Source of the DNA: Candidatus Aminicenantota bacterium
GTDB taxonomy: Bacteria > Acidobacteriota > Aminicenantia > JAMOAD01
DNA: 40,644 nt
Reading direction: 5' to 3'
NCBI GenBank assembly: GCA_027067555.1
Contig: JAMOVU010000082.1
Coordinates: forward strand, 1-40,644
A program made the position numbers and the translations under genes. The stretch's first letter is position 1, and the number at the start of each line of letters is the position of its first letter. Below, one piece after another: positions 1 through 40,644 of this stretch. Below the pieces are notes generated by a model. The model searched no databases. It saw only the letters and a program-made list of their open reading frames with translations, and was not told the DNA's origin.

Positions 1-1425
1 CAATTTCTCCTGAATAAGATTTTCAAAATAATTTGTATCCAATTTGCTTTTGATAAACTTTATTTCTTTATCATAGGATGCGGTAAGAAATGGATCATTT
101 TTAAACATCCATCCTTGAAGCATATTCATTCCTAAGATAAGGCCTTTATAACCACTCTTGGGTTCTCTTAATCTGAATTCCTTTCTATTTATCAGGCCTT
201 TTAAGACTTTTTTATCAATACCATTTTTCGCGACATCTGCTAAGACATCATAAACTATTTTTTTGAATTTATCCGCATCTTCGGGGTTAGCATTTTTAAC
301 TGTAATATCAAAAACTGTTTGTTTCCTGCTATCATCATAATAGCAACTTACCTCTTTTCCTATTCCCGCTTTTCTTAAAGCCTGTCTTATTGGAGCTGAA
401 GGAAGATTTACGAGGTAATCGGAAAGAATATCCATCGCCATATTGAGCTTTGTATCCGTCCCGAGTCCGACTACCACACTAAGATTGAGAAAAGTTTGAT
501 TTTTTGTTTTAGCTGTTTTTGTTGCAGGGTATGATCTTATGATTTTTTTAGACGCTGGAAATGGTTTTTGTAGGGGAATAAATGCATTAACATCCTTTTT
601 GTCAAAGTGGGAGAGATATTCGTCATTTATGAATTTTAATTCTTTCATAAGATCATAATCCCCGTAAAGATAGATGTAACTGTTTGAAGGATGATAAAAT
701 CTTTTGTAAAAATTAATAAATCTTTTATAGCTTAAATCAGGAATATAATCGGGATTTCCCCCTGAGTCAAATCCATAGGTATTGTCAGGGAAAAGATTTC
801 TGTTTACATAATATTCAAGATATGCTTCGGGTGATGAGTAAACTCCCTTCATCTCATTGTAAACAACTCCATTGTATTTGAGAGGAGCATCTTTACTTTT
901 AAGCTCATAGTGCCATCCTTCCTGCATAAAGATTTTAGGCTCTTTTAAAACATTCGGGAAAAAGACCGCATCAAGGTATACATGCATAAGGTTAAAGTAA
1001 TCCTTATCATTTCTACTTGATACAGGGTACATAGTTCTATCGCTTGCTGTCATAGCATTCAAAAAGGTGCTCAGAGAACCTTTCATCAAAACATCAAAGG
1101 GACTTTTCACAGGAAAATGTTTTGAGCCATTTAACACAGAATGCTCTAATATATGGGGCATACCGCAATCGCAATCCGGAATTGTTTTGAATGAAATCAT
1201 AAAAGTTTTATTATCATCATTGGTTATGATTTTAATGAGTTTCGCGCCGCTTTTAATATGTTCAAAAAGCAAACCCTCTGCATTGTACTCTTTGATTTTT
1301 TCCTTTTTGAGAAATTTAAAACCATGGTAAACTTTACCTATCTCAAACTTTTGAGTGTTTGAAAAGGCAAAGGAGAATCCTAAAACAAACAAAATTACTA
1401 AAAAAACAAAAAATTTCTTCCTCAT
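1..1425 (-). CDS. M16C (PreP/presequence protease-type) zinc metallopeptidase, secreted, C-terminus cut by window edge
   Basis: Partial gene of 475 codons; the reading frame stays open to base 1. The ATG at 1423-1425 follows a GGAGG at 1431-1435. The product begins MRKKFFVFLVILFVLGFSFA, a clear Sec signal peptide, so it should act outside the cytoplasm. The inverted zinc motif HILEH is at residues 91-95 (His91 and His95 zinc ligands, Glu94 catalytic base). The third ligand, in GVVYNEMKG, is Glu191, about 100 residues on, as in human PITRM1 and PreP. The stretch KGSLSTFLNAMTASDRTMYP is also typical of the M16C branch. The family degrades unfolded peptides in a clam-shell chamber of roughly 1000 residues, so about half the protein should lie beyond the edge. 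A canonical promoter lies just upstream. Confidence 0.9.
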   Translation of the reverse strand, partial: MRKKFFVFLVILFVLGFSFAFSNTQKFEIGKVYHGFKFLKKEKIKEYNAEGLLFEHIKSGAKLIKIITNDDNKTFMISFKTIPDCDCGMPHILEHSVLNGSKHFPVKSPFDVLMKGSLSTFLNAMTASDRTMYPVSSRNDKDYFNLMHVYLDAVFFPNVLKEPKIFMQEGWHYELKSKDAPLKYNGVVYNEMKGVYSSPEAYLEYYVNRNLFPDNTYGFDSGGNPDYIPDLSYKRFINFYKRFYHPSNSYIYLYGDYDLMKELKFINDEYLSHFDKKDVNAFIPLQKPFPASKKIIRSYPATKTAKTKNQTFLNLSVVVGLGTDTKLNMAMDILSDYLVNLPSAPIRQALRKAGIGKEVSCYYDDSRKQTVFDITVKNANPEDADKFKKIVYDVLADVAKNGIDKKVLKGLINRKEFRLREPKSGYKGLILGMNMLQGWMFKNDPFLTASYDKEIKFIKSKLDTNYFENLIQEKL

Positions 1426-1465
1426 ACAGCCCTCCTAAATAATTTTTAAAAATATATTACGAGAA

Positions 1466-1494
1466 AAGATATAAAATGTTCGGGTTTTTGTCAA
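1466..1494 (-). promoter_or_regulatory. Sigma70-type promoter of the M16C peptidase gene
   Basis: On the minus strand, TTGACA (1489-1494) is separated by 17 bases from TATCTT (1466-1471). The peptidase ATG lies about 40 bases beyond the -10 box, leaving room for the GGAGG ribosome-binding site. It is divergent from the NCS2 permease promoter. Confidence 0.65.
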
Positions 1495-1516
1495 TTTATT
1501 AATTGGATTTTAAGAT

Positions 1517-1545
1517 TTGACAGAAAAGATAAAAGCAAATAATAT
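1517..1545 (+). promoter_or_regulatory. Sigma70-type promoter of the NCS2 permease gene
   Basis: TTGACA (1517-1522), a 17-base spacer and TATAAT-like TAATAT (1540-1545) form a near-consensus promoter. The TTG in the -35 box opens a frame that continues into the permease, but it lies upstream of the predicted transcript start and cannot be the start codon. Confidence 0.75.
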
Positions 1546-1573
1546 TAAATATTATTTTTTGAGGGAGGAAGTA

Positions 1574-2845
1574 ATGATAAAGATGGATAAGTCTGTAAAT
1601 TTTTCCACTGAGATTATGGCAGGTTTCACAACTTTTCTTACAATGGCTTACATAATTTTTGTAAATCCCCAAATTCTATCTGCAGCAGGAATGGATAAAA
1701 CAGCTTTGATTGGAGTAACCTGTATTGTTACGGGTATAATAACTATTTTGACTGGCTTACTTACGGATACACCTATTGCAATGGCTCCTGGTATGGGGCT
1801 AAATGCATATTTTACTTATACTCTGGTAATAAATCAAAAAGTTAGCTGGGAAATTGCTCTTGGTATCGTTTTTTTATCCGGACTTCTCTTTCTTATACTT
1901 ACTCTGGTTGGTATAAGGGAAAAAATTGTGGAAGCTATCCCTTCCGAGCTTTTAAATGCGATTGCCGTGGGAATAGGAATCTTTATTGCTTTTATTGGTT
2001 TGCAAAATATGAAGCTTATTGTCGGAAATCCTGAAACTCTTGTTACCACAGGAAAAATTGGAACAACAACTCTTATATCTCTTTTTACTCTTTTTCTCAT
2101 AGTAATTTTATACATAAAAAGGGTAAAAGGAGCTCTTTTGATAGGGATAATAGCCGCTACAATTGTTTCAGTCTTAATGGGATACACAAAACTTCCTTCC
2201 AGGTTTATAAGTTTTGATTTAAACATTTCTCCTGTTTTTGCAAAATTAAATATAAAGGATGCTTTAAAACTGAGTCTTTTGGCTCCTATCTTTTCTCTTA
2301 TGTTTGTTGATATGTTTGATAGTATAGGCTCTCTTTTGGCACTCGGTAAAGAAGCCAATCTCATTGACAAGGAAGGCAAAATGAAAAAGATAACCCCTCT
2401 TCTGACAATAGATGCTGCAGCTACTATGTTTGGAGCTTTTATGGGAACTTCCACTACTACAACTTATATTGAATCTGCAGCCGGTATAGAAAGCGGAGGA
2501 AGGAGTGGTTGGACATCTATTACCACCGGGATTTTGTTTCTTGCGGCTTTGATTTTTGTCCCGATATTATCCATAGTACCGTCGTTTGCAACAGCTCCTG
2601 CTCTTATTATGGTTGGTTTTTTGATGATGAAAAATATAAAAAACATTGATTTTCAAAATCTTGAAGTAGGGTTTCCCTCTTTTGTAATCATAATAATGAT
2701 AGGACTCAGCTATAGCATAAGTACAGGTCTTGCTTTTGGATTTTTAAGCTATACTTTTATAAAAATAGTAAGAGGAAAGTTTAAGGACATAACTCCTACT
2801 ATGTGGCTGATTGCAGTACTTTCTATTCTTTTCCTTGTTGTTTAA
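1574..2845 (+). CDS. NCS2-family purine (guanine/hypoxanthine/adenine) permease
   Basis: A 423-residue multi-helix permease of the AzgA/PbuG branch of the nucleobase-cation symporter-2 family, predicted to import purine bases with protons across the inner membrane. Family hallmarks are APGMGLNAYF at residues 71-80 and GTSTTTTYIE from residue 291, followed by an ESAAG...GGRSG stretch. The length is normal for this branch (about 430). The ATG at 1574 is chosen because GGGAGG sits 5-6 bases upstream; the in-frame TTG at 1517 is the -35 box. The substrate cannot be fixed from sequence alone. No purine-responsive riboswitch is visible in the short leader. Confidence 0.92.
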   Translation: MIKMDKSVNFSTEIMAGFTTFLTMAYIIFVNPQILSAAGMDKTALIGVTCIVTGIITILTGLLTDTPIAMAPGMGLNAYFTYTLVINQKVSWEIALGIVFLSGLLFLILTLVGIREKIVEAIPSELLNAIAVGIGIFIAFIGLQNMKLIVGNPETLVTTGKIGTTTLISLFTLFLIVILYIKRVKGALLIGIIAATIVSVLMGYTKLPSRFISFDLNISPVFAKLNIKDALKLSLLAPIFSLMFVDMFDSIGSLLALGKEANLIDKEGKMKKITPLLTIDAAATMFGAFMGTSTTTTYIESAAGIESGGRSGWTSITTGILFLAALIFVPILSIVPSFATAPALIMVGFLMMKNIKNIDFQNLEVGFPSFVIIIMIGLSYSISTGLAFGFLSYTFIKIVRGKFKDITPTMWLIAVLSILFLVV

Positions 2846-2932
2846 TTTAGTATTTATAAGAGTTTTTATGCAATTGAACTTCTGAAGGTTTGTAAGAAGA
2901 AATATTTTTTATGAAATAAAAAGGAGATGATT

Positions 2933-3544
2933 TTGTTTGAAAAAATTAAGATAAATAAAGTAAGGAATTTAATATTGTTTGATTCTATATTTGTTATTGT
3001 AGTTATTTTGTTTATTTGGGTCTTAAAAAAGCATGTGGAAATTGCTTTCTTTTCTACTTTTATTATGGCTTTGCTTTTTTTTGTTTTAAAAAGGAAAAAA
3101 GTTCAGTTAAGAAATATTTCGATTGCTTTTGGGATAGCTCTTATCTGGAATATTATAGGAAGAAGTTATTATGCTTATAATTATAATTTCAAGAGTTTTT
3201 TGGGAATTTCCTTTTTACCGCTTTTTGCCTGGACTTTAGGTCTTTTTGCTCTTTATCTTTTTTATTCTTTTCATGTTGGATTTTTTAATTTAAAAGTAGG
3301 GTTGCAAAAGTTTATTTTTTATGTATTTTTGTACTGGTTTTTTCTTATTGTAATGGAAACAATAGCTTTTCATGTTATTGGAATCAGGGATGTGGCAACA
3401 AGTCAGTACAAAGGGCTTCCTGTTTGTAATTGCATTCATGCTCCGCTTTTTATGAAGTTTGTTTATTTCAGTTTGGGGATTGTTTACTTTATCTTTGTAA
3501 AGATTTTTGAAATCTATTTCCCCTTAAAAGTCAAAGGCAAATAA
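2933..3544 (+). CDS. Six-helix integral membrane protein of unknown function
   Basis: I do not recognise this 203-residue protein. It has about six hydrophobic helices: roughly residues 12-30, 38-52, 63-77, 88-113, 124-148 and 170-195. Short basic loops such as KRKKVQLR sit between helices. A GLPVCNC segment before the last helix carries two cysteines. The motif YNFKSFLGISFLPLFAWTLG faintly recalls lycopene-cyclase-domain proteins (a YNP.Y.LGI...P.E pattern), but the conserved acidic pair is missing, so I do not name it. AGGAG at 2922-2926 abuts an ATG at 2927 with no spacing but lies 6 bases from the in-frame TTG at 2933, so I prefer the TTG. It lies 81 bases after the permease and converges on the glycosyltransferase gene. 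Confidence 0.7.
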   Translation: MFEKIKINKVRNLILFDSIFVIVVILFIWVLKKHVEIAFFSTFIMALLFFVLKRKKVQLRNISIAFGIALIWNIIGRSYYAYNYNFKSFLGISFLPLFAWTLGLFALYLFYSFHVGFFNLKVGLQKFIFYVFLYWFFLIVMETIAFHVIGIRDVATSQYKGLPVCNCIHAPLFMKFVYFSLGIVYFIFVKIFEIYFPLKVKGK

Positions 3545-3552
3545 ATCTGGAT

Positions 3553-4512
3553 TTATTTTTCAAATCCTTCTGCTTTCTTTATTCTGTAAACCTTTTTCCT
3601 TGAAGATTCATGGTATGTTCTGGAGAGCATCTCTCCAATAAGCCCCAGAGAAAAAAATTGAACTCCCATAAAAATCAAAAGCATAGAAAGAAAGAGAAGA
3701 GGTCTTCCTGCTATTCCTACTTTTTGAATTAATCTTACATAGGCAAGGTAAAAACCGATTAATATTCCTGCTCCCCCTGTAAGAGTTCCCAAAAGGCCAA
3801 AAATCTGGAGCGGTTTTGTGGAATAGCTTGAGAGAAATTTTACAGTTATCAAATCAAGTATTACTCTAATTGTTCTTGAAATCCCGTACTTGCTTTTTCC
3901 GAATTTTCTCTCTCTATGGTTTACTTTCATCTCTCCAACCTTTCCTCCCTCTATGTGGGCAAGTGCTGGAATGAATCTGTGCTGTTCTCCGTAAAGTTTA
4001 AGGTCTTTTGCAATTTCCTTTCTGTATGCTTTTAGAGTGCATCCATAGTCGTGTAACTTTACCCCTGTTATCCATGAAATTAATTTATTTGCCATAATTG
4101 ATGGTAATTTTCTTGATAAAAATGGATCCTTTCTTTTGTATCTCCAACCATTTACAAGATCAAGATTTTTTTCTTCAAGGGTTTCAATTAAATCCGGAAT
4201 ATCTGCTGGATCATTTTGAAGGTCTCCGTCCATTGTAATAATTATCTCTCCATCGGCAAAATCAAAACCGGCGGCAAGTGCAGCTGTCTGCCCGAAATTT
4301 TTTCTAAAATCTATGTATTTAACTCTTTTATCTTTTTCTCTGAGCTCTTTTATTTTTTCAAGAGATAAATCAGAGCTACCGTCATTTACGTAAATCAGTT
4401 CAAAATCAGGCTCATAATTTTCCATTGTTTTAATTATCTCATCAAAAAGAATCGGAATATTTTCCTCTTCATTGTAAACAGGAACTATGATTGAAATTTT
4501 GGGATTAGCCAT
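3553..4512 (-). CDS. Family 2 glycosyltransferase, polyprenyl-phosphate type (DPM1/GtrB/ArnC-like)
   Basis: A 319-residue GT-A glycosyltransferase. Residues 6-45 match the nucleotide-sugar-binding start ([13 protein letters not shown], then YVNDGSSD). The metal-binding DGD is at residues 95-97, in [10 protein letters not shown]. Two C-terminal transmembrane helices lie at about 231-256 and 268-295. This layout is that of enzymes that transfer a sugar from a UDP- or GDP-sugar to undecaprenyl phosphate at the cytoplasmic face, supplying glycans for envelope polysaccharides. The donor is unknown. Its ATG overlaps the last 8 bases of clpB, so the two are translationally coupled and co-transcribed. 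Confidence 0.88.
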
Positions 4513-7087
4513 TTTCTCCTCTTATAATCAGTTCTTTCCCGTCAAAATCTATTATAACACTATCTCCATCCTTTATTTTACCATTTAAGATTTCATATGC
4601 AAGTTTGTTCTGAATCTCCCTTTGAATTACCCTTTTAAGTGGTCTTGCTCCAAATTGTGGATCATAACCGATTTCTGCTATATGTTCTTTAGCTTTATCT
4701 GTAATATTTAGTTTTATCTTCTTTTCATCCAGGAGTTTTTGAAGTCTTTTTAATTGAATGTCCACAATTTTCAAAATCATGTCTTTTGTTAAGGGTTTGA
4801 AAATTATTATGTCGTCAATCCTGTTTAAAAATTCAGGTTTGAAGTGAGCTTTAAGTAACTTGTCAATTTCCTTTTCCAATCTTTCTCTGTCATTTATAAA
4901 ATCTATTATGTATTGGGATCCTATATTAGAAGTCATTATTATTACTGTGTTTCTAAAATCAACTGTTCTTCCCTTTGAGTCTGTTAGCCTTCCGTCATCA
5001 AGTATTTGAAGAAGTATATTAAATACATCCGGGTGAGCCTTTTCTATCTCATCCATCAAGATAACGGAATATGGTCTTCTTCTAACTCTTTCGGTAAGCT
5101 GTCCGCCCTCTTCATAGCCAACATATCCCGGAGGAGCTCCTATCAATTTTGCAACAGAATGCTTTTCCATATACTCTGACATATCTATTCTTATCATAGC
5201 TCTTTCATCGTCAAAGAGAAATTCTGCGAGAGATTTTGCAAGCTCTGTTTTTCCGACACCTGTGGGACCTAAAAAGAGAAATGAGCCAATGGGTCTGTTC
5301 GGATCCTGAAGTCCTGCCCTGGACCTTCTTATTGCATTTGAAACAACCCTTATGGCCTCCTCCTGTCCCACAACTCTTTCGGAAAGCCTCTCCTCCATCT
5401 TTAATAATTTTTCTCTCTCCCCTTCCAGAAGCTTTGAAACAGGAATTCCTGTCCATCTTGAGATTATTTCAGCTATGTCTTCTTCGTCGATTTCTTCTTT
5501 GAGCATTCCCCCCTTTTGCTGTAATTCCTTTAATTCTTCATTTTTTTTCTGAAGTTCCTGCTGTAATTTTGGTATAACTCCGTATCTTATCTCTGCAATT
5601 TTATCCAGATTACCCTCTCTCTCATACTTTTGCTCAAGGGTTTTTTGCTCCTCTATCTGTTTTTTTAAGGAATTTATCTTCTCGATTATTTCTTTTTCTC
5701 TCTTCCATTGAGCTTTAAGGGCATTACTCTTTTCTTTAAGATCAGCAAGCTCTTTTTTGATTTTCTCCAATTTTTCCTTTGAACTTTCATCTTTCTCCTT
5801 TGAAAGAGCTTGCTTCTCTATCTCAAGCTGTATTATCTTTCTTTCAATTTCATCTATTTCCTGAGGCATTGAGTCTATCTCAATTCTTAGTTTTGCTGCA
5901 GCTTCATCTATTAAATCAATAGCTTTATCAGGTAATTTTCTGTCTGCAATATATCTGTGAGAGAGGACTGCGGCTGCCACAAGGGCTGAATCCTTTATTT
6001 TTATTCCATGGTGAACTTCATACTTTTCTTTTAATCCTCTTAGTATGGAGATGGTATCTTCAACTGAGGGCTCTGACACATAAACAGGTTGAAATCTTCT
6101 TTCAAGTGCCGGATCCTTTTCAATATACTTTTTGTATTCATTTAAGGTAGTGGCACCTATTGCTCTCAGCTCTCCCCTTGCAAGTGATGGCTTGAGTATA
6201 TTGGAAGCATCAACCGCTCCCTCGGCAGAGCCGGCACCTACGATTGTGTGCATTTCGTCAATAAATAAAATAATCTGACCTTCGCTGTCTATTATCTCTT
6301 TTACAACAGCCTTAAGCCTGTCTTCAAATTCTCCTCTGAACTTTGCTCCTGCAAGAAGGGCTCCCATGTCAAGTGCAATTATTCTTCTGTTTTTCAAAGA
6401 TTCGGGTACATCTCCGTTTACAATTCTCTGAGCAAGACCCTCTACTATTGCGGTTTTCCCAACACCAGGTTCCCCGATAAGAGCTGGGTTATTCTTTTTC
6501 TTTCTTGAAAGAACCTGAATTACTCTTCTAATTTCCTCGTCCCTTCCTATAACAGGGTCAAGTTTTCCCATTCTTGCCATCTCTGTTAAATCTTTTCCAT
6601 ATTTTTCAAGTGCCTGAAATTTATCTTCGGGATTCTGGTCTGTTACTCTGTGAGAGCCTCTTATTTCCATAAGTGCCTGTAAGAAGGTTTGTTCTTTTAC
6701 ACCGGCTTTTTCGAGAATTTCTCCCGCTTTTGTACTCTTATCCTTTAAGATTGCAAGGAAAAGATGTTCTGTTGAAACAAATTCATCTCCAAATTGTTTT
6801 ATTTCTGAGAAAGAATTGTTTAAAATTCTGTTTAAGCTCTGGGATAGATAGATATCACCGCCTTGAACCTTTGGTAGTGCGTTAAGATAATTTTTTAATT
6901 CTGAAACTATTTGAATAGGTTTAACTCCTATTTTTTCTAAAGTCTTTGGTACTACGCTATCCTCCTGTACGAGAAGAGAAACCAGAAGATGCTCTGGCAT
7001 GATCTCCTGATGTCCATAGTCCATTGCAAGACTTTGAGCATTTTGTATAGATTCCTGTGCCTTTATTGTAAATTTATCAAGCCTCAT
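4505..7087 (-). CDS. clpB: ClpB protein disaggregase (Hsp100)
   Basis: An 860-residue protein, full length for ClpB. Order of domains: Clp_N double repeat (about 1-145); first AAA+ domain with Walker A GEPGVGKT at 205-212; a long charged coiled-coil M-domain (about 405-530); second AAA+ domain with Walker A GPTGVGKT near 600; and the C-terminal D2-small domain ending near 855. The long M-domain separates it from ClpA/ClpC. In the cytoplasm the hexamer threads aggregated proteins and hands them to DnaK. GGAGG lies just upstream of the ATG at 7085-7087. A TTGCAA-18-TATAAT promoter precedes it; no CIRCE element was seen. The stop overlaps the start of the glycosyltransferase gene. Confidence 0.97.
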
Positions 7088-7120
7088 TTTTACCTCCTTT
7101 TAGAGACGTTATTTTGCTAT

Positions 7121-7150
7121 ATTATACACTAATTAGTATGGTTTTTGCAA
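7121..7150 (-). promoter_or_regulatory. clpB promoter with palindromes over the -35 box and spacer
   Basis: On the minus strand, TTGCAA (7145-7150), an 18-base spacer and a perfect TATAAT (7121-7126). The -35 box lies inside TTTTTGCAAAAA (7142-7153), and ACTAATTAGT (7128-7137) fills the spacer. Both are exact palindromes placed where a repressor could block RNA polymerase. The promoter call is firm; operator function is inference. Confidence 0.6.
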
Positions 7151-7192
7151 AAATTAAGCACATTAAATTTGTAGGAATTGCTTAACCTTTTT

Positions 7193-7221
7193 TTGCTTTT
7201 AGTTTTTTAAAGTGGTAAAAT
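7193..7221 (+). promoter_or_regulatory. Sigma70-type promoter giving a predicted leaderless mRNA
   Basis: TTGCTT (7193-7198), a 17-base spacer and TAAAAT (7216-7221). The expected start point, 6-7 bases after the -10 box, coincides with the ATG at 7227. No Shine-Dalgarno sequence lies between. Confidence 0.6.
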
Positions 7222-7226
7222 ATGCG

Positions 7227-9308
7227 ATGAAAAGATTTAAATTAATAATAATTTCAATATTTGTTTTAACTTTAAGTTTACAGGCTTATGTAGGCCCCGG
7301 TGCTGGTTTTGCTTTTTTGGGCTCATTCCTGTTTATTTTCCTGGCTTTTATAGTGGCTATATTTAATTTTATAACCTTTCCGATAAGGGCACTTATAAGA
7401 TTTTTTAAGAGATACAAAGCTCTTAAAAATGCGAGGGTTAAGAGAGTCGTAATTTTGGGTTTTGATGGAATGGATTTTAGTCTGACTGGAAAGTTAATCA
7501 AAAAAGGGTTACTTCCCAATTTTAAAAAGCTCAAAGAGGAAGGGACTTTTGCTCCTTTAAGGAGCACGGAGCCTCCGATTTCACCTGTTGCCTGGTCCAC
7601 TTTTGCAACTGGTGTTAACCCTGGAAAACACAATGTTTTTGACTTTTTAACAAGAGACCCTAACACCTATCTTCCGGCTCTTGCCTCAACAGAAATTATT
7701 CCTCCAAAAAAGTATCTGAACATGGGAAAGTATAAAATTCCTATTTCAAAACCTGTTATAGAATTACTAAGAAAGAGTAAAGCATTCTGGAAGATAACAG
7801 GAGAACATGGGATTTACTCGTCAGTTCTAAGGGTTCCTATTACTTTCCCTCCTGAGAAATTTTACGGTAATATGACATCGGGTCTCGGAACTCCAGACTT
7901 AAGAGGGACACAGGGAAGTTTTACATATATATCAGAAAAGAGTATGAATGAGGATTTTTCAATTTCAGACGGAGTTTCTGTTATATTAGAAAAATTGGAA
8001 GATGGTTTTATTGCTAAAATTCCGGGACCTGAACATCCGATGTTGAAGGAGAAGAAAAATCTTGAGGCTACAGTGAAAATAAGAAAGATAGATAAGAATA
8101 GAGTTGAAGTTGAGACTTCAGGAAAAAAGCATGTTTTAAAAAAAGGTAAACTTTCAGAATGGACAAAACTTGAGTTTGGCTCCGGGCTTATTAAAGTTTC
8201 CGGAATTGCAAGGTGGTTTCTGATTGATACAGAACCTTATCTTAAAATTTATCTTTCCCCGATAAATATTGATCCTGAAAAACCTGCTATGGATGTAAGT
8301 CATCCGAAGATATTTTCGGTTTATCTCTCAAAGATTTTCGGACCATTTGCTACATTGGGAATGGTTGAGGATACCTGGGCTTTGAATGAAGGGCTTCTTT
8401 CTGAAGAAGGTTACCTTGATCAGGTTTATACTGCTCAGGAAGAGAGGGAAAGGATTTTCTGGGATACTTTTAAAAAGGTAAAAGAAGGGCTTGTTGTATC
8501 AGTTTTTGAAGCTACAGACAGAATTCAGCATATGTTCTGGAGATATATGAACAATGAATCTCCTGCACCAAAGCCGGGGACAACACCTGAAATAGTTAAT
8601 GCAGTGCAAATCGTTTATCAAAAAATGGATGAGCTTGTCGGAAAAGTTCTTGAAAAATTGGGGAAGGATGATGCACTTATTATTGTTTCAGATCATGGTT
8701 TTAACAGGTTTGACAGAGGATTTAATGTGAACACCTGGCTTTATAAAGAGGGTTACCTTGCCCTCAAAGACGGTAAAACCAAGAGCGACAAGTGGTTTGC
8801 TGATGTTGATTGGAGTAAAACAAGGGCGTATGGAACCGGGTTAGGTGGGATATTTTTAAATATCAAGGGGAGAGAAAAGTACGGAATTGTTGAGAGAGGA
8901 GAAGAGGCGGAAAAATTAAAGCAAGAGATAAAGAGAAAATTGGAAAACCTTAAAGACCCGAAAACAGGGAAGAAAGCAATGGATATGGTATCCACAAGAG
9001 AAGAAATATATAAAGGAGCTTATGTTACGAATGCTCCTGATATTATTATTGGTTATGCAATAGGTTACAGGATTTCTTGGGAATCTGCTGTTGGGGAGGT
9101 TGGAGGAGATATTTTTGTTGATAATACGAGGTTGTGGAGCGGAGATCACTGCTTTACTTCAGAAACCGTTCCCGGTATATTCTTTTCAAACAAAAAAATA
9201 AATAGGAATGATCCTACCCTTGCCGATATTTCTCCGTCTGTTCTCTCTCTTTTCGGGATTAAGATTCCGGCTTTTATTGATGGGAGAGATCTGGAGGTAG
9301 GAAAATGA
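7227..9308 (+). CDS. Alkaline-phosphatase-superfamily phosphodiesterase/phosphotransferase, membrane-anchored (paralogue 1)
   Basis: A 693-residue protein. A signal-like helix (about residues 4-19) ends near LQA. It is followed by YVGPGAGF, a second helix (about 24-50), a strongly basic stretch and then the catalytic domain. The bi-metal site of the AlkP/NPP (type I phosphodiesterase) branch is complete. The ligands are Asp80 in GFDGMD, Ser119 as the likely nucleophile in PPISPVAW, Asp431 and His435 in TDRIQHMFW, Asp489-His490 in SDHGFN, and His641 in GDHC. The ATG at 7227 is used because a GTG at 7212 lies inside the promoter. The positive-inside rule places the catalytic domain in the cytoplasm, unlike paralogue 2. 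The substrate is unknown. Its stop overlaps the next gene by 4 bases. Confidence 0.88.
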   Translation: MKRFKLIIISIFVLTLSLQAYVGPGAGFAFLGSFLFIFLAFIVAIFNFITFPIRALIRFFKRYKALKNARVKRVVILGFDGMDFSLTGKLIKKGLLPNFKKLKEEGTFAPLRSTEPPISPVAWSTFATGVNPGKHNVFDFLTRDPNTYLPALASTEIIPPKKYLNMGKYKIPISKPVIELLRKSKAFWKITGEHGIYSSVLRVPITFPPEKFYGNMTSGLGTPDLRGTQGSFTYISEKSMNEDFSISDGVSVILEKLEDGFIAKIPGPEHPMLKEKKNLEATVKIRKIDKNRVEVETSGKKHVLKKGKLSEWTKLEFGSGLIKVSGIARWFLIDTEPYLKIYLSPINIDPEKPAMDVSHPKIFSVYLSKIFGPFATLGMVEDTWALNEGLLSEEGYLDQVYTAQEERERIFWDTFKKVKEGLVVSVFEATDRIQHMFWRYMNNESPAPKPGTTPEIVNAVQIVYQKMDELVGKVLEKLGKDDALIIVSDHGFNRFDRGFNVNTWLYKEGYLALKDGKTKSDKWFADVDWSKTRAYGTGLGGIFLNIKGREKYGIVERGEEAEKLKQEIKRKLENLKDPKTGKKAMDMVSTREEIYKGAYVTNAPDIIIGYAIGYRISWESAVGEVGGDIFVDNTRLWSGDHCFTSETVPGIFFSNKKINRNDPTLADISPSVLSLFGIKIPAFIDGRDLEVGK

Positions 9309-11278
9309 AAAGAAGAGAATTTTTAAAATTAAGCGGGTTCCTTTTAACTTTTCCCTCTGTTTTTACCCGCTCTTTAAAAGGAGAAAAGTTATACGATAAA
9401 GTTTTAATAATAGGGTTTGATGGTATGGACCCAAGAATTGCAATGAATTTGGTCGAACAGGGGAAAATGCCGAATTTAAGGAATTTCCTTAATTCACAGG
9501 CAACACTTTTAAAAATGATGTCAACACCACCACCTGCAAGTCCGGTGGCATGGGCAAGTTTTACTACTGGAAGGGATCCGGGAGCTCACGGTATATTTGA
9601 TTTTATACACAGAGATCCTGAAACATATATTCCTAAGTTTTCTATTGCCGATGCTGTACCACCGAAAAAGTTTTTAAAATTAGGGAGTTATAAAATTCCT
9701 CTCGATAGTGGTGATGTGCTTTTGAACAGGAAGACAAAACCATTCTGGGATTATATTCAGGATAATGAAATTGAAGCAACTGTTTTTAAAATACCCTCAA
9801 ACTATCCACCTTCTGATATGAGATTCGGAAGAGCGCTTTCGGGGATGGGAACTCCTGATGTTTTAGGCGGTTATGGTACTTACACTCTTTATACCACAGA
9901 TGAGGATGAAGCGAGAAAGGAATATTCGGGTGCCAATGTATCTTATGCTTATTTTGATGAAATGAATATGCTTGAGGGTGAAATAGAGGGACCTCCGAAT
10001 GCTCTAAAAGAGGATGGAGAGCCCACAATTGCCGAATTTAAAGCTTACTGGGATAGAAATCACAGAACTGCAAGAATCGATATTCAGGGTAAAGAGCTTT
10101 ATCTTAAAGAGGGAGATTTTAGTAAATGGATTGAAATTGAATTTGATATAATTCCTCATATAAAAAGTATAAAGGCAATAGTAAGGTTTTATCTTTTGGA
10201 TGCTCATGACAAATTCAGACTCTATATCTCTCCTCCTTCAATAGATCCTGCTGATCCCGCACAACCTATAAGTTCTCCCGATGATTATAGCAAAGAACTG
10301 GTTGAAAAAGTCGGTCTTTATCATACATTGGGACTTCCAGCTGATACAAAGGCTTTGAGCAATGAAACATTTAAGATGGAAAACTTTTTGGTTCAGGCAA
10401 ATACAATACTTGACGAAAGCAAGAAAATTTTTGAATATGAGCTTTCAAGATTTAATTCTTTAAAAAGAGGCTTGCTCTTTTTCTATTTTTCAAGTCTTGA
10501 TCAGGGTTCTCATATGCTCTGGTCATTAAGGGATCCCGAACATCCATTTTATCACCCTGATGTGGCAAAGGAATTTGGAGATCAGGTAGAATTACTTTAC
10601 CTTGAGTTTGATAAGATAATTGGAAAAACATTAAAATCGGTTCCAAAGGATACACCTATAATTATTCTTTCTGATCATGGTTTTAATAGTTTCAGAAGAA
10701 GGGTTAATGTCAACAGAATTTTGTATGAAGGCGGATTTTTAAAGCTAAATACTAATGAATTTCCGGCTTCTATTTTGGAAGAGGCCAATTGGGATGAAAC
10801 AAAAGCATATGCAATAGGGCTAAACGGTTTGTATATTAATTTGAAAGGAAGGGAGGCAAATGGTATTGTTGACCCCGCAGATAAAAGAGCGGTTCTTGAA
10901 GATATAAAAAAACTTTTGCTCTCTTATAAAGATCCTAAAACCGGTGAACCTGCAATCACAAAGGTTTTTATAACGGATGATGTCTTTGCTCATGATAATC
11001 CTAAAGTAATGCCTGATATAATTGTGGGCTTTAATCATCTTTACAGAGTTGATAATGATTCTGCTCTCGGTACTTTGGGAAAAGAGGCCATTACAGATAA
11101 TCTTGATTGGTGGGCAGGAGACCACTGTATTGATCCCCATTTTGTTATGGCAAGTTTAATTACAAATGTTAAAATAGATAAAAAAAGAACCCCTGTTATT
11201 TGGGACCTTGCTCCCACTGTGCTTAAGCTTTTTGGTATTGAGATTCCCTCTGATATGAGAGGGAAAAGTTTGATTTAG
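9305..11278 (+). CDS. Alkaline-phosphatase-superfamily phosphodiesterase/phosphotransferase with Tat-type signal (paralogue 2)
   Basis: A 657-residue paralogue of the preceding gene, overlapping it by 4 bases. The N-terminus MKRREFLKLSGFLLTF is a twin-arginine signal (RRxFLK plus a hydrophobic stretch), predicting export of a folded, metal-loaded enzyme. The metal and catalytic residues are all present: Asp39 in GFDGMD, Ser79 in PPASPVAW (aligned with the NPP threonine nucleophile), Asp399 and His403 in SLDQGSHMLW, Asp457-His458 in SDHGFN, and His607 in GDHC. The same order and spacing in both copies supports an old tandem duplication, with divergent export routes. No Tat genes lie in the window. 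The substrate is unknown; a lipid head group or glycan phosphodiester is possible. Confidence 0.88.
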   Translation: MKRREFLKLSGFLLTFPSVFTRSLKGEKLYDKVLIIGFDGMDPRIAMNLVEQGKMPNLRNFLNSQATLLKMMSTPPPASPVAWASFTTGRDPGAHGIFDFIHRDPETYIPKFSIADAVPPKKFLKLGSYKIPLDSGDVLLNRKTKPFWDYIQDNEIEATVFKIPSNYPPSDMRFGRALSGMGTPDVLGGYGTYTLYTTDEDEARKEYSGANVSYAYFDEMNMLEGEIEGPPNALKEDGEPTIAEFKAYWDRNHRTARIDIQGKELYLKEGDFSKWIEIEFDIIPHIKSIKAIVRFYLLDAHDKFRLYISPPSIDPADPAQPISSPDDYSKELVEKVGLYHTLGLPADTKALSNETFKMENFLVQANTILDESKKIFEYELSRFNSLKRGLLFFYFSSLDQGSHMLWSLRDPEHPFYHPDVAKEFGDQVELLYLEFDKIIGKTLKSVPKDTPIIILSDHGFNSFRRRVNVNRILYEGGFLKLNTNEFPASILEEANWDETKAYAIGLNGLYINLKGREANGIVDPADKRAVLEDIKKLLLSYKDPKTGEPAITKVFITDDVFAHDNPKVMPDIIVGFNHLYRVDNDSALGTLGKEAITDNLDWWAGDHCIDPHFVMASLITNVKIDKKRTPVIWDLAPTVLKLFGIEIPSDMRGKSLI

Positions 11279-11287
11279 GAGGTAAAA

Positions 11288-11476
11288 ATGTTTGGAAAAA
11301 AGGTAAAATTAAGCAAAGAGGTTTATGAAAAAGCCGAAGCTCTTATGGAAATCAGAGGGTATTCCTCAATGGAGGAACTTATAAATCATCTTATTGAAAA
11401 GGAGTTTCAGGAAATAAAAGAAGAAGGAGATGAAGAGGCAATAGAAAAATTAAAAGGACTCGGATATATTTCATAA
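11288..11476 (+). CDS. 62-residue ribbon-helix-helix-like protein with acidic linker and LGYI tail
   Basis: A small protein starting 9 bases after the phosphatase, behind AGGAGG. Residues 5-40 (KVKLSKEVYEKAEALMEIRG, then SSMEELINHLIEKE) have the strand-helix-helix pattern of MetJ/Arc RHH proteins. An acidic stretch EEGDEEAIEKL follows, and the C-terminus is LKGLGYIS. An L..LGYI end of this kind is, to my recollection, common at the C-termini of sulfatase and alkaline-phosphatase family proteins. It could be a regulator or a small partner of the two enzymes. The start and length are well supported by the RBS and by the following gene, which begins at the next base after the stop. Confidence 0.75.
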   Translation: MFGKKVKLSKEVYEKAEALMEIRGYSSMEELINHLIEKEFQEIKEEGDEEAIEKLKGLGYIS

Positions 11477-12313
11477 ATGACAAAATTTAATCTTTTTGTA
11501 ACAAAAGTTTTCGACTATATCCTTTACCCTTTCTCTTTTTTGAATCCATTTTGGGCTGTTTTTTTTCTAAGTTTTGTCTCTTCAATAGTGGTTCTTATTA
11601 TTTACAAGGCTGTTTCAAGTCCGGATAAAATTAAGGATGCAAAAGATAAAATAAAAGGCCACATACTTGCAATAAGAATTTACAGGGATCACTGGAAGGT
11701 ACTTCTTCTCTCTTTTTTTAAAAGCCTTTTTTACACTTTGAAATATTTTACACTGAATTTCTTCCCTATTGTCTTTATTCTCCCGATTCTGTTTTTTGTT
11801 TTTGCTCAGATGGAAGTCAGGTATGGTTACAGACCTTTTGTAAAAGGAGAGAAAGCAATTGTTAAGGTAAGATTGACGGATGATTTTGATCTTGAAACTT
11901 CGGATGTAAATTTAATTAAAAGTGATTATGTTAAAGAGAAAATACCTCCTGTGTTTGTCTATGCTTTGAATGAGGTTGATTATGTGTTAGAAATAAATAA
12001 GGATAGTTCTTTCGTCTTAGGGTTTGAGGTAAATGGAACAAAGTATGAAAAAAAATTTTCAGTGCTTCCCAAAATAGGCAATAAATCAGAGGCTTTGGGG
12101 ATTAAAACTTTTTTTGTGTCAACCCCTGAAGTCTTTCTTTATCCTGCGGAGAATAAAATCAAAGATAATTCTGATGTAAAATATATTTACACAAAATATC
12201 CTTCTTACAGGATAAACTTTTTAGGCACAAGACTTCATTGGCTGTGGCACTATCTCCTTTGGACACTAATTATAGTGTTAGCACTTAAAAACAAATTCGG
12301 AGTGGAATTTTAA
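11477..12313 (+). CDS. Membrane protein with Oxa1/EMC3-like topology and a large exterior domain
   Basis: A 278-residue protein whose ATG directly follows the previous stop (TAAATG). Predicted layout: a transmembrane helix at about 20-43; a basic amphipathic hairpin at about 45-85 rich in KD.IK repeats (SPDKIKDAKDKIKGHI); a second helix at about 88-112 ending in QMEVRYGYRPF; an exterior beta-rich domain at 113-250; and a third helix at 252-272. A helix, a cytoplasmic helical hairpin, then a helix is the core arrangement of the Oxa1/YidC/EMC3/DUF106 superfamily. I recall similar hypothetical proteins in Acidobacteriota and Planctomycetes, but I cannot verify homology here. Its position suggests service to the two phosphatases. 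Confidence 0.7.
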   Translation: MTKFNLFVTKVFDYILYPFSFLNPFWAVFFLSFVSSIVVLIIYKAVSSPDKIKDAKDKIKGHILAIRIYRDHWKVLLLSFFKSLFYTLKYFTLNFFPIVFILPILFFVFAQMEVRYGYRPFVKGEKAIVKVRLTDDFDLETSDVNLIKSDYVKEKIPPVFVYALNEVDYVLEINKDSSFVLGFEVNGTKYEKKFSVLPKIGNKSEALGIKTFFVSTPEVFLYPAENKIKDNSDVKYIYTKYPSYRINFLGTRLHWLWHYLLWTLIIVLALKNKFGVEF

Positions 12314-12330
12314 TATTTGACAGAAGTAGA

Positions 12331-12954
12331 GTGAAGAGAAAAGTTGTCTCCGGTGTGAGTCTGGCTTTTCTTTTATGGTTTATTACCTTTTATCTTAAAC
12401 CAGCTAATTTTTGGTTTTTGATGGGATTTTCAACTTTTTTCCTTTTAGTTTTTGTTTTTGTATTTGATAAAGAAATCTTTTCTGAATTAAAGCCTGAACC
12501 AAAATCATTTTTTTATGGCTTACTCTCAGCAGTTTTGCTGTATGGAGTTTTTTATATTGGTAATCTATTTCTCAAATATGTTTCAGCTTTTAATCTTTTA
12601 AAAAACAGAAGGATTCTCATAGAAAATATTTATGCAAACAAAGGGAATTTTTCACCCGTTTTTATCTCTCTTTTGATAATTTTTCCTATAGCTTTTGGTG
12701 AAGAAATATTTTGGAGAGGCTTTGTCCAAAGAAAAATGAACGTTCTGATCGGGAAGTGGAAGGCTCTCTTTATTACTGTGTTTTTTTATTCTATTGTTCA
12801 TGTTTTTTCATTGAACCCGGTTCTTATTCTTGCAGCCTTTGTTTGCGGAATATTTTGGGGCTTGATTTATTTGTATACAGAAAACATAAGAATAGTATTA
12901 ATTTCCCATATTTTTTGGGATTTATTGATTTTTATAATTTTCCCTATTTTCTGA
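12331..12954 (+). CDS. CPBP-family intramembrane glutamic protease (CAAX/Abi type)
   Basis: A 207-residue, multi-helix membrane protein with the full CPBP active-site set: Glu124-Glu125...Arg129 in GEEIFWR, His157 in FYSIVH, and His193...Asp197 in SHIFWD. Family members cleave prenylated or other membrane-bound peptides; bacterial substrates are mostly unknown. It starts with GTG 17 bases after the preceding gene, with no recognisable Shine-Dalgarno sequence, and is the last gene of this group. About 114 bases without a gene follow before the FecR-like gene. Confidence 0.88.
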   Translation: MKRKVVSGVSLAFLLWFITFYLKPANFWFLMGFSTFFLLVFVFVFDKEIFSELKPEPKSFFYGLLSAVLLYGVFYIGNLFLKYVSAFNLLKNRRILIENIYANKGNFSPVFISLLIIFPIAFGEEIFWRGFVQRKMNVLIGKWKALFITVFFYSIVHVFSLNPVLILAAFVCGIFWGLIYLYTENIRIVLISHIFWDLLIFIIFPIF

Positions 12955-13033
12955 AAAGTTTTTAGAATTAAAAATATAATTAAATCTTTATTCTTTTTAG
13001 TATAGATTATTTGATTTTAGTAATAAAGTTTAC

Positions 13034-13062
13034 TTCATTTTTTATGTTTTTTTTGTTATTAT
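13034..13062 (+). promoter_or_regulatory. Promoter of the FecR/GGDEF/Rod unit, predicted leaderless
   Basis: TTCATT (13034-13039), a 17-base spacer and TATTAT (13057-13062). The seventh base after the -10 box is 13069, the first base of the GTG start codon. No Shine-Dalgarno sequence is present. The -35 box is weak. Confidence 0.5.
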
Positions 13063-13068
13063 AAAAGA

Positions 13069-14214
13069 GTGAAGAAGATATTAGTAATTTTTGTCGCAAT
13101 TAGTGTATTTATTTTTGTGGGTTTTTTTATTTACAGCAGTGTGTCAGGAAGCAATGTTTCCAATAGCTTTGATATTAACACCAGGGGAGCCTATCTTATT
13201 TCTCAAGTTGGTAAAATCCTATTAAATGATTCTGATGAGATAAGTGTGACTCCTTTTTCATTAAGAAATGGAACAAAGCTAAGCTCTTCTGCTAAGAGTG
13301 GAGGACTTATTGTTCTGGGAACAGGAGAGGAATTGGGTGTAGGGGAGAATTCTGAAATCATAATTCTTTCCAACAAAAAGATTAAGTTATTGAAGGGTGA
13401 ATTAAGGTTCTTGACTCCGACAAATGACGCTCTTTTTGTTTTGTGGGACAATTACAGCTTCAGAGTAAGGGATAAGGCTGTATTTTTAGTACAGGAGATA
13501 AAAAAGAGAAGGAATCAGGTAGATTATCAACTTATAATAAAGATCTATAGTCATGCTGTAAGGTCGAATGTGAATGGTAACAAAGTTTTATTAAAGGGGT
13601 ATCAATACATCCTTGATTCTTCCGGAATTGTATCTGAGTTTAGAATGATAAAGGCACCTGAATTAAAAGAACCCATTGATGGGAAAAATATTAGCATTGA
13701 TGAAGGAAGTAATATTATATTTAAGTGGGATAAGGTTCCCGAAGCAAGTTCTTATAATTTTTATTTTTCTTACAATCCTATATTTTTAAATTCAACATTA
13801 ATTAACATAAAGAAAAGTTTTACAACCATTAATATAACGGACTTCAAGGAATCACCGGTGTTCTGGAAAGTTTGTGGAGTGGATAAAGCTAATAGAGAGG
13901 GGTTATGTTCGGATCCCTTTAAATTTCATATAAAGAATTTAATCCAGATTTTACAATTATGGAAAAATCCCCCTAAACTAAAAATCGAAGGGCCTCTTAC
14001 TCCTACGGGGAATCTTGTTATTATAAAAGGTTCTACCGATTTGGGTGTTAATTTAACAATAAATGGAGAAGAGGTAAATGTGGATTCATCTGGAAATTTT
14101 ATGCATATTTTAAGATTTAATACTATTGGTGAACATAGTATAAGAATAGTTGCAAGAAACCTTTCAGGGGCGGAAAAAGTTTTTACAAAAAATGTGATTA
14201 TATACGAAAAATGA
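13069..14214 (+). CDS. FecR-like exported protein with C-terminal FN3-like and Ig-like domains
   Basis: A 381-residue protein starting with GTG. An N-terminal membrane anchor or signal (about 3-24) is followed by a FecR-like beta domain (about 45-190; note GTKLSSSAKSGGLIVLGTGE and LLKGELRF). A fibronectin-III-like segment follows (about 205-300; FKWDKVPEASSYNFYF). The last domain (about 305-381; LVIIKGSTDLGVNLTINGEE) resembles the Ig-like glucodextranase-B type. Such multi-domain FecR proteins are usually extracytoplasmic and probably bind surface ligands; no sigma factor or TonB receptor is nearby, so classical Fec signalling is not indicated. Its stop overlaps the diguanylate cyclase start by 4 bases. 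Confidence 0.8.
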   Translation: MKKILVIFVAISVFIFVGFFIYSSVSGSNVSNSFDINTRGAYLISQVGKILLNDSDEISVTPFSLRNGTKLSSSAKSGGLIVLGTGEELGVGENSEIIILSNKKIKLLKGELRFLTPTNDALFVLWDNYSFRVRDKAVFLVQEIKKRRNQVDYQLIIKIYSHAVRSNVNGNKVLLKGYQYILDSSGIVSEFRMIKAPELKEPIDGKNISIDEGSNIIFKWDKVPEASSYNFYFSYNPIFLNSTLINIKKSFTTINITDFKESPVFWKVCGVDKANREGLCSDPFKFHIKNLIQILQLWKNPPKLKIEGPLTPTGNLVIIKGSTDLGVNLTINGEEVNVDSSGNFMHILRFNTIGEHSIRIVARNLSGAEKVFTKNVIIYEK

Positions 14215-15143
14215 AAAAGATTGAAAATTATTTTAAGGTATTTTATGAGATATTAAGTAATGGAATTTCAACAGAAGATTTAAATGACATGATTTTTAAA
14301 ATTGAAAAGAAAATGTGTGAACAATTCTCTCTTTCTTCTATTTCTCTATATTATGATACAAGTGATCTTTATTTTAATTTTAATTGTGATTGTAAACATA
14401 AAACATTGGAATTTAAACATGTAAAAAAAAGTGCTGTGGATTTTCCAACCGATTTAATTATTAAAAAAGTTGATAATATCTTTGTCTATAAATTCCCATT
14501 TAGATCCAAAGTGGATTCAATAGAAGCCTTTGTTGAAATAAAGCGAAAAAATGATTTCTCTAAGGAAGAGTTGGAAGGGACAAAGCTTTTGATTAAATCT
14601 ATATTCCTTTATTTTTTAAGGCTGTATAAGGCAAAGCGCTTGTCTCTTCACGATGAGTTAACTGGTTTGTATAATAATAGATATTTGAGAGAATATTTGA
14701 GGCAGGAAAGCATCAGAGCCTTAAGATACAATACAAAATTTTCTATCATTTTTTTGGATTTGGATGGATTGAAGGATATTAATGATTCTTATGGTCATAT
14801 TTATGGGGCAAAAACTTTGAAAGAACTTGGAAGTTTATTAAAAGAGTATACGAGGTCTTCTGATGTTGTTGGAAGATTTGGAGGGGATGAGTTTATAATA
14901 GTTATCTTTGGAGCAAGTAAAAAAGAGGCTAAAATTGTTGCTGAGCGATTGAGAAAAAAAATCAAAGAGAATATCTTTTTAAAAGAGGAAGGTTATAATG
15001 TAAAACTGACAGCAAGTTTTGGAATAGCATCTTTTCCTGAGGATGCAACTAATGTAGATGAATTAATAAACAAAGCTGACAAAGCAATGTACAAAGTGAA
15101 AAAAGCGGGGAAAGACGGGGTCCAATGTTATGAGGAGGAATAA
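14211..15143 (+). CDS. GGDEF diguanylate cyclase with GAF-like sensor region
   Basis: A 310-residue soluble protein. Residues 1-140 look like a GAF-type sensor domain. The cyclase domain follows (about 145-310) with the substrate-binding DLDGLKDIND, the catalytic GGDEF at residues 224-228 and a C-terminal ADKAMYKVKKAGKDG segment. The inhibitory I-site Arg215-Ser-Ser-Asp218 lies exactly five residues before GGDEF, so product feedback is expected. It should make c-di-GMP from two GTP in the cytoplasm. It overlaps the FecR-like gene by 4 bases and ends 2 bases before mreB, tying c-di-GMP signalling to the cell-shape genes. Confidence 0.93.
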   Translation: MKKIENYFKVFYEILSNGISTEDLNDMIFKIEKKMCEQFSLSSISLYYDTSDLYFNFNCDCKHKTLEFKHVKKSAVDFPTDLIIKKVDNIFVYKFPFRSKVDSIEAFVEIKRKNDFSKEELEGTKLLIKSIFLYFLRLYKAKRLSLHDELTGLYNNRYLREYLRQESIRALRYNTKFSIIFLDLDGLKDINDSYGHIYGAKTLKELGSLLKEYTRSSDVVGRFGGDEFIIVIFGASKKEAKIVAERLRKKIKENIFLKEEGYNVKLTASFGIASFPEDATNVDELINKADKAMYKVKKAGKDGVQCYEEE

Positions 15144-15145
15144 AG

Positions 15146-16174
15146 ATGGGAATTTTTGATTGGTTTTTGGATCATTTTTCTTATGATCTTGCTATAGATC
15201 TCGGAACAGCTAATACACTTGTCTACATGAGAGGGAAAGGTATTGTTATCAGTGAGCCTTCAATCGTGGCATTGAATAAGCTTACAGGAAAACCGGAAGC
15301 AGTGGGATTAAGAGCGAAAGAAATGTTAGGAAAAACTCCTGCAAATATAGTCGCTATTCGACCTATGAAGGATGGAGTTATTGCTGATTTTGATGTGACT
15401 GAAAAGATGCTTGAATATTTTATAGACAAAGCAAGAGAAAAAAGGCATCTTTTAAGACCCCGTATTGTTATTGGTATTCCTTCAGGAATTACGCAAGTGG
15501 AAAAAAGGGCTGTTAAAGATGCTGCCTTCAGAGCAAGGGCAAGAGAAGTTTATCTTGTAGAGCAGGCAATGGCGGCAGCAATAGGAGCGGGGCTTCCTAT
15601 TGTGGAGCCTGCAGGTAATATGATTGTTGACATTGGAGGCGGAACAACGGATGTGGCCGTTATTTCTTTAGCTGGAATAGTGCATTCCCGTTCAATAAAA
15701 GTAGCTGGGAATGAAATGGATGAAGCTATCATTCATTATTTAAAGAAAAAATATAATCTTTTGATTGGAGAAAGATCCGCAGAACAAATAAAAATAAAAA
15801 TAGGGACTGCATACCCTTTACCTGAACCCTTGAATATGGAAATAAAGGGTAGAGATTTGAAAGAGGGAATTCCAAAAACAATTGTTATAAGTGATAGTGA
15901 AATTAGGGAAGCTTTAAAATCTCCTATTGAAGCTTTAATAGATGTGGTTAAAACCACGCTTGAGAATACTCCGCCGGAGTTAGCGGCTGATATTGTCGAT
16001 AGAGGGATAGTGTTGACTGGTGGAGGTTCTATGTTAAAGGCTCTTGACATAAGGTTAAGAGAAGAAACTCAGCTTCCTATTTTTACCACAGAGGACCCTC
16101 TTTCTTCCGTAGTTAAAGGGGCAGGTAAGATCCTTGAAGATATAAATCTTCTTAGAAAAGTAGCCGTAGAATAA
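15146..16174 (+). CDS. mreB: Rod-shape-determining actin homologue MreB
   Basis: A 342-residue protein, the normal MreB length. Phosphate-1 motif DLGTAN begins at Asp18, phosphate-2 DIGGGTTD begins at Asp162, and the adenosine-site GGGSML lies near residue 293. The amphipathic N-terminus MGIFDWFLDHFS is suited to membrane binding. It polymerises under the inner membrane and guides the elongasome built by the next four genes. A strong GAGGAGG lies 7 bases before the ATG. Confidence 0.98.
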   Translation: MGIFDWFLDHFSYDLAIDLGTANTLVYMRGKGIVISEPSIVALNKLTGKPEAVGLRAKEMLGKTPANIVAIRPMKDGVIADFDVTEKMLEYFIDKAREKRHLLRPRIVIGIPSGITQVEKRAVKDAAFRARAREVYLVEQAMAAAIGAGLPIVEPAGNMIVDIGGGTTDVAVISLAGIVHSRSIKVAGNEMDEAIIHYLKKKYNLLIGERSAEQIKIKIGTAYPLPEPLNMEIKGRDLKEGIPKTIVISDSEIREALKSPIEALIDVVKTTLENTPPELAADIVDRGIVLTGGGSMLKALDIRLREETQLPIFTTEDPLSSVVKGAGKILEDINLLRKVAVE

Positions 16175-16181
16175 TAAATTT

Positions 16182-16976
16182 ATGACAAGAAAGAAAGATA
16201 CCATCTTCTTCGTTATTTTACTTTTTATTTCATTGGTGGTATTATCTTTGAATTCTCCGGGAAGAAAAAATATAACAAGAATAAAAAAGGTCTTTTCTTA
16301 TCTTTATAGAGAAACGAGTACATTTTTTTCAAATATGGTTTTTTCAGTAGGTGATTATTTAAAAGCGAGCAAACTTCATAAAGAGACTTTTTATGAAAAT
16401 ATCAGATTAAAAAGAGAAATAATAAAATTAAAGGAGGAAAATGTTCTTTTAAGAGATTTCATTCTGAAAAAGGGGCTTAAAGTACCTATGAAAAAAGGTT
16501 TTTCAGCAATCGCAAGGGTTATTTCATGGGATCTTGAAGAACCATACAGAACTTTTTACATTAATAAAGGAAATAAAGATAAGATAGAGATAAATTCTCC
16601 TGTAGTAGATGAATATGGTTTTTTAGTGGGAAAAATTATTGAACCTTTATTTCCTCATGGAGCTACTGTTTTATTGATCTCGAATCCAGAGTTTGGAGTG
16701 GGAGTCAAAATAGGGGAAAAAGGAGTGCTGGGCATCCTTTTTGGAATGGGGATGGATAAAGGAATTGTTAAATACATTAGATTGACAACAAAGATAAAAA
16801 TAGGAGACCCTGTCTATACCTCTGGACTCGATATGACTTTTCCTGAAGGTTTGAAAATCGGAAATATTGTAGAAGTAAAGAAAGGTTATTATGCCATTGA
16901 AGCAATTTCTGATTTAAAGGCTTTAAAGCATAATCCGAGATATGTAGGAATATTAAAATATGAAAAGAATAGGTAG
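16182..16976 (+). CDS. mreC: Rod-shape-determining protein MreC
   Basis: A 264-residue protein with an N-terminal transmembrane helix (about 8-24), a coiled coil (about 60-95; IRLKREIIKLKEENVLLRDF) and the periplasmic double beta-barrel (about 105-262; SNPEFGVGVKIGEKGVLGIL). MreC links MreB/MreD to PBP2 and activates it. It begins 7 bases after mreB and overlaps mreD by 17 bases. No Shine-Dalgarno sequence precedes its ATG, so translation probably depends on coupling to mreB. Confidence 0.94.
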   Translation: MTRKKDTIFFVILLFISLVVLSLNSPGRKNITRIKKVFSYLYRETSTFFSNMVFSVGDYLKASKLHKETFYENIRLKREIIKLKEENVLLRDFILKKGLKVPMKKGFSAIARVISWDLEEPYRTFYINKGNKDKIEINSPVVDEYGFLVGKIIEPLFPHGATVLLISNPEFGVGVKIGEKGVLGILFGMGMDKGIVKYIRLTTKIKIGDPVYTSGLDMTFPEGLKIGNIVEVKKGYYAIEAISDLKALKHNPRYVGILKYEKNR

Positions 16977-17457
16977 CTTTTTTTTATTAAGCTTTGTTAT
17001 AGTTTTTCTTAATTATCTTTTCCAAAAAGCTTTTTTTAATTTTACTTCGTATTTAAGTTTAATTACTCTTTTTTTAGTTTTAGTAGCTTTTAATTCAAGG
17101 TTATCTAATAGAACGGTTCTTCTTTTAGCTTTTTTCTTAGGACTTATAAATGATTCTTTATCTTTTTCTCCTTTGGGTCTTTCTTCTTCTTCATTGGTGA
17201 TTATGGTTTTTTTTATAATTAAGATGAGGGAAAATTTTGTTTTTTCAAGGATTAAAGATAAAGCATTTTTAGGAATGGCGGGTGTTTTGTTAAAATCTTT
17301 TAGTGATATTTTACTTTCTTCTTTTTTTGAATATAAAATAAGTGTTTCCTATTTGAATATCCTTTTGATAAAACCCTTTATCTCATTCTTGCTTTTATTT
17401 TTAGTTTTCTTTTTTATAACAAAAGAGACGGATGATGATTTTCAATACAGAGTATAA
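16960..17457 (+). CDS. mreD: Rod-shape-determining membrane protein MreD
   Basis: A 165-residue, highly hydrophobic protein with about five transmembrane helices, the size and pattern of MreD. The segment AFFLGLINDSLSFSPLGLSS matches the conserved G...D...G.PLG-like region. The sequence is poorly conserved in the family, so the call leans on its position between mreC and mrdA, overlapping both (17 and 26 bases). Confidence 0.9.
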   Translation: MKRIGSFFLLSFVIVFLNYLFQKAFFNFTSYLSLITLFLVLVAFNSRLSNRTVLLLAFFLGLINDSLSFSPLGLSSSSLVIMVFFIIKMRENFVFSRIKDKAFLGMAGVLLKSFSDILLSSFFEYKISVSYLNILLIKPFISFLLLFLVFFFITKETDDDFQYRV

Positions 17458-19228
17458 AAGAAAGATTTTACTCCAGAGTAATAAAAGAAATTTAAAACTT
17501 TTATTTATTTTTATCCTATTCTTTATTTTTTTGATTTTCTTATTTTTTTGGAAAATTCAGGTAATTGATTATGAAAAATATTTTTTAGCAGCGCAGAGAA
17601 ATATTATAAGGGTTGAGAGGATATCTCCTTTAAGGGGACTTATAAAGGATTCTAAAGGAAATATTATTGCTGATAATAGACTTTCCTTTGACTTAATTAT
17701 TCCTAAAGAGAATATGATTTCTTCCAAAAGAAAGAGTACCGAGAAAGAAATAAAAGAGATTCTAAATATGTTGAAAAAGGGAGACAAATATGAGTTGAAA
17801 AATATGGGGACTTATTATTTAGTAAAAGAAGATATACCCTTGAATATAGCAAATTTTATTTTTTCAAACAGGAGGGAGTTTAGATATGTTTCAATAAGGG
17901 TCTCTCCCAGAAGACTTTATCCTCTGGGAGAAAGTTGTAGTAGTTTTATTGGATATATCGGTGAAGCTAATCTTAAGGAGATAAGAAAGTTTGGTTTAAA
18001 AACCGGAGATTTTGTTGGTAAATATGGATTGGAAAGGTATTATGAGAATGAGCTTAAGGGAAAAGCTGGTTATAAAGTTAAAGTTGTGAATAATCTTAAT
18101 ATTCTTGAAAGAATTGTGAGAGAGGTTCCGCCTGTGGCAGGAAAAACACTGACTCTTTCAATTAATTTGAGTCTTCAGAAGAAGGTAGAAGAGTTTATGA
18201 AAGAGGAAAATCTAATAGGCTCTACTATTGTATTAAACCCAAAAAATGGGGAAATCCTCTCTCTTGTCACTACTCCTCTTTTTAATCCTAATCTTTTTAC
18301 CTCCTATTTTTCCAAAAAAGATTGGGATAAACTGGTCAGTACAGAGGGAAAACCTCTTATAAACAAAGCAATAAGCGGTTTGTATCCAGCAGGTTCAATT
18401 TTTAAATTGGTTGTCGGACTTGCAGGTTTGGAAGAAGGACTTATAAATGAGAATACAATAGTGAATTGTTATGGTTATAAGGAAATTTATAATAAGATAT
18501 TTCACTGCTGGAATGCAGCCGGTCATGGCCCAATGAATATTACCAAGGCCATTGAACAATCTTGTGATGTTTATTTTTATGTTTTAGGTAAAAACCTAAA
18601 GATAGATCTCATTGAAAAATATGCAAAGATGTTGGGTCTTGGGAAGTACACGGGAATCGATTTGGTGGGTGAAAAGAGTGGGCTTGTCCCTTCAAGAGAA
18701 TGGAAATTTAAAAGATTCCATATTAAATGGTTTCCCGGAGAAACTATTTCAGTCGCAATAGGACAGGGGCCTTTATTGGTTACTCCGATTCAGATTGCTC
18801 AACTTTTTTCCATTATTGCAAACAGAGGCTTTTATTTTCCTCCCCATTTATTAAAAACCAGAAAAAATAAGAAGATTTTTGTAAAAATAAAAAGGGAAAA
18901 TTTTGAAAAAATAATAAAAGGAATGTGGCTTGTTGTAAATGGTGAGAAGGGTACCGGCAGGCTTGCAAAATTAGATGGAATAAATGTTTGTGGTAAGACG
19001 AGCACTGTTCAGGTTATTAGTAAAGAGACACTTAAAACAAAGGTGAAAAATAAAAAAGATAAAAGATGGCTTCACCATGCATGGTTTGGGGCTTTTGCTC
19101 CTTGCGAATCACCTGAAATTGTAGTAGTTTCAATGTTGGAGCATGCTGGAGGAGGAGGGGAAGTTGCCGCTCCATTGGTAAGAAAGGTAATGAAATATTA
19201 TTTTAATAATATAAAGGAAAACAGATGA
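17432..19228 (+). CDS. mrdA: Penicillin-binding protein 2, elongasome transpeptidase
   Basis: A 598-residue class B PBP with an N-terminal helix (about 22-44), a dimerisation domain (about 55-220) and a transpeptidase domain (about 240-590). The acylated Ser322 and Lys325 are in AGSIFK, and Ser377-Cys-Asp379 is the SxN-type motif. The third motif is Lys522-Thr-Ser524 (GKTSTVQ), where most PBP2 proteins have KTG. It cross-links glycan strands made by RodA, which is the next gene (4-base overlap). The GEKGTGRLAKLDG stretch before KTS is usual for the family. Confidence 0.95.
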   Translation: MMIFNTEYKRKILLQSNKRNLKLLFIFILFFIFLIFLFFWKIQVIDYEKYFLAAQRNIIRVERISPLRGLIKDSKGNIIADNRLSFDLIIPKENMISSKRKSTEKEIKEILNMLKKGDKYELKNMGTYYLVKEDIPLNIANFIFSNRREFRYVSIRVSPRRLYPLGESCSSFIGYIGEANLKEIRKFGLKTGDFVGKYGLERYYENELKGKAGYKVKVVNNLNILERIVREVPPVAGKTLTLSINLSLQKKVEEFMKEENLIGSTIVLNPKNGEILSLVTTPLFNPNLFTSYFSKKDWDKLVSTEGKPLINKAISGLYPAGSIFKLVVGLAGLEEGLINENTIVNCYGYKEIYNKIFHCWNAAGHGPMNITKAIEQSCDVYFYVLGKNLKIDLIEKYAKMLGLGKYTGIDLVGEKSGLVPSREWKFKRFHIKWFPGETISVAIGQGPLLVTPIQIAQLFSIIANRGFYFPPHLLKTRKNKKIFVKIKRENFEKIIKGMWLVVNGEKGTGRLAKLDGINVCGKTSTVQVISKETLKTKVKNKKDKRWLHHAWFGAFAPCESPEIVVVSMLEHAGGGGEVAAPLVRKVMKYYFNNIKENR

Positions 19229-20310
19229 AAAGGTATTTTAAGTATTTTAACTATTCCTTACTTTTTACTCCCCTATCAATAACAATAATTGGTATTTTTG
19301 TTCTGTATTCCATTTTTAAAGCGACAGGGCAGCCTTTTTTCGAAAGACAAATTGTTTGGTTAATTGTATCTCTTATTGCTTTTTTTATTTTTTCCATATT
19401 GAATTATAAATTTTTTCTAAACCTTGCTCCATCTCTTTATGTATTTTTAATTGTGGTTTTAACATTTTTAATTCTTTTTGGTAAAAAGATAGCCGGGACA
19501 AAGTCCTGGATTGGAGTGGGAGGTTTGGGGGTTCAACCATCTGAGTTTGGGAAAATAGTGGTTATACTTTTAATAGCCAGAATTTTTAAAAACTATTATA
19601 AGGGAGCTTTGAACTTTATTGATTTTTTTAAAGCAGGTCTTATTGTTGGAGTTCCGGCATTATTGGTTATTCTTGGGAATGATATGGGGACGGCTATGAC
19701 TTATTCTTTTATTCTTATTACATTAATTTTTATTTTGGGCGTTAGAAAAAATTTGCTCATTTTTATTGTTGTCGGAGCTATCCTTTTTTCTATAGGTTCC
19801 TGGAATTTTGTTTTAAAAGATTATCAGAAGAAGAGGATAAAAGTATTTTTGAATCCCCAATCAGATCCATTGGGAGTTGGTTATCATACTATTCAATCAA
19901 AGATTACCATTGGTTCAGGGGGGATTTCTGGTAAAGGGTTTTTAAAGGGAACCCAAAAGAAGTTAGGATTTCTTCCTGCCCAGCATACTGATTTTATACT
20001 CTCGGTTTATGCGGAAGAGTTCGGGTTTGTAGGGATAATAGTGCTAATTTTATTGTATACTTTTCTTTTTTATTCTATATTTAGGGTTGCTTATGTTGCA
20101 GAAGACATCTCTTCTTTATTGCTTGTTGGTTTAATTTTAGGGCAGATCTTTTTTCAATTCTTAATTAATATTTTAGTTAGTCTCGGAAAACTTCCGGTTG
20201 CTGGTATTACTTTGCCTTTATTCAGTTATGGTGGTTCTTCTTTGATTACGGTTTATTCTCTTCTTGGTATTGTTGAGGGAGTTCACATCTCAAAGTATAG
20301 CAGGGAGTAA
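19225..20310 (+). CDS. rodA: Peptidoglycan glycosyltransferase RodA (SEDS family)
   Basis: A 361-residue SEDS polymerase with about ten transmembrane helices. Typical segments are KSWIGVGGLGVQPSEFGKI, GNDMGTAMTY, GGISGKGFLKGTQKK, and FLPAQHTDFILSVYAEEFGF with the conserved HTDFI. The end PLFSYGGSSLI is diagnostic. It polymerises lipid II into glycan strands outside the inner membrane, paired with PBP2. AAGGA precedes the ATG, and the stop shares one base with the following gene. Confidence 0.97.
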   Translation: MKRYFKYFNYSLLFTPLSITIIGIFVLYSIFKATGQPFFERQIVWLIVSLIAFFIFSILNYKFFLNLAPSLYVFLIVVLTFLILFGKKIAGTKSWIGVGGLGVQPSEFGKIVVILLIARIFKNYYKGALNFIDFFKAGLIVGVPALLVILGNDMGTAMTYSFILITLIFILGVRKNLLIFIVVGAILFSIGSWNFVLKDYQKKRIKVFLNPQSDPLGVGYHTIQSKITIGSGGISGKGFLKGTQKKLGFLPAQHTDFILSVYAEEFGFVGIIVLILLYTFLFYSIFRVAYVAEDISSLLLVGLILGQIFFQFLINILVSLGKLPVAGITLPLFSYGGSSLITVYSLLGIVEGVHISKYSRE

Positions 20311-22745
20311 TGGATCCTTCTATTTTTGTTGGGATTGAAAGACCTTCACGATATTTGGGGGAAGAATTAAATGTAATAGTAAAAGATTGGGATAGTACAA
20401 TTTTAAGGATAGCGTTATCTTATCCAGATTTGTATGAAGTGGGAATGTCCCACATGGGGCTTCCTATTTTGTATCATTATTTGAACAATATAAAAGGTGT
20501 ACTTGCTGAGAGGGTTTTTTCTCCTGCAAAGGATTTTGAATCTACTTTGAGAAAGAAAAATATTTCTCTTTTTTCGCTTGAAAATAAAAAACCAATTAAG
20601 GAATTTGATATCCTTGGTTTTTCCCTTCTTTCAGAATTGACTTACACAAACCTTTTAAACATTTTAGAGCTTTCTAACATAGAGATATTTTCTAAAAATA
20701 GAGATGATAATGAGCCTATTGTCTTTGCAGGAGGCGTTAATGTTTTTAATCCGGAACCTATTGCTCCTTTTGTTGATGTTTTTTTTATCGGTGATGCAGA
20801 AGCAGTATTTTTTAGCTTGGTTGAGAGGATAAGAGATTTAAAAGGAAATGGGTATGGAAGAAAGGAGATTTTAGAGAGGATTTCAGGGGAAAAAGGGGTG
20901 TATATCCCTGCTCTTCATAAAGTTGAGAAAAAAGGCGATTTTTTTATTCCTGTTTTTAAAAATGGTAGAAAAATTAAGAAAGCATATTTAAAGGATTTGG
21001 ATAAGTTCCCACTTCCTGAGAAACCTCTTGTCCCTACTACTGAAATAATTTTTGATAGATTGAGCATTGAGATTGCAAGAGGATGCCCGCAAAGATGCCG
21101 GTTTTGTCAGGCTTCCTTTGTTTACCATCCTTTCAGATGGAGAGATCCCAATTATTTAATAACTTATATTGAGAAAACAGTTAAAGAAAGTGGGTTTGAA
21201 GATTTCTCATTATCCTCACTCAGCACGGCGGATTATCCTTACATAGAAAAACTTATGTATGAATTGGTGGAAAGATTGGAGAAAGAAAAAGTCGGGATAG
21301 GTCTTCCATCTTTAAGACCCAAAATGATAAAAGAATTTATGTTAGAATTAATTAAGAGAACGAGAAAAACGGGTTTTACCATTGTTCCTGAAGCCGGAAC
21401 AGAGAGGCTCAGAAAAGTGATAAACAAATATGTTGATGATGGGGAAGTCTTTCATTCTCTTGAGATGGCATATAAATACGGATGGAGAGCTGTTAAATTC
21501 TACTTTATGATAGGACTTCCCACGGAAACAGAGGAAGATATAAAAGGGATAGGAGAAATTCTTCTAAAAGCTTTAGAACTCGGAAGAACCTACAGAAGAA
21601 GACTTAGGATAGGGGCCACCATATCGGTCTTTATTCCCAAGCCTCATACACCTTTTCAGTGGTGTGAGTTTGCATCTAAGAAGGAGATAAAGAGAAAAAA
21701 AGAGATATTGTTGAATATGGTAAAAGACAAAAGAGAGATTTTTTTGAAGTTTCATCCATATGAAACTGCCTATATCGAGACGCTTTTGTCAAGAGGAGAT
21801 AGAAGGGTAAGTAAGATTATTTATTTGGCTTTTAAAAAAGGAGCCAAATTTGATGCATGGGATTCTGAATTTGATTTTGTAAAATGGGAAAGTGCAATAG
21901 AAGAGAGTAAAGTGGATGTCTCACCATTTTTTAGAAAAATAGAAATAGAAGAGGATCTCCCCTGGGAGCATGTTGACACTGGGGTAAGAAAAGAGTATCT
22001 AATTGAGGAGTATAGAAAGAGCAAAAAAGAAGAACGAACCATTTCATGTATTGAGAGAGATTGTGAGGAATGTAAGGGCTGTTATATTCCAATAAGGATC
22101 GTAAAGGATATTTCGATAGAGACAAAAGAAGCGGACAAAAGTGAGTTAGAATTTTCTGAAAAAAGGTACTTCAGATATGTAATATCTTACAAGAAAAAGG
22201 ATTCTGCTGTTTTTTTGTCAAGCCTTGAAACTGTAAGGGCAATAGAAAGAACTTTGAGAAGAAGCCCTTTTGATTTTGCTTTTACAGAGGGGTTTCACCC
22301 CAAAATAAAGATATCTTTTCTTTTTGCTGATCCTCTCGGTGTAGAAATTGAAGAAGATATTTTTGAAGTGAGATCTACCAATGTATTAAGTGATAGGGAG
22401 CTTTCTCATTTAACCGAAATAACGATAAGAGATTTGAGCTTTTTTGATATAAAAAGGGTAAAGCCAGATTCACCCCGTCTTTCAAAGATAGTAAAAGAAA
22501 TTGTATTTAAAGTTTCAAAAAAAGAAATAAAAAGTAGTATAAAGTTTCCTGATTTTAAGGGAGTTTTTCCTGAGTATAAGGAGAATGAAGAGAGAGGAGA
22601 GTTTATGTATTTTACATTCTCCTATAATCCCCAAAAAAAGTTTACTCCTTATAAATTTTTTAAAGAGATTATGAAAGAATATTCTCCCTTTAAAATTAGC
22701 AAACATAGAATTATTCTCAAAGAAGAATTTTTTGAGGATAAATAA
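20310..22745 (+). CDS. B12-binding radical SAM protein fused to a DUF2344 domain (TIGR03960/TIGR03936-like)
   Basis: An 811-residue protein. An N-terminal cobalamin-binding-like domain (about 20-215; YEVGMSHMGLPILYH) is followed by a radical SAM core with the 4Fe-4S motif Cys259...Cys263..Cys266 (GCPQRCRFC). A Cys-rich linker (ERDCEECKGC, about 587-596) follows, then a C-terminal DUF2344 domain (about 610-790; FHPKIKISF). In Firmicutes and many deep phyla this family sits by mreBCD, rng and rplU, but its reaction is, to my knowledge, not established. Ribosome or tRNA modification is sometimes suggested. It is the last gene of the Rod unit, with an AGGGAG site inside the rodA end. Confidence 0.92.
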   Translation: MDPSIFVGIERPSRYLGEELNVIVKDWDSTILRIALSYPDLYEVGMSHMGLPILYHYLNNIKGVLAERVFSPAKDFESTLRKKNISLFSLENKKPIKEFDILGFSLLSELTYTNLLNILELSNIEIFSKNRDDNEPIVFAGGVNVFNPEPIAPFVDVFFIGDAEAVFFSLVERIRDLKGNGYGRKEILERISGEKGVYIPALHKVEKKGDFFIPVFKNGRKIKKAYLKDLDKFPLPEKPLVPTTEIIFDRLSIEIARGCPQRCRFCQASFVYHPFRWRDPNYLITYIEKTVKESGFEDFSLSSLSTADYPYIEKLMYELVERLEKEKVGIGLPSLRPKMIKEFMLELIKRTRKTGFTIVPEAGTERLRKVINKYVDDGEVFHSLEMAYKYGWRAVKFYFMIGLPTETEEDIKGIGEILLKALELGRTYRRRLRIGATISVFIPKPHTPFQWCEFASKKEIKRKKEILLNMVKDKREIFLKFHPYETAYIETLLSRGDRRVSKIIYLAFKKGAKFDAWDSEFDFVKWESAIEESKVDVSPFFRKIEIEEDLPWEHVDTGVRKEYLIEEYRKSKKEERTISCIERDCEECKGCYIPIRIVKDISIETKEADKSELEFSEKRYFRYVISYKKKDSAVFLSSLETVRAIERTLRRSPFDFAFTEGFHPKIKISFLFADPLGVEIEEDIFEVRSTNVLSDRELSHLTEITIRDLSFFDIKRVKPDSPRLSKIVKEIVFKVSKKEIKSSIKFPDFKGVFPEYKENEERGEFMYFTFSYNPQKKFTPYKFFKEIMKEYSPFKISKHRIILKEEFFEDK

Positions 22746-22752
22746 AAAAATG

Positions 22753-22825
22753 TGGCGAGGGGCGGAATCGAACCACCGACACGAAGATTTTCAGTCTTCT
22801 GCTCTACCGACTGAGCTACCTCGCC
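22753..22825 (-). tRNA. tRNA-Phe (anticodon GAA)
   Basis: A 73-base cloverleaf on the minus strand. It has acceptor stem GGCGAGG/CCTCGCC, D arm GCTC...GAGC, anticodon stem GAAGA/TCTTC with loop CTGAAAA giving anticodon GAA, and T arm GGTGG-TTCGATT-CCGCC. The discriminator base is A. CCA is not encoded (CAT follows), so a CCA-adding enzyme is needed. A T-rich run follows the 3' end. Confidence 0.98.
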
Positions 22826-22840
22826 ACTGGTGAATGGATA

Positions 22841-22869
22841 AATTTATCAAAAAATAATTCTACTGTCAA
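22841..22869 (-). promoter_or_regulatory. Dedicated tRNA-Phe promoter overlapping the NamZ-like stop codon
   Basis: On the minus strand, TTGACA (22864-22869), a 17-base spacer and TAAATT (22841-22846), with the tRNA 5' end 16 bases further on. The TGA stop of the upstream muramidase gene is part of the -35 box. The -10 box lies within the palindrome GATAAATTTATC (22837-22848). Confidence 0.75.
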
Positions 22870-24044
22870 TAGTTAAATAAGAGTTTTCTCTTTGGTTGGT
22901 AAAGTCTGATAGTTTTAATTTCTTCTTCAAAATTTTTACTCATAAAAAAATCAATTGAATTAATATTATCATTTTCGACAAATTTCCTCACTTTATCGCT
23001 CCCTGTTATTATATCAATGGGAAGTTTTTCTCTTTCGTATTCATAGGGAGGAGATTTCCACTTGAATTTGTCCGGATAGAGTCTTTTGATTATTTTGAGT
23101 ATGAGTATGCCAGTTTTATAGGGAAAAGATTTTTCGAAAGCTGAAACCACTATGAAAACTCCTCCGCAAAGCTCTCCCGACCACTTGTTGAAAGTCGGAG
23201 TAAAAGCATATGGTATAAAATTAACTCCTCTTAGCTTTAATCTGTTTAATTCATTGGCTATTTCTTCAGAATTTATAAACGGAGCTCCTATTATTTCAAA
23301 AGGCCTTGTTGTTCCCCTTCCTTCGGACACATTAGTTCCTTCGAGAAGAACAGTTCCAGGATATATGTAAGAAGTTGTATAAAAGGGCATATTCGGAGAA
23401 GTGGGATACCACTTCCTTCCTGTTAATTCAAAAAATGAACCATCCCAATTTTTTATTTTAATTGGAGTAAAATCAATTGAAAGTTTCTCTTTCTTAATAA
23501 AATACAATGCTAACTCTGCCGGAGTCAAGCCATAAAGCATTGGAATAGGGTAAATCCCTACAAAAGAAGAAAATCCTTTTTCAACAATGTTTCCTTCCAT
23601 TTTTCTTCCGAGTGGATTGGGCCTATCTAAAATGATTAGTTTTGTCTCTTTATTGTTGAGGGCTTTTAGGAGAAGGAAAAGTGTTGATACAAAGGTGTAA
23701 ATTCTTGCTCCTACATCCTGGATGTCATAAATTATAAGATCTATATCTTCCAAATCATTTTCCGAAGGTGCGAATTTTTTTCCGTAAAGAGATATAAACT
23801 TAATTCCATCCTTTTCAAAATCTTCCGATTCTATCATATTATCCTGTTTATCTTGAAAAAACCCGTGTTGAGGGAAGAATACTTTTTTTATTTTCATGCC
23901 TTTTTTTAACAAACAGTAAAGAATATTTTCCCTGTCAAATACTATGGAAGCCTGATTTATAAGGAGAGCAATATTTAAGGCTTTATATTGATTTGTATGT
24001 TTTTCACAGAAAATTTCAGCGCCAAAGATTGTTTTTTCTTTCAT
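22866..24044 (-). CDS. NamZ-like exo-beta-N-acetylmuramidase (DUF1343, GH171), no signal peptide
   Basis: A 392-residue member of the DUF1343 family. Diagnostic stretches are KVFFPQHGFF, LIIYDIQDVGARIYTFVST, RPNPLGRKMEG and NVSEGRGTTRPFEIIGAPF. Characterised NamZ enzymes release MurNAc from the non-reducing end of peptidoglycan fragments. Many homologues are exported, but this one starts MKEKTIFGAEIF with no signal, so it should be cytoplasmic and may recycle imported muropeptides. The ATG at 24042-24044 is preceded directly by an in-frame TTG, and neither has a Shine-Dalgarno site. It is the last gene of the export unit, 37 bases after the nucleotidyltransferase. Confidence 0.88.
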   Translation of the reverse strand: MKEKTIFGAEIFCEKHTNQYKALNIALLINQASIVFDRENILYCLLKKGMKIKKVFFPQHGFFQDKQDNMIESEDFEKDGIKFISLYGKKFAPSENDLEDIDLIIYDIQDVGARIYTFVSTLFLLLKALNNKETKLIILDRPNPLGRKMEGNIVEKGFSSFVGIYPIPMLYGLTPAELALYFIKKEKLSIDFTPIKIKNWDGSFFELTGRKWYPTSPNMPFYTTSYIYPGTVLLEGTNVSEGRGTTRPFEIIGAPFINSEEIANELNRLKLRGVNFIPYAFTPTFNKWSGELCGGVFIVVSAFEKSFPYKTGILILKIIKRLYPDKFKWKSPPYEYEREKLPIDIITGSDKVRKFVENDNINSIDFFMSKNFEEEIKTIRLYQPKRKLLFNY

Positions 24045-24081
24045 CAAAAATTTTATATTAAAAGAGCTTTCAGGTAAATAT

Positions 24082-24513
24082 TCAATCTTTTTTTGATTTT
24101 AAAATTTTTTTTATGAAATATGATATTGAGAAAGGTTCGAGTCTTTTGATATTGATTATTTTACCTTTAAAGGATTTTATCTCATCTTTAGTGAAGTAGT
24201 TATCTCCTTCGCATTTCATGATTAAATCAGGCTTTACTTTTTCAATGGAATTTTTCAAGTTTTCCACGGGAATTACAAAATCCACAAATTCTATGGATAA
24301 AAGAATTTCTTTTCTTTCTTCAAAGGGAACTATGGGTCTTTTATCCTCTTTAAATTTGCTTACTGCTTTATCGCTTAATAGACCAACAACTAAAAATTCT
24401 CCTCTCTGTTTAGCTTTTTTTAGAAAATATATGTGCCCCGGGTGGATTATGTCAAAAGCTCCTGTGACAAAAACTTTAAAACCTTTAATATTTTCTAAAT
24501 TCGATTCCATCAT
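24082..24513 (-). CDS. RfaE2/TagD-like cytidylyl/adenylyl-transferase domain protein
   Basis: A 143-residue single-domain nucleotidyltransferase. The HxGH motif is in FDIIHPGHIYFLKKAK, and the segment RPIVPFEERKEIL resembles RfaE2 (ADP-heptose synthase domain) more than TagD. The family activates a sugar- or alcohol-phosphate with ATP or CTP. The KGGD-like element near residue 98 reads KCEGD, so the substrate is uncertain. Its start lies inside the 3' end of the Wzt gene (29-base overlap) in a different frame, implying translational coupling. The location supports a role in making a precursor for the exported glycan. Confidence 0.82.
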   Translation of the reverse strand: MMESNLENIKGFKVFVTGAFDIIHPGHIYFLKKAKQRGEFLVVGLLSDKAVSKFKEDKRPIVPFEERKEILLSIEFVDFVIPVENLKNSIEKVKPDLIMKCEGDNYFTKDEIKSFKGKIINIKRLEPFSISYFIKKILKSKKD

Positions 24514-25741
24514 CAAAATTCCACTGATGATTCATCCTGTAAACGCCAACATCTCTTTTGTTTGAATCAACTCTAAATTTGTGTAAAAGATGGTGATAAT
24601 CGTATGGGGTACCATCTTTCGAATGACTTGCAACATCAATAAAGTAAAACCCATTTATTAGATTGAGTTTTGATATTTTAAAAACAACTTTATGCAATCC
24701 TTTCTTAAGTTTTTTCCCCATAAGATTTTCAAGAAATGTATTTGTGCCATAAACTACATGTCCCTCTCCGTTTAATATGCCAATTCCGAAACCAAAATCA
24801 TCCTTTTCTTCGTTTGCCTTAACTTCTAACTCAACTATCATTCCATCTTCAGGAGAGTATATGAATTTTTCTTTTCCTGTAAGATCCTTAATTTTGACGG
24901 AAATTATTTCAACACTCTTATCTCCCCATCTTTTATTATCAACAGGGACAGATTCTTCCTTCTTTTCTTCTTTGTGTTTACTCTCTTCTTTTTCGCTTAT
25001 ATCCTGTAAATATGCGTCAACTACCTGCCGAGGATAACCTCTCATTACTATTTGACCTTTTTTCATCCAGATTGCCTCATCAGTGATTCTTGCCACTGTT
25101 TCAAGATCATGGCTTACAAAAACTATTGTTTTTCCGGATCTCTTAAACTCATTTATTTTATCTATACATTTGGGAACAAAGGAGGCATCTCCCACAGCAA
25201 GAACTTCATCTACAAGGAGGATGTCAGGATTTACATTGATGGCAACAGAAAAGCCTAATCTCATGAACATTCCTGATGAATAGGTTTTCACGGGTTGCTC
25301 AATGAAATCTTCGAGCTCTGCAAATCTTACAATCTCATCGTATTTCTCTTTTATCTCCTTTTTTGTGAGTCCAAGTATTATTCCATTTATAAAAATGTTT
25401 TCTCTTCCCGAAATTTCAGGATGAAAGCCGGCACCAAGTTCAATAAGCGCTGAAATTCTTCCCTTTGTAATAACTGTTCCCCTATTGGGTCTTATGATTC
25501 CTGCTATAATTTTGAGAAGTGTGCTTTTCCCCGACCCATTTTCTCCTATTATTCCTACTGTTTTCCCTTTTTCGATATCAAGAGATACATTGTTTACAGC
25601 CATAAAAACTTCTTCCGGTTTAAAATCCCTGAAGATAGTCCCATCTATGAAAGCACTTTTTAATGTGTTAAATCTATGTTTGCTTGAATATTTCCTGTAT
25701 GCTTTAACAATATTTCTTAAAGATATTGCTATCTCTTTCAT
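24485..25741 (-). CDS. Polysaccharide ABC-exporter ATPase with C-terminal Wzt-type domain
   Basis: A 418-residue protein. The ABC ATPase (about 1-235) has Walker A GENGSGKS, the signature YSSGMFMRLGFS and Walker B ILLVDEVLAVGD followed by the H-loop FVSHD. After a charged linker (about 236-262) the C-terminal beta domain (about 265-410) resembles Wzt_C, which in O-antigen exporters binds the finished chain end. It powers export of an undecaprenyl-linked glycan through the permease encoded just upstream. Its ATG overlaps the permease stop (TAATG), with GGAGG inside the permease end. Confidence 0.93.
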   Translation of the reverse strand: MKEIAISLRNIVKAYRKYSSKHRFNTLKSAFIDGTIFRDFKPEEVFMAVNNVSLDIEKGKTVGIIGENGSGKSTLLKIIAGIIRPNRGTVITKGRISALIELGAGFHPEISGRENIFINGIILGLTKKEIKEKYDEIVRFAELEDFIEQPVKTYSSGMFMRLGFSVAINVNPDILLVDEVLAVGDASFVPKCIDKINEFKRSGKTIVFVSHDLETVARITDEAIWMKKGQIVMRGYPRQVVDAYLQDISEKEESKHKEEKKEESVPVDNKRWGDKSVEIISVKIKDLTGKEKFIYSPEDGMIVELEVKANEEKDDFGFGIGILNGEGHVVYGTNTFLENLMGKKLKKGLHKVVFKISKLNLINGFYFIDVASHSKDGTPYDYHHLLHKFRVDSNKRDVGVYRMNHQWNFDDGIEFRKY

Positions 25742-26559
25742 TATACTTCCTCCGCAAAAGTATCCTTTACTCTATCAAAAAAATAATAACCTGCAAGGAA
25801 AAAGAGCAAAGAGACAATAAAAGTAACGCTTAACTTCTTCCAGTGAGGTAAAGACCCGAAAAAGAAAGAGTATTGGTAACCTTCTACTATGTGGGTGAAA
25901 GGATTTAAAAGAAGGGCTGTTTTTATTATCTTTGATTTTAATATTGGTTCAAAATTGAAGGGGTAAATTATGGGGGTTCCGAAAAACCAGAGTGTCAGGA
26001 GGTTTGCTATAAGATTTTGGACATCTTTAAAATGAACAGTCAAAGCTGCAACAAAAAAGGCAAGGCCAAGAGTAAAAAAGAATTGAATTATCATTACAGG
26101 GATTGAAAAAAATACATACCATGTAAGAGGATGACCGAGTATAATAAAAAATAGAATTAATATGGGGAGTCCCAGAAGGAAGTTTATGAAATTTGCAGTT
26201 ACGGTCATAATAGGTAAAACTTCTACCGGGAACAGGACTTTTTTAATAAGAGCGCCATGAATTGAAAGAACATTTCCTGCCTCTATTATTGAGGAGCTGA
26301 ACCAGATCCATGGTAAAAGACCGGTAAACAAGAAAAGGGAATAATCTAAAGCTGTTTTTAATTCCGGTATTGGATACCTTGGTTTTAAAATTATACCGAA
26401 AGCAAGGGTATAAACAAGCATAAGCAAAAGTGGGTTTAAAAAAGTCCATAGGAAACCTAAAACTGAACCTCTATATCTTGCTTTTAGCTCCCTTGAAACA
26501 AGATTGGAAATTAATAATCTGCTTCTATAGATAGTTTTAATCTTCTCAATTATAAACAT
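25741..26559 (-). CDS. Polysaccharide ABC-exporter permease (Wzm/ABC-2 type)
   Basis: A 272-residue ABC-2 membrane protein with six transmembrane helices and the amphipathic N-terminal stretch typical of Wzm/TagG (SRELKARYRGSVLGFLWTFL). It forms the dimeric channel that passes lipid-linked O-antigen-type or teichoic-acid-type glycans across the inner membrane. It overlaps the methyltransferase gene by 14 bases at its start and the ATPase gene by one base at its end. Confidence 0.93.
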   Translation of the reverse strand: MFIIEKIKTIYRSRLLISNLVSRELKARYRGSVLGFLWTFLNPLLLMLVYTLAFGIILKPRYPIPELKTALDYSLFLFTGLLPWIWFSSSIIEAGNVLSIHGALIKKVLFPVEVLPIMTVTANFINFLLGLPILILFFIILGHPLTWYVFFSIPVMIIQFFFTLGLAFFVAALTVHFKDVQNLIANLLTLWFFGTPIIYPFNFEPILKSKIIKTALLLNPFTHIVEGYQYSFFFGSLPHWKKLSVTFIVSLLFFLAGYYFFDRVKDTFAEEV

Positions 26560-27271
26560 TTCTACCTCTCAATATATTTTCGATTTCTTCCTTATAATTT
26601 CCATTTTCATCCTCTAATATAATATAATCCGAGTTTGTATTATCATTTTTTATTTTTGTAAGTTCTACCATATAAAAAACCGGTGTTCTGTTTTTACGGG
26701 GGAGAACAATTCTTTCTCTTGATATGAAGTAATCTTTATTTTTGACTTCTTTTCTTAATTCTTTTTTCCTTTTGTAAGGATATATAAGGTAGAGGGAACC
26801 ATTATTTTTTAAAAGATTGAATGAGTTTCCCAATATTGTTCGCATATTTAATTCTATTTCGAATTTTGCAATTCTCTTGTTGGAATTTGCGGGGAGTTTT
26901 CCACTATCTTTTTTTATGTAAGGAGGGTTTGAGAGGATAATATCAAACTTTTTTTTAAAAGGTGGGGTCTTAAAGTCTCCTCTAATTATATTTATTAAAT
27001 TTTCAAATCCATTTTCTTTTACGCTTTTTTTCATTGCAGTAATCATTAAGTCCTGAATCTCCAAAACATAGATTTTATTAAAGTTTTTTGTTTTAGCAAG
27101 AATAAGGCTGATTATACCACATCCTCCTCCTATTTCAAGCAAATTTGCATTACTCTGAGGAATATTAATAAAATCAGCTAAAATAGGAGCATCAATTGAA
27201 AATCTAAAACCTTTTTTAGGTTGATAGATAATGATTTTTCCATCTAAAAAATAGTTTTTACTTAGTTCCAT
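26546..27271 (-). CDS. TrmN6-like SAM-dependent N6-adenine methyltransferase
   Basis: A 241-residue class I methyltransferase. The N-terminal QPKKGFRFSIDAPILADF is the substrate-side signature of the YfiC/TrmN6 group, which methylates A37 of tRNA-Val. The SAM-binding motif is LLEIGGGCGIISL, and the catalytic NPPY of N6-adenine methylases is in ILSNPPYIKK. The assignment to tRNA is by family and needs a test; related enzymes act on protein or rRNA. It overlaps dtd by 14 bases and the Wzm gene by 14 bases. Confidence 0.87.
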   Translation of the reverse strand: MELSKNYFLDGKIIIYQPKKGFRFSIDAPILADFINIPQSNANLLEIGGGCGIISLILAKTKNFNKIYVLEIQDLMITAMKKSVKENGFENLINIIRGDFKTPPFKKKFDIILSNPPYIKKDSGKLPANSNKRIAKFEIELNMRTILGNSFNLLKNNGSLYLIYPYKRKKELRKEVKNKDYFISRERIVLPRKNRTPVFYMVELTKIKNDNTNSDYIILEDENGNYKEEIENILRGRNVYN

Positions 27272-27719
27272 CTTTTTTTATTTTGCTGTCAATAATAAAT
27301 GTCACAGGTCCGTCATTTATTAAAGAAACTTCCATCATTGCTCCGAAAAGACCGTCCTTTACAGGGATATTGTATGTTCGGAGTTCTTTTAAAAATTTTT
27401 CGTAAAATATCTTTGCTTTTTCAGGTGGCATAGCTCTTCCGAAGTCCGGTCTTCTTCCCTTTTTAATTTTTGAGGTAAGAGTAAATTGAGAAATAGATAA
27501 AATTTCTCCATTTATATCGAGTATAGATAAATTCATTTTATTTTTTTTATCTGGGAATATCCTTAAATTTACAATTTTGTTTGCGACAAACTTTAAATCT
27601 TTTTCACTGTCATCTTTTTCAATTCCAACTAATATCAGGATTCCTTTTTTAATAGAGTTTATAATTTTGTTATTAACAGATACAGAAGCTCCTTTAACTC
27701 TTTGTATTACAGCTATCAT
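27258..27719 (-). CDS. dtd: D-aminoacyl-tRNA deacylase
   Basis: A 153-residue protein, the usual DTD length. It begins MIAVIQRVKGASVSV, and both active-site signatures are present: SQFTL near residue 78 and the Gly-cisPro loop NDGPVTF near residue 136. It hydrolyses D-aminoacyl-tRNA (and Gly-tRNA-Ala) as a proof-reading step in the cytoplasm. It overlaps the preceding gene by 4 bases and the following one by 14 bases. Confidence 0.96.
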   Translation of the reverse strand: MIAVIQRVKGASVSVNNKIINSIKKGILILVGIEKDDSEKDLKFVANKIVNLRIFPDKKNKMNLSILDINGEILSISQFTLTSKIKKGRRPDFGRAMPPEKAKIFYEKFLKELRTYNIPVKDGLFGAMMEVSLINDGPVTFIIDSKIKKDGTK

Positions 27720-29380
27720 CTTTTATCCTCCGAATAAGAAAAAAATATTGGATTCTCTTTTATGTAATCTTTTTTGAACATTTCCAAAGTAAAGTATTCG
27801 TTGGATGAATAGGGAACCGGAAGTTGGAAATAGTAAGCAATCATAGGGAAAATATTTAAGAATGAAAAATTTTTAAGAATGTGATTCTTTCTTATTCCGT
27901 TTCCATAGATAAGAAGGACACCCTCGGGAGAACTTGATATTTTTGCTGATAAATTTTCTTTTTTTAGGAAATTATTAATCATTTGATCAAGGGGATCGAG
28001 AGGGCTTACTCCAAAAGATGAATTTACAATTAAAATATCATTGCTTTTTAAATTTAAGAGTATTCTACCAATATATTGATCTATATATTGGTAATATTTT
28101 TCAAGTATTCCTCCATATTTGTGAATTTCTTCCTCTGAGACGGATGAATAGTATTCTGGAAAGGTATATTTATAAAATCTTAACTCTGCATCTAATAGTC
28201 CATCTATATATAGGAAAAAGAATCTTGATTTTTGAGGATTGTTTAGGTGTTGTAGAAAAAGGGAGAATCTTTGTTCGTCAAATATAATATCTTTCTTTAA
28301 AGATTGAATTAGAGGAGTATCATTGAGTTCGAGTTCATCAAAGGGAGAAGGTAGCTGGGAAGTGCTTTTTTTCGGAAAAGAAAATTCTTTTTCTTCTTTT
28401 AAAAAGCGAATTTTAACACTTTTTATATTAAATTTTTCGAAAAACTGGAAAATATTTTTCCTGTATTTAGGGAAAGGTTTTGAATAGAGCTTTTTTATAA
28501 AGCCTAACTTTTCTAATGATTTTAAAAAGAATCCATTGGATAAAAGATAAGGAGAAAATTCAAAGGAGGAGGAAAAGGATTTTTTCCAGAAAGAATACAT
28601 AAGGTTTTGTGATGGATAAACTCCTGTTATATATGAATAATATGCAGAACACTTATTGATTGGTTCCAATGTTTTTGTTCTTGACCAAACACCATTTTCT
28701 ATAAGCCACCCGAAATTTGGTAATTTCCCGTTGGAAATTAAAGGAAAGATGAAATCATAGGAAAGCCCTTCTATATAAAGATTGATTACTCTCCTTTTTT
28801 TATTTAAAACAAAAGTATTGCCAGTTTTACTTTTTATAGAGGGGTTTATGTTTATATCTATTAATTTTTTTTCAAACAATCTAAAATTAGTATAGCTTAA
28901 TAAAAAAATTATTATCAATATGGCGATGAGAAAAGGGCTTTTTTTCTCCTTTCCTTCCTTTGCAAAAGCATTCCTTTCATAAGCGAATAGAATAAGAATA
29001 CCAATAAAAATAATAATGTTTAAAATAATTTCCATTTTAAGGGGGGAATAAATATAGTGGAAATAGGTATAATAATTAATAATATAAGCAAAGAGTAAGT
29101 AGGAAAACCCCACTCTTAAAAGGGTGAAGAAATAAGATAGTGTGAAAAAATCAATGGAATAATTTTCGTGAGCTATAAAATTGTAGATTCTTATATATAT
29201 GATAGTAGAAAGATAAAAAATTATAAAAAACAGAGCAGAGAAAATAAGTGTATTGGAATTAACAGTGAATTTTTTAAAGGAGAGGTAAGGAAAGTTTAAA
29301 GTAAGGAGAATATTCCATGAAAAAAAAATTAAAATACCAGCACCTGCTAATGAATAAAATGTGTGTTTTGCTATTTTCAA
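27716..29380 (-). CDS. Polytopic membrane protein with a degenerate alkaline-phosphatase-superfamily domain
   Basis: A 554-residue protein with five predicted transmembrane helices (about 8-30, 43-65, 77-103, 116-135, 149-165) and an exterior domain (about 180-554). Its start aligns with the two phosphatases at 7227 and 9305: LISNGKLPNF matches LIKKGLLPNF, and YSYITGVYPSQN matches STFATGVNPGKH. The catalytic set is lost: the first metal Asp is Glu204, the nucleophile Ser is Lys243, and the SDHGF metal motif reads NSSFG (Ser454, Ser455). It is probably a pseudoenzyme with a binding or structural role in envelope glycan biology. It starts with TTG, 3 bases after the FHA gene, with only a weak SD. 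Confidence 0.78.
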   Translation of the reverse strand: MKIAKHTFYSLAGAGILIFFSWNILLTLNFPYLSFKKFTVNSNTLIFSALFFIIFYLSTIIYIRIYNFIAHENYSIDFFTLSYFFTLLRVGFSYLLFAYIINYYTYFHYIYSPLKMEIILNIIIFIGILILFAYERNAFAKEGKEKKSPFLIAILIIIFLLSYTNFRLFEKKLIDININPSIKSKTGNTFVLNKKRRVINLYIEGLSYDFIFPLISNGKLPNFGWLIENGVWSRTKTLEPINKCSAYYSYITGVYPSQNLMYSFWKKSFSSSFEFSPYLLSNGFFLKSLEKLGFIKKLYSKPFPKYRKNIFQFFEKFNIKSVKIRFLKEEKEFSFPKKSTSQLPSPFDELELNDTPLIQSLKKDIIFDEQRFSLFLQHLNNPQKSRFFFLYIDGLLDAELRFYKYTFPEYYSSVSEEEIHKYGGILEKYYQYIDQYIGRILLNLKSNDILIVNSSFGVSPLDPLDQMINNFLKKENLSAKISSSPEGVLLIYGNGIRKNHILKNFSFLNIFPMIAYYFQLPVPYSSNEYFTLEMFKKDYIKENPIFFSYSEDKR

Positions 29381-29383
29381 TTG

Positions 29384-29899
29384 TTAAAAGTCTCTTTCTG
29401 TGGATTCCATATATAGTATAGTGCTTTGTCCTATCTGGATTTCAGTTCTGTCTTCTAACTTAACAGAGCTGACTTTTTCTCCATCTATATATGTACCGTT
29501 TGTGCTGTTTAGGTCTCTTAGAATTGTTTTATTTTCTTTGATCTCAAGAGAAAAGTGCTGCCTTGAAACTTCCAAATCTGGAATAATTAGATCAGCCTGA
29601 CTTCCTCTCCCAACAATTACTCTTGGTTTTGTTACCTTGTATTTGTACCCTGAACGGGGACCCTTGATTACATAAAGAAATATGTTTTTATCTTTTGGAA
29701 GAGAAAGTCCTTCATCCGCTTCTTTTTCTTTTTTTACCTGTGTTGTATCATCTTCTTTTATTTTTGCATCATAAAGGGGATTATTTACTTCGAAGATATT
29801 CCCGCATTTTGGACATTTTAATTTTACAATGGGTTTTGGTGTTAACTTTCGCTCATCCAGTTTATACCTTGTTTTACAGTTTGGGCATATAACTAACAC
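29384..29899 (-). CDS. MJ0042-type zinc-finger plus FHA domain protein
   Basis: A 171-residue soluble protein. Residues 1-40 form a four-cysteine zinc ribbon (CPNCKTRYKLDE, then CPKCGNIFEV) of the MJ0042 type. A charged linker precedes an FHA domain (about 75-168) with phosphothreonine-binding residues in GRGSQADL, SRQHFSL and LNSTNGTYIDG. FHA domains read Thr-phosphorylated partners, implying a Ser/Thr kinase elsewhere. It is the first gene of the eight-gene unit. It starts with GTG behind AAAGGAG and a strong promoter. Confidence 0.9.
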   Translation of the reverse strand: MLVICPNCKTRYKLDERKLTPKPIVKLKCPKCGNIFEVNNPLYDAKIKEDDTTQVKKEKEADEGLSLPKDKNIFLYVIKGPRSGYKYKVTKPRVIVGRGSQADLIIPDLEVSRQHFSLEIKENKTILRDLNSTNGTYIDGEKVSSVKLEDRTEIQIGQSTILYMESTERDF

Positions 29900-29920
29900 T
29901 CTTCTCTCCTTTACTAATAA

Positions 29921-29949
29921 AATATATTTAAAATTGTTAAAAAAGTCAA
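29921..29949 (-). promoter_or_regulatory. Sigma70-type promoter of the FHA/glycan-export unit
   Basis: On the minus strand, TTGACT (29944-29949), a 17-base spacer and TATATT (29921-29926), followed by AAAGGAG and the GTG start. It is the only clear promoter seen for the unit running to 22866. Confidence 0.7.
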
Positions 29950-29959
29950 GATCTTTGTC

Positions 29960-31330
29960 TTATAACACTTCTGGAATATGAAAATCAAAGCCTTCCGGAA
30001 CGAAAGCATGCACATCTTTCTTAAAATAATATTGGGAATACTCTCCTTTTTCAATTTTCTTTAGAATTTCAAAAAGTCTGTCTATTTCCTCTTCAGTATT
30101 ATAAAAACTTAAACTTGCTCTTATTGCTCCAGGAAATTTATCCATTTCATCATTTATTATTTTTTTCTTCACTTCTTCTACCTTTTCTTTTGAGAAATTC
30201 ATGAGTTTTGCAAGATAAGGATGTGCACAGAAGCATCCTGCTCTTACTCCTATTCCTTCTTCAAATGAAAGGATAGAAGCAATTAGAAAAGGAGAGAGTC
30301 CGTCGTCATTTTTAAATGAGAATACACTAAAGTCTCCTTTATTTCTATTTTTGTCTCCTAATAAAGTGAATTTACTTAATTCTTTAAATTTTTTTATAAA
30401 GTATTCTGCAAGCTCTTCTTCCATCTTTTCAAGATTTTCAAATCCGTAAGAACTTAATTTTTTTAAAGTTAGAGCAAGGGAAATTGCTCCCGGGATATTA
30501 GGAGTACCAGCTTCTTCTCTGTCTGGAAGTTCTGCCCATACGGTTTCTTCTTTTGCTACGAATTTTATAGTGCCACCACCTACACATGAAGGATCTTTGG
30601 CTGAAAATATTTTTTTGTCCCCAAGCAATGCACCGGAACCAAACGGTGAGTAAATTTTATGGGCAGAAAAAGCTAAAAAATCTATTTTTTCAGAATCTTT
30701 ATCTGTTGTCATGGATATTTTTTTATGGGGAACAAGTTGAGCTCCATCAATGAAAACATATGCTCCATATTTATGGGCTATACTGGCTATTTTATGAACA
30801 GGGTTTGTATAGCCTGTAACATTGGATGCTCCAGTTACTGCAACCAATTTAATGTTTCCATCTTCTTCCTTAAGTATTTCTTCAAGTTTGTTAAGATCAA
30901 GCCTTCCGTTTTCCTCTACTTCCCACCATCTTGTTCTGAAGTATTTTTTCCAGGGAAGAATATTTGAATGATGGTCCATTTCTGAGATAAGAATTGTTGC
31001 ATCGGGGAAGTTGGCTTTTATTATTCTTGCTAATTTATTTATGGCTTCTGTGGTATTTTTTACAAAAATTGCAGTATCATTTTCTGCGGCTCCCACAAAT
31101 TTTTTTACATACTCTCTTGATTTATCAAATAATTCTGTTGAATAAAAAGCCTTATAACCTGTTCCTCTATGTACATTAGAGTAGTATTTCATAATTTCTT
31201 CCATTTGTTCATAAACACTTTTTAAAGCGGGCGTTGATGCGGCATTATCGAAGAACACATATTCTTTGTCTCCATTTAAGGTTTTTACCATAGTATCAAA
31301 CCCCAAAATATCTCTTCTCAGTTCTTTCAT
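29960..31330 (-). CDS. SufS-like cysteine desulfurase (class V aminotransferase fold)
   Basis: A 456-residue PLP enzyme. The Schiff-base lysine is Lys225 in FSAHKIYSPFGSG. The catalytic cysteine is Cys368 in RAGCFCAHPYL, aligned with the RxGHHCAxP motif of SufS; the extra Cys366 replaces the first histidine. The family takes sulfur from cysteine for Fe-S and thio-cofactor assembly, giving alanine. It is about 50 residues longer than typical SufS, with an extra C-terminal tail, and no sufB, sufC, sufU or iscU lies nearby, so a role outside Fe-S assembly is possible. The ATG at 31330 is preferred over the adjacent GTG because GGGAGG is 5 bases from it. Confidence 0.85.
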   Translation of the reverse strand: MKELRRDILGFDTMVKTLNGDKEYVFFDNAASTPALKSVYEQMEEIMKYYSNVHRGTGYKAFYSTELFDKSREYVKKFVGAAENDTAIFVKNTTEAINKLARIIKANFPDATILISEMDHHSNILPWKKYFRTRWWEVEENGRLDLNKLEEILKEEDGNIKLVAVTGASNVTGYTNPVHKIASIAHKYGAYVFIDGAQLVPHKKISMTTDKDSEKIDFLAFSAHKIYSPFGSGALLGDKKIFSAKDPSCVGGGTIKFVAKEETVWAELPDREEAGTPNIPGAISLALTLKKLSSYGFENLEKMEEELAEYFIKKFKELSKFTLLGDKNRNKGDFSVFSFKNDDGLSPFLIASILSFEEGIGVRAGCFCAHPYLAKLMNFSKEKVEEVKKKIINDEMDKFPGAIRASLSFYNTEEEIDRLFEILKKIEKGEYSQYYFKKDVHAFVPEGFDFHIPEVL

Positions 31331-31361
31331 CACAACCTCCCTATCTTTTTATTCAGCTTAT

Positions 31362-31390
31362 AATATATTTTATTTAAAGTTTTTTGTCAA
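31362..31390 (-). promoter_or_regulatory. Sigma70-type promoter of the cysteine desulfurase gene
   Basis: On the minus strand, TTGACA (31385-31390), a 17-base spacer and TATATT (31362-31367). It starts 11 bases after the stop codon of the glycosidase-like gene, so the desulfurase is transcribed separately from the galactose operon, although read-through is possible. Confidence 0.7.
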
Positions 31391-31400
31391 AGACTTTTTC

Positions 31401-33455
31401 TTACCTTCTTCTTTTTCCTCCTTTTCTTTCTATCACCATTAAATCATATACTTTTAGTTTAGGGACTTTGATTATTATATGTCTTCCTGTGATTTTATAT
31501 CTAATTATAGTTTTCTCATGGAAATCGGGAGAGATTAAATAACCTGCCTTTGCGATTGAAAAAGGAGGTCTTTTTATTTTTATTTCTATATTCTCCTTTT
31601 CTTTTATTTTATCTGATTGAATACTGTGATCATAGTTTAATATATGAATTATAATTTGATTTTTATTGAAGTTATAATAAGGAGTTACTATTATTTTTCT
31701 CTCCGCATTTTCTATATATTGGAAAGAATCGGTTAACTTCAGTATTAAGTCTCTTAAAGATTTTCTATATTTATCTTCGTATGAGAAGAAGTAAAGGGAT
31801 CCGATATCCCATTCTCTATTTTCATATGGCCAGCTGTCTAAAATTATAAATGCTCCCTTTCCATAGTTTTTTATTCCTGTTCCGCTTAATTTAAAACTTT
31901 TTCCGGAAAAAATTAAAGCTTTTCCCCCTTCTTTTACATACTCTTTAATTTTATCTATTTGGTTGTTTTCTATTTGTTTTGTATTTGGAATAATAATAAG
32001 CGGATATTTTTTTAGTTCATTTAATTTTACCCTATCTTTTAAATATTTACCTCCTCCTCCGAAGATAACATCATATCCTATGTTTGATTCTGAAAGAGCC
32101 TGAGAAATCCCTAAAAAGGAGAAATATCTATTTCTAATGTTTTCTGAGTATAAAAATAAGATTGCAATATCTGACAATGTTTTGCTGTCATTCGAAAACA
32201 AATTTGTATTGGTTTTTATAAAGTATGCAGCTTTTGCACACTTTTCCCAGGTTTTGTAGTTTTTAAAAGGTTTTCCATAGTATATTGCAAAAGCCCCTTT
32301 GTTTATATATGCTTCCATAAATCTAATATAAAGATAATTTGCAAATTCTCCATTGTTATAGCTTTCGTTGAGTTTTTTGACGGTCTCGGTATCTAAGAGG
32401 GAGACAAAAGTATTTCCTGTTGCTTGAAAAGCAAGTTTTTCCCATGCAAGCCATTTATTTCGTGGATAGGGATAGAGTATTTGATTAGCTGCTGCTGAAT
32501 AGTGATTCTCAAAAGTATAAAAATCCAAAAAATCACTGAAAATCAGTCCTTTTACCCAGAAATCTCCTATTTGAATTCCTCCCAATGAGTAAGAGTTAGC
32601 CGAGATAAAAATATTTCTACCTTTATTTTTTGCATAATTTTTTAAATATCTTACGAGTTTTCTTTTCAAAATATAGTTGTTTTCTTCATTGAAATTAATA
32701 TACTCTTGAATTAAAGAATCTTTTGATATCCTTTCAAAGTATTTTAATGTTTTGGTACTATTTATTCTTTTTTTCAAGTCTTCTTTTTCTATATCTGAGA
32801 TATTAAATTTTTCTTTAAGTTCTCCATCTGTGAAATTATTTTTTAAATAACTTCTGAATCCATTGATACAATGCTCACAAAATCCCGGCTCTTTCATTCC
32901 TGAATACTGGCTAAACCATTGATAAAGAGGTATAAAACCACCTCCTTGTATTTCATCTAACACAATTAAATCAGCTCCAGAATCTATGGCTTTTTTCCCA
33001 TGACCTATCATCCATTCAAGCCAATTATTATTGTTTGAGCACATAAATTTTGACTCTGCAGACAGGTCCCAGTCTGAAATTTCTCCCCTGTAGCTTTTGC
33101 ACGAAAGCTCTTTTAGTTTATCCTCTTGCATTGTTTCATGGCCTTGGGTTGTTAATATTGTGGCAGGAACAATGAAATTATTTTTGTGAAGATAATCTAC
33201 AAATTTTTGATCACTATCATAATTTTTGTTTTCATAGTAGGATAAAAGCATCCTTCCGAAAGCAAAGGGTGAAGAGACTTTGCCTATATATCCATTCCAT
33301 AATCCATTAACTGTTATTGAAAATTTTTCTGAGTCTTCTTTGTCAAAGACTGTTACACTGTAAATTTGAGGCTTTTTAATCCAATTACTGATAATCTCAG
33401 ATTTTAAGAAAAAAGGGATTAAAGCCAGAGAAAAGTAAAACAGTAGTCTTTTTAT
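31401..33455 (-). CDS. Secreted glycoside-hydrolase-like (GH42-type fold) protein with an apparent ATA start
   Basis: The coding frame is open well upstream of the first ATG (33249-33251). A perfect AAAGGAG (33463-33469) lies 7 bases before an ATA (33453-33455) followed by KRLLFYFSLALIPFFLKSEI, a signal peptide. I therefore extend it to 684 residues. In numbering from the ATA, the middle has a TIM-barrel-like region with LIVLDEIQGGGFIPLYQWFS (about 164-183) and a cysteine-pair segment CEHCINGFRSYLK (about 192-204), as in GH42-type proteins. A later part (about 455-485; KIKEYVKEGGKALIFSG) resembles the glutamine-amidotransferase-like trimerisation domain of beta-galactosidases. The galactose operon context suggests it frees galactose from glycans outside the cytoplasm. 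Catalytic acids are not firmly identified. Confidence 0.72.
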   Translation of the reverse strand: MKRLLFYFSLALIPFFLKSEIISNWIKKPQIYSVTVFDKEDSEKFSITVNGLWNGYIGKVSSPFAFGRMLLSYYENKNYDSDQKFVDYLHKNNFIVPATILTTQGHETMQEDKLKELSCKSYRGEISDWDLSAESKFMCSNNNNWLEWMIGHGKKAIDSGADLIVLDEIQGGGFIPLYQWFSQYSGMKEPGFCEHCINGFRSYLKNNFTDGELKEKFNISDIEKEDLKKRINSTKTLKYFERISKDSLIQEYINFNEENNYILKRKLVRYLKNYAKNKGRNIFISANSYSLGGIQIGDFWVKGLIFSDFLDFYTFENHYSAAANQILYPYPRNKWLAWEKLAFQATGNTFVSLLDTETVKKLNESYNNGEFANYLYIRFMEAYINKGAFAIYYGKPFKNYKTWEKCAKAAYFIKTNTNLFSNDSKTLSDIAILFLYSENIRNRYFSFLGISQALSESNIGYDVIFGGGGKYLKDRVKLNELKKYPLIIIPNTKQIENNQIDKIKEYVKEGGKALIFSGKSFKLSGTGIKNYGKGAFIILDSWPYENREWDIGSLYFFSYEDKYRKSLRDLILKLTDSFQYIENAERKIIVTPYYNFNKNQIIIHILNYDHSIQSDKIKEKENIEIKIKRPPFSIAKAGYLISPDFHEKTIIRYKITGRHIIIKVPKLKVYDLMVIERKGGKRRR

Positions 33456-33469
33456 AGATAAACTCCTTT

Positions 33470-33667
33470 CTAACTTTTTCTTTTTGTTGTTAAGTACATT
33501 ATAAGCATTATTAAACCAAAAGCGAGCATAATCAAGCCCCAGATGAGGTTGAAGTTGAATCCGAGCTTGTCTATTACTTCCTGTTTATGAAAAAGACCTG
33601 AGATTGTTATTATTACGCCTATTAGTGTAAAAAATAGTCCGATTGGAAGTTTTATGTCAAGTCCCAT
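33470..33667 (-). CDS. Small two-helix membrane protein next to the sugar symporter
   Basis: A 65-residue protein with two transmembrane helices (about 8-24 and 38-60) joined by a short loop HKQEVIDKLGFN and ending in a basic TKRKS tail. GGAGGG precedes the ATG by 5 bases and overlaps the symporter stop, so it is co-translated. I do not know its role. A small accessory subunit of the SSS transporter is plausible from position, as small symporter-linked proteins occur elsewhere. Confidence 0.75.
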   Translation of the reverse strand: MGLDIKLPIGLFFTLIGVIITISGLFHKQEVIDKLGFNFNLIWGLIMLAFGLIMLIMYLTTKRKS

Positions 33668-33677
33668 TTTTCCCTCC

Positions 33678-35318
33678 TTACCAGAAAATTATGTTTAAAA
33701 TTAGAGTTGCTAACAAAACCACGCCAGCGAGGAAAGATGGCTTTAAGTATAGAGGAATATTAGCTTTATATTCTTTTGGCGTCAAAGAATAAACGAGTTT
33801 TACCATTTCTGAATCAGGTTTGGGTTTTGTGAAGTAACTTATAATTATTGTTGTTAGAAAACATACAACCCATGCTACAATCGCTCCATAAAAATTCGCT
33901 GACATTTCACTCCCATAATGGATTATACCGGCTTTATATATAAGAAAATAATGAGCTGCTGCTGCTGAAGTTCCAGATACAAGCCCCCAAAAAGCTCCGT
34001 CAGAAGTTGCTCTTTTCCAGAACATCCCCAAAAGAAATGTTGCGAAAAGTGGTGCATTAAAGAATGAAAAAAGAAGTTGCATGTAGTCCATCAAATTATT
34101 AAAATACATGACTATATATGTTAAGGCTATACTTGCCAAAACTCCGAAAACAGTGGCCATTTTGCCCATCCAAAGATAATGTTTGTCATCTTTTCCCGGT
34201 TTTATGTAACTCTGATATATATCAAAAGTCCAGACTGTATTAAAAGCTGTAACATTTCCTGCCATTCCGGACATAAAACTTGCCAAGAGAGCAGTTAGAC
34301 CAAGTCCTAACAATCCCCTTGGTAAATAATGTTTAATTAAAAGAGGAAGAGCCATATTGTAGTTTACATTTGCTGCATGACCTGTTTTTAAGAGAGAATC
34401 AAGGGCTGATTTAAATTCCGGGATAACCAAAATAGCTATCATTCCCGGGAGCACAACGAAAAGAGGAAAAATCATTTTAGGGAAGGCTCCGATTAAAGGT
34501 GTCCTTCTTGCTGCATTAAGGTCTTTTGATGCAAGGGCTCTTTGGACAACTAAAAAGTCTGTACACCAGTAACCAAAAGATAAAACAAAGCCGAGCCCGA
34601 AAATCATTCCAAACCATTCAATTCCCATTGGATTATTTGCAGCTGATGATAAAGGTTTCCATAAATGTGTGAAGTTTTCAGGTAATCTTTTAACAAGATC
34701 ACTCCATCCTCCAACTTCTCTCAGTCCGAGATATGAAATCGGGAAAAGGCCGAATACAATTAAAAGGAATTGTAATACTTCATTGTATATTGATGAAGTA
34801 AGTCCTCCGAAAAACACATAGAGTAAAACTATGACAGCAGATACTATAACACTAAAGTGAAAAGACCATCCTAACAGAAGGTTAAAAATAATTCCCATAG
34901 CATACATATTTATTCCTGACATTAAAAGAGTAAGAACCGCAAATGATATCGCATTAAAAGCTCTTGTCTTCTCATCAAATCTTAATCTTAAATACTCGGG
35001 AACAGACCTTGCTTTTGAACCATAGTAGAATGGCATCATAAAAACTCCGACAAAAGCCATTGCCGGAATAGCTCCTATCCAGTAAAAGTGTGCAGTTAAA
35101 ATTCCGTATTTTGCTGAATTTGCTACCATTCCCATAACTTCAAGTGCCCCCAAATTAGCTGCTATAAAAGCTATTCCTGTTATCCAGGCAGGGATGGACC
35201 TCCCTGATAAAAAGTAATCATCACTTGTTTTAATTGCTTTTTTTAGAAAATATCCTATTCCCAGAACAAATCCGAAATAAATAAGAATTACGAGATAGTC
35301 AAAGATAGAAAGTGTCAT
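33678..35318 (-). CDS. Sodium:solute symporter (SSS family), probable Na+/galactose transporter
   Basis: A 546-residue membrane protein with about 13-14 helices in the LeuT-like SSS arrangement. Helpful segments are SDDYFLSGRSIPAWITG near the start, FFGGLTSSIYNEVLQFLLIV in the middle and the C-terminal PSFLAGVVLLATLILNIIFW. The overall layout matches the Vibrio Na+/galactose symporter vSGLT. Its place between galactokinase and a glycosidase-like gene supports galactose or a galactoside as substrate. Its ATG directly follows the galK stop (TAAATG), with GAGGAGGAG inside the galK end. Confidence 0.9.
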   Translation of the reverse strand: MTLSIFDYLVILIYFGFVLGIGYFLKKAIKTSDDYFLSGRSIPAWITGIAFIAANLGALEVMGMVANSAKYGILTAHFYWIGAIPAMAFVGVFMMPFYYGSKARSVPEYLRLRFDEKTRAFNAISFAVLTLLMSGINMYAMGIIFNLLLGWSFHFSVIVSAVIVLLYVFFGGLTSSIYNEVLQFLLIVFGLFPISYLGLREVGGWSDLVKRLPENFTHLWKPLSSAANNPMGIEWFGMIFGLGFVLSFGYWCTDFLVVQRALASKDLNAARRTPLIGAFPKMIFPLFVVLPGMIAILVIPEFKSALDSLLKTGHAANVNYNMALPLLIKHYLPRGLLGLGLTALLASFMSGMAGNVTAFNTVWTFDIYQSYIKPGKDDKHYLWMGKMATVFGVLASIALTYIVMYFNNLMDYMQLLFSFFNAPLFATFLLGMFWKRATSDGAFWGLVSGTSAAAAHYFLIYKAGIIHYGSEMSANFYGAIVAWVVCFLTTIIISYFTKPKPDSEMVKLVYSLTPKEYKANIPLYLKPSFLAGVVLLATLILNIIFW

Positions 35319-36482
35319 TTACTCCTCCTCTTTTATTTGAAAGATCTCAGCACCGTTTACGGCTTCGGAAACATAAAAATCTGGTTTCAATCCTGTTCTC
35401 TCATAATATTTTTTACCAACAATCTCGATAAAATTATTTATACTTTGCTCTTTTACAATACTTACGGTGCATCCTCCGAAACCGGCTCCTGTCATTCTGC
35501 TACCTATTGTTCCCTCTATTTTTAAAGCTTCTTCAACCAAAATATCTAATTCTTTACAGCTAACCTCATAGAAATTCTTCAAGGATGTGTGGGATTGGTT
35601 TAATAATTTCCCGAAATCCTTGATTTTCCCATCCTTTAATAAGTTAACCGATTTAAGTACTCTTTCATTCTCCTCAACTACATGCTTTACTCTTTTAAAA
35701 TTGATTTCAGGAAGCAATTTTTTGATTTTACTCAGATCTTTTGACTTTACATCTCTGAGAGAATTTATCTTATAACCATTCTTTTTAAGAATTTCAACAG
35801 CTTTCTCGCATTGCTTTCTTCTTTCATTATAAGCGGAGGATGATAATTCCCGGGGTTTGTTTGTATTGGATATTATTATTTTGTATTCATTCATATTAAG
35901 GGGAACAATTTCATAGTCAAGGGTTTTTGTATCAAGAAATATTGCAGAATCATTTTTCCCGAGAGCAACGGCAAATTGATCCATGATTCCACAGTTGACC
36001 CCTACAAAATTGTTTTCGGCTTTCTGACAGAGTAATGCAATATCGACAGGACTGAGATTAATATCATTTATTTTTGAAAAAAGAAGTGCATTTATAACTT
36101 CGAAGGCAGCTGAAGAAGAAAGGCCACTTCCCACCGGAAGATTACTTTTAAAGACAATGTCAGCTCCTCTTTTCACCTCTCCTACATTTTTTAACTCATT
36201 TATGACTCCTTTAATATAATCACTCCAATTCCTTTCTTTTTTTAGTTCCTCTGATAGCTCAAAACTTACAAGTTCATTAAAGTCCATTGAAAACACATTG
36301 ATTTTGCTGTCATTTCTTGGCTTTGCCACCCCTTTTATTTCAAGGTTTATTGCAGCTGGGAATACAAAGCCATCATTATAATCAGTATGTTCTCCAATTA
36401 AATTTACCCTTCCCGGTGATCTGAGTTCAATTGTAGCTTTTTGTGAGAATAATTCCTTAAATTTTTCTTTCAATTCATTCAT
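35319..36482 (-). CDS. galK: Galactokinase
   Basis: A 387-residue GHMP kinase. The galactokinase signature GRVNLIGEHTDYNDGF is at residues 24-39, the ATP-binding LPVGSGLSSSAA at 115-126 and the third GHMP motif GSRMTGAGFGGCTVSIV near 335. CGIMDQFA carries the catalytic aspartate. It makes galactose-1-phosphate from galactose and ATP in the cytoplasm. Galactose-1-phosphate uridylyltransferase and UDP-glucose epimerase are not in the window. It overlaps galM by 4 bases (ATGA). Confidence 0.96.
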   Translation of the reverse strand: MNELKEKFKELFSQKATIELRSPGRVNLIGEHTDYNDGFVFPAAINLEIKGVAKPRNDSKINVFSMDFNELVSFELSEELKKERNWSDYIKGVINELKNVGEVKRGADIVFKSNLPVGSGLSSSAAFEVINALLFSKINDINLSPVDIALLCQKAENNFVGVNCGIMDQFAVALGKNDSAIFLDTKTLDYEIVPLNMNEYKIIISNTNKPRELSSSAYNERRKQCEKAVEILKKNGYKINSLRDVKSKDLSKIKKLLPEINFKRVKHVVEENERVLKSVNLLKDGKIKDFGKLLNQSHTSLKNFYEVSCKELDILVEEALKIEGTIGSRMTGAGFGGCTVSIVKEQSINNFIEIVGKKYYERTGLKPDFYVSEAVNGAEIFQIKEEE

Positions 36483-37594
36483 CTTTTTACCAGAAATTTA
36501 TAAATTATCTTTTGGGAGTATTTTTCTCCTGGTCTTAATATAGTGTTTGGAAAATTTGGATGATTCGGTGAATCCGGGAAATGCTGAGGTTCAAGGCATA
36601 GGGCATAATGTTTATAATATCTTTTCCCACCTTTTCCTATTATGCTTCCATCCAAAAAATTTCCGGAATAAAATTGAATACCCGGTTGAGTTGTATATAT
36701 CTCCAGAATCCTTCCCGAAGAAGGTTCTTCAAGTTTTACTGCAAAAGATAGCTCATTTTCCTTTTTCTTATTAAGAACAAAATTATGATCATATCCTCCC
36801 TTTACCTTTGCGATTCTTTCTCCAATTCTATGGGGAGTTCTAAAATCAAAAGGTGTATTTTCAACGGGAAGAAGTTTTCCTGTTGGAATAAGTTCTTTAT
36901 TTACTTCGGTGTACTTATCTGCATTTATTGTTAGAATATGGTCAAGGATATCTCCGTTTCCTGCTCCTTTTAAATTAAAATAACTGTGATTGGATAAATT
37001 AACAGGGGTTGGTTTGTCTGTTTCTGCCTCAAATGAAATAGTGAGAGAGTTGTTGTTATCGAGGAAATAGAAAACCTTTACTTTCAAATTTCCAGGGTAA
37101 CCCTCCTCTCCATCTTTACTAAGGTAACTTAATTCTACTCCTATCCCATTGTCTTTTTTTATCTTTTTACCTTTCCAGAGAACCTTATCAAAACCTTTTT
37201 TCCCACCATGAAGATGATTTTTACCATCGTTTATTGTGAGTTGATACTTTTTTCCGTCAATAAAAAATATTCCTCTATTAATTCTATTTGCATATCTCCC
37301 CACTATTGCTCCGAAGTAAGGAGAGTCATTTATATATTTTCCCAGACTTTCATAACCTAAAACAATATCAGCGAACTTCCCTTTTTTATCCGGGACTATC
37401 CACTTTGTTATTATTCCTCCGTATTCACTTATTTCTACTATAATTCCATTTTTATTTTTTAGTGAAAAAATATGAGCTATCCTTCCATCTTTTAATTTTC
37501 CATGAATCTTTTTTTGAATTTTCATTGTACTGTTTCCTCCCCACAGAAGAAATTGAAGAATAAATACTGTAAACATTACTTTTGTTAATTTCAA
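36479..37594 (-). CDS. galM: Aldose 1-epimerase (mutarotase) with signal peptide
   Basis: A 371-residue GalM-type mutarotase with His129 in NHLHGG, the catalytic His203 in NHSYFNLKG and the catalytic Glu in LCLEPQHFPDSPNHPNFP. It interconverts alpha- and beta-galactose. The TTG at 37592-37594 is taken as start: AGGAGG (37601-37606) lies 6 bases before it. The resulting N-terminus MKLTKVMFTVFILQFLLWGG is a signal peptide. An ATG at 37615 lies upstream of the RBS and would add seven residues. Export implies that mutarotation precedes uptake. First gene of the galactose operon. Confidence 0.92.
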   Translation of the reverse strand: MKLTKVMFTVFILQFLLWGGNSTMKIQKKIHGKLKDGRIAHIFSLKNKNGIIVEISEYGGIITKWIVPDKKGKFADIVLGYESLGKYINDSPYFGAIVGRYANRINRGIFFIDGKKYQLTINDGKNHLHGGKKGFDKVLWKGKKIKKDNGIGVELSYLSKDGEEGYPGNLKVKVFYFLDNNNSLTISFEAETDKPTPVNLSNHSYFNLKGAGNGDILDHILTINADKYTEVNKELIPTGKLLPVENTPFDFRTPHRIGERIAKVKGGYDHNFVLNKKKENELSFAVKLEEPSSGRILEIYTTQPGIQFYSGNFLDGSIIGKGGKRYYKHYALCLEPQHFPDSPNHPNFPNTILRPGEKYSQKIIYKFLVKR

Positions 37595-37622
37595 TGCTTT
37601 CCTCCTATAAACCATAAAAAAA

Positions 37623-37650
37623 TTTTTACATAAAAGGGTTTTACAGTCAA
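37623..37650 (-). promoter_or_regulatory. Probable promoter of the galactose operon
   Basis: On the minus strand, TTGACT (37645-37650), a 16-base spacer and TAAAAA (37623-37628), followed by AGGAGG and the galM TTG. The -10 box is weak. The antiporter gene ends 24 bases upstream of the -35, so read-through from it is also possible. Confidence 0.45.
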
Positions 37651-37673
37651 GAAAACCAAAAACTAAAAGCAGA

Positions 37674-39536
37674 TCAGGTGATTACCTTTTTACCAAAGAA
37701 AAAGATTATGAGAAAGATTATAATTAAGCCAAATGGGACTGAAATAAAATAGGGAACTCCAAAAGAAATTGGTAAAATCCCTGCAAAAATTGTAATTAAA
37801 GCAACTGTCGTAGCATAAGGGAGCTGGGTTCTTACATGATCAAGATGATCACATGAAGAAGCCATGGAGCTCATTATCGTGGTGTCGGATATTGGAGAGC
37901 AGTGATCCCCGTAAACTGACCCAGCTAAAATTGAAGATATTGTTAATATTATGAATTTTTTATAATCGGGATTTCCTATTAAAAGCGAGTGGGCTAAAGG
38001 TATTACAAGGGGAAACATGATACTTAATGTCCCCCATGAGGTTCCTGTAGAGAAAGAGATTACAGCTGAAATAATAAAAACTAAAACAGGCAGTAATTTA
38101 TAACTTAGAGAGGTGCTGAGAGTGTTTACAAGATAATCAGCTGTTCCTATTTTTACAATGACAACTCCTAGAGACCAAGCAAGGACTAAAATCACAATAG
38201 CAATGACCATTGATTTCAACCCCTGAAACCATGCTTCAAGGGATTTTTTTATTGTCAAAAGTCTTTGTCCGACAGCAAGAGAAATTGCTACAACAACTCC
38301 CAAAAAAGAACCCCATAAAAGTACATCAAAGGAATTAGCCGAAGAAATTAATAACCCCAGATTTTTAATTATGTTTCCGGAAAAAACCTCAGAAAAGGTA
38401 ACACCTTTTTTGGAATAATTAAGAAAACCCGAGTAAAAAAGTCCTGCGAAGGTAAAAATAATTACCGTTAAAATTGGTAACATTCCATTATACCATCTTT
38501 CTTTTACCCCTTTTTCAGGAAGTAGAATATTTGTTTCAAAATCTGTTAAAGGAATTGCTCCCTCTCTTAAAACCTTTCCTTTTCTTGCTCTTCTTTCAGC
38601 TTTTAACATGGGTCCGAATTCCTTTTTCAGGGTAAATGTAAGGAAAACGAAAAATAGGGTAAAAATTGAGTAGAGCCTGAAAGGGATGGATTGAAGAAAA
38701 ATTGAATATGGATCATAGTTTATAGAGTATGCTTTGAATGATTGCCCTATTAAGGAAATTTCAAAACCAATCCAGGTGGAGATTATTGCAAGTGAGGCCA
38801 CGGGAGCTGCTGTGGAATCAACAATGTATGCTAATTTTTCTCTTGAAATTTTCCACTTGTCAGTAAGAGGCCTCATTGTATTTCCTACTAAGAGAGTATT
38901 TGTATAATCATCGAAAAAGATTAAAATCCCAAGAAGCCATGAGTAAAGCTGGGTTGTTTCAGCTGATTTTATTTTTTTTGCCAGTGAGTTTACAATTCCT
39001 TTTATTCCTCCTGATTTATTAATAATTCCTACCATCCCCCCCAACATCATGGTGAACACAATAATGGAGGCTCTGTCTTTGTCCGCAATTGCATTGATTA
39101 TGTATTGGTCAAGAGTTCTAAGTAAACCTTCCCAGATGCTTAAATTGTTTAAAATAACCGCTCCGCTGAATATCCCCAAAAAGAGAGAAATAATAACATC
39201 TTTAAATATAAAAGCTAAAAAGATGGCTATAAAGGGAGGTAATAAAGTTACTATCCCAGGGATAACCAAAAGTTTTTTTTCAAAAACTTTTCCATTTTTT
39301 ACTATTTTTATGTTAACAAAACCTGTTTTAGAGAATTTGTATTCTTTTATATTTGCAATATTTTTAGAATTCACATAGATTATTTCATCTCCCTTTAAAC
39401 CTGAAATCTTGATAGGTTCGTTTTTTAAGATAACATTTGGAAATTTTATTCCAATATCTTTTTCTGCAAAAAGAAAACCTGAGTTAATAAAAAGAATAAC
39501 AAAGATGATAAAAACTAATGTCTTTTTTATATTCAT
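37674..39536 (-). CDS. NhaC-family Na+/H+ antiporter with extra N-terminal exported domain
   Basis: About 620 residues. The C-terminal ~520 residues form an NhaC-type antiporter with about 11-12 helices (GIVTLLPPFIAIFLAFIFKD; FFDDYTNTLLVGNTMRPLTD; SVYGDHCSPISDTTIMSSMA). The DDYTN and GDHCSPISDTT signatures are typical of the family. Before it lies a signal peptide (MNIKKTLVFIIFVILFINSG) and an ~80-residue beta-rich segment (IGIKFPNVILKNEPIKISGL onward) that should be exterior. Two ATGs are possible (39551 and 39536), neither with a clear SD. I use 39536 for its standard n-region and because a TATGAT box overlaps the first. It should exchange Na+ for H+, balancing Na+ brought in by the sugar symporter. 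Confidence 0.88.
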   Translation of the reverse strand: MNIKKTLVFIIFVILFINSGFLFAEKDIGIKFPNVILKNEPIKISGLKGDEIIYVNSKNIANIKEYKFSKTGFVNIKIVKNGKVFEKKLLVIPGIVTLLPPFIAIFLAFIFKDVIISLFLGIFSGAVILNNLSIWEGLLRTLDQYIINAIADKDRASIIVFTMMLGGMVGIINKSGGIKGIVNSLAKKIKSAETTQLYSWLLGILIFFDDYTNTLLVGNTMRPLTDKWKISREKLAYIVDSTAAPVASLAIISTWIGFEISLIGQSFKAYSINYDPYSIFLQSIPFRLYSIFTLFFVFLTFTLKKEFGPMLKAERRARKGKVLREGAIPLTDFETNILLPEKGVKERWYNGMLPILTVIIFTFAGLFYSGFLNYSKKGVTFSEVFSGNIIKNLGLLISSANSFDVLLWGSFLGVVVAISLAVGQRLLTIKKSLEAWFQGLKSMVIAIVILVLAWSLGVVIVKIGTADYLVNTLSTSLSYKLLPVLVFIISAVISFSTGTSWGTLSIMFPLVIPLAHSLLIGNPDYKKFIILTISSILAGSVYGDHCSPISDTTIMSSMASSCDHLDHVRTQLPYATTVALITIFAGILPISFGVPYFISVPFGLIIIFLIIFFFGKKVIT

Positions 39537-39624
39537 CAAAAAACTTATCATAAACTTTTTCTTTCATCAATATGTTGGATATTTTTTTGGGCGAACGAGG
39601 AAGGATTTATGAATCATAAGAAAT

Positions 39625-39632
39625 GTGATAAT
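39625..39632 (+). promoter_or_regulatory. Extended -10 promoter of the patatin-like gene, predicted leaderless
   Basis: The sequence from 39624 reads TGTGATAAT, a TGn extended -10 joined to GATAAT (39627-39632). The next expected start point, 7 bases on, is at or beside the ATG at 39640. There is no Shine-Dalgarno sequence, and the -35 region has no good match. Confidence 0.45.
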
Positions 39633-39639
39633 ATTTTAA

Positions 39640-40569
39640 ATGTTTAATTTATTTTTTAGAAAAAAGCAAAAAGTTGCCCTTGTTTTAGGAGGTGGGGGAG
39701 CAAGAGGGATAGCCCATTTGGGTGTTTTGAAGTTTCTTGAGGAAATGAACTATCAATTTGATTTTATAGTTGGTACTTCCGCCGGAGGGGTGTTTGGAGC
39801 TTTTTATTTGAAGCATTTGGATATTGCTAAAGCTTGGAATGAGTTAAAAGAAGAAGTCTATGAAAAGAAAGAAATATCAGAAAATCTTTCCAAAATAGTT
39901 GAAAACAATGAGAAAATTTCTTTGCTCTCCAGATTTAGAGAGAAACTTTATGAAGCGAGAATTCTTTTTAAAGAAGGAATTCTTGAAAATGATTTGTTAA
40001 AAGAATCTTATGGGATTATGTTTAAAAATTTGAAAAATATTGAAGATTTAAATGGGAAAATATTCATAGTAGCAACAGATTTATTAACCGGAAAGGATGT
40101 TGTTTTTTCTAAAGGGGAACTCTTACCTGCTTTGATGGCAACATCAGCTCTTCCCGGAATATTCCCACCTGTAGATTACAAGGGGTTTTATCTTATAGAT
40201 GGTGGAAGTACACAAAAATTACCTACCATTATAGCAAAAAAGCTTGGGGCTGATAAAGTTCTTGCGGTGGATGTAGGAAGCAATTTAAACAAAAGGGAAA
40301 AACATCATCCAACAGGAGCTAAAATAATAATAAGAATAGAAGATATTGTTTCATACAGATTACATCTTACTAATGTAAAGCATGCTGATCTTTTGATAAG
40401 GCCAGATATTGAAAGATTTAAATGGTATGATTTTAATAAACATGAAGAAATCTTTGAACTTGGATATAAAGCAGCAAAAGATATTGATAACAAAATAAAA
40501 ACATTTTTTAAAAGCTCGGATAAAAAGCCAGTCTGCTCCTATTGTTCGGAAGATTTTATATTAATTTAA
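39640..40569 (+). CDS. Patatin-like phospholipase (RssA/NTE type)
   Basis: A 309-residue protein. The oxyanion-hole loop GGGGAR is at 17-22, the nucleophile Ser47 in GTSAGG and the dyad Asp187 in DGG (YLIDGGSTQKLP). The patatin domain covers about residues 12-200. It is a serine acyl hydrolase expected to act on phospholipids or other lipid esters. The N-terminus MFNLFFRKKQ could bind the membrane, and there is no signal peptide. A cysteine pair in CSYCSED lies near the end of the protein. Divergent from the NhaC gene. Confidence 0.92.
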   Translation: MFNLFFRKKQKVALVLGGGGARGIAHLGVLKFLEEMNYQFDFIVGTSAGGVFGAFYLKHLDIAKAWNELKEEVYEKKEISENLSKIVENNEKISLLSRFREKLYEARILFKEGILENDLLKESYGIMFKNLKNIEDLNGKIFIVATDLLTGKDVVFSKGELLPALMATSALPGIFPPVDYKGFYLIDGGSTQKLPTIIAKKLGADKVLAVDVGSNLNKREKHHPTGAKIIIRIEDIVSYRLHLTNVKHADLLIRPDIERFKWYDFNKHEEIFELGYKAAKDIDNKIKTFFKSSDKKPVCSYCSEDFILI

Positions 40570-40573
40570 TTTT

Positions 40574-40644
40574 TTACTTAAAAAACAGATCAGCTATCTT
40601 TTTTATCCTTTGTGCTTCAAAATAACTATCTTCCATCGTGAGGT
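40574..40644 (-). CDS. C-terminal end of a gene cut by the right edge
   Basis: An open minus-strand frame enters from the edge and ends in TAA at 40574-40576, encoding LTMEDSYFEAQRIKKIADLF followed by two residues. It converges on the patatin gene with a 4-base gap, the spacing expected of a real gene end here. Too short to name. Confidence 0.4.
   Translation of the reverse strand, partial: LTMEDSYFEAQRIKKIADLFFK

Follow-up and report, generated by a model that had tools for sequence, protein, structure and literature searches.

A conserved four-gene unit of Acidobacteriota with paired AlkP-superfamily enzymes, an RHH-like small protein and an Oxa1-like membrane protein

Four adjacent genes in the genome of a Candidatus Aminicenantota bacterium (GenBank assembly GCA_027067555.1) constitute a conserved unit of Acidobacteriota that is inherited together with its order kept, a conclusion that is well supported across the genomes compared. 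The stretch of DNA analyzed, referred to here as the window, covers the 40,644 nucleotides of contig JAMOVU010000082.1. The unit encodes two enzymes of the AlkP superfamily (AlkP1 and AlkP2), a ribbon-helix-helix-like small protein (RHH62) and an Oxa1-like membrane protein (M278). No paper on this module was found in the open-access literature, and a gene set that is obligately linked throughout a major phylum suggests an envelope pathway yet to be described.

Composition and inheritance of the unit

All genes of the locus lie on the plus strand. AlkP1 (7227..9308, with an alternative GTG start possible at 7212) overlaps AlkP2 (9305..11278) by 4 bp, and RHH62 (11288..11476), which has a strong AGGAGG site, follows after a gap of 9 bp. 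The ATG of M278 (11477..12313) abuts the stop codon of RHH62, and a gap of 17 bp separates M278 from a gene for a CPBP/Rce1-like protease (12331..12954), the product of which exceeds the Pfam cut-off for PF02517. A preliminary description of this DNA had presented this five-gene arrangement, and all of its coordinates, overlaps and gaps were confirmed. The single promoter that the description had placed ahead of the five genes is putative: a scan for sigma-70-type sites, in which the site count equaled that in shuffled sequences, found none on the plus strand upstream of AlkP1.

The same description had proposed an undescribed module and had pointed to homologues scattered without each other in related genomes as the observation that would speak against it. 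When 396 Acidobacteriota genomes were surveyed, the four genes other than the protease gene were found to stay together. M278 is present in 101 of them, and strong RHH62 matches were obtained in exactly these 101 and in no other genome, far more often than chance would give. The genomes share ancestry, so that P-values computed for this co-occurrence overstate their independence, and the weight lies on the zero exceptions among the 101. AlkP1 orthologues are present in 96 of the M278 genomes and in two others. The canonical order is kept in 53 of the 57 loci that hold all four genes (exceptions, L101, L106, L112 and L120). AlkP2, RHH62 and M278 stand together in every mapped relative locus, with AlkP1 upstream in most; in one genus, AlkP1 is located on a separate contig (L037–L039), and in some families a third AlkP of about 430 aa (AlkP3) is placed ahead of the unit. 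M278 was detected in 36 of 40 relatives. The distribution of the unit is known within the Acidobacteriota sampling: a wider genome scan returned only two loci of the same genus, and a plasmid search returned no M278. As far as these four genes are concerned, the undescribed module put forward in the preliminary description is supported.

The protease gene, which had been counted as a fifth member, was rejected. It adjoins the unit only in the window and in one genome of the same genus (L031), and was detected neither at the other locus of this genus (L032) nor at any of the 33 other loci of the class, placing it next to the conserved unit and outside it. Elsewhere in the window, an ordinary mreB-mreC-mreD-pbp2-rodA cell-shape cluster (15146–20310, genes named by eye) follows genes of FecR-like and GGDEF-like type, and is unlinked to the module in other genomes.

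Two AlkP-superfamily enzymes on predicted opposite sides of the membrane

Both AlkP proteins score well above the cut-off of 23 bits for PF01663, AlkP1 with 109 bits and AlkP2 with 111 bits. The catalytic residue of AlkP1 is assigned to Ser119 of the SPVAW motif (7581..7583, plus strand), which is invariant in 24 homologues, and that of AlkP2 to Ser79 (9539..9541, plus strand) from an alignment of homologues. The other ligand positions are D80, D431, H435, D489, H490 and H641 in AlkP1, and D39, D399, H403, D457, H458 and H607 in AlkP2. Metal ligands and Ser nucleophile are conserved in both proteins across 24–25 homologues, and the two are probably active enzymes, in agreement with the preliminary description.

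The two enzymes are predicted to work on different sides of the membrane. The N-terminus of AlkP1 comprises two hydrophobic segments flanking the sequence YVGPGAG, followed by a K/R-rich linker that averages 8.5 K/R versus 0.2 D/E; because of this linker and the positive-inside rule, the catalytic domain of AlkP1 is predicted to be cytosolic, with a two-helix N-terminal anchor. AlkP2 bears a Tat-type signal (MKRREFLK), and of 66 homologues, 43 begin with a twin-Arg signal and 13 with a lipobox-like one; AlkP2 is accordingly predicted to be periplasmic, exported via Tat or as a lipoprotein. The label of envelope enzymes therefore suits AlkP2 but does not plainly suit AlkP1. The predicted structure of AlkP2 was unusable (pLDDT 35). 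The YVGPGAG sequence itself (AlkP1 residues 21–27, window 7287–7307) is found in 54 of 60 AlkP1 proteins.

These features bear on one alternative, in which lipids or lipid-linked glycans have phospho-groups removed or transferred by the AlkP pair, the sulfation genes described below being mere frequent neighbors in surface-glycan regions. PF01663 is a phosphodiesterase/pyrophosphatase family, and the PDB neighbors of the AlkP proteins are phosphodiesterases of the NPP type. Moreover, the formylglycine sulfatase motif (C/S-x-P-x-R) is missing from all aligned AlkP1 and AlkP2 sequences, which carry SPVAW with Ser as the nucleophile. On plasmids of haloarchaea and Nostoc, distant homologues of the AlkP proteins lie in glycan clusters, and some of these clusters, such as those in Nostoc, are devoid of sulfation genes; one plasmid glycan cluster contains sulfatases and a gene of the PAPS-reductase family. 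Once the neighborhood of the unit is taken into account, we regard such phospho-group remodeling as rather unlikely.

Additional AlkP genes were observed in the same genome. One, whose PF01663 product starts with a membrane region of several helices, is located on the minus strand of the window (27716–29380) and clusters with a Wzt_C-type ABC polysaccharide exporter (24488–26559) and an FHA protein. On contig C107 (L066:7375-8697), an AlkP3 homologue that has no signal peptide is found among genes for an NDP-sugar epimerase and glycosyltransferases.

M278, a distant Oxa1-superfamily protein

The profile of the M278 family has a single significant match in the PDB, the archaeal protein MJ0480 (E 8e-8, and 2.5e-9 with 48 sequences). 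By this family profile, M278 is a distant member of the Oxa1 superfamily, resembling the archaeal YidC/DUF106 proteins, and the Oxa1/EMC3-type assignment made in the preliminary description is borne out. EMC3_TMCO1 (PF01956) is the Pfam family that members match most often, weakly and in 9 of 24 relatives or 9 of 48 in a larger set, and the window protein has no match above any Pfam cut-off, PF01956 included. On the plus strand, TM1, TM2 and the cytosolic, positively charged helical stretch between them (aa 25–109, 11549..11803) are co-linear with MJ0480; TM3 (about aa 249–273, 12221..12295) is co-linear with the C-terminal helix of MJ0480, a correspondence that is weak and not significant alone. 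An inserted β domain (about aa 120–240, 11834..12196) appears in the AlphaFold model, which is weak overall (mean pLDDT 60) and confident at about aa 120–195, an Ig-like part with pLDDT near 80. Foldseek with this model yielded Ig-like matches only. The TM pattern and charge would fit a three-TM core with a cytosolic helical hairpin, which the model is too weak to show. From its sequence, M278 is predicted to have three membrane spans, a positively charged portion in the cytosol and an Ig-like domain in the periplasm.

In the literature, YidC is listed for prokaryotes and EMC3, TMCO1 and GET1 for eukaryotes, with prokaryote members of PF01956 treated as archaeal (PMC8675477), and published surveys assign the DUF106/PF01956 branch to archaea and eukaryotes (PMC8887752, PMC8675477). 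The presence in Bacteria of an EMC3/archaeal-YidC-like protein other than YidC is relevant to how the Oxa1 superfamily evolved.

RHH62 and its C-terminal tail

RHH62 from the window has no hit above the Pfam cut-off. Among 23 relatives, nine match RHH_1 weakly over about residues 6–42 (best, 1.8e-4; NikR, 0.03). The earlier designation as an RHH-like protein of 62 residues agrees with this weak resemblance of the family to RHH_1. A role as a type II antitoxin was considered and rejected, given the weak matches, the lack of an adjacent toxin gene and the constant pairing with AlkP and M278.

RHH62 ends in a C-terminal tail that reads LKGLGYIS in the window (11450..11473, plus strand) and is near-invariant as LxGLGYIS in the family. 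In related loci, a C-terminal LxxLGY is carried by 79 of 81 RHH proteins, 4 of 6 CysD proteins, 8 of 23 sulfatases and 10 of 22 APS kinases, the last count being inflated by APS kinases that end naturally in a GY-containing helix; AlkP1-like proteins (1/59) and other genes (1/720) of the same loci almost never carry it. In L096, L133, L149, L150, L153, L158, L168 and L169, the APS kinase tail looks like an extension. The tail is offered as a candidate short docking motif common to sulfate-handling proteins. On contig C50 of the window's genome (L067:6499-7890), an AlkP with a lipobox-like signal ends in LKTIGYI, a variant of the tail.

RHH proteins are usually transcription factors, which would agree with a role in protein biogenesis. 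In this view, AlkP1, unusual as an AlkP for being cytosolic and anchored by two helices, would need M278 as the insertase that puts it into the membrane, and RHH62 would be a DNA-binding autoregulator. The membership of M278 in the Oxa1 superfamily and the stop-start coupling of RHH62 and M278 are compatible with this arrangement. However, the genome already encodes a separate, ordinary YidC, an insertase dedicated to one substrate would be unusual, and the sharing of the tail with enzymes suggests a protein–protein role for RHH62 beyond DNA binding, making this explanation very improbable.

Sulfation genes in the neighborhood of the unit

Outside Aminicenantia, at least one PAPS-synthesis or sulfotransferase gene lies beside the unit in 28 of 37 loci and in 16 of 23 families within the fetched stretches; seven families show no sulfation gene, in some cases because their contigs are short. 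The neighbors encode APS kinase, ATP sulfurylase, CysD, CysN or CysNC, sulfatases and sulfotransferases of one 200-aa family (Sulfotransfer_3), in which a PAPS-type P-loop is conserved, and identities were checked by family for APS_kinase, ATP-sulfurylase, the PAPS_reduct domain of CysD type, CysN and Sulfotransfer_3. With roughly one APS kinase gene in each genome, its adjacency to the unit by chance is expected in under 1% of loci. It should be noted that CysD, CysN and APS kinase can also serve assimilatory sulfate reduction. Phospholipid genes are absent from the recurring neighbor families that were identified.

The link between the unit and sulfation is hence strong by context outside Aminicenantia and indirect within it. 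The earlier suggestion of a machine for modifying phosphodiester-bearing lipids or glycans has accordingly been revised, the neighborhood favoring PAPS-dependent sulfation and glycan genes over generic phosphodiester lipids. The same neighborhood weighs against phospho-group remodeling, in that the genes beside the unit in 28 of 37 loci are specifically those for PAPS synthesis and sulfotransferases, the recurring neighbor families that were identified include none for phospholipids, and RHH–AlkP pairs recur within PAPS operons.

At the Aminicenantia loci, the window included, no sulfation genes are found beside the unit. The window's genome lacks the sulfotransferase orthologue; 2 of 40 Aminicenantia have it, and in each of these it directly adjoins an RHH-LGY gene. 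This class also has weaker RHH-LGY paralogues, in operons that combine PAPS genes with the gene for a cytosolic AlkP. This second operon type, with an AlkP of about 460 aa (AlkP460), is found in Aminicenantia and a related group (L149, L150, L153, L154, L156, L158, L159 and L164), and takes forms such as RHH-ATP sulfurylase-AlkP460-APS kinase and RHH-AlkP460-APS kinase-PHP-AlkP3-radical SAM. A 3',5'-nucleotide bisphosphate phosphatase belongs to the PHP-domain proteins, and the PHP-domain protein in the latter form would fit PAP recycling.

Such operons invite the idea that the AlkP proteins of this group act on PAPS directly, as sulfuryl transferases or PAPS/PAP hydrolases, with RHH proteins sensing or regulating the PAPS supply. 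AlkP460 and AlkP3 would share the cytosol with PAPS because they have no signal peptides, and the RHH-SAT-AlkP460-APSK operon of L156 has no ordinary sulfotransferase alongside, although one could be encoded elsewhere. On the other hand, AlkP2 is predicted to be periplasmic, where PAPS is absent, and we know of no AlkP-fold PAPS sulfotransferase. Direct PAPS chemistry is, on balance, quite unlikely.

Proposed function

Our preferred reading is of a single membrane-associated machine in Acidobacteriota, encoded by the four genes and serving a pathway in which a sulfated envelope glycan or glycolipid is made or processed, a proposal for which we judge belief and doubt to be about evenly matched; the AlkP active sites do not reveal the substrate. 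The glycan genes around AlkP homologues, on the plasmids and on contig C107, speak for this reading. In such a machine, AlkP1 and AlkP2 would transfer or hydrolyze a phosphate or sulfate ester on a glycan intermediate bound to the membrane, working on its opposite faces, and M278 might be the scaffold or insertase-like partner that holds them together. RHH62 would be a cytosolic coupling or regulatory subunit, its LGYIS tail being a docking motif that APS kinase, CysD and sulfatases also carry. A more ambitious version, which we consider very unlikely, makes M278 the representative of a second bacterial Oxa1-superfamily lineage besides YidC. As the core, within the membrane, of a machine for sulfation, it would couple a cytosolic and a periplasmic AlkP-fold transferase that themselves carry out sulfuryl transfer, with the LGYI tail recruiting sulfate-activating enzymes and sulfatases. 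With the proposal of a sulfated-glycan machine, a connection to sulfated surface molecules of Acidobacteriota becomes testable.

Comparison with known systems

AlkP1 and AlkP2 share with the type I phosphodiesterase/nucleotide pyrophosphatase enzymes of PF01663 all catalytic ligands and an above-cut-off family match, but differ in forming a pair of paralogues predicted to lie across the membrane from each other, in their large inserts and in having no characterized close relative in the PDB. RHH62 resembles the ribbon-helix-helix proteins (CopG/RHH_1 and the N-terminus of NikR) through its weak profile match, from which it is set apart by the constant tail and the obligate association with AlkP and M278 genes. 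M278 would have in common with MJ0480 and EMC3/TMCO1 the succession of TM1, charged cytosolic helical region, TM2 and a third C-terminal TM, whereas it is bacterial, carries about 80 extra residues as the Ig-like domain between TM2 and TM3, falls under the Pfam cut-off and is encoded alongside AlkP genes. In the low-salt N-glycan sulfation of Haloferax, which involves Agl7, a lipid-linked sugar is sulfated at the membrane, as envisaged here, the parallel being functional only (PMC3871713).
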